Positions 1 to 36,908 of a DNA stretch of 36,908 bases are shown here, piece after piece. Position 1 is the stretch's first letter. Each line of letters begins with the position of its first letter. A model generated the notes under the pieces. The model saw only the letters and a list, made by a program, of their open reading frames with translations, was not told where the DNA came from and did not search any database. The DNA is taken from contig NZ_SMMU01000032.1 of NCBI RefSeq assembly GCF_004339665.1, positions 1 to 36,908 of the forward strand, in the 5' to 3' direction. Made by a program: the position numbers and the translations under genes. This stretch comes from Azotobacter chroococcum (GTDB lineage Bacteria > Pseudomonadota > Gammaproteobacteria > Pseudomonadales > Pseudomonadaceae).

Positions 1-279
1 CTGGAAGCCTCGCCGACCCAGGTGGCCATCGCCTGGCTGCGCGAGCGGGCGGCCCGCTCGAGCACCAGCCTGATCCCCATCCTCGGGCCGCGCACTCGCG
101 AGCAGCTCGACGCGACCCTCGGCGCGCTGCAGCTCGCCCCGAGCGCGGAACAGCTCGCCCGCCTGGAGGCCGCCAGCGCCGTCGCCCCGGGAACGCCCCA
201 CGAGCAGATCGCCGGGCAGCTCCCGGCCGTCCTGGGCGGCCACCCGGACTTCCGGATGCCGACCATTCCCGTCGCCTGA
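1..279 (+). CDS. Aldo/keto reductase, C-terminal part (cut by window start)
   Basis: The reading frame is open from base 1, so the gene starts upstream of the window and about the last 92 residues are seen. The sequence TQVAIAWLRERAARSS followed by LIPILGPRTREQLDATLGAL matches the C-terminal part of aldo/keto reductases, where a conserved ARxxxQL-type segment helps bind NADPH. Such enzymes reduce aldehydes and ketones in the cytoplasm. Nothing can be said about its catalytic Tyr/Lys/His/Asp residues, which lie upstream. It is followed on the same strand by another NAD(P)H-dependent reductase, so the two may be co-transcribed. Family assignment is fairly secure; substrate is unknown. Confidence 0.8.
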   Translation: MEASPTQVAIAWLRERAARSSTSLIPILGPRTREQLDATLGALQLAPSAEQLARLEAASAVAPGTPHEQIAGQLPAVLGGHPDFRMPTIPVA

Positions 280-336
280 GCAACCTGCGCCTCCATCACT
301 TATCGAAACATCCGTCGACCTCGACAAGGAGCAACC

Positions 337-1437
337 ATGGCCATCGACAAGTTGCTGTCCCCCGTACGCCTCGGCGCACTGACCCTGCCCAACCGCGTCG
401 TCATGGCGCCACTGACGCGCTCCCGGGCCGCCCAGCCGGGCGACGTGCCGACTGCCCTCAACGCCGAGTACTACGCACAGCGCGCCGGCGCCGGGCTGAT
501 CGTCGCCGAAGCGGCGCAGATCTCCCGCCAGGGCCAGGGCTACGCGCTGACCCCGGGCATCTACTCGGACGCGCAGATCGACGGCTGGCGCTTGGTGACC
601 GACGCGGTACACCGCAAAGGCGGGCACATTGCGCTGCAGCTCTGGCACGTGGGGCGCATCTCCCACGCCTCGCTGCAGCCCGGCGGCGGCCAGCCGGTCG
701 CCCCCTCGGCGATTCGCGCCAACATGCAGACCTTCATCATTCAGGCCGACGGCACGCCCGCCCATCCGCCATGCGACGAGCCGCGCGCCCTGCGCACCGA
801 GGAAATTCCCGGCATCGTCGCCGACTATGCCCAGGGTGCCCGCAACGCCATCGCCGCCGGCTTCGATCTGGTGGAGATCCACGCCGCCAACGGCTACCTG
901 CTGCACCAGTTCCTCGCCACCACCATCAACCGGCGCGACGACGCCTACGGCGGCTCCCTGGAGAACCGCGCGCGCCTGGTGCTGGAGGTCGTCGATGCGG
1001 TGGTCGCCGCGGTGGGTGCCGAACGGGTCGGCATCCGCCTGTCGCCCTGGATGCCCTACAACGACATCGAGGACGCCGAAGCCGGACCGATGGCGCTGTA
1101 CCTGGCCGACCAACTGGGCCGGCGCGGCCTCGCCTACCTGCACCTGCACGAGGCCGAATGGATGGGCGTGCCGGGCTACCCCGAGGGCTTTCGCGAAGCC
1201 GTCCGCGCCCGCTTCCCTGGCGCCATCGTGGTCTGCGGCGGCTACACCGCGGTCCGCGCGGAAGCCCTGCTGCAAACCGGGCTGGCCGACGCGGTGGCCT
1301 TCGGCAGGCCCTACATCGCCAACCCCGACCTGGTGCGGCGCTTCGCCCAGGGTGCGCCCCTCGCCGAAGCGGACCAGGCGACCTTCTACGGCGGCGGCGC
1401 CGAGGGCTACACCGACTACCCGGCCTGGGCCGGCTGA
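337..1437 (+). CDS. Old Yellow Enzyme family NAD(P)H:flavin oxidoreductase (NemA/XenB-like)
   Basis: This 366-residue protein has the usual length and order of the FMN-dependent Old Yellow Enzyme family: an N-terminal LxSPVRLGALTLPNRVVMAPLTR, a central EIHAANGYLLHQFL with the His-x-x-Asn pair that binds the substrate oxygen, NRRDDAYGGSLENRARL, and a C-terminal CGGY/FGRPYIANPDLVRR phosphate-binding part. Members reduce activated alkenes, nitroesters and N-ethylmaleimide in the cytoplasm. The start is supported by AGGAG seven bases before ATG. It lies about 60 bp after an aldo/keto reductase, which suggests a small redox or detoxification unit. The family is clear; the physiological substrate is not. 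Confidence 0.93.
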   Translation: MAIDKLLSPVRLGALTLPNRVVMAPLTRSRAAQPGDVPTALNAEYYAQRAGAGLIVAEAAQISRQGQGYALTPGIYSDAQIDGWRLVTDAVHRKGGHIALQLWHVGRISHASLQPGGGQPVAPSAIRANMQTFIIQADGTPAHPPCDEPRALRTEEIPGIVADYAQGARNAIAAGFDLVEIHAANGYLLHQFLATTINRRDDAYGGSLENRARLVLEVVDAVVAAVGAERVGIRLSPWMPYNDIEDAEAGPMALYLADQLGRRGLAYLHLHEAEWMGVPGYPEGFREAVRARFPGAIVVCGGYTAVRAEALLQTGLADAVAFGRPYIANPDLVRRFAQGAPLAEADQATFYGGGAEGYTDYPAWAG

Positions 1438-1446
1438 ATCCGGCGC

Positions 1447-1465
1447 CCCGGCAGCACCTGCCGGG
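1447..1465. terminator. GC-rich hairpin after the OYE gene
   Basis: CCCGGCA, a five-base loop GCACC, then TGCCGGG form a perfect 7-bp stem ten bases after the stop codon. There is no T-run, so it may be an mRNA-end stabiliser rather than a true intrinsic terminator. Confidence 0.4.
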
Positions 1466-1516
1466 TCCCCCCATACTGAACGGACCGGGAGCGATCGGGC
1501 CGTTCGGGAGGCCGGA

Positions 1517-1870
1517 ATGAAGGGGCAATCGTTCATCAAGCGCCTGGGCTTCGCCCTGCACGGCCTGCGCCTGGCGGTGGCGCGGGAGCGGAGCCTGCGC
1601 ACTCATCTGCTGACCGCCACCGCGCTGCTCGCGGTGCTGCTGACGACGCGGCCGGCGCCGCTGTGGTGGGCGCTCCTCGCCCTGGCGGTGGGCTTGGTGC
1701 TGGTGGCGGAGCTGTTCAACAGCGCCCTGGAAACCCTCCTCGACCACCTGCATCCCGGCCAGCATCCGGAAATCGGCACGGCCAAGGACATCGCCGCCGG
1801 CGCCGTCCTGGTGGCCTGCGCGGTCGCCGTGCTGGCCGGGGCCGCCTTCCTGCTGGACTGGCTGGCATGA
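1517..1870 (+). CDS. dgkA: Diacylglycerol kinase (DgkA family)
   Basis: This 117-residue membrane protein is an almost exact length match to prokaryotic diacylglycerol/undecaprenol kinases, which phosphorylate diacylglycerol at the inner membrane and return it to phospholipid synthesis. The family signature VAELFNSALETLLDHLH, followed by AKDIAAGAVLVA, is present at about residues 66-100; the Glu and Asn of ELFNSALE bind ATP-Mg. Hydrophobic segments are seen around residues 32-64 and 95-116. The start is chosen at the ATG preceded by GGGAGG; the frame is open further upstream but that part is antisense-like in composition and overlaps the previous gene. Placed between two metabolic genes on the same strand. 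Confidence 0.9.
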   Translation: MKGQSFIKRLGFALHGLRLAVARERSLRTHLLTATALLAVLLTTRPAPLWWALLALAVGLVLVAELFNSALETLLDHLHPGQHPEIGTAKDIAAGAVLVACAVAVLAGAAFLLDWLA

Positions 1871-1993
1871 GCGGGGAGGACTTTGCCGGACGGCTGGTCC
1901 AGACTGCTCAGATGGCCGCCGCCCTTGCGCTGCGCCGGCCCTACCATCGGGAGGATCAGGGAGCATGCCAGCCCCGCGCACCCTGGAGCGCCC

Positions 1994-3010
1994 ATGAGCG
2001 ACCAGGAACAGGAAGAGGTCATCGCCTTTCTCTCCCGGGCCGCCAGCTACGGCGCGCCCGACGGCCGCGTCGAGCGCATCGATACCCATGGCTCGCTGGT
2101 CTTCCTGCACGGCGCGCGCGCCTACAAGCTCAAGCGCGCGGTGGCCTACGCGGCGCTCGACTACCGCCGCCTGGACAGCCGCGAGCTTGCCTGCCGCGCC
2201 GAACTGCGCCTGAACCGGCGCACCGCGCCCGACCTCTACCTGGCGGTGCGCTCGATCAACCGCGGGCCGGACGGCGCCCTGCGCTTCGACGGTGCCGGGC
2301 CGGTGCTCGACTGGGTGGTGGTGATGCGGCGCTTTCCGCAGGCGTCGCTGTTCGAGAATCTGGCCGTCGCCGGACAGCTGACGGACGCGCTGATCGACCG
2401 CCTCGGCGCGGAGATCGCCCGCTTCCACGCCGGCGCCGAGCTCACCCCGCAGTTCGGCGGGCCGCAGGCGCTGCGGCTGGTCATCGAGGAGAACCACCGT
2501 GAACTGTGCCGCTACCCGGAGCTGCTCGATCCCGCAGCCGTGAACGCCCTGCACCGCGCCGCGCTGGCCGCCCTCGAGGCGCAGGCTGCGGAACTCGACC
2601 GGCGGCGCCGCGAAGGCCGGGTGCGACGCTGCCACGGCGACCTGCGGCTGGCCAACGTCTGCCTGCTCGACGGCCAGCCGACGCCCTTCGACGGCATCGA
2701 GTTCAGCGACCGGCTGAGCTGCATCGACGTGCTCCACGACCTCGCCTTCCTGTTGCTCGACCTGCAGCACCACGGCCTCGACGCGCTGGCGACGCGTCTG
2801 TTGCAGAGCTATCTGGCGCATGCCGGCGAGCCCGAGGACTGCCGGCCGCTGCCGCTGTTCCTCTCCCTGCGCGCCGCCACCCGCAGCTTCACCCTGGCCT
2901 GCAGCGCAGGCCGCCAGCGCGACCCCGCGCTGTCCGCCGACAAGGCCCGCCAGGCCCGCGCCCTGCTCGAACGGGCCGCGGCCTGCCTGCGCGGCGACGG
3001 TCTGCCTTGA
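1994..3010 (+). CDS. COG2187-type phosphotransferase-like protein, without an ATPase partner domain
   Basis: The 338-residue protein resembles the aminoglycoside-phosphotransferase-like COG2187 family. It has the N-terminal THGSLVFLHGARAYKLKRAV (lysine of a kinase-like N lobe), the catalytic-loop sequence RRCHGDLRLANVCLL, and the metal-binding FDGIEFSDRLSCIDVLHDLAF. In many proteobacteria this part is joined to a C-terminal P-loop kinase domain; here the frame stops at the end of the first part, so no Walker A is present. The ATG with GGAG eight bases upstream is preferred over an upstream in-frame start. Substrate is unknown; antibiotic resistance is not implied. It lies just ahead of the PRPP synthase gene, a 60-bp gap, and may be transcribed with it. 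Confidence 0.75.
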   Translation: MSDQEQEEVIAFLSRAASYGAPDGRVERIDTHGSLVFLHGARAYKLKRAVAYAALDYRRLDSRELACRAELRLNRRTAPDLYLAVRSINRGPDGALRFDGAGPVLDWVVVMRRFPQASLFENLAVAGQLTDALIDRLGAEIARFHAGAELTPQFGGPQALRLVIEENHRELCRYPELLDPAAVNALHRAALAALEAQAAELDRRRREGRVRRCHGDLRLANVCLLDGQPTPFDGIEFSDRLSCIDVLHDLAFLLLDLQHHGLDALATRLLQSYLAHAGEPEDCRPLPLFLSLRAATRSFTLACSAGRQRDPALSADKARQARALLERAAACLRGDGLP

Positions 3011-3070
3011 CCGCGCGAGCGACGAGGCAGGCACAATGTCCCCCTACCGATAACGAACAAGGAGTCCCCC

Positions 3071-4051
3071 ATGTCCACCGAGCTTCCCCTGCTCTTCGCC
3101 CTGCACGGCAGCGAGGACTACGCCGCCCGCGTCGCGCAGCATCTCGGCCTGGAGCTGGCCGCCCACGAGGAGCGCGAGTTCGAGGACGGCGAGCACAAGA
3201 GCCGGGCGCTGGAGCCGGTCGAGGGCCGCGAGGCGCTGGTCTTCCACGGGCTGCACGGCGACGACCGGCACAGTGCCAACGACAAGCTGTGCCGCCTGCT
3301 GTTCTTCTGCGCCGCACTGAAGGACGCCGGCGCCCGCCGCGTGCAGGTGGTCGCCCCCTACCTGTGCTACGCGCGCAAGGACCGCCGCACCAAGTTCCAG
3401 GACCCGATCATCACCCGCTACGTCGCCCGCCTCATCGAGAGCTGCGGGGTGGACCGGCTGACCACCCTGGAGGTGCACAACGTCGCCGCCTTCGACAACG
3501 CCTTCCGCGTGCCCACCCACAATGTGGAGGCCGCCGCGCTGTTCGCCGAGCACTTCGCCCCGCTGCTGGGCGAAACGGAAGTGGTCGCGGTGTCGCCCGA
3601 CGCCGGCGGCGCCAAGCGCGCCGAGCAGTTCCGCCAGGAGCTGGAGGCACGCATCGGCCGCCCGGTGGGCAGCGCCTTCATGGAGAAATACCGCAGCAAC
3701 GACCAGATCAGCGGCTCGCTGCTGGTCGGCGAGGTGCGCGGCAAGGCGGCGATCCTCGTCGACGACCTGATCAGCACCGGCGGCACCCTGCTGCGCGCCG
3801 GCCAGGCCTGCCAGGCGGCCGGCGCCACCCGGCTGTTCGCCGCCGCCGCCCACGGCCTGTTCACCGGCGGCACGGAACTGCTCGACAGCCCGGTATTCGA
3901 GCGCATCGTGATCTGCGACAGCCTGCCGCCGTTCCGCCTGCCGGCCGAGCTGGCCGCCCGGCGCCTGGACATCCTCGACTCCACCGCGGCGGTGGCCGCG
4001 CGGCTGGCCGGCGAATACCGCCTGTCGCCGATGGCGGAGCTGCCGGCATGA
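3071..4051 (+). CDS. Ribose-phosphate pyrophosphokinase paralogue of an NAD-salvage operon
   Basis: This 326-residue enzyme is related to PRPP synthases, which make phosphoribosyl pyrophosphate from ribose 5-phosphate and ATP. The PRPP-binding loop AILVDDLISTGGTL is intact near residues 234-247, and LCYARKDRRTKFQDPIITRYVARL corresponds to the region that binds the substrates in classical Prs. It is more divergent than the housekeeping Prs. It starts with AGGAG seven bases before ATG. Its stop overlaps the start of the nicotinamidase gene (ATGA), so the two are translationally coupled. Together with pncB downstream this suggests a dedicated PRPP supply for nicotinate phosphoribosyltransferase. 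The family is secure; the dedicated role is inference from neighbours. Confidence 0.88.
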   Translation: MSTELPLLFALHGSEDYAARVAQHLGLELAAHEEREFEDGEHKSRALEPVEGREALVFHGLHGDDRHSANDKLCRLLFFCAALKDAGARRVQVVAPYLCYARKDRRTKFQDPIITRYVARLIESCGVDRLTTLEVHNVAAFDNAFRVPTHNVEAAALFAEHFAPLLGETEVVAVSPDAGGAKRAEQFRQELEARIGRPVGSAFMEKYRSNDQISGSLLVGEVRGKAAILVDDLISTGGTLLRAGQACQAAGATRLFAAAAHGLFTGGTELLDSPVFERIVICDSLPPFRLPAELAARRLDILDSTAAVAARLAGEYRLSPMAELPA

Positions 4052-4671
4052 CGCGCCTGCCCGCCATCGGCGAGGGCGACCTGCTGCTGGTGATCGACCT
4101 GCAGAACGACTTCTGCGCCGGCGGCGCGCTGGCCGTGCCGAATGCCGACGAGCTGGTGCCGGTGATCAACCGCCTCGCCGAAGGCTTCGCCCATGTGGCG
4201 CTGACCCAGGACTGGCACCCGCCGGGCCACCTGAGCTTCGCCAGCAGCCATCCCGGCCGCCGTCCGTTCGAGAGCGTCCAGCTGGCCTACGGCGAGCAGA
4301 CCCTGTGGCCCGACCACTGCGTGCGGAACACCCCCGGCGCCGAGTTCCACCCGCAACTGGCCATCCCGCATGCCGAGCTGATCCTGCGCAAAGGCTACCG
4401 CGCCGAGGTCGACTCCTACTCGGCGTTCCACGAGAACGACCGCTGCACGCCCACCGGCCTCGCCGGCTACCTGCGCGAACGCGGCCTGCGCCGGCTGTTC
4501 CTCGCCGGCCTGGCCACCGACTACTGCGTGCACTACACGGCGCTGGACGCACGCCTGGCGGGCTTCGAGACAGTGGTGCTGCTCGACGCCTGCCGCGCCA
4601 TCGACCGCGACGGCTCGCTGGCCGCGGCGCTCGACGCGATGCGCGCGGCGGGGGTGGAGATCCTCGGGTAG
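4048..4671 (+). CDS. pncA: Nicotinamidase
   Basis: The 207-residue protein has the isochorismatase-like fold of nicotinamidases, which hydrolyse nicotinamide to nicotinate and ammonia in NAD salvage. Visible landmarks are LLVIDLQNDFCAGGALAVP with the catalytic Asp, a metal-site region TQDWHPPGHLSFASSHPG (Asp-x-His and a further His), WPDHCVRNTPGAEFHP, LRKGYRAEVDSYSAF with the catalytic Lys, and LATDYCVHYTALDA with the nucleophilic Cys. All are intact and the length is typical. The start overlaps the preceding stop codon, showing tight coupling to the PRPP synthase. The last eight bases of this gene are also found at 5146-5153, as the start of the second unit of a tandem duplication. Confidence 0.95.
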   Translation: MTRLPAIGEGDLLLVIDLQNDFCAGGALAVPNADELVPVINRLAEGFAHVALTQDWHPPGHLSFASSHPGRRPFESVQLAYGEQTLWPDHCVRNTPGAEFHPQLAIPHAELILRKGYRAEVDSYSAFHENDRCTPTGLAGYLRERGLRRLFLAGLATDYCVHYTALDARLAGFETVVLLDACRAIDRDGSLAAALDAMRAAGVEILG

Positions 4672-4730
4672 GGCGGGGGCAACCCGCCGGACATGGCAAG
4701 CCCGACGCACAATGGCGAGTTTCACCCTAC
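4668..4730. repeat. GTAGGG-bounded palindromic element, copy A
   Basis: The element starts GTAGGGCGG and ends CACCCTAC with an interior GCAACCCGCCGGACATGGC. It is 63 bp and begins on the pncA stop codon. It matches copies at 5150-5216 and at the IS target (7939-8001 plus 9380-9385). It has lost four bases near its right end compared with copy B. Confidence 0.75.
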
Positions 4731-4738
4731 ACGAGCTC

Positions 4739-4826
4739 GTAGGGTGGAAAACGACCGCAGGTCTTTTCCACCTGCTGGTCATGCAGGGGCTTGTGGTGGA
4801 AAACGCTGCGCGGTTTTCCACCCTAC
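4739..4826. terminator. Double-hairpin element between convergent pncA and the pncB remnant
   Basis: The 88-bp element is bounded by GTAGGGTGGAAAA and TTTTCCACCCTAC. It contains two stem-loops: GGTGGAAAA/TTTTCCACC at 4743-4772, extended by GACC-GCA-GGTC, and GGTGGAAAAC/GTTTTCCACC at 4795-4822. The paired stems with short A/T tracts sit between converging genes, so a bidirectional terminator role is likely. It also looks like a pair of REP units in opposite orientation. Confidence 0.6.
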
Positions 4827-4841
4827 GATCGCCTGTCGCAC

Positions 4842-5145
4842 TCACCCCCGCCCGACCAGCCGGTCGGCCGTCGCGGCCAGCTCGCGCAGCGTCTCGCTCA
4901 CCGTCACCGGATAGCCCGGCGCCGGCTCCAGGCCGCGCAGCGCCGGCGGCAGGCTGTCGAGCTGGCGGCGGGTGTACTCGCGCACCGCCTGCAGCGACGG
5001 CGAGGGCGCCAGGCGCCGGCCCTGGCGCATCACCGGCTGGATCAGCGCCTCGCCCTCGCCCGCCTCGCCTTCGAGCATCAGGCTGTCGCCGCAGCAGTGC
5101 CCGGCCTCGTCGCAGCGCCGCCAGACCTGCTTGCGTCCCGGCCAG
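4842..5145 (-). pseudogene. Duplicated 3' end of pncB (fragment)
   Basis: This stretch encodes the last 101 or so residues of nicotinate phosphoribosyltransferase, from WPGRKQVWRRCDEAGHCCGD to RLVGRG and stop, almost identical to the tail of the intact gene at 5328-5631. It lacks the first three quarters of the protein, including the catalytic regions. An ATG lies upstream inside the spacer (5207), giving a 121-codon frame with no recognisable start context. It is best read as a by-product of the tandem duplication, probably not functional. Confidence 0.9.
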
Positions 5146-5149
5146 TCGG

Positions 5150-5216
5150 GTAGGGCGGCTGCAACCCGCCGGACATGGCAAGCCCGACGCACAATGGCGG
5201 GTTTCACCCGCCCTGC
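5150..5216. repeat. GTAGGG-bounded palindromic element, copy B
   Basis: This 67-bp copy has near-perfect terminal inverted repeats: the first 21 bases (GTAGGGCGGCTGCAACC...) match the reverse complement of the last 21 at 18 positions. The centre carries GGACATGGCAAGCCCGACG. It could be a small mobile element or a REP-type sequence. Confidence 0.75.
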
Positions 5217-5224
5217 ACGAGCTC

Positions 5225-5312
5225 GTAGGGTGGAAAACGACCGCAGGTCTTTTCCACCTGCTGGTCATGCAGGGGCTTGTGGTGGAAAACGCTGCGCGGT
5301 TTTCCACCCTAC
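5225..5312. terminator. Double-hairpin element downstream of intact pncB
   Basis: This is the duplicated copy of the 4739-4826 element, with the same two stems. It ends 15 bp past the pncB stop and would terminate pncB transcription on the minus strand. Confidence 0.6.
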
Positions 5313-5327
5313 GCTCGCCTGTCGCGC

Positions 5328-6689
5328 TCAGCCCCGCCCGACCAGCCGGTCGGCCGTCGCGGCCAGCTCGCGCAGCGTCTCGCTCACCGTCACCGGATAG
5401 CCCGGCGCCGGCTCCAGGCCGCGCAGCGCCGGCGGCAGGCTGTCGAGCTGGCGGCGGGTGTACTCGCGCACCGCCTGCAGCGACGGCGAGGGCGCCAGGC
5501 GCCGGCCCTGGCGCATCACCGGCTGGATCAGCGCCAGCCCCTCGCCCGCCTCGCCCTCGAGCATCAGGCTGTCGCCGCAGCAGTGCCCGGCATCGTCGTA
5601 GCGCCGCCAGACCTGCTTGCGTCCCGGCCAGGTGGCCTTGCCTTCCGAGCGCTTGCGGCGCGGCTGGCCGGCGTATTCCTGCAGCTTGTAGGCGCAGTCC
5701 AGCGCCGGCACGTCGCTGGAGGTATCCAGATGGGTGCCGACGCCGAAGCCGTCGATCGGCGCACCTTCCACCATCAGCCGGTGGATCAGGTACTCGTCCA
5801 GGTTGCCGCTGGCGAACACGGTCACCCCGTTCAGGCCGCCGCCGTCGAGGATGGCGCGCACCCGCCGGGCATGCGCGCCGAGGTCGCCGCTGTCCAGGCG
5901 CACCCCCTGGATGCGGATGCCGGCCGCAGCCAGGCGCGGGGCCAGTTCGACCACCTTCTGCGCCGCCGCCTCGGTGTCGTAGGTGTCGATCAGCAGCACC
6001 ACCGACTGCGGCAGGCTGTGGGCGAAGTGCTCGAAGGCCTCCGCCTCGTCGAGGTGGGCCTGGACGAAGGAGTGCGCCATGGTCCCGGCCAGCGGAATGC
6101 CGAACTGCGCGCCGGCCAGCACCGTGGCGCTGGCGTGGAAGCCGGCCAGGTAGCCGGCGCGGGCGGCCAGCAGCCCGGCCTCGGCGCCGTGGGCGCGGCG
6201 CAGGCCGAAGTCCACCAGCCGCTTGTCCGGCGCCGCCAGCACCACCCGCGCCGCCTTGCTGGCGATCAGCGTCTGGAAGTGCAGCAGGTTGATCAGCCGC
6301 GACTCCACCAGCTGCGCCTCGGGCAGCGGCGCGGTGACGCGCAGGATCGGCTCGTCGGCGAAGAACGGCGTGCCTTCGGCCATCGCCTGCACCTCGCCGG
6401 AAAAGCGCAGCCCGGCCAGGTAGTCGAGAAAGACCGGGCTGAACAGGCCCAGCCCGCTCAGCCAGTCCAGCTCGGCGGGAGCGAAGTGCAGCTGCTCCAG
6501 GTAGTCGAGCGCCTGCTCCAGCCCGGCGGCCAGGTAGAAGTTGCGGCAGGCCGGCAGCTGGCGGGCGAAGAACTCGAACACCGCGGTGTCGAGCATGTCG
6601 CGCTCGACATAGCCCTGCAGCATGGTCAGCTGGTAGAGATCGGTGAGCAGCGCGCCGGGGACGGCGAGGCGGGGCGGATCGAGCGGCAT
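5328..6689 (-). CDS. pncB: Nicotinate phosphoribosyltransferase
   Basis: The 453-residue enzyme joins nicotinate to PRPP with ATP hydrolysis to give nicotinate mononucleotide, the committed step of the Preiss-Handler pathway. It has the N-terminal LLTDLYQLTMLQGY, the central GFHASATVLAGAQFGIPLAGTMAHSF with the phosphorylatable His region, VRLDSGDLGAHARRVRAIL, and FGVGTHLDTSSD, all typical. AGGAGA lies nine bases before ATG. It converges with pncA, so both halves of the salvage route are side by side but on opposite strands. Its last 304 bp exist a second time at 4842-5145. It starts 107 bp from the divergent CapA-like gene, leaving room for two promoters. Confidence 0.95.
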   Translation of the reverse strand: MPLDPPRLAVPGALLTDLYQLTMLQGYVERDMLDTAVFEFFARQLPACRNFYLAAGLEQALDYLEQLHFAPAELDWLSGLGLFSPVFLDYLAGLRFSGEVQAMAEGTPFFADEPILRVTAPLPEAQLVESRLINLLHFQTLIASKAARVVLAAPDKRLVDFGLRRAHGAEAGLLAARAGYLAGFHASATVLAGAQFGIPLAGTMAHSFVQAHLDEAEAFEHFAHSLPQSVVLLIDTYDTEAAAQKVVELAPRLAAAGIRIQGVRLDSGDLGAHARRVRAILDGGGLNGVTVFASGNLDEYLIHRLMVEGAPIDGFGVGTHLDTSSDVPALDCAYKLQEYAGQPRRKRSEGKATWPGRKQVWRRYDDAGHCCGDSLMLEGEAGEGLALIQPVMRQGRRLAPSPSLQAVREYTRRQLDSLPPALRGLEPAPGYPVTVSETLRELAATADRLVGRG

Positions 6690-6796
6690 GGGGGCGTTCT
6701 CCTGCGCAGATGAGGGCGGCCCGACGGCCGGTCGCCGCGGCCCGGCGGCGGCCGGGCCAGACTTGGAAGAGGATTCGCCACAGCCGGGAGACCCGC

Positions 6797-7909
6797 ATGT
6801 CCAGCACCAGGCTCTTTCTCGCCGGCGACCTGATGACCGCCCGCGGCATCGACCGCATCCTGCCGCATCCCGGCGATCCCCTCCTCCACGAAGCTTATGC
6901 CAGATACGCCGACGACTACGTGGAGCTGGCCGAACGGCGCAACGGCCCGATTCCCCGTCCGGCGGACTTCGCCTACGTCTGGGGCGTGGCCCTGGGCGAA
7001 CTCGAGCGGCGCCGCCCGGAGGTGCGCCTGGTCAACCTGGAAACCGCGGTGACGGCGCGCGGCTGGCCGGTGCCCAAGGGCATCAATTACCGGATGAACC
7101 CGGCCAACCTGCCGGTGCTGGCGGCGGCCGGCATCGACTGCTGCGTGCTGGCCAACAACCATGTGCTGGACTGGGGCGAGGAAGGCCTGCTCGAAACCCT
7201 GCACAGCCTCGACGCCGGCGGCCTGCGTCATACCGGCGCCGGGACGGATCTCAAGCGCGCCGAGGCGCCGGCGATCCTGCCGCTGGCCGACGGCGGGCGC
7301 CTCCTGGTGTTCGCCTTCGCCGGCCCGGACTGCGGCGTGCCGGCCCACTGGGCGGCCGGCGAGCAGCTGCCGGGCGTCGCCTTGCTCGAGGATCTCTCGC
7401 CGGCCACCCTGCAGCGGGTGGCGCGCTGCATCCGGGCGGCGAAGCGGCCCGGCGACCGGGTCGTGGTCGCCCTGCACTGGGGCGGCAACTGGGGCTTCAC
7501 CGTCCCCGCCGAGCAGCAGCGCTTCGCCCATGCGCTGATCGACGAGGCCGGCGTCGACCTGCTGCACGGCCACTCCTCGCACCACGTCAAGGGCATCGAG
7601 GTGTACCGCCAGCGGCTGATCCTCTACGGCTGCGGCGACCTGCTCGACGACTACGAGGGCATCGACGACCACGACCTCTGGCGCGGCGACCTGGGTCTGT
7701 TGTACTTCGCCGAACTGGACGCCGACGGCCGCCTGCAGGCGCTGGAGCTGGTGCCGACCCGCCAGTGGCGCTTCAGCCTCCACTACGCCGAAGGCAAGGA
7801 CCGCCAGTGGCTGCAGGACACCCTGAACCGCGAATCGGCGCGCTTCGGCTGCCACCTGCGCGACGGCCAGGGACGCGCCTTGCGCCTCGACTGGCCGGCG
7901 GCGGCCTGA
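6797..7909 (+). CDS. CapA family metallophosphatase-like protein
   Basis: The 370-residue protein belongs to the CapA/PgsA family (bacterial capsule synthesis proteins with a calcineurin-like fold). It has LFLAGDLMTARGID (metal-binding Asp), VNLETAVT (Asn-Leu-Glu), CCVLANNHVLDWGEEGL (Asn-Asn-His), VVVALHWGGNWG, and DLLHGHSSHHVKGIE (His cluster). There is no signal peptide or membrane anchor, unlike the Gram-positive poly-gamma-glutamate protein, and no capsule genes nearby. The ATG after GGGAG is chosen over an upstream in-frame ATG because homology begins there. In this lineage such stand-alone proteins have no proven role; a polymer-synthesis role should not be assumed. Confidence 0.8.
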   Translation: MSSTRLFLAGDLMTARGIDRILPHPGDPLLHEAYARYADDYVELAERRNGPIPRPADFAYVWGVALGELERRRPEVRLVNLETAVTARGWPVPKGINYRMNPANLPVLAAAGIDCCVLANNHVLDWGEEGLLETLHSLDAGGLRHTGAGTDLKRAEAPAILPLADGGRLLVFAFAGPDCGVPAHWAAGEQLPGVALLEDLSPATLQRVARCIRAAKRPGDRVVVALHWGGNWGFTVPAEQQRFAHALIDEAGVDLLHGHSSHHVKGIEVYRQRLILYGCGDLLDDYEGIDDHDLWRGDLGLLYFAELDADGRLQALELVPTRQWRFSLHYAEGKDRQWLQDTLNRESARFGCHLRDGQGRALRLDWPAAA

Positions 7910-7938
7910 GCCGGCGACGCCCACGGCCGGAGCAGCCC

Positions 7939-8001
7939 GTAGGGGGGTGCAACCCGCCGAACATGGCGTGGAACCGCGCCGAAATTGGCAGGTTGCACCC
8001 G
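7939..8001. repeat. GTAGGG-bounded palindromic element, copy C, left part (interrupted by IS)
   Basis: GTAGGGGGGTGCAACCCGCC, then GAACATGGCG and an end ...GGCAGGTTGCACCCG are the left 63 bp of a 69-bp element of the same family as 4668-4730 and 5150-5216. The last 6 bp (CCCTAC) are at 9380-9385, on the other side of the inserted element. Confidence 0.8.
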
Positions 8002-8017
8002 TATATGGACTCTCCCC

Positions 8018-8279
8018 GGTTTGCCAGTGAAACGCTGTGTCGACGACCGTGGTACGACTGCTTCCGTATATCCGGTTTTCGAGGGGGCTCTGTTTGCCCC
8101 GAGCCATGATGAATATCCGCTCATGTGCGCCTGATCGCCCTAGCGGCCTTGGTCACCAGAGGGCCTGGGGTGCAAGCAGGTTTCACACATGCCGGTTCGC
8201 CCGGTTCGTCATCGCTGCGTCACTGTGCAATCGTGGTGGACCTACCGCTCAACGTCTCCCCGGCTGTACAACCCGGGGC
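8018..8279 (-). ncRNA. Candidate guide (seekRNA/bridge RNA) region of the IS110-family element
   Basis: IS110-family elements encode a structured non-coding RNA that pairs with target and donor DNA; in the IS1111 group it lies after the transposase gene. This 262-bp stretch has that position and no convincing gene. Read on the minus strand it holds TTGCACCC (8168-8175), the complement of the right target side, and TAGGGCG (8136-8142), identical to the target across the insertion point; GGCC/GGCC and TGGT/ACCA pairings lie between them. ATATAC (8066-8071) matches the joined IS ends. These matches are short and could be partly chance; the exact RNA ends cannot be set. Confidence 0.4.
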
Positions 8280-9293
8280 TCAGCCTGGCCGATAACCCTC
8301 GCCCCGGCTGAGGATCGCCCAGACGATCCGGGCATTCTTGTTCGCCAGGGCAACCGTGGCGATGTTCGGGTTGCGCCGGCAGACCCGTTGCCGAAGCCAC
8401 TGACTGCGCCGGTCGGCCTTGTCCTGGCAGTGCCTGAGCACTGCCCGGGCGCCGTGAATCAGCAGGGTCCGCAAGTAGCTATCGCCCCGCTTGTTGATCG
8501 CCCCCAGGCGCTCCTTGCCACCGCTGGAGTGCTGGCGGGGAACCAGCCCCAGCCAGGCAGCGAACTGCCGGGCGCTGCTGAACTGGCGAGCATCGCCCAC
8601 GGCCGACACCAGGGCGGTGGCCGTGACCGGACCGATGCCCTCGACCTGCAGCAGGCGCCCCACGCGTTCGTCCTCGCGAGCCTGGCGCTGGATCATGTCG
8701 TCGAGACGGGACAACCGCGCATCGTGCTCGTCCAGCTCGCCGCTCAACTCCGCCAGCAGCTCGCGCATCTGCCCGGGCAAGCCGTTCTGCGCATCCAGAG
8801 CCGTCTGCGTCAGTCGGCGGGTGGCTGCAACGCCGTGCCGGGCTTCGACCAGGCCAAACTCGCCCAGCAGCCCGCGAATCTCGTTGACCAGCGCCGTCCG
8901 TGCCCGGATCAGGCGGCTCCTGATCCGGTGCAGCGCCTGGCTGGCCTGCTGCCCGGCGCTCTTCACCTCGACATAGCGCATGCTCGGTCGACTGGCCGCC
9001 TCACAGATCGCCTCGGCGTCATTGGCGTCGTTCTTGCCGCTCTTGACGTAGGGTTTGACGAACTGCGGTGCGATCAGACGCACCTCGTGCCCGAGGGTCC
9101 GCAGTTCTCGCGCCCAGTAATGGGCACTGCCACAGGCCTCCATCGCCACCGTGCAGGGCTCGAGTCGACGAAAGAAGTCCAGCATTTGCGAGCGCTTGAG
9201 CTGCTTGCGGCAGACCGCCTGCTCGTGGCTGTCGACGCCATGAAGCTGGAATACCTGCTTTGCCAAATCGACGCCTATCCGCTTGAGTTTCAT
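8280..9293 (-). CDS. IS110-family transposase (IS1111 group)
   Basis: The 337-residue recombinase has the N-terminal RuvC-like DEDD domain, beginning MKLKRIGVDLAKQVFQ with the first Asp at residue 9 and KSGKNDANDAEAICEAA further on. The C-terminal Transposase_20 domain has VEGIGPVTATALVSAVGD, then LGLVPRQHSSGGKERLGAINKRGDSYLRTLL, which contains the catalytic Ser. Length and both domains are complete, so it is probably active. GGAGGGAG lies a few bases before ATG. The 86-bp leader between the left end and ATG is too short for a guide RNA, which supports a 3' location for that RNA. The second copy at the window end has lost part of this gene. Confidence 0.95.
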   Translation of the reverse strand: MKLKRIGVDLAKQVFQLHGVDSHEQAVCRKQLKRSQMLDFFRRLEPCTVAMEACGSAHYWARELRTLGHEVRLIAPQFVKPYVKSGKNDANDAEAICEAASRPSMRYVEVKSAGQQASQALHRIRSRLIRARTALVNEIRGLLGEFGLVEARHGVAATRRLTQTALDAQNGLPGQMRELLAELSGELDEHDARLSRLDDMIQRQAREDERVGRLLQVEGIGPVTATALVSAVGDARQFSSARQFAAWLGLVPRQHSSGGKERLGAINKRGDSYLRTLLIHGARAVLRHCQDKADRRSQWLRQRVCRRNPNIATVALANKNARIVWAILSRGEGYRPG

Positions 9294-9379
9294 GGGGACT
9301 CCCTCCTCTGGTGACTGCTGTTTCCGGCAACTTCAGTCTGGCGCGTTGACGCCGTAGGAGGGGGGAGTCCATTTCATTG

Positions 9380-9385
9380 CCCTAC
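9380..9385. repeat. Palindromic element copy C, right end (6 bp)
   Basis: CCCTAC completes the element whose left part is 7939-8001. In the orientation of the IS it reads GTAGGG, the same six bases that precede the second IS copy at 36705-36710. Confidence 0.75.
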
Positions 9386-9552
9386 GTCGATTTTCCACCG
9401 GCGACGTCGCGACCAAGGCCCCGATTCGTGACTCTAGATCACAGGTGCTATGCCCGTGCCCCGGCTTAATGCCGCCGGCCACTTCTCCGATACTGCCTGC
9501 CATCCCGGCCGCCCCCGCTGCGGCGGCCCTGCCCCCCTGTTCGGAGAACCCC

Positions 9553-10137
9553 ATGAAGATCCTGCTGATCAACGGCGGCCAGCACTTCGCCCACTCGGGC
9601 GGACGCCTCAACGACACCCTGCACGAGGCGGCCCGCGCCCAGCTCGCCGAGCTGGGCCATGCGCTGGAGGAGACGCGTATCGCCGCCGGCTACGACATCG
9701 AGGCGGAAGTGCAGAAGATCCTCCGGGCCGACGCGCTGATCTACCAGATGCCCGGCTGGTGGATGGGCGCGCCCTGGACGGTGAAGAAGTACCTCGACGA
9801 GGTGTTCACCGCCGGCCACGGCAGCCTCTACGCCAACGACGGGCGCAGCCGCCAGGACCCCGGCCGCCACTACGGCAGCGGCGGCCTGCTGCAGGGCCGC
9901 CGCTACATGCTCTCGCTGACCTGGAACGCGCCGCAGGCCGCCTTCGACGCGCCGGACGAGTTCTTCGAGGGTCGCGGCGTGGACGGCGTCTACTTCCCCT
10001 TCCACAAGTCGCAGGAATTCCTCGGCATGCAGGGCCTGCCGACCTTCCTCGCCACCGACGTGATCAAGGCGCCCGACGTGGAGCGCGACATCCGCGCCTA
10101 CCAGGCGCATCTCTCCGAGGTGTTCGGCGCGGCCTGA
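9553..10137 (+). CDS. mdaB: NAD(P)H quinone oxidoreductase, MdaB-like
   Basis: The 194-residue flavodoxin-fold protein matches MdaB (modulator of drug activity B), an FAD-dependent reductase that takes quinones straight to quinols and limits oxidative stress. Typical sequence includes MKILLINGGQHFAHSGGRLN, DALIYQMPGWWMGAPWTVKKYLDEVF with the flavin-binding PGWWMG, and RRYMLSLTWNAPQAAFD. The start with GGAG upstream is preferred over an in-frame ATG 108 bp earlier, since the homology begins here. It lies downstream of the IS110-family element and converges with the archease gene. Family assignment is secure. Confidence 0.9.
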   Translation: MKILLINGGQHFAHSGGRLNDTLHEAARAQLAELGHALEETRIAAGYDIEAEVQKILRADALIYQMPGWWMGAPWTVKKYLDEVFTAGHGSLYANDGRSRQDPGRHYGSGGLLQGRRYMLSLTWNAPQAAFDAPDEFFEGRGVDGVYFPFHKSQEFLGMQGLPTFLATDVIKAPDVERDIRAYQAHLSEVFGAA

Positions 10138-10154
10138 AGACCGGGCGGCGCCGC

Positions 10155-10568
10155 TCAGACATCCACCACCGCCTGCGCCAGCCACTGGCCGTCGGCCTGC
10201 TGCGCCACCTTGAGTTCGCAGAACGACACCCCCTTGGCCTCCGCCGCCGGCTGGTGGCGCGCCGGCTCCAGCGCCTCGCCCCAGGCGGTGGCGTGCAGCC
10301 GGGAACCCTCGATGTCCAGCTCGAAGCGCGAGAACAGCAGGTGCCGGGTGGCCATCTCGAAGATCAGCGCATTCAGCCAGTCCACCAGCAGCAGCTCGAG
10401 GTCCGGCGCCTCGCAGTCGACCGCCACGGCCTCGCGCGGCGCCACCGTGGCCGGATCGCAGATCGCCGCGGTCAGGGCCGTCGCCGCCCCGGCGAAAGCC
10501 TCGGCCAGGCTCGCGCCGCTGCCGCGCACGCCGATGTCGGCTTCATGGGGAAAGGTCTGCCAGGGCAT
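10155..10568 (-). CDS. Archease (tRNA-ligase activator family)
   Basis: The 137-residue protein matches archease: it opens MPWQTFPHEADIGVRGSG, where the HEADIG Asp contributes to the metal site, has LLVDWLNALIFEMATRHLLFSRFEL in the middle, and ends VSFCELKV...LAQAVVDV. Archeases help the RNA ligase RtcB through guanylylation and multiple turnover, and bacterial ones usually sit beside rtcB. No rtcB is in this window; the neighbour is an alkyltransferase gene transcribed just before it, 48 bp apart. Its partner may be elsewhere in the genome. AGGAG lies 11 bases before ATG. Confidence 0.88.
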   Translation of the reverse strand: MPWQTFPHEADIGVRGSGASLAEAFAGAATALTAAICDPATVAPREAVAVDCEAPDLELLLVDWLNALIFEMATRHLLFSRFELDIEGSRLHATAWGEALEPARHQPAAEAKGVSFCELKVAQQADGQWLAQAVVDV

Positions 10569-10616
10569 GGGCCGCGCGCTCCTGTCGGGGGATTGGGTCA
10601 GCCTGGAGCACTCCGC

Positions 10617-11171
<555 letters not shown>

Positions 11172-11306
11172 CTCGCCTCCCGCCCCGCTTCGCCGGGGCC
11201 GCATGAACTACTCTTCTTGCCGAGTGTAGATGGCAGCCGCCCCCAGGTGTCGGGGCCGCCGCCGAATCGTCCTATCCCCGGAAAAACGAGAGCGGACGGA
11301 CCCGTC

Positions 11307-12386
11307 ATGAATGCGTATGGCCAGATCGACCAGGTTCGCCGCCTGCAGGGCCGCTGGCTGGATACCCTGGGCCTGGGCCCGCAGGAAACGCCGTCGCGGG
11401 TGGTGTTCTCGGCGCCGCCGCTCACGCTCAGGGCATACGGCCCGGCGGACCGCACCGGCCCGGTCCTGCTGTTGCTGCCGGCACCGATCAAGCGCGCCTA
11501 TATCTGGGACCTCACTCCCACGACCAGCGTCGTGCGGCGGCTGCTGCGCCATGGCGCCAGCGTCTATCTGCTGCAATGGGAGCAACCCGGCGTCGACGGG
11601 CAGGAGCTCGGGCTGGCCGACTACGCCGAGCGCTGCATCCTCGACTGCCTGGAGGCGATCGCCGCCGAGCGCGGCCGGCGCCGGATCTTCCTGGCCGGGC
11701 ATTCGCTGGGTGGCACCTTGGCGGCTATCTTCGCCGCGCTGCATCCCGAACGGGTCGGCGGGCTGATCCTGCTCGAGGCGCCGCTCCAGTTCGGCACGGA
11801 AGCAGATGCCTTCACCCCGTTCGTCGCCCGTGCCCCCCACGCCCGCCGGGTCACCGCCCTGCTGCATGAGGTGCCCGGCTCCTTCCTGAGCATGGCGGCC
11901 GCCCGCGCCGCCCCGGACAGCTTCGTCCGGGCCCGCTGGACCGACTGGCTGAACAGCCTGAGCGACCGCGAGGCCCTGCAGAGCCATCTGCGGGTCACGC
12001 GCTGGAGCCTGGACGAGCTGCCGATGCCCCGGCGGCTGTTCGAGGAGGTCGTGGAGCTTTTGTACCGGGAAAACCGCTTCATGGCCGGAACCCTGCAGGT
12101 CCGCGGACGGCTCGCCACCCCGGCCCGGGTGAAGGCGCCCGTCCTCAGCGTGGTCGACCCGCGCTCGCACGTGGTGCCGCCCGAAGCGGTGCTGCCGTTT
12201 CACGCCGCCGTCGGCAGCGGCGATGCGCAGCTGCTCTGGTACGAGGGCGACGTGGGGGTGGCCCTGCAGCATGTCGGGGTGCTGGTCGGCAAGCGCGCGC
12301 ACCGGGAGGTGTGGCCGCACGCCCTGCGCTGGCTGGACGCCCGCGCCGAGGCCGGCTCCGTCACTGATCGGTATCGCTCAGCCTGA
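11307..12386 (+). CDS. PhaC-like alpha/beta hydrolase with catalytic serine
   Basis: The 359-residue protein shares the architecture of class III-type PHA synthases: LLLLPAPIKRAYIWDLTPTTSVVRRLLRHG corresponds to the conserved stretch before the nucleophile, and VVDPRSHVVPPE and a late VALQHVGVLVG carry the Asp and His. The nucleophile box, however, is FLAGHSLGG with Ser133 where PHA synthases have Cys. This suggests a hydrolase or acyltransferase rather than a polymerase. No signal peptide is visible. It has no strong Shine-Dalgarno; the ATG at 11307 fits the start of homology. Its last codons overlap the end of the next gene on the opposite strand by 26 bp. Confidence 0.75.
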   Translation: MNAYGQIDQVRRLQGRWLDTLGLGPQETPSRVVFSAPPLTLRAYGPADRTGPVLLLLPAPIKRAYIWDLTPTTSVVRRLLRHGASVYLLQWEQPGVDGQELGLADYAERCILDCLEAIAAERGRRRIFLAGHSLGGTLAAIFAALHPERVGGLILLEAPLQFGTEADAFTPFVARAPHARRVTALLHEVPGSFLSMAAARAAPDSFVRARWTDWLNSLSDREALQSHLRVTRWSLDELPMPRRLFEEVVELLYRENRFMAGTLQVRGRLATPARVKAPVLSVVDPRSHVVPPEAVLPFHAAVGSGDAQLLWYEGDVGVALQHVGVLVGKRAHREVWPHALRWLDARAEAGSVTDRYRSA

Positions 12387-12927
12387 TCGGCACCGGCGCC
12401 GGGCGCGGCCCGCTGCCGATATCGGCGCGCATGTCGGCCGGCGTCTCGAAGTCGCTGGCCTCGCCGCGCATGGCCGCCGCCGGCCGGGGAAAGCCACTGC
12501 ACTGGCTGTAGTCGGCGATATAGCCGTGCCGGGGGCGGACATGCCGCTCGCTCAGCGCACGGGCCGCCATGGCATCGACCAGGGCAGTGCCCAGCACCAC
12601 GGCCATCGCCGCCTTGACATTGTCCCGCTTGGGATTGTCCGGCGACAGGCCCGAGGCCAGCGTCGCCAGGTCCAGCGCATCCCCGGCCACCCGGCCCCAG
12701 AGCGCCGGCGTGGGATTCACCCCCAGCGCGCCGAGCCCGGTGAGGAGTTCGCGGGCGCCGGCGGCGCGCACCAGTGCCTCGGCGCCCTCCATGCCCAGGG
12801 AGCGGGTCACCAGGCGCGGCGAGGCCAGCTCCAGCAGCCCGAGGCCGAGGCTGAAATAGCCCAGGCCGCGGGCGACCCGGTCGGCGGTGGCCAGCGACGA
12901 GGTGGCGGACGTGTGCGGATGGTTCAT
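12361..12927 (-). CDS. Small membrane protein of unknown function (after a zinc alcohol dehydrogenase)
   Basis: The 188-residue protein has an N-terminal hydrophobic segment RGLGYFSLGLGLLELASP (about residues 20-37), a glycine-rich ARELLTGLGALGVNP, and a second hydrophobic helix AAMAVVLGTALVDAMAA near residues 106-122; the C-terminal third is polar and Pro-rich. It resembles small proteins annotated as cyclase/dehydrase-associated, but no function can be assigned. It begins 10 bp after the end of the alcohol dehydrogenase gene, with GAGGGGAA as its ribosome site, so the two form an operon. It converges with and slightly overlaps the PhaC-like gene. Confidence 0.7.
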   Translation of the reverse strand: MNHPHTSATSSLATADRVARGLGYFSLGLGLLELASPRLVTRSLGMEGAEALVRAAGARELLTGLGALGVNPTPALWGRVAGDALDLATLASGLSPDNPKRDNVKAAMAVVLGTALVDAMAARALSERHVRPRHGYIADYSQCSGFPRPAAAMRGEASDFETPADMRADIGSGPRPAPVPIRLSDTDQ

Positions 12928-12937
12928 GGCGTTCCCC

Positions 12938-14107
<1,170 letters not shown>

Positions 14108-14356
14108 GGATGACTCCCCTCGTGACGGTTGTCCCGACAGCGCGCGAAGCATCCCCCTCGCGCCTACCACCTGGCCGGACCTCGGGCATCGCCGCATCCT
14201 CGGCGACGTTAAGGGTGGGACAGCGGGAAAGCGGCGAAAGGTTCAGGCGGGGGGATGAACTGCAGTGCCCGGGCCGGCAGCGCTTTCAGAGCATCCCGGG
14301 GTCCGGGACAGGCGGACCGGATACTGGGCGCAACGCTTATAGCGGCGGAGGTGGGT

Positions 14357-15178
14357 ATGGGCTTCGAAACGATCTCCATCGGCAGCCTTTTCGCGATCAC
14401 CGCCGTTCTCGTGGTGATCGCCATCGAGGCCGGCTACTGGGCGGGACATGCCGTCCACAGGCACCGGGAGAATGAAAAGGAATCCGCGGTCTCGACGATA
14501 GTGAGCGCCAACATGGCGCTGCTGGCGTTCGTCCTGGCCTTCACCTTCGCGATCGTGTCCAACCTGTACGAGGCCCGCAAGACGCTGGTACGCGAGGACG
14601 CCAACGCGATTCGCACGGCATTCCTGCGCGCCGATTTCCTGCCCGAGCCCGACCGCGGGAAAGCGGCGGAGCTGTTCGCCGAATACGTCGACCTGCGTGT
14701 GAGGATGGCTCAAGGGCCCAGCCCCGAGAGAGTCCGCCAGGGCCTGGTCCGCTCGGAGCGGATCCACCGGCAGCTCTGGGAGATGGCGATCGCGCATGCC
14801 CGCACGGGCACCAACCCGCCCATCCCCAACCTCTACATCCCCGCCTTGAACGAGATGATCCGGGTTTATGCACTGCGCGTGGACATCGCGCTGGAAACCC
14901 GGCTGCCCCGCAACATCTGGCTGGTCCAGTACACCCTGCTGGTCCTGGCCATGGCCGGGTTCGGCTACCAGATGGCCAATGCCGGCTCCCGGCGCTCATG
15001 GGCAACGCCGTGTCTGGCGCTCTCGTTCGCCGTGGTGATCGCCCTCATCGCTTCGCTCGACCGGCCGATGAGCGGCTATTTCACCGCGCCTCAACAGCCG
15101 ATGGCCGATCTTCAGGCCGAAATGGCCGCGGTCATGGAAAGCCGCCAGCGGCGCCAGGACGAACCGGGCCTCGAATGA
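14357..15178 (+). CDS. DUF4239 (bestrophin-like) membrane protein
   Basis: The 273-residue protein has four predicted membrane segments: near residues 9-32 (LFAITAVLVVIAIEAGYWAG), 53-73 (ALLAFVLAFTFAIVSNLY), 197-216 (LVQYTLLVLAMAGFGYQM) and 226-243 (CLALSFAVVIALIASL). After the second comes EARKTLVREDANAIRTAFLRADFLP, the recognisable DUF4239 stretch. The family is distantly related to bestrophin channels, but its role in bacteria is unknown. GGAGGT precedes the chosen ATG by five bases. It diverges from the alcohol dehydrogenase gene across a 249-bp gap. Confidence 0.82.
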   Translation: MGFETISIGSLFAITAVLVVIAIEAGYWAGHAVHRHRENEKESAVSTIVSANMALLAFVLAFTFAIVSNLYEARKTLVREDANAIRTAFLRADFLPEPDRGKAAELFAEYVDLRVRMAQGPSPERVRQGLVRSERIHRQLWEMAIAHARTGTNPPIPNLYIPALNEMIRVYALRVDIALETRLPRNIWLVQYTLLVLAMAGFGYQMANAGSRRSWATPCLALSFAVVIALIASLDRPMSGYFTAPQQPMADLQAEMAAVMESRQRRQDEPGLE

Positions 15179-15359
15179 GGCGGTGCGGGCGACTTTCTCG
15201 TGCTCTTCATCTCGCCTCGCCTACGGCCGCCAATCCCGTGTTCGCAGAAGTAACTCTAGCGCCCGGGAGAAGGCGGGACATTCCGGGGCTTGCGGTCGAT
15301 TTCGGGCCCCGCTATTCCCGATTGCCATCCTGCCCCGCCCGGAAGACTGCGACAGCCCC

Positions 15360-16481
15360 TCACTCCCCCGCCTGCAACGGCACCTCGACCTCGCGCCGCT
15401 CGCCGCCGCGCGTCACCGACAGGCGCACCACGTCGCCGACCCGGTAGTCGTCCAGGCGGGCCAGCAGTTGCTCGGCCGACTCGACGGCCTTGCCGTCGAC
15501 GGCGGTGATGACGTCGCCGGGCACGATGCCGCCGTCGCGGGTGAAGCTCGCCCCGTCGAGTCCGGCCGCCTCGGCGGCGGAACCCGGCGGCACGCCGAGG
15601 ACGAAGACGCCTTCGGTGCCGGTCAGTTCGGCGAGGCGCTGGTTCAGCCCCGGGTCGACCTGGATGCCCAGGGTCGGCTGCACGTACTTGCCGGTGCCGA
15701 TGAGCTGGGGCACGACGCGGTTGACGGTGTCCACCGGCACCGCGAAGCCAATCCCGGCAGAGGCGCCGCTCGGGCTGTAGATCGCGGTGTTGATGCCGAT
15801 CAGCCGGCCGGCCGAGTCCAGCAGCGGCCCGCCGGAGTTGCCCGGGTTGATCGCCGCGTCGGTCTGGATCAGGTGGTCGATCGCCGGGCCGCCCTCGCCG
15901 GCGAGGGTGCGGTCCAGGGCGGAAACGATGCCGGTGGTCAGCGTCCAGTCGAGGCCGAAGGGGTTGCCGATGGCGAAGACCTTCTGGCCTACCTTGAGAT
16001 CGTCGCTGGAGCCCAGGGGTACCGGCGGCGGCCGCTTGAAGCCCACGCCGATCCGCAGCACGGCGATGTCGTGCTCGGGGGAGGCGCCCACCAGCGCGGC
16101 CCCGAAGGTGCGCCCGTCGGCCAGCTTGACCGTGGCCTCGCTGGCGCCTTTCACCACATGGAAGTTGGTGACGACGTGCCCGGCGGCGTCCCAGATAAAG
16201 CCCGAGCCCGTGCCGCGCGGCACCGAGAAGACGTTGCGGGTCCAGAAGTCCATCACCTGCGCCTTGGTGGTGATGAACACCACCGAGTCGCGGGCCTTCT
16301 CGAACAGCGCGATGGTGGACTTCTCGTCCGCCGCCAGGTCGCCGCGGGCCTCGACCAGCCGCAGTGCGGCGTCCTCGCCGCCGAACCCGCCAGGGAAGTC
16401 CGGCAGGCCGCGCCAGAGCACGGTCAGCAGGCCGGCGGCCAGCGTGACGCCGACCAGACGGACGAGGAAACGATCGCGCAT
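15360..16481 (-). CDS. Membrane-anchored Deg/HtrA-type serine protease with one PDZ domain
   Basis: The 373-residue protein has one N-terminal membrane segment (residues 7-23), a trypsin-like domain with His108 (TNFHVV), Asp138 (EHDIAVL) and Ser216 (NPGNSGGPL), and a C-terminal PDZ domain from about residue 265. The layout is that of DegS/AlgW, which act in the periplasm in envelope-stress signalling, but the sequence (for example PRGTGSGFIWDAAGHVVTNFHVV and the tryptophan-containing LDWTLTTGIVSALDR) is closer to the Deg1/2-alkenal-reductase-annotated branch. It is therefore probably an extra paralogue and not AlgW itself. GGAG lies ten bases before ATG. It is a single-gene unit between convergent and divergent neighbours. 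Confidence 0.88.
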   Translation of the reverse strand: MRDRFLVRLVGVTLAAGLLTVLWRGLPDFPGGFGGEDAALRLVEARGDLAADEKSTIALFEKARDSVVFITTKAQVMDFWTRNVFSVPRGTGSGFIWDAAGHVVTNFHVVKGASEATVKLADGRTFGAALVGASPEHDIAVLRIGVGFKRPPPVPLGSSDDLKVGQKVFAIGNPFGLDWTLTTGIVSALDRTLAGEGGPAIDHLIQTDAAINPGNSGGPLLDSAGRLIGINTAIYSPSGASAGIGFAVPVDTVNRVVPQLIGTGKYVQPTLGIQVDPGLNQRLAELTGTEGVFVLGVPPGSAAEAAGLDGASFTRDGGIVPGDVITAVDGKAVESAEQLLARLDDYRVGDVVRLSVTRGGERREVEVPLQAGE

Positions 16482-16645
16482 GAAAGGACTCCTTGATGGG
16501 GGAAAGTGGGCGGATTCTATTGCCTGACGCCGTTCCTCTTCACTCGCCCGAAGCGATCCAGTCCTCGACGCGCAAGCCGGGCCGAGGCTGCGGGTACCGC
16601 TCATCCGCTGCCCCTACCGTTGGGGAGAGTTCCTCGAGTCCGGCC

Positions 16646-16674
16646 TTGACTTGGCTGTTGTTCAGTCCAATCTA
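16646..16674 (+). promoter_or_regulatory. Candidate sigma-70 promoter of the RHH regulator gene
   Basis: TTGACT (16646-16651) and AATCTA (16669-16674) are separated by 17 bases. The -35 box is good, the -10 box is moderate. This is the only AT-rich part of the gap. Confidence 0.4.
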
Positions 16675-16690
16675 CCATCTATATGGATGG
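16675..16690. promoter_or_regulatory. Candidate operator for the RHH regulator
   Basis: CCATCTATATGGATGG is a 16-bp near-perfect palindrome (14 of 16 positions), directly after the candidate -10 box and before the chosen start codon. This is where an autoregulating ribbon-helix-helix protein would bind. Confidence 0.4.
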
Positions 16691-16703
16691 CGAGGGGATG
16701 GTC

Positions 16704-17120
16704 ATGAGCATTCACGAACTGCGGCCGAAGGCCGGAGACACGACGGAAAAGATCACGATCAACCTGGGGGTCGTCGACCTGGGACAGATCGACCTGCTGG
16801 TTCAGGAAGGCTTCTATTCGAATCGAACCGATTTCATTCGTACGGCGATCCGCAATCAGCTGGCGACCCATGCCGAAGTGATCCGCGAAACGGTCGCCCG
16901 CAAGACCTTCGTCCTCGGCCTGCAGCACTACAGCCGTCGCGACCTGGAGGCCGTGCAGGCAGCCGGACAACGGCTCCAGATCCAGGTGCTGGGACTGGCC
17001 AGCATTGCAACGGATGTGCCTCCCGAACTCGCGCTGGCGACGATCGACTCGATCGTCGTGCTCGGCGCGCTCCATGCCAGCGCCGCGGTGAAGGCCGCGC
17101 TGGCGGACCGAATCCGGTGA
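16704..17120 (+). CDS. CopG-family ribbon-helix-helix regulator
   Basis: The 138-residue protein has a ribbon-helix-helix DNA-binding motif near residues 16-55: the strand KITINLGVVDLG is followed by helices QIDLLVQEG and NRTDFIRTAIRNQL. The C-terminal 80 residues form a separate part of unknown ligand specificity. The start at MSIHELRP is chosen because GAGGGG precedes it by eight bases; ATGs at 16683 and 16698 are alternatives. The PHA-depolymerase-type esterase gene begins 30 bp downstream, so the regulator probably controls this pair. A palindrome overlaps the upstream region. Family is clear; target and signal are inference. Confidence 0.82.
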   Translation: MSIHELRPKAGDTTEKITINLGVVDLGQIDLLVQEGFYSNRTDFIRTAIRNQLATHAEVIRETVARKTFVLGLQHYSRRDLEAVQAAGQRLQIQVLGLASIATDVPPELALATIDSIVVLGALHASAAVKAALADRIR

Positions 17121-17150
17121 CCGCAAGAGCGGCCCAGGGAGATTCGAACC

Positions 17151-18446
17151 ATGAATACCCGACGCAATTCCGATCTGTTTGAAGCTACACGGCTGACGCG
17201 CTCAGGCCGGCTCTGCGAAGCCACCGACCTCATTCAACGTACGCTGGGGGGCCGCCCGGCGCCACAGCCCGCGGCGCAGGCCTCCCCCACGAGCGGTGCC
17301 GGGGAAACGGTGCTCGAAGGCAACTTCCGGGTCATCGATGGCAGCCCGTTTGTCCCGGACCGCACGGTGCAGGACACCGACCGGGATACGGCAGGCAGCC
17401 GAGAGGCGCCCGAGACCGTCAGCGAACCGCTCTTCCCGTCGTCGCGCCTCGCTGCGGTCCTGCGCGAGAAACTGGCCAGGTTCCGCGGACCGGCGCCGGT
17501 CTTCGAACCGATCCACCCCCAGCCAGCGCCCGAGGCGATACCCGAAGGTGCCCGGTTCATTGCCGGCTCGTACAGCAACCCCGCGGGTACCCGCAGCTAC
17601 AAGCTGTATGTCCCGAGTGGCCATGAGGGGCAGCCGTTGCCGCTGGTCGTCATGCTGCATGGCTGCACGCAAAGTCCGGACGACTTTGCCGCCGGCACCC
17701 GCATGAACGAGCTCGCCGAGCAGGAGCCCTGCCTGGTGCTCTATCCGGCCCAGTCGAGCACGGCGAATTGTTCGAAGTGCTGGAACTGGTTCAATCCGGC
17801 GGACCAGCGCGCCGACCAGGGCGAGCCATCGCTGATCGCCGGCATGACCCGCGACGTCGCGGCACGCTACCAGGCCGACCCGCGGCGCATCTACGTCGCC
17901 GGTCTGTCGGCCGGCGGCGCCATGGCCACGACGATGGCGATGACCCACCCCGACCTGTATGCCGCAGCCGGCGTCCATTCCGGGCTGCCCCACGCGGCCG
18001 CGCACGACCTGCCTTCCGCGTTCGCCGCGATGCAGCAGGGCGCCAGCGGCGCCGGACACGCCGGAAAGGGCCAGATGCCCGCACGTCCGGTGCCGATCAT
18101 CGTCTTCCACGGCGACCAGGATACGACGGTGCATCCCGGCAATGGCGACCAGGTGATCGTCCAGTTTGCGCCGACCGCTTCCCGCCACGCCGCCCAGCCG
18201 AAAACCGGCGCGCATCCGGATGTGAAAGTGGAACGGGGCCAGGTACCGAACGGGCATGCCTACACCCGCACCCTCTACCATCACCCGAGCGGCTCGCCGC
18301 ACGTCGAGCAATGGACGATTCACGGTGCGGGTCATGCCTGGTCCGGGGGCAGCTCCCGCGGCTCCTATACCGATCCTCGGGGCCCGGATGCGAGCAAGGA
18401 AATGCTGCGCTTCTTCCTCGCCCATCCTGCCGAGCCGTCGAGGTAA
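17151..18446 (+). CDS. PHB-depolymerase-family esterase (LpqC-like), no signal peptide
   Basis: The 431-residue protein has an alpha/beta-hydrolase domain of the type-1 short-chain PHA depolymerase family from about residue 147: YKLYVPSGHEGQPLPLVVMLHGC, the nucleophile box VAGLSAGGAMA (Ser253), an acid region VFHGDQDTTVHPGNG, and HGAGHAWSGGS (His395). The cysteines of NCSKCWNWFN are also typical. The first 140 residues are a polar, Pro/Ala-rich extension starting MNTRRNSDLFEATRLTRSGR, not a signal peptide, so the enzyme is probably cytoplasmic and might act on stored polymer or oligomers, or on other esters. A GGGAG motif precedes ATG. It forms a likely operon with the RHH regulator. Confidence 0.88.
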   Translation: MNTRRNSDLFEATRLTRSGRLCEATDLIQRTLGGRPAPQPAAQASPTSGAGETVLEGNFRVIDGSPFVPDRTVQDTDRDTAGSREAPETVSEPLFPSSRLAAVLREKLARFRGPAPVFEPIHPQPAPEAIPEGARFIAGSYSNPAGTRSYKLYVPSGHEGQPLPLVVMLHGCTQSPDDFAAGTRMNELAEQEPCLVLYPAQSSTANCSKCWNWFNPADQRADQGEPSLIAGMTRDVAARYQADPRRIYVAGLSAGGAMATTMAMTHPDLYAAAGVHSGLPHAAAHDLPSAFAAMQQGASGAGHAGKGQMPARPVPIIVFHGDQDTTVHPGNGDQVIVQFAPTASRHAAQPKTGAHPDVKVERGQVPNGHAYTRTLYHHPSGSPHVEQWTIHGAGHAWSGGSSRGSYTDPRGPDASKEMLRFFLAHPAEPSR

Positions 18447-18483
18447 ACGGGGGTCCGCTGGAGCCTGTCTGGAAATCCAGCGC

Positions 18484-18510
18484 TGGCAAACCGCTTCGCG
18501 GGTTTTGCCA
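18484..18510. terminator. Hairpin between two convergent genes
   Basis: TGGCAAACCGC, loop TTC, GCGGGTTTTGCCA forms a stem with a small bulge, followed by CCCTAT. It resembles the GTAGGGTGGAAAA stems at 4739-4826 and probably ends transcription from both sides. Confidence 0.55.
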
Positions 18511-18533
18511 CCCTATCGCTCGATGCCCGCCCC

Positions 18534-19394
18534 TCAGGCCTCCCGCCGCACCGCCGGCGCGACGCGCTCCGCGGTCAGCACCAGGGCAATGCCGCCGAGC
18601 ACGGCCAGGGACGCGAGGCCCAGGCGCAAGGTCAGGGCCTCGCCGAGCAGCAGGGCGCCGGCCAGGGCGGCGAGGATCGGCACGCTGAGCTGGACGGTCG
18701 CCGCCTGCAGGGCGCCGAGGCCGCGCAGGGCGCTGTACCAGACGGCGTAGCCGAGCCCCGAGGTCAGCGCGCCGGAGAGCAGCGCATAGGCGAGCCCCTG
18801 CGGGTCCGGCTCGCGCTGCGCCAGCAGGAGCAGGCCGAGCGCCAGGGCCAGGGGGACGGCGCGCAGGAAGTTGCCGGCGGTGGCGGCCAGCGGATCGGCA
18901 CTGCCGCGGCCGAGCAGCGAGTAGACCGCCCAGGCCAGGCCGGCGAGCAGCATCAGCGCCGCGCTGCCCGGTGCCGGCGCATTGGCGCCCGGCAGCAGCA
19001 GGGCGACCAGTCCGGCGAGGGCGAGCAGCAGGCCGAGGCTCGCCCAGGGGCCGAGGCGCTCGCCGCGCGAGAGGCCGTAGAGCAGCATGCCCAGCTGCAC
19101 TGCGCCGAACAGCAGCAGCGCGCCGACGCCGGTATCGAGTTGCAGGTAGGCGAAGGAAAAACCGGCGGCGTAGACGAACAGCGCGACGGCACCGGACCAG
19201 CTGCCGCCCAGCCTGCCCCGCTTCGCCCCCAGACGCAGCAGCAGCCAGAGGCTCAGCGCGCCGGCGAGGAGGCGCACGGCGGTGAAGCTGGCGGCGTCGA
19301 TGCCGGTATCCCTGAGGGCCAGGCGGCAGAGCAGCGAGTTGCCGGCGAAGGCCAGCATGGCGAGGGCGGTGAGCAGCAGGGTGCGGGTGGTCAT
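18534..19394 (-). CDS. EamA/DMT-family transporter
   Basis: The 286-residue protein has about ten hydrophobic segments in two similar halves, as usual for EamA drug/metabolite transporters of the inner membrane. The first half starts MTTRTLLLTALAMLAFAGNSLLCRLAL and contains TAVRLLAGALSLWLLL; the second begins near PGSAALMLLAGLAWAVYSLLGRG and ends QLSVPILAALAGALLLGEALTLR, the recurrent end-of-repeat sequence. Substrate cannot be predicted. The start lacks a strong ribosome site (GAGA only). It converges with the esterase gene. Confidence 0.87.
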   Translation of the reverse strand: MTTRTLLLTALAMLAFAGNSLLCRLALRDTGIDAASFTAVRLLAGALSLWLLLRLGAKRGRLGGSWSGAVALFVYAAGFSFAYLQLDTGVGALLLFGAVQLGMLLYGLSRGERLGPWASLGLLLALAGLVALLLPGANAPAPGSAALMLLAGLAWAVYSLLGRGSADPLAATAGNFLRAVPLALALGLLLLAQREPDPQGLAYALLSGALTSGLGYAVWYSALRGLGALQAATVQLSVPILAALAGALLLGEALTLRLGLASLAVLGGIALVLTAERVAPAVRREA

Positions 19395-19472
19395 GGGGTC
19401 GTCTCTGCGTAGAGTCCGAGGTTTTTTCGGAGTCTAGCGTCTGCCGCCCGTGGCCATCCCCACACCTTCGGG

Positions 19473-19853
19473 TCAGGGCGCCGGTTCGGAAATCTCGATC
19501 AGGTTGAGGTCCGGGTCGCGCACATAGATCGAGCGGATCGGCCCGGTCGCGCCGGTGCGCATCACCGGCCCCTCGACGACCGGCCAGTTCATCCGCTGCA
19601 GATGGGCGATCACCGCTTCCAGCGGCTGGCTGGCGATGAAGCACAAATCCAGCGCGCCGGGCACCGGCAGGTGCGCCCTGGGCTCGAACTCGCGGCCACG
19701 CACGTGCAGGTTGATCTTCTGGTTGCCGAAGCGGAAGGCCAGCCGGCCGTTGCCGAAGGTTTCCAGGTGCATGCCGAGCACCTGCGTATAGAAGTGCGTG
19801 GTCGCCTCCGGGTCGCTGGCGGTCAGTACCAGGTGGTCGAGGTGGTCGATCAT
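19473..19853 (-). CDS. VOC (glyoxalase/bleomycin-resistance fold) family protein
   Basis: The 126-residue protein has a single VOC module: MIDHLDHLVLTASDPEATTHFYTQVLGM opens the first beta-alpha-beta unit with a metal-ligand His at residue 7, and IRSIYVRDPDLNLIEISEP closes the second with the conserved Glu. The family covers dioxygenases, isomerases and resistance proteins; nothing narrows it here. The start with GGGAG upstream is chosen; an upstream in-frame ATG would add 48 residues of no homology. It is the last core-like gene before the accessory island. Confidence 0.85.
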   Translation of the reverse strand: MIDHLDHLVLTASDPEATTHFYTQVLGMHLETFGNGRLAFRFGNQKINLHVRGREFEPRAHLPVPGALDLCFIASQPLEAVIAHLQRMNWPVVEGPVMRTGATGPIRSIYVRDPDLNLIEISEPAP

Positions 19854-20000
19854 CGGAGTCTCCCGTGGCGTGGCGCCCGGCCGTCGGCCTTGCCGGGTGC
19901 GGCGGAATTGGCAAGCATGGGGGCCGTCCCGCCCGGAGTCTGCCATGTCCCTGCCCGATCCGGACCTGCTGGTTGCCCTCAATAGGCCCTGATACACGGA

Positions 20001-20104
20001 ACGTCCACTCCTGGCCGCTTTGCCTACTACAACAACCGGCCGTTTCGGGTTGACTTCTATCCCTCGTCACCGACGACTGTCGACCCAAAGCGGAAGTTCG
20101 GCCG
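20001..20104. repeat. Degenerate intergenic repeat at the left edge of the island
   Basis: ACGTCCACTCCTGGCCGCTT at the start and GACCCAAAGCGGAAGTTCGG at the end are roughly inverted to each other, like repeats often seen between pseudomonad genes. Its first 33 bp (20008-20040) are similar to 26047-26081. No gene is seen in 19854-20225. Confidence 0.4.
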
Positions 20105-20225
20105 ACCAAAACCTATGACGGCTTTGCAACGGTTGCTGCTTGTCGCCGCCAATAGCGCAGCTCTCGTTTCGGAGCTCGAGGCAGTAAGCGAAGCGGGTCT
20201 GGCGAGGATTGGGAATCGTTGAGCC

Positions 20226-23200
20226 TCACAGATCGGCATCACGCAGCGCTTGCAACTGCTCCGCACTCGCTTTGTGGCGCTCGGTCATCGTTCCCGCGAC
20301 CTTCACTGTTCCAGCGTCCATCGTGTAGACGGTGGTGTGATAAACGCTGCCACCGAAGCCGCGGGAGATGCCGAAGTCCTGGCCCGCATACACATTCTTC
20401 TCGCCAGCGAGGACCCAGACCGGCTCGAGGCCAGCCTTCGCGAGCATGCTTAGGAAGTAGTCGCGCGAGACTATTGCGGCGCCGGAGCCGCGCTCTTTCA
20501 ATGAAGGGTCTTGCCACCTGAGTACTCCCTGGGCATCGGTGTACTCAGAGGTTCTCCCGTCGCGCAGGCGCAAGCCGATTAGCTTCATCAGACCGGAGGT
20601 GGGCAGGTGGAGACCGAGCGTCTCATCAATCGAGTTGTCGTTGTCGTTGCCCTCTGCATGCAACGTGGCCACTATGCCGGAATAGGGTGTATTGATGCCT
20701 GCGCCGGGGTTGGCTTCAAGTTCTATCTCCTTGGTATCGCGCCATCCGTGCTCGCCCAAGAAACACTCCAAACGCTCGTACTCCCCGAATCGGCTCACAT
20801 CGCCGCGATGCCTCTTAAGAATCTCTTGCGCCAGCTGCACGCCTGAGCCCAGCTTAGTAACCAAACAGGTGATGCGCGACCAAGCGTCCGCGTGATTGCG
20901 TCGCTCTTGACCAGGAACTTTCCAGCGGCGGAAGCCGTACGTCGTGAGCCACTTTTGGCCATCGTGACTGCACAAGTCGAGTTGCCCCACGTCGTTGCAA
21001 CGCCCGTCTTCGGAGCTCAGCCAAGCCAGTAGAACGTCCGTATCGCCGGAGGGAAGCTGCGGAGGTGACGGCGTCCACCAGGTGAGCGGTGTCGATTCCC
21101 AACCGGACTCGAGACTGTTCTGTAAAAGAAGAGATGGGTCCAGGTCTCTCTTCATGTCCCGTCCCACAGGGCCATACTCAAAGGCCCGCAGTAAGCCATC
21201 GTCCCCATACGAGCACACGGTCAGGTTGTCGACCAAGCGCGTGATGACTTCGGACAGCGCGATGTACTGGTACTTCTTCCCGACGCGCTCCACCCTGTGG
21301 TTCCCCATCCGGTCATGGGAGATGCCGCCGCCACGTTCGAACTTCTCGAAGAGCTCCTTGCTCCATCCGAGATTGTGGGCGCGCTCGCAAATCCAGCGCC
21401 TCAATGGCTCGCGGTCAACCTTCGGCGGGTGTCTGTCGTCGCTGTTCATCCGAGTCGCTTCTAGCATGTGCTGTTCGGCAAAGCTCGTGTACTCCGCAAG
21501 CTGCCCGGCGTTGAGTGAAGCCTTGAAAGCTTCATTCGCCTTCTCGAGTGAACCCCACAGTTGCGTCTCTTCCTCGTCCCTGCCCCAACCGCGGAAAGGC
21601 CTCTGGCGATAGTCTGTGGATGCTCTGAAGAGCGCGATATAGCACTCAAGTTGCTTTGGATCAGCCTTCTCTAGGAACGCCTGCAGCCAGTTTTCAAAGA
21701 GTTCCCGAGTACTCTTTCCCGCTAGAGCGCGCGGCATGTCAACAATCCCGTGCATCCATGCACTTAGGGTGTAGTTGCCAAAGTCTCCATGCTGATCCGT
21801 CGACGAACAGATGGAATCTCCGTATCCCTTCTCACGGTACTTTTCTAGGTCCTCAGAAGTGATGACCTCAAGCGGCCATGCTGAAGTGAACTTGGCTTCG
21901 CACGCATCGAGGTCAATCTCGGATGGAAGCTGTCCGACGTGCTGTGCGTAGAGAAGGATGCCGAGTGCGAAGTCTCGGGCGAGTAGGTTCAGTGGCGGCT
22001 GCCGGCCGTCCGCGAAGTGGCTTGCCCACACTGCGGAGGCAAGAGCCTTGCAACCGCCTCGGTCCGTGCCTTGCATCGCGGAGCCGTAGCAGGCCGCCAG
22101 CAGGCGTTCCGCGATGTATGCGTCGTTGACGTTGGCGAACTTGCAAATCAAGTCCGCGCCGTCACTCAGATTGTTGGACAGCAAGTTGGCTAAGGCCTTG
22201 GTTGCGCGATCGCGGACGGCGCGATTGCTCGTCGACAGGAACCAAGTCAGGACAAGCGCGGCAAGCCTTCTCCGCTCCTTGTCGACCTCATCGGCATCTA
22301 CCTGCCACGCCCAGTCGATGAGCGACTCGACTGCCCCTCCATCACTCAAGTCGTCTTCGGCCAGGAAGACGGACCATGTGGCGTCCCGCTGCGGCATTGA
22401 CAGTTGCCAGAGCTCGTCGTGGAGCCAATCGGCGTTGTATGGGTTGCCGGGCTCGGTGCTCACCAGTAGCAGCAAGCCGTACGGCGACTGACCCGTGCTA
22501 TCGCAGAGCTTCTTCACCCAATCCGCAGTCCGACTAGTGAAGGCCTGCGAAGCGCGCCAGGCCAAGGACGTCCTGAACGCATCGCAAAGGGTCTCGCTCT
22601 CCAAGGCGTCTTCAGGCAGCACATCGAACAGCTCAAGGCCGAACTGCTCCGGAATCTGCAAGGCAAGAGCTTCGACCAGGCCGGCAAACTGCCACGACTC
22701 GAAGAGCGAGAGGTAGCTTGCCAGCGGTTCCTTCTTGAACGAGCCTTGGACGTCGCTTCGGTCGACCTGTTCAAGGAGACGCTTGGCCCGCAGGTGGTCG
22801 GACAGCCGCTCGAACGTGAATCGAATGATTTCCTTCAAGGCACCCTCGTGCCATTCGACATCTTGGGTCAAGACGCCTTCCGAGAGGAAGGCCGTGAAGA
22901 GGCTCTTGTCGGTGAGGCCGCCAGACGGGTGTATGCCTTCTAGCAACTCGAAGGTGGACTCCAAAGACAGTGCGCCGGTGTCGCCTTGCTTGGCGCAGGC
23001 TTGGAGGAATGCGTTCAGCGCCTTGCGCGGAATGTTGAGCTGTGGAACGAGTTTGAGGTCGCTCTCAACCTTTCGCGCGACGGCGTCTAGGTAGAAGTCG
23101 AAGATTGTGCTCAGGCCATCCAAGCCCTTTGGAAGTTGCTTGAGATTCTCGGCGTCGAGGTATGTGCAGCAGGTTCTTAGGAATAGTGGGTTTTCGAATT

Positions 23201-24713
23201 CGCGCGCCAGGTTTGGAGAGCTCGGCCGAGCGATGCCGCGGCGGTCGAGGTATGCCTTGGCCGCGGCGCCGGACCGGCCTGAGAAGCCAGGGTGCTCGGT
23301 CCGCTCTAGGCCCTTCAACGGAAGGAGATGGACGTAGGTCTTGCGCACGGTCAGAGCGAGTGCGATGCGTGGGAACTTTCGTACAAGTGCTACAAAGCCC
23401 TGAAGACGTGTTTCCCACAGCGCGATGCCGTGCCTCTCATTCAGCGCGTCGACCGCAATCACAGCGCGGCAGCCGGCGGCTTCTGCTGCAGCGTCCAGCG
23501 CTCCAAGGAACTCGTCGGTCGTGACCTGTGACAGATCCAGCAGACCTCGGATCTGCTGCCACGGGTCCCCTTCCGTCAGACTGTTCGTGAGCACGAGAAT
23601 GAATGGCCGCTTGCGCTCCAGTTGCCTTTCGCCAAAGTCGGCCAGGAGGTGCGACTTTCCGATGCCTGCCGGCCCCGAAATCAACAACTCGTGCTTGTTG
23701 ATGACCCGCCACGGTCCGGATGCCAGTTCGCGGCTGACGCGCTGTACTGCCGAGTAAAGGTCAAACAGATCCTTTCGGGCGATGTGTATGTCCTTCTCTG
23801 GTTCCTTCTTTGCCAGCTCGGTCAAGGCTTCAACGATAGCGGAGAGTGCAGTAGCGCAGAAGGCGGTCCAGGGCTCAACAGCAACCAGTTCCTCTGGCAA
23901 CGCAGGCGGCTCTGTAAGGCTTCGCTGAAGCGGTGCGCAAGCCTCATGAACTCGCTCCGCAATCTGCTGTAGGCCTTCTCGCTCCAGGCTTACAGCCGCA
24001 CCGTCCAGGTTATACGTAACCTTGGCGGCCCATTCGTGTGGTGCCAGTAACATCTCAGGAGCGCGCGAAATGGACTGCAGCTGCGGCTGGATGGGCAGGT
24101 CAACGTGGCTCTCTGGGCTGTACCGTTCGCCAAGGTTGGAACGGACGATGTCGAACTTCTCTCGGAACCATGCTGAGCTGAAGCGGACGGCGTCGAACCA
24201 GTAGCAAGCACGTCCGGAGTACATGGGGTTGTCGCGACCGAGTCGCTCTTCAATGCTCGACGCGCTCCAAAGCTCGATGGTCAGCTCTCGCCTGTCGGCT
24301 GCCGCAGCTGCGACACTTTCGGTCCGCCACTTCTCAAAGCGCTGGACCTCGCTGTCCTTCTTTCCAGACCGGTTGTCCCTCAGGTCGATGGGCAGGCAGA
24401 CCACAAACCTGCGCAACTGAGGATGCGCTGCGAGGGCTCGGTTGAGGGAGTCATTCAAGTTCGAAACTTGGCCGCTCTCGAAGCCGTTGATGAAGTACTT
24501 CGCTTGCCAGCCAACTTCATGCCCATCAGGATAGGTCCTGTAGCACTCCAGGCCCTGGTCAGCGCCAGACCCTTTCCGGAAGAAGCTACTCCCCTCTGCC
24601 GGGTCCTCGAGGGCTGCCAGTTGGCAGCAGAGCTCTTCGAAGCCGCCCATCTGCGTGCCGCGGTGATTACGGATACGTGTGAAGTCCAATTTCTGCCCCA
24701 ACTTGACCTCCAT
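20226..24713 (-). CDS. Avs-like STAND NTPase with N-terminal Mrr-like nuclease domain (candidate anti-phage defence protein)
   Basis: This 1495-residue protein has three parts. Residues 24-155 look like an Mrr/PDDEXK nuclease: GADQGLECYR (Asp52) and VGWQAKYF (Gln70-x-Lys72), then RFVVCLPIDLRDN and LTIELWSASSIEERL. A STAND NTPase follows with Walker A GPAGIGKSHLL (347-357), PWQQIRGLLDL, EFLGALDAAAEAAGCRAVIAVDALNER as Walker B (418-427) and LALTVRKTY. The C-terminal 900 residues are mostly helical and likely form the sensor. AVAST proteins with this order (Avs4 type) sense phage proteins and degrade DNA. GC is visibly lower than the neighbours. The ATG shown lies at the IS630 insertion point. 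TTG at 24701, behind GGAGGT, or ATG at 24650 are plausible native starts. Confidence 0.82.
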   Translation of the reverse strand: MEVKLGQKLDFTRIRNHRGTQMGGFEELCCQLAALEDPAEGSSFFRKGSGADQGLECYRTYPDGHEVGWQAKYFINGFESGQVSNLNDSLNRALAAHPQLRRFVVCLPIDLRDNRSGKKDSEVQRFEKWRTESVAAAAADRRELTIELWSASSIEERLGRDNPMYSGRACYWFDAVRFSSAWFREKFDIVRSNLGERYSPESHVDLPIQPQLQSISRAPEMLLAPHEWAAKVTYNLDGAAVSLEREGLQQIAERVHEACAPLQRSLTEPPALPEELVAVEPWTAFCATALSAIVEALTELAKKEPEKDIHIARKDLFDLYSAVQRVSRELASGPWRVINKHELLISGPAGIGKSHLLADFGERQLERKRPFILVLTNSLTEGDPWQQIRGLLDLSQVTTDEFLGALDAAAEAAGCRAVIAVDALNERHGIALWETRLQGFVALVRKFPRIALALTVRKTYVHLLPLKGLERTEHPGFSGRSGAAAKAYLDRRGIARPSSPNLAREFENPLFLRTCCTYLDAENLKQLPKGLDGLSTIFDFYLDAVARKVESDLKLVPQLNIPRKALNAFLQACAKQGDTGALSLESTFELLEGIHPSGGLTDKSLFTAFLSEGVLTQDVEWHEGALKEIIRFTFERLSDHLRAKRLLEQVDRSDVQGSFKKEPLASYLSLFESWQFAGLVEALALQIPEQFGLELFDVLPEDALESETLCDAFRTSLAWRASQAFTSRTADWVKKLCDSTGQSPYGLLLLVSTEPGNPYNADWLHDELWQLSMPQRDATWSVFLAEDDLSDGGAVESLIDWAWQVDADEVDKERRRLAALVLTWFLSTSNRAVRDRATKALANLLSNNLSDGADLICKFANVNDAYIAERLLAACYGSAMQGTDRGGCKALASAVWASHFADGRQPPLNLLARDFALGILLYAQHVGQLPSEIDLDACEAKFTSAWPLEVITSEDLEKYREKGYGDSICSSTDQHGDFGNYTLSAWMHGIVDMPRALAGKSTRELFENWLQAFLEKADPKQLECYIALFRASTDYRQRPFRGWGRDEEETQLWGSLEKANEAFKASLNAGQLAEYTSFAEQHMLEATRMNSDDRHPPKVDREPLRRWICERAHNLGWSKELFEKFERGGGISHDRMGNHRVERVGKKYQYIALSEVITRLVDNLTVCSYGDDGLLRAFEYGPVGRDMKRDLDPSLLLQNSLESGWESTPLTWWTPSPPQLPSGDTDVLLAWLSSEDGRCNDVGQLDLCSHDGQKWLTTYGFRRWKVPGQERRNHADAWSRITCLVTKLGSGVQLAQEILKRHRGDVSRFGEYERLECFLGEHGWRDTKEIELEANPGAGINTPYSGIVATLHAEGNDNDNSIDETLGLHLPTSGLMKLIGLRLRDGRTSEYTDAQGVLRWQDPSLKERGSGAAIVSRDYFLSMLAKAGLEPVWVLAGEKNVYAGQDFGISRGFGGSVYHTTVYTMDAGTVKVAGTMTERHKASAEQLQALRDADL

Positions 24714-24731
24714 TTACTAAGCTTCTCGAAA

Positions 24732-24756
24732 GTATTGTCATATTGAGAGACAATAC
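24732..24756. promoter_or_regulatory. Perfect palindrome just before the IS630 transposase start
   Basis: GTATTGTC and GACAATAC flank a 9-base centre ATATTGAGA and end four bases before ATG. It could be an operator for the transposase's own helix-turn-helix domain, or an mRNA hairpin that hides the ribosome site. Confidence 0.4.
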
Positions 24757-24760
24757 CTCG

Positions 24761-25795
24761 ATGAAATGCAAACGAAACTCCGATGGTCGGGCAATCGACC
24801 ACCACTCCCTCCAGGTCATGCGTCAACAGGCGATCAAGGCCGTTCGCGAAGGGCAGACCGTCCAAAGCGTGGCGGCCGCCTTCGGCGTCAATATCCGCAG
24901 CGTCTTTCGCTGGCTGTCCGACTTCGCCAATGGCGGACAGAACGCCCTGCTCGCCAAGCCGGTTCCCGGACGTCCGCCCAGGATCAGTGCCGAGGAAATG
25001 CGCTGGCTGGCACAGGCCGTTCGGGACCACTCGCCGCTGCAATACCGCTTCGAATTCGGCCTGTGGACCCTGTCGCTGATTGCCGAACTGATCCGCCGCC
25101 AGTTCGGCAAGACGCTGTCACTGTCCGCCGTGAGCCGAGTCATGAAGCTGCTCGGCTTCACCGCGCAAAAACCCTTGTATCGCGCCTGGCAGCAGGATGC
25201 GGCGTTGGTGCGCCAGTGGGAAAACGAGACCTACCCGGCGATTCGGGCCGAGGCCCGTGCAGTGGGGGCAAGGATCTACTTCGCGGACGAGTCGGGCCTG
25301 CGCTCCGACTACCATGCCGGCACGACCTGGGCACCGCAGGGGGAAACGCCGGTGGTCGAGGTGACCGGCCGACGCTTCTCGGTGAACATGCTGTCGGCGG
25401 TCGGGACGCGCGGCGAGTTCCGCTTCATGCTGCACGACGGGACGGTGACGGCCAGCGTGTTCCGCGAGTTTCTCAAGCGCCTGCTGATCGGTGCCGAGCA
25501 GCCGGTCTTCGTGATCGTCGATGGCCATCCGGTGCACAAGGCCCGGCTGGTCAGGGCGTTCGTCGAAGAACAAGCGGGGCGCCTGGAGCTCTTCTATCTG
25601 CCGCCGTACTCGCCACAGCTGAACCCGGACGAGCAGGTCTGGGGGCACGTCAAGCGCAGTGTGTCCAGGCGTCTTGTGCAGAACCGGGAGGAAATGAAGA
25701 AGTTGGCCCTGGGCGCGCTGCGCAGAATCCAGAAGTTGCCGGAGTGGGTGAAATCGTTTTTCCGCCACCCGGACTGCCGATATACAGTAATATGA
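24761..25795 (+). CDS. IS630-family transposase
   Basis: The 344-residue transposase has an N-terminal helix-turn-helix (TVQSVAAAFGVNIRSVFRWLSDFANGG, about residues 34-58), a winged-helix stretch around RPPRISAEEMRWLA, and a DDE catalytic domain with YFADESGLR, FVIVDGHPVHKA and YSPQLNPDEQVWGHVK carrying the Asp, Asp and Glu. Length is normal and no frameshift is seen, so it may be active. The ATG at 24761 is preferred; an in-frame TTG 18 bases upstream lies in the palindrome. It is transcribed away from the Avs-like gene. Confidence 0.93.
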   Translation: MKCKRNSDGRAIDHHSLQVMRQQAIKAVREGQTVQSVAAAFGVNIRSVFRWLSDFANGGQNALLAKPVPGRPPRISAEEMRWLAQAVRDHSPLQYRFEFGLWTLSLIAELIRRQFGKTLSLSAVSRVMKLLGFTAQKPLYRAWQQDAALVRQWENETYPAIRAEARAVGARIYFADESGLRSDYHAGTTWAPQGETPVVEVTGRRFSVNMLSAVGTRGEFRFMLHDGTVTASVFREFLKRLLIGAEQPVFVIVDGHPVHKARLVRAFVEEQAGRLELFYLPPYSPQLNPDEQVWGHVKRSVSRRLVQNREEMKKLALGALRRIQKLPEWVKSFFRHPDCRYTVI

Positions 25796-25818
25796 CATTA
25801 CTTTTAAAAACATTAGTA

Positions 25819-26268
25819 AATGGCCAACCTGCTCGTCGGGTGAACTTTGGCCTTGAGCCACTTTACGGGACCGAATTCGAACCGTTCAAGGGCACTCGCC
25901 TGGCGGAGTGGGATGCTGGCGTGCGCGGACCGACAGTCCCATTCGTTCGTGCTCAGTGATTGCTCTGAAGGCGGGCTGTTAAAAGGCGAGAGTGAATGAC
26001 TGTAGCCACCTGAAGCGGTCAGTCAGTGCAATCCTCTGACTGGCTGCTCTTGGCCGCTTTTTGCCTCTCACAACGAGCCGGCTGAGGATGCGGAGCCTCG
26101 TCGGCGCATCCATCCTCCCGGTTATCCCCAGATGAAACGCTATTTTCGAGACTCTACTTCCTGCCGTAACAATCCTTCGCCGAGTTGACCCCGAAGCCCC
26201 GTTCCGCTCTCGGGCACTCTCGATCATCACGACGAAATCTTTCGCCCCCAAGCAGCGCGCCCTAATCC
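25819..26268. other. Gene-free stretch at the right edge of the island
   Basis: No convincing gene is seen in these 450 bp. Short open frames just after the IS (for example ...ALAWRSGMLACADRQSHSF) have stops nearby and no start context. At 26047-26081 lies CTCTTGGCCGCTTTTTGCCT and following bases, similar to 20008-20040 in the same orientation. The stretch may be the remains of the island edge or of degraded genes. Confidence 0.4.
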
Positions 26269-27171
26269 TCAGCCCCCTTCGCGCAGCAGGAACTGCCACA
26301 GCTCGCGCGCCTCGGGCAGCAGCGCCTCTTCCGACTTCACGCCGACCCACAGGGTGCGGCTGGCCCAGTCGTCGGTCAGCGGGATGGCGCGCAGGCCGTC
26401 CGCCAGGCGCTCGCCGCCCACCACCGCCTCGGGTACCACGCCGATCCCCAGCCCGGCCTCGACCATCCGGCTGATGGCGTCGAAGCTGCCCACCTGCATG
26501 CGCAGACGGAGGATGCGCTGCGCGGTCACCGCGGAGTCGATCAGCAGGCGCAGCAAGGAGGTGCCGTGGGCGAGGCTGATGTAGTCGTAGGCCAGGGTGT
26601 CGACGAAGGCGACCCTGCCGAACTTGGCCAGCGGGTGCCCGACCGGCACCAGCAGGACCAGCCGGCTCTGCCGGTAGGGACGCACATCCAGGGTCGGCGC
26701 CGGCACGTTGTCGGCGAACACCCCGACGTCGATCCGCCCGCTGTCCAGCGCCGCGACGATCTCCTCGCTCAGCCGCTCCTCCAGGCTGATGCGCAGCTGC
26801 GGCCGCTCGGCGAGGAAAGCCGCCAGGTCGTGCGGCAGGAACTGCAGCACCGCCGAGGTGTTGGCCCACAGCCGCAGGTGGCCGCGCACGCCCGTGGCGA
26901 ACTCGCCGATGTCGGCGGCCATGCGGTTGACGTTGTCGAGGATGGTGCGGGTGTGCTCCAGCAGCTCCTGGCCGGCCGGGGTCAGCTCGAGCCCGCGCGG
27001 CTGGCGGATGAACAGCGGGCAGTCGATGGTCTTTTCCAGATCGCAGATGCGCTTGCTCACCGCCGACAGGGTGAGGTGGGCGCGCTCGGCCGCCCGGGTC
27101 AGGCTGCCCAGCTCGGCAGCCAGCAGAAACACCCGCAGCGACTGCAGATCGAAATGGAGAGGATTGGTCAT
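26269..27171 (-). CDS. LysR-family transcriptional regulator
   Basis: The 300-residue regulator has an N-terminal winged helix-turn-helix (LQSLRVFLLAAELGSLTRAAERAHLTLSAVSKRICDLEKTIDCPLFIR, about residues 9-56) and a type-2 periplasmic-binding-like effector domain beginning about residue 93 (GHLRLWANTSAVLQFLP). Both are complete. It is transcribed divergently from the alginate-lyase gene across 372 bp, the usual arrangement for a LysR protein that controls its neighbour. The effector is unknown, and regulation of the lyase is inference from layout. Confidence 0.9.
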   Translation of the reverse strand: MTNPLHFDLQSLRVFLLAAELGSLTRAAERAHLTLSAVSKRICDLEKTIDCPLFIRQPRGLELTPAGQELLEHTRTILDNVNRMAADIGEFATGVRGHLRLWANTSAVLQFLPHDLAAFLAERPQLRISLEERLSEEIVAALDSGRIDVGVFADNVPAPTLDVRPYRQSRLVLLVPVGHPLAKFGRVAFVDTLAYDYISLAHGTSLLRLLIDSAVTAQRILRLRMQVGSFDAISRMVEAGLGIGVVPEAVVGGERLADGLRAIPLTDDWASRTLWVGVKSEEALLPEARELWQFLLREGG

Positions 27172-27543
27172 GACTGCTGCAAGCTCCCGAAGGCTGTGAA
27201 ACCGAACATACGCCGAACGCCGCGCGGAATCTCATCCCGCCGTCCCCTGCCGATGGCCGGCAGGAAGCCTCCGGCCGGCGTCGCGCGGAACGGTCGGGGG
27301 CACGGCCAGCGGGTGGGTATTTTACGGCGCGGCATAATGGCACATCGGGCGGGAAAGCGGGCCCACCGCGTTCGGCCTTTCTTGCACGAGAGTCCCCCAA
27401 AGAAGGCGCCGTCACCCCGCCGGCGCACTGGCCATCTTTGTCCACTCGGCCCGCAGGCAGGGAACCCGACGGCTCGACGCCCTCTAAGGGAAGGGCCTCG
27501 ATTGCCGGCCGACCGGACCACCAGCAGAAAAGGAATACCGCCG
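27172..27543. promoter_or_regulatory. Divergent control region between LysR regulator and alginate lyase
   Basis: This 372-bp gap must hold promoters for both genes. CATAAT at 27333-27338 is a fair -10 box for the lyase direction, but no clear -35 box or T-N11-A LysR site stands out. No gene is seen in it. Confidence 0.35.
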
Positions 27544-29778
27544 ATGCAAAGACTGCCAACCACCCTGGGCCTGCTCGCCGCCCTGCTGCTCTCGGCACAG
27601 ACCGATGCCCTGGCCGCCGCGCCGGCAGGCGCCGGCCCCGTGCTGTTCAAGGATGCCGGGCCGGGGTCGATCCGCGGCGACTACCCGCTGTTCGCCGGCG
27701 AGCAACGGCGCCTGGAAGCGCTGGTCGATGCGGCCAGGCGCGCCGGAATCGACGTGCCGGTGCCCAGGGACCCCGGCGGCGGCTTCAGCCACGAGCAGCA
27801 CAAGCGCAACTACATGGCGCTCTATGGCGCCGGCCTGCTGTACCGGATCACCGGCGATGGCGCCTACGCCGACTACGCACGCCGCCTGCTGCTGGAATAC
27901 GCCAGACTCTATCCGACCCTCGGGCCGCACCCGGCCGCCAGCGGCGATTCGCCGGGGCGGCTGTTCTGGCAGAGCCTCAACGACAGCGTCTGGCTGGTCT
28001 ATGCGATACAGGGTTACGACGCGATCCGCGACACGCTCTCGGCCGCGGACCGGCAGACCATCGACGAGCAGGTGTTCCGCCCGATGGCGGCGTTTCTCTC
28101 CGAAGGCCAGCCGCAGGTCTTCGAGCTGATCCACAACCACGCGACCTGGGCCTGCGCCGCCGTCGGCATGACCGGTTACGTGCTGCGCGACGACGAACTG
28201 GTGGCCAGGGCGCTGAACGGCCTGGACCAGAGCGGCAGGACCGGCTTCCTGCGCCAGGTCGACCAGTTGTTCTCGCCCGACGGCTACTACACCGAAGGCC
28301 CCTACTACCAGCGCTATGCCCTCATGCCCTTCGTGGTCTTCGCCCAGGCGATCGAGAGCAACGAGCCGCAGCGCCGGATCTTCGACTATCGGGACGGGGT
28401 GTTGCTCAAGGCGATCCGCAGCACCGTCCAGCTCAGCCAGGGCGGCTATCTCTTTCCGCTCAATGACGCCCTGCGCGACAAGAGCCTGCGGACCGACGAG
28501 CTCTATCAGGCGATCGCCATCGGCTATGCCGCGACCCGCGACCCGGCCTTCCTGTCCGTCGCCCGCTGGCAGGGACGCACCACCCTCACTCCCGAAGGAC
28601 TGCTGGTCGCCCGCGACCTGGCGGAAGGCAAGGCACAGCCGTTCCCCTTCGCCTCCCGGCTGCTGCGCGACGGCCCGCAGGGCGACCGCGGTGCCGTCGC
28701 CGTGCTGCGCGCCGGGCCGGGCGAGCGGGATCAGGTGCTGGTCGTCAAGAACAGCGCCCAGGGCATGGGCCACGGGCATTTCGACAAGCTCGGCTGGATG
28801 CTCTACGACGACGGCGCCGCGGTGGTCACCGACTACGGCTCGGCGCGCTTTCTCAATGTCGAGTCCAAGGACGGCGGCCGCTACCTGAAGGAAAACCAGA
28901 GCTGGGCCCGGCAAACCGTCGCCCACAACACCCTGGTGGTCAACGAGACCAGCCACTTCGACGGCCAGTGGAAGGTCGGCGAGAAGACGGCGCCCCGCCA
29001 GCTGTTCTTCTCGGCGGACGGGCCGACGAGGGTGAGTACTGCGGAAATGGAAGGCGCCTACCCCGGCGTGCGCTTCCGCCGCACCCTGGCGCAACTGACG
29101 ATAGAGGGCCTGGCCGGCCCCGTGGTCGTCGACCTGCTGCGCGTCCAGGGCAGCAAGCCGGCGCGGTACGACCGGCCCCTGCACTATGCGGGGCATCTCA
29201 CCGCGGTGGGCTTTCCGCTGCAGTCCAACCCGGCGCAGCGGCCGGTGCTCGGCAGCGCCAACGGCTACCAGCATCTGTGGGTGGATGCGACCGGCACGCC
29301 GCAGGCCGGCAACGCGACCCTGACCTGGCTGAACGGCCAGCGCTTCTATACCTACCGCCTGCTGCCGCCCGCCGGGGCGAAGCTCATCTTCGCCGAGAGC
29401 GGCGCCAACGACCCGAACTTCAACCTGCGCCGCGAGCCGGTGCTGATCGAGCGTCTGGAGAACGCCACCGACGCCACCTTCGTCGCCGTGCTCGAACCGC
29501 ACGGCCTGTACGACCCCGACGCCGAGACGGTCAGCGACAGCCGCAGCCGGATCGCCGCGCTGCGCCATGTCCGCGCCGCGGATGCCGACCTCGTCAGCCT
29601 CGAACTGCTCGACGGCCGCACGCTGACCCTGGCCATCGCCGACGACGCCGATGCGGCGAAGGCGCATCGGGCCGAGATCGACGGCAGGCCGCTCGCATGG
29701 AGCGGCCATGTCGGGCGCTTCGATGAACCGGCTGCCGGGGAAACGCGATCGGAAATGGCCTCAAGGGAACGCCGGTGA
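27544..29778 (+). CDS. Secreted heparinase II/III-type lyase, probable PL17 oligoalginate lyase
   Basis: The 744-residue protein starts with a signal peptide (MQRLPTTLGLLAALLLSAQTDALAAAP). An (alpha/alpha) toroid domain follows, with the PL17-type catalytic pair Asn198-His199 in LIHNHATWA and Tyr258 in YTEGPYYQRY; these positions closely match those known for PL17 exolytic alginate lyases. A C-terminal beta-sandwich of the heparinase II/III type contains GMGHGHFDKLGWMLYDDG and VAHNTLVVNE. The likely reaction is release of monomers from alginate oligosaccharides in the periplasm. AAGGA lies ten bases before ATG. It is divergent from a LysR regulator; no transporter or alginate synthesis genes are beside it. 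Substrate is inferred from motifs only. Confidence 0.88.
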   Translation: MQRLPTTLGLLAALLLSAQTDALAAAPAGAGPVLFKDAGPGSIRGDYPLFAGEQRRLEALVDAARRAGIDVPVPRDPGGGFSHEQHKRNYMALYGAGLLYRITGDGAYADYARRLLLEYARLYPTLGPHPAASGDSPGRLFWQSLNDSVWLVYAIQGYDAIRDTLSAADRQTIDEQVFRPMAAFLSEGQPQVFELIHNHATWACAAVGMTGYVLRDDELVARALNGLDQSGRTGFLRQVDQLFSPDGYYTEGPYYQRYALMPFVVFAQAIESNEPQRRIFDYRDGVLLKAIRSTVQLSQGGYLFPLNDALRDKSLRTDELYQAIAIGYAATRDPAFLSVARWQGRTTLTPEGLLVARDLAEGKAQPFPFASRLLRDGPQGDRGAVAVLRAGPGERDQVLVVKNSAQGMGHGHFDKLGWMLYDDGAAVVTDYGSARFLNVESKDGGRYLKENQSWARQTVAHNTLVVNETSHFDGQWKVGEKTAPRQLFFSADGPTRVSTAEMEGAYPGVRFRRTLAQLTIEGLAGPVVVDLLRVQGSKPARYDRPLHYAGHLTAVGFPLQSNPAQRPVLGSANGYQHLWVDATGTPQAGNATLTWLNGQRFYTYRLLPPAGAKLIFAESGANDPNFNLRREPVLIERLENATDATFVAVLEPHGLYDPDAETVSDSRSRIAALRHVRAADADLVSLELLDGRTLTLAIADDADAAKAHRAEIDGRPLAWSGHVGRFDEPAAGETRSEMASRERR

Positions 29779-29815
29779 CGACCGCAGCCGTTCGGCAGCC
29801 CCGCAGCGGCTAGCG

Positions 29816-30121
29816 CTACCGGTCCAGCCGCTTGAGGAAGACCGTCATTTCCTTTTCCGCCTGCCGGTCGCCATGCCGGCGGGCGGCCTCCAGGCCCCGC
29901 TCCCAGGCCTGCCGGGCGCCGTCTGCGTCGCCGGCGGCCTGCAGCGCCTTGCCGAGCAGCTTCCAGGCAGCGGAATAATTCGGGTCGAGTTCCACGCAGC
30001 GGCGCAGATGCCCGGCGGCACGCGGCGCGTCGCCGGCATCCAGGTAGCCCTTGCCGAGGCCGAAGCGCAGCAGCGGGCTGTCCACGCCCTGGGCGAGCAT
30101 CTTTTCCAGCGATTCGAGCAT
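29816..30121 (-). CDS. TPR-repeat protein
   Basis: The 101-residue protein is built of about two and a half tetratricopeptide repeats, for example PLLRFGLGKGYLDAGDAPRAAGHLRRCVELDP and AAWKLLGKALQAAGDADGARQAWERGLEAA. There is no signal peptide. Such short proteins are common in pseudomonads, probably as cytoplasmic adaptors. GGAGGT lies before ATG. It ends 37 bp from the alginate-lyase gene and converges with it. Confidence 0.85.
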   Translation of the reverse strand: MLESLEKMLAQGVDSPLLRFGLGKGYLDAGDAPRAAGHLRRCVELDPNYSAAWKLLGKALQAAGDADGARQAWERGLEAARRHGDRQAEKEMTVFLKRLDR

Positions 30122-30230
30122 GTCGACCTCCGTCGGGTCCGCGAGACGGCCGCCCCGAAGGGCGCGGGCCGCAGCGAGTATAGGCCGCCCGCCGGCAGGC
30201 CGGTGGTCCCGCGGGACGGCCGGCCACGCC

Positions 30231-31079
30231 TCAGGGCGGCCCGACCAGCACCCCCAGGCGGGCGCGCAGGCCCCGCGCCCCGAGCAGATCGCGGCCCAGT
30301 TCCAGCCAGCCGTGCAGAGCGATGCGCAGCGGGTTGTAGCTGTGCAGCGGCGTGGTGAGGCCGTAGCGGATGGGGATCTCCGGGCGGTACTCGACGAAGG
30401 TGCCGAACAGCCGGTCGAAGACGATCAGCACGCCGCCGTAGTTGCAGTCCAGGTATTCCCGGTTGCTGGCGTGGTGCACCTTGTGATGGGTGGGCGTGTT
30501 GAGCACCCATTCCAGCGGGCCGAGCCGGGGCATCCAGGGCGCATGCACCCAGAACTGGTAGATCAGGTTGAGCGCCACCGCGGCCGTCACCGCCAGCGGC
30601 GGAAAGCCCAGCCAGACCAGGGGGACGAAGAACAATCCGCTGCCGGTCAGCTTGCCGGTCCAGCCCAGGCGCAGGGCGGCGGCCAGGTTCAGCTGGTTGG
30701 GCGAGTGGTGCACCGAATGGCTGGCCCAGAACCAGCGCACCCGGTGCGCCGCGCGGTGGTACCAGTAGTAGAGGAACTCCTGGCCGAGGAACAGCAGGAC
30801 GAAGGCCGCCGGGGTGGACAGCTCCAGAGTCTGCAGGCGGTGCTGGTAGGCCCAGAGGTACGCTGGCGCCGCCAGCGACAGGCCCAGGGCATCCACGCCG
30901 CGGCGGATCAGCGCGTCGGCCATGGAGGCGGCGCTGGCCCGCCAGTCGTAGGAGCCCGGCCGCCACAGGGAGCGGACCAGGCCTTCGATGCAGGCGATGC
31001 CGACCAGCACGAGGAAGGCCGCGGCGAACCAGGGCAGCGCCTGCGGCCCCAGGGTGTCGCGTATCGATTCGCTGGACAT
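30231..31079 (-). CDS. Sterol desaturase / fatty acid hydroxylase family membrane protein
   Basis: The 282-residue membrane protein has the histidine boxes of the diiron fatty-acid hydroxylase superfamily: YYWYHRAAHRVRWFWASHSVHHSP (HxxxH, HxxHH) and PTHHKVHHASN (HHxxHH), together with a late TPLHSYNP. Hydrophobic helices lie around residues 15-35, 60-75, 88-102 and 145-175. These enzymes hydroxylate or desaturate lipids in the membrane using oxygen; the lipid is not predictable here. GGAGGAG precedes ATG. The EF-hand gene ends 12 bp upstream, so the two are probably co-transcribed. Confidence 0.9.
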   Translation of the reverse strand: MSSESIRDTLGPQALPWFAAAFLVLVGIACIEGLVRSLWRPGSYDWRASAASMADALIRRGVDALGLSLAAPAYLWAYQHRLQTLELSTPAAFVLLFLGQEFLYYWYHRAAHRVRWFWASHSVHHSPNQLNLAAALRLGWTGKLTGSGLFFVPLVWLGFPPLAVTAAVALNLIYQFWVHAPWMPRLGPLEWVLNTPTHHKVHHASNREYLDCNYGGVLIVFDRLFGTFVEYRPEIPIRYGLTTPLHSYNPLRIALHGWLELGRDLLGARGLRARLGVLVGPP

Positions 31080-31091
31080 GGCGACTCCTCC

Positions 31092-31385
31092 CTACTGGGC
31101 GCCCTTGCGCCGGGCCATCTGTGCCTGGGCGAAGCCCTTGATCTGCTCCAGGCTGACCGAACCCTGCCCCTCGGCGTCGATCGCCGCGAAGTGGCGGGAC
31201 ACGAAGGGCATGCCGGCCTTGGCCTCTTCGGCAGTCAGCCGGCCGTCGCCATTGCTGTCGGCGCGGGCGAAGCGTTGCTGCAGTTCGGCCTGTAGGCGTT
31301 CGCCGCGGGCCGGCTCGGCGAGAGCGGCACCGGCCGTAGCGGACAGGATGCCGGCGAGGATGACGGGGATGAAAGGGGTACGCAT
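31092..31385 (-). CDS. Small periplasmic EF-hand protein
   Basis: The 97-residue protein has a signal peptide (MRTPFIPVILAGILSATAGAALA) and two EF-hand-like loops: DSNGDGRLTAEE, a canonical calcium-binding loop near residues 43-54, and the degenerate DAEGQGSVSLEQ near 70-81. It probably binds calcium in the periplasm. AGGAGA lies six bases before ATG. It lies between the Ser-rich secreted protein (33 bp upstream) and the desaturase gene (12 bp downstream), all on the minus strand, which suggests a three-gene operon. Confidence 0.85.
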   Translation of the reverse strand: MRTPFIPVILAGILSATAGAALAEPARGERLQAELQQRFARADSNGDGRLTAEEAKAGMPFVSRHFAAIDAEGQGSVSLEQIKGFAQAQMARRKGAQ

Positions 31386-31418
31386 GACGTTTCTCCTGTG
31401 AAAGGCTCTGGAAGGGAA

Positions 31419-31907
31419 TCAGCGCGAGGGGCAGGCGATGCTGGCGCCGCTGGCGTCCTGGCAGGCGACGCTGCGGGTCAGGCCGCCGTCCCGGCTGTAG
31501 GAGGTGCTGCCCTGCACGCTGTTGCCGGTGGCCGCGTTGGTGAGGCTGGTGGAACGGCTCTGGCTCAGCCCCGACTCGGCGGTATAAGTCAGGCTGGCGT
31601 TGCTCTGCAGGCTGCTGCCCTGGCTGCCGGTGGCGGACAGGCTGCGCTCGCTCTGCCGGCTGCCGTCGTCGCTACGCGAACGGCTGGCGCCGCGGGCGGC
31701 GCTAGCGTTGCCCTGGCCGTCGGCGACCATGACGCGGCCGCGCTGCAGGCTGCCGCGCGGCCCCGCGTGGCGCTCAAGCTGCGTGGCGCTGCCGCCGCCC
31801 TGGCCGTTCGTGCGGACCACGCGGCGCTCGCCGGCCTGGGCGTCGGCGAACGCCAGGCCGGCGGACAGGGCGAGCAGGACGGCGAAGATGGGTGACAGAG
31901 ATTTCAT
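31419..31907 (-). CDS. Ser/Gly/Gln-rich secreted protein of unknown function
   Basis: The 162-residue protein has a signal peptide (MKSLSPIFAVLLALSAGLAFADAQA) followed by low-complexity sequence rich in Ser, Gly, Gln and Arg. It contains semi-regular stretches such as SRSRSDDGSRQSERSLSATGSQ and SLTNAATGNSVQGSTSYSRDGG, and ends with two Cys (ACQDASGASIACPSR) that may form a disulfide. No known domain is recognised. Codon bias follows the surrounding genes, and AGGAG precedes ATG, so it is a genuine gene. It is first in a probable operon with the EF-hand gene and lies 205 bp from a divergent two-component system. Confidence 0.75.
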   Translation of the reverse strand: MKSLSPIFAVLLALSAGLAFADAQAGERRVVRTNGQGGGSATQLERHAGPRGSLQRGRVMVADGQGNASAARGASRSRSDDGSRQSERSLSATGSQGSSLQSNASLTYTAESGLSQSRSTSLTNAATGNSVQGSTSYSRDGGLTRSVACQDASGASIACPSR

Positions 31908-32112
31908 GGGATGGACTCCTCTTGAGTGGGCGCCGTCGTCTGGCGGCGGAAGCCACTATCGGCGGGAGCCATGAGCGAACCGTTGCCGGCGCCGGGCAAT
32001 GCGTGACAATCGGTGAGCGGCGGGCGCGTCTGTAACCCTTTGTCATGGATTCCCGCGGCACCGGGGGCGGCGCCTGCGTCACCCTCATGGCGCAACCGAC
32101 GGGAGAGACGAA

Positions 32113-32847
32113 ATGGGCGAGGCCCTGGGAAGAATTCTGGTGGTCGACGACGAGCACGACCTGCGCGCGCTGCTGCAGCGCTATCTGAGCGACCAGGGCT
32201 ATGCGGTGCGCGCCCTGGACAGCGGCCAGCGACTGGAGCACCTGCTCGGCCGCGAGCGCTTCGACGTGCTGGTGCTCGACGTGATGATGCCCGGCGAGGA
32301 CGGCCTGTCGCTGTGCCGGCGCCTGCGCGCGCAGGGCGAGACCATTCCCATCGTCATGCTCACCGCCCGCGGCGATCCGCTGGACCGCATCATCGGCCTG
32401 GAGATGGGCGCCGACGACTACCTGCCCAAGCCCTTCAATCCCCGCGAGCTGCAGGCGCGCATCGAGGCGCTGATCCGCCGCCAGCGCATGCTCGGCGCCC
32501 ACACCGGCCCGCTGCCGGGCGACGGGCGGATCGACTTCGGCCCCTTCAGCCTGCACCTCGGCGAACGGCGGCTGAGCCGCGACGGCCGCGACATCCCGCT
32601 GACCAGCGGCGAGTTCGCCCTGCTCCAGGCGCTAGCCCGACATCCGCGGCGGCCCCTCGGCCGCGACCGGCTGATCGAGCTGAGCCGCGGCCGCGACCAC
32701 GAGGCCAGCGACCGCAGCATCGACGTGCAGGTCATGCGCCTGCGCCGGGCGATCGAGGACGACCCGGCGCAGCCGCACTACATCCGGACGGTCTGGGGGC
32801 TGGGCTACGTGTTCGTGCCCGACGGCCGGGCGGAGGAGCGGCCATGA
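32113..32847 (+). CDS. OmpR-family response regulator
   Basis: The 244-residue regulator has a receiver domain with acidic pocket VVDDEHD (residues 11-17), phosphoacceptor Asp56 in VLVLDVMMPGEDG, and Lys106 in LPKPFNP. The C-terminal winged helix (about residues 135-236) includes LTSGEFALLQALARHPRRPLGRDRL and IDVQVMRLRRAIEDDP...YIRTVWGLGYVF, the OmpR/PhoB DNA-binding form. GGGAGAG precedes ATG. Its stop overlaps the start of the histidine kinase gene (ATGA). It is divergent from the secreted protein, EF-hand and desaturase genes, which are candidate targets. Confidence 0.94.
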   Translation: MGEALGRILVVDDEHDLRALLQRYLSDQGYAVRALDSGQRLEHLLGRERFDVLVLDVMMPGEDGLSLCRRLRAQGETIPIVMLTARGDPLDRIIGLEMGADDYLPKPFNPRELQARIEALIRRQRMLGAHTGPLPGDGRIDFGPFSLHLGERRLSRDGRDIPLTSGEFALLQALARHPRRPLGRDRLIELSRGRDHEASDRSIDVQVMRLRRAIEDDPAQPHYIRTVWGLGYVFVPDGRAEERP

Positions 32848-34151
32848 GGCTGCTGCCGCGCAGCCTGTTCGGCCGCAGCCTGCTGCTGATCGCCCTGCTG
32901 ATCCTGCTCGGCCAGCTCGGCGGCGCGCTGCTGGCCCGCCGGCTGATCCTCGAACCGCGCCTGGAGCAGATCGCCGCCGGCGTGGCGCAGAATGCGACGG
33001 CCCTGCGCGCCAGCCTGCTGGCGCTGTCGCCGGCGCAGCGCGAGGCCTTCGTTGCCCGCTTCAACGCCCAGGCCCTGGCCGGCCACAGCATCGCCGCCGG
33101 CGACGGGCCGCCCGCCCCGCTGCCGCCGCTGGAGCGCAGCTTCGCCCGGCGCCTGGCCGAGCGGCTGGCCGGCGACGGCCTGGAGGTGCGCTGGCTGCAC
33201 GAGGCCGGCGGCGGCCCGGTGCTGCGCCTGCGCCTGGAGGGCGAGGACCTCTGGCTGGCGGTGCCGGGCATCCTGCCAGAGCGCCTGTTCACCGGCACCT
33301 GGCTGCTCGCCTCGCTGGGCGCCGGGCTGCTGGCGCTGGCCGGCGCCCTGGCGATCCAGCGCCGCCTGAACCGGCCCCTGACCCGCGTGGTGCAGGCCGC
33401 CGAGTGCCTCGGCCGCGGCGGCGAACCGGAACCTCTGGCGGAGGATGGGCCGGAGGAAACCGCCAGCCTCAGCCGCAGCTTCAACCGCCTGCGCGACAGC
33501 CTGGCGCGCAACGAACGCGAGCGCGCCCTGATGCTGGCCGGCCTCTCCCACGACCTGCGCACGCCGCTGGCCAAGCTGAGTCTGGGCGTGGAGATCCTCG
33601 CCGGCCGCGACGAGCCCGAGGTGGCCGCCAGCCTGCGGCGCAGCATCGCCGAGATGGACGCACTCGTCGGACAGTTCCTCGACTTCGCCCGCGACAGCCG
33701 CGAGGAGCCGGCGGTGGTCGGCGAGCTCGACGTCCTGGCCCGGGAGTTGGCGGCCGCCTACGCCGACCACGGCCAGCCACTGCTGCTGGAGCCGGGTGCG
33801 CCGCCGCCGGTGCGGATGCACCCGGCGGCGCTGCGCCGGGCGCTGACCAACCTGCTGGAGAACGCCTGGCGCCACGGCCGTCCGCCGGTCCGCCTGCGCA
33901 GCGGCATGGACGGCGACAGCGCTTGGCTCGAGGTGATCGACAGCGGCGCAGGCCTCGGCGGACGGGACGCCGAGGTGCTGAAGCAGGCCTTCCGCCGTGG
34001 CGAGAACGCCCGCGGCGGAGCGCCGGGCGCCGGCCTCGGCCTGGCCATCGCCGAGCGCATCGCCCGCGAGCACGGCGGCCGCCTGGAACTGTCCGAGCGG
34101 CCCGGCCCGGGCCTGCGGGCGCGGATCGGCCTGCCCCTGCAGCACGGCTGA
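32844..34151 (+). CDS. Sensor histidine kinase, EnvZ-like
   Basis: The 435-residue inner-membrane kinase has two membrane helices (residues 12-30 and 152-171) enclosing a periplasmic domain of about 120 residues. A HAMP linker, a dimerisation domain with His236 in LAGLSHDLRTPLAKLSLGVE, and an ATPase domain with N box NLLENAWRHG, G1 DSGAGLGG and G2 GAGLGLAIAERI follow. All catalytic motifs are intact. It is translationally coupled to the response regulator. The signal is unknown; the nearby EF-hand protein makes a divalent cation one possibility, but no metal-binding motif was recognised in the sensor domain. Confidence 0.94.
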   Translation: MRLLPRSLFGRSLLLIALLILLGQLGGALLARRLILEPRLEQIAAGVAQNATALRASLLALSPAQREAFVARFNAQALAGHSIAAGDGPPAPLPPLERSFARRLAERLAGDGLEVRWLHEAGGGPVLRLRLEGEDLWLAVPGILPERLFTGTWLLASLGAGLLALAGALAIQRRLNRPLTRVVQAAECLGRGGEPEPLAEDGPEETASLSRSFNRLRDSLARNERERALMLAGLSHDLRTPLAKLSLGVEILAGRDEPEVAASLRRSIAEMDALVGQFLDFARDSREEPAVVGELDVLARELAAAYADHGQPLLLEPGAPPPVRMHPAALRRALTNLLENAWRHGRPPVRLRSGMDGDSAWLEVIDSGAGLGGRDAEVLKQAFRRGENARGGAPGAGLGLAIAERIAREHGGRLELSERPGPGLRARIGLPLQHG

Positions 34152-34546
34152 AAGCGGGCAGCGGATACAGCCCCCGCCCTCTCCTGAAGCAGCCTGCGTG
34201 CTGCCCGCACCAGCTCCGTCCACCGCTCCGTTATCGCCCGAGCCCGCCCTGCAGCCCCCTGCCGGATCACTCCCCGAACACATGCCCCGTCGCAGGGCCA
34301 GGGCTGCCTGCCTGCAGTGCAGCCTCGCCATGTCCTCCGGGAGCAGGCGCACCGGAACAATGCACAGCCCGGGCACAATACGCCAGAAGCGGTGCAGAAA
34401 ACCCCTGAAAAGCGCAAGGAAATCTCTTTTTCAGAAGTTTTTTGATGGCTGGCAAGCCCTGTGCTTATCTCAAAAACAGCCTTACCGGATCATCCTCAAG
34501 ACCTGCGCGGAACACGCGCACTGCAACCCTCAAGGACAGACGAGTC
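34152..34546. other. Long leader region upstream of the TorF-like porin gene
   Basis: No gene is seen in these 395 bp. The part from 34390 on becomes A/T-rich, with tracts such as TCTCTTTTTCAGAAGTTTTTTGATGG, just ahead of a candidate sigma-54 promoter. This is the kind of bendable DNA found upstream of such promoters. Confidence 0.5.
34449..34465 (+). promoter_or_regulatory. Candidate sigma-54 promoter for the TorF-like porin
   Basis: CTGGCAAGCCCTGTGCT has the essential GG (34451-34452) and GC (34463-34464) with exactly ten bases between, and matches the TGGCACG-N4-TTGCW consensus at most positions. The start codon lies about 80 bp downstream. Confidence 0.45.
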
Positions 34547-35305
34547 ATGTTCAAGAAAACGACCCTCGCCCTCACTACCGCCGGCGCCATGGCTGGCACC
34601 TGCATCGCCGTGGCGGGGACGACGGTGGATACGCCGCTCGGCGAGTTCAGCGTCAGCGCCAACGCCACCCTGGCCACCGAGTACATCTTCCGCGGCATCT
34701 CGCAGACCAAGGGAGACCCGGCCATCCAGGGCGGACTGGACATCGTCCACGAGAGCGGCCTGTACGTCGGCATGTGGGCCTCCAACGTCGACTTCGAGAC
34801 CTCGGACGCCCCGGTGGAATACGACTACTACGTCGGCTACGGCAGCAACATCACCGAGGCCCTGGCCTTCGACGTGGGCTGGCTCAAGTACGACTACCCG
34901 GGCGACGACCTCGGCAACTCGGACCTGAACTACAGCGAGTTCTACGGCAGCCTCTCCGCCTACGGCTTCAAGGTCGGCATCAACTACTCCGACGACGTCA
35001 ACAGCGACAACAACGTGGTCTACTCCTACATCGGCTACAAGCGCGACCTGCCCTACGGGATCGGCCTGTCCATGCGTTTCGGCAAGTACGACTTCAAGGA
35101 CGACACCTTCTTCAAGGACGGCGCGAGCAAGGGCGAGGACGCCTACTACGACTGGTACGTCGGGGTGAGCAAGGAGTTCGTCGGCCTGCAGTTCGGCCTG
35201 GCCTATACCCAGACCGACCTGAAGGACGAGGAGTGCGAGAACTTCACCGGCAACGACACCCACTGCGACGCCAACTTCGTCGCCTCGATCTCCAAGGTCT
35301 TCTGA
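34547..35305 (+). CDS. TorF-family putative outer-membrane porin
   Basis: The 252-residue protein has a signal peptide (MFKKTTLALTTAGAMAGTCIAVAG) and then FSVSANATLATEYIFRGISQTKGDPAIQGGLD, the characteristic start of the TorF-like family. The rest alternates aromatic and small residues as in a beta-barrel and ends with Phe (SKVF), the usual signal for outer-membrane insertion. The family has no established substrate. In pseudomonads homologues have been noted near nitrogen-control genes, but no such genes are here. A sigma-54-type promoter upstream would fit nitrogen or carbon-stress control. Codons are strongly biased to C-ending, as in highly expressed genes. Confidence 0.86.
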   Translation: MFKKTTLALTTAGAMAGTCIAVAGTTVDTPLGEFSVSANATLATEYIFRGISQTKGDPAIQGGLDIVHESGLYVGMWASNVDFETSDAPVEYDYYVGYGSNITEALAFDVGWLKYDYPGDDLGNSDLNYSEFYGSLSAYGFKVGINYSDDVNSDNNVVYSYIGYKRDLPYGIGLSMRFGKYDFKDDTFFKDGASKGEDAYYDWYVGVSKEFVGLQFGLAYTQTDLKDEECENFTGNDTHCDANFVASISKVF

Positions 35306-35319
35306 CCACCCGCCGGCCC

Positions 35320-36120
35320 TCAGTAACCGCCGCCGCTCCCCGCGGGGTCGGCGGCGCCGCCCTTGAAGCGGCCCGCCAGGGCCTTCATGGCGCGCATCAG
35401 CAGGCTGGTATCGACGCCCACCGCGACGAAGGCGCAGCCCAGCTCCAGGTAGCGGCGCGCCCGCGCCTCGTCCGTGGCGAGGATGCCGGCGGCCTTGCCG
35501 GCGCGGCGGATGCGCGCGATGCCGTCCTCGATGGCCGCCACTACCTGCGGATGGCCCGGCGCGCCGCGGTGGCCCATGGACGCGGAGAGATCCGCCGGGC
35601 CAATGAAGATCCCGTCCACCCCCTCGACCGCGGCGATGGCGTCGAGATTCTCCAGTCCCCTGACGCTCTCCACCTGCACCAGCAGGCACATCTGCGCGTC
35701 GGCTTCGTCCAGGTAGTCGGGGATGCCGTTCCAGCGCGAGGCGCGGGCCAGGGAAGCGCCCACTCCGCGGATGCCATGCGGCGGGTAGTGCATGGCGGCG
35801 ACCAGGCCCTGCGCCTGCTCGGCGGTCTCCACCATGGGCACCAGCAGGGTCTGCGCGCCGATGTCGAGCAGCTGCTTGATCAGCACCGGATCGCCGACCG
35901 GCGGACGGACCACCGCCTGGCAGGCGTAGGGCGCCACCGCCTGCAGCTGGCCGAGCAGCGAGCGCAGGTCGTTGGGCGCGTGTTCGCCGTCGAGCAGCAG
36001 CCAGTCGAAGCCGGCATTGGCCGCCAGCTCGGCGCAGTAGGGATCGGCCAGGCCGACCCAGACGCCGATCTGCGCCTCCTGGCTCAGACGCTGCTTGAAG
36101 GTGTTGACGGGCATCTGCAT
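35320..36120 (-). CDS. HpcH/HpaI-family aldolase
   Basis: The 266-residue protein is a class II pyruvate aldolase of the HpaI/GarL/RhmA type, which splits 2-keto-3-deoxy or 4-hydroxy-2-keto acids to pyruvate and an aldehyde. It has [39 protein letters not shown] with the catalytic Arg, [12 protein letters not shown], and [36 protein letters not shown] with the metal-binding Glu and Asp. Length and motifs are complete. The ATG after AGGAG is chosen; a second ATG lies two codons in. Which keto acid is used cannot be decided. It converges with the porin gene. Confidence 0.92.
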
Positions 36121-36252
36121 GGTTCGCTCCTTGAAAGGGGGCAGGAAGGAAGGCCTGGGCAGGCAGTATCATGCCCGGCCTGCCGGTAACGGCCTGGTAC
36201 CTGCAGGTTAAGCCCACCTGCCGGCCCCTGTCCCCCCTTAGGAGAAACGTCC

Positions 36253-36708
36253 ATGGAGATCTGCCCCGCCACACTCGCCGACATCCCGGCGCTGTGCCGC
36301 CTGCTCGACCAGCTGTTCGCCCAGGAAGCCGAATTCACGCCCGACCGCGCGGCGCAGCAGCGCGGCCTGGCGGCGATCATCGACGACCCGGCGGTCGGCG
36401 AGATCCTGCTCGCCCGGGAGGACGGACAGATCCTCGGCATGGTCAACCTGCTCTATACGGTTTCCACCGCGCTGGGCACGCCGGTGGCGCTGCTCGAGGA
36501 CATGGTGGTGGATGCCGCGGCCCGCGGCCACGGCCTCGGCACACAGCTTTTGGAGGCGGCCATCGCCACCGCGCAAAGCCGCGGCTGCCGGCGCATCACC
36601 CTGTTGACCGACGCCGACAACCTCGACGCCCAGCGCTTCTACGCCCGCCAGGGCTTCGCCCGCTCGCCGATGATCCCCCTGCGCCGGGCGCTCGATCCAC
36701 AGCCGTAG
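36253..36708 (+). CDS. GNAT-family N-acetyltransferase
   Basis: The 151-residue protein has the GNAT fold. Motif A, VVDAAARGHGLGTQLLEAAI (about residues 84-103), holds the acetyl-CoA-binding R-G-H-G-L-G. The C-terminal strand and NLDAQRFYARQGF (about residues 127-139) carry the usual Asn and Tyr. The substrate is unknown. AGGAGA lies seven bases before ATG. The TAG stop is part of GTAGGG (36705-36710), the sequence after which an IS110-family element is inserted, so the element sits two bases past the end of the gene without changing the protein. Confidence 0.9.
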   Translation: MEICPATLADIPALCRLLDQLFAQEAEFTPDRAAQQRGLAAIIDDPAVGEILLAREDGQILGMVNLLYTVSTALGTPVALLEDMVVDAAARGHGLGTQLLEAAIATAQSRGCRRITLLTDADNLDAQRFYARQGFARSPMIPLRRALDPQP

Positions 36709-36710
36709 GG

Positions 36711-36908
36711 CAATGAAATGGACTCCCCCCTCCTACGGCGTCAACGCGCCAGACTGAAGTTGCTGGAAACAGCAGTCACCAGAGGAGGGAGTCCCCATGA
36801 AACTCAAGCGGATGGACCCTCGGGCACGAGGTGCGTCTGATCGCGCCGCAGTTCGTCAAACCCTACGTCAAGAGCGGCAAGAACGACGCCAATGACGCCG
36901 AGGCGATC
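36711..36908 (+). mobile_element. IS110-family element, second copy, internally deleted and cut by window end
   Basis: CAATGAA, the inverted repeat ATGGACTCCCCCC (36718-36730) and the leader up to ATG at 36797 match the left end of the copy at 8002-9379 with a few substitutions. It too is preceded by GTAGGG. The right part lies beyond the window. Confidence 0.92.
36797..36908 (+). pseudogene. IS110-family transposase, frameshifted by a 176-bp deletion
   Basis: ATGAAACTCAAGCGGAT (36797-36813) is followed directly by GGACCCTCGGGCACGAGG, which in the intact copy lies 176 bp further on (complement of 9101-9276 is missing). 176 is not a multiple of three, so the rest is out of frame. The first catalytic Asp (GVDLAKQ) and much of the RuvC-like core are lost. 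This copy could move only with transposase from an intact relative. The end of the gene is outside the window. Confidence 0.92.

Follow-up and report, generated by a model that had tools for sequence, protein, structure and literature searches.

The large minus-strand gene in the window (the whole 36,908-nucleotide stretch of Azotobacter chroococcum DNA analysed here) is, by its profile matches, an avs2 gene in PADLOC's sense, and its product very probably serves in anti-phage defence by sensing a phage component and acting as a nuclease. The reading frame at 20226-24713 is intact and open through 1495 codons, and the full protein matched six PADLOC families at E-values up to 10, every one of them Avs2. 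The best model, PDLC02166 (Avs2), scored 3154 bits and aligned residues 5-1495 of the ORF with positions 1-1498 of its 1498. The NCBIfam equivalog model of Avs2, NF041813, was matched with 764.9 bits (E = 1.9e-229) and its cut-off of 1000 bits, which is the naming threshold of one database, was not reached; because of this, we regard the gene as part of a divergent Avs2 subgroup, one that PADLOC models and the NCBI threshold leaves out. The sole PDB sequence match was 9o4e (named Avs2; one entry, four chains), at 3.9e-121 over residues 178-1463 with the single sequence and at 1.2e-221 with a nine-member profile (alignment A1). Compared with Avs2 (AVAST type 2) as known from PDLC02166 and 9o4e, the protein covers the PADLOC model end to end and has an NTPase and a sensor homologous to those of the solved protein; it differs in that the 9o4e alignment leaves out ORF residues 1-177 and in that its score is under the NF041813 cut-off. 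The preliminary description had proposed an Avs-like phage-defence STAND protein and a profile search for the closest Avs type; the former is strongly supported and the latter gives Avs2 over the full length. The gene is an ordinary defence gene that existing models describe well, and its subgroup occurs mainly in Pseudomonadota. It extends a known immune family by one member, from a soil bacterium and with its start corrected, and opens no new mechanism. The features of the locus are given in Table 1.

Table 1. Features of the avs2 locus, in window coordinates; residues are those of the 1495-aa ORF unless counted from the TTG.
Feature	Position	Strand	Basis
avs2 coding sequence from the probable TTG start, 1491 aa	20226..24701	-	PADLOC PDLC02166; Shine-Dalgarno and homologues for the start
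ATGGAGGTCAAG, containing the Shine-Dalgarno GGAGG; previously taken as the first four codons	24702..24713	-	
N-terminal nuclease-like domain, residues 1-186 from the TTG	24144..24701	-	Alignment A3; Avs4 matches
STAND NTPase part, residues 301-650	22764..23813	-	GxxGIGKS and DALNE
C-terminal sensor, residues 651-1495	20229..22763	-	Avs2 PADLOC models; 9o4e
IS630-family element, ~1.1 kb	24717..25816	+	Transposase 24743-25795; NF033545 249.7 bits
Transferred cassette: avs2, 158 bp downstream and about 240 bp upstream	20068..26060	.	Common to P. linyingensis, 93-95% DNA identity, IS excepted

The gene had been placed at 20226-24713, and the open frame across this span holds; its ATG at 24713, on the other hand, overlaps the avs2 ribosome-binding site, and the start is probably the TTG at 24701, four codons further inside, with which position 1 of the PDLC02166 model aligns. 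The product is therefore likely to have 1491 residues. In the homologous locus of Pseudomonas linyingensis (L002), AAAGGAGGTCAAG is followed by a TTG, which is the earliest start codon, and no ATG is present there. The TTG is also the earliest start in L004 and L007, where it is preceded by GGGAGG, and in L008, which lacks GGGAGG. The earliest starts in L009 and L010 are a GTG and an ATG, respectively, a few codons upstream, and L005 and L006 are uninformative on this point because their reading frames extend further up.

The avs2 gene has moved as a single-gene cassette. In a BLASTN comparison with the P. linyingensis locus, the match fell into two pieces, 20068-24714 (93.4%) and 25819-26060 (95.1%), which are directly adjoining in P. 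linyingensis, where the cassette is uninterrupted. The earlier remark that the gene stands alone fits this picture, given that the stretch common to the two species consists of avs2 with no second gene of note, and the mobile element said to lie beside it is an IS630 transposase gene directly upstream. The ends of the IS630 element, set from the break in the P. linyingensis match and from a reading of the sequence, are both flanked by TA (24715-24716 and 25817-25818). Copies at 96-98% identity occur in five Azotobacter plasmid records, and the same genome holds a copy at 93% across positions 94-1104 as well as a 306-base piece at 96%, a distribution that points to an Azotobacter-like host.

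The element lies 13-15 bp upstream of the TTG and splits the ribosome-binding site from the former upstream DNA. Since the gene is cut off in this way, its expression may have changed in the A. chroococcum strain, and the insertion may silence or rewire it. It is possible, though we doubt it, that avs2, although intact, is expressed poorly or not at all for want of its promoter, a situation compatible with an Avs2 defence role. The IS630 now sits between the Shine-Dalgarno and the roughly 240 bp of former upstream DNA, and a scan of 24600-26200 for one promoter type found no sigma-70-like site; however, only 0.3 such sites would be expected there by chance, the Shine-Dalgarno is intact and the frame is open. 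Insertion ends can, moreover, supply promoters.

The cassette site was compared across window positions 19945-20085 and 26041-26270. In congener G033 the match at the site is interrupted by genes that look by eye like transposase genes, and in congeners G017 and G044 the site appears to hold a LysR gene and an efflux-type operon, with further genes in G044. In the window, the opening codons of that LysR gene can still be recognised beside the cassette, at about 19945-19983. A repeat at the end of the cassette was considered as an insertion signal and rejected: a 19-bp pattern taken from the right end only, with up to 3 mismatches, was not commoner than the control in three genomes (11 vs 14, 10 vs 22 and 15 vs 23).

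The stretches GPAGIGKSHLL, VIAVDALNER and GADQGLE...GWQAKYF, on which the preliminary description relied, are all present in the ORF as quoted. GxxGIGKS and DALNE (Walker A and B) are invariant in the nine members of alignment A2, and AAA models matched the NTPase part at scores under the Pfam gathering scores. Searched alone, the NTPase part matched the six Avs2 models of the full-length search with E-values no worse than 3e-58, and three further models followed at 0.019-0.054. The sensor alone was covered almost throughout by those six and matched nothing else in PADLOC; Avs4 models of PADLOC were matched by neither part. The sensor had been called the least familiar part, one that might recognise a new target. 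This view finds no support, because the sensor half matches the six Avs2 models only. Its last third is nonetheless remote from the solved Avs2, with a match to 9o4e at 9.6e-17 by single sequence.

The whole Avs2 protein is under overall purifying selection, with a dN/dS of 0.20 against P. linyingensis and 0.14 against a Rhodocyclaceae MAG; the comparisons with Variovorax (0.17 over 1198 codons) and with P. neustonica (0.15 over 709 codons) are both partial. The linker (residues 187-330) has a dN/dS of 0.60 against P. linyingensis, based on few changes. Divergence is uneven along the gene. When 20229-24701 of the window is compared with 6010-10485 of the P. linyingensis locus, third-position divergence shifts near codon 344 from 4.1% to 14.0% (about 3.4-fold), and none of 2000 permutations attained the observed likelihood ratio. 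Recombination between the two halves, effector and sensor, would account for this shift, and uneven mutation or selection could do so as well. Together with the upstream insertion, it makes the locus a modest case study of mobility and change in single-gene sensors.

As to how the protein would act, PMC12931631 and PMC12724215 describe Avs1-4 as working via nuclease effectors, with the terminase large subunit sensed by Avs1-3 and the portal by Avs4. In PMC12724215, a Klebsiella Avs2 also appeared to bind or respond to Ksap1, and ATP-dependent trimerisation is described; in contrast to such trimers, PDB entries 9o4e (Avs2) and 8dgf (Avs4) each comprise four chains with the same sequence. By analogy with the family, the sensor of the A. 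chroococcum protein would bind the large terminase subunit of a phage, and possibly other phage proteins too, upon which ATP-bound protomers would assemble and the N-terminal nuclease would degrade DNA, aborting the infection. We consider it likely that terminase is the main trigger. Among the proposed steps this target is the least certain, because in its last third the sensor is only distantly similar to the solved Avs2. The protein could be an Avs2 by descent whose sensor recognises mainly some other phage protein, which would agree with the missed NCBIfam cut-off, with the distance of the last third from 9o4e, with the apparent binding of Ksap1 by the Klebsiella Avs2 (PMC12724215) and with the greater divergence of the sensor half than of the effector half between close relatives. 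We nevertheless hold such a shift to be improbable, given that six Avs2 models align along almost all of the sensor and models of other Avs types do not match it.

The N-terminal effector keeps an intact active-site motif and is a predicted nuclease. E22, D48, E52 and Q66-A-K68 are invariant in all ten members of alignment A3, an E...E...QxK pattern whose order we take to be like that of PD-(D/E)XK nucleases. No Pfam family matched this domain of the window protein, and a RepSA match at 0.037 in one of the ten N-terminal domains was judged to be due to chance. Against the PDB, the domain matched no chain by single sequence and its profile left the solved Avs2 chain unmatched; the profile reached Avs4 8dgf (E 0.032), and the next match was an unrelated kinase (1.2). 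PADLOC Avs4 models were matched by nine of the ten N-terminal domains (best 1.6e-4, the window's own 0.0041). An hhalign comparison with the N-terminus of L038, the one among eight Avs4-model matches that starts at model position 1, gave a probability of 83.7 (E 8e-6), whereas none of 20 column shuffles exceeded 2.0; L038 retains the second E and QAK, and D48 is aligned to a gap. Outside Avs2, then, the nearest relatives of the domain are by these comparisons the N-termini of Avs4. Of the Mrr-like nuclease originally proposed, the nuclease part survives in the form of an Avs4-type domain, and the classical Mrr catalytic domain (PF04471) went undetected, a profile of 20 Mrr_cat proteins giving an hhalign probability of 1.5, the same value as the highest among 20 shuffles.

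LmuA was weakly matched by three of the ten N-terminal domains (best 9.2e-5) and JetD by one in PADLOC. Lamassu LmuA, which shares this likeness, is one that we group with the Cap4-type nucleases; Cap4 itself (PF14130) was tried and rejected, as two of its proteins gave an hhalign probability of 0.1, under the best shuffle of 3.0, and the domain differs from Cap4-type nucleases in this respect. The likeness to Avs4 (8dgf, PDLC02169) lies in a related N-terminal nuclease domain, the GWQxK stretch included. The difference is that the NTPase and sensor of avs2 match no Avs4 model, and that Avs4 senses the portal according to PMC12724215. The combination of this nuclease with an Avs2 sensor is common within Avs2 and is not new, since four of the six Avs2 models match the N-terminus. 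A divergent Avs2 subgroup in which an Avs4-type nuclease was joined to an Avs2 sensor, the target has shifted and effectors and sensors continue to be exchanged could also be envisaged, and we give it still less credence than a change of target alone. The effectors of Avs4-like proteins vary too, judging from six Avs4-model matches in family genomes (L039-L044) that start at model positions 163-192 and whose N-termini look different by eye.

The distribution of avs2 is that of an accessory gene. Matches were found in 10 of 248 genomes of the family, that of A. chroococcum included: two copies at 92% and 86% identity (the latter incomplete), and others at 25-38%, several of them partial. None of the three other genomes of the genus gave a match, and the genome itself has no second match to the avs2 protein (E up to 0.001). 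In the species genome collection nine loci were found, in two Pseudomonas, Variovorax, Thauera, a Rhodocyclaceae MAG, Undibacterium, Xanthomonas, Rhodoferax and a Flavobacteriales MAG. Among plasmids, in a search that may omit records of or near the A. chroococcum genome, 61 records matched, 41 of which cover at least 80% of the query, with a best identity of 64.4%; among phages there was one record, with 27% query coverage and 23.7% identity. The lower GC content noted earlier was confirmed, at about 0.595 across the gene compared with 0.65-0.75 in intervals touching neither the gene nor the IS, and third-position GC is 0.72 in avs2 compared with 0.81-0.95 in five neighbouring genes (the transposase included). 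The earlier suggestion of an accessory, horizontally acquired gene is well borne out by its rarity in the family, its absence from the three congeners and the cassette at 93% in P. linyingensis. STAND proteins have other roles in bacteria, but a housekeeping or signalling function outside phage defence is wholly improbable for this STAND ATPase in view of the full-length Avs2 match, this sparse distribution and the defence-type neighbours of some homologues; the conserved core location in the genus expected of a housekeeping gene was not found.

The clearest PADLOC matches among those neighbours were PDC-S36 in the P. linyingensis locus and IetS in L008; two genes of the former locus, which we labelled DUF262-like, matched the HEC-06, Orf5 and SspE models. 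Other matches (helicase, kinase, transposition) were less specific, and two were weak. Ten of 55 ORFs were compared with PADLOC, and because they were picked by eye the scan serves to illustrate the neighbourhoods and does not test for enrichment. Just upstream of avs2 in Pseudomonas neustonica (L006:414-4541) lies a gene for a 1375-aa protein with a weak PD-Lambda-4_A match (7.6e-5), the N-terminus of which looks helix-turn-helix-like by eye. The gene beside the Undibacterium Avs2 (L007:10772-15205) is possibly another large sensor-effector gene; its 1477-aa product matches LmuA weakly at the N-terminus (2.7e-6) and also shows weak similarity to Avs1b (1.2e-7).
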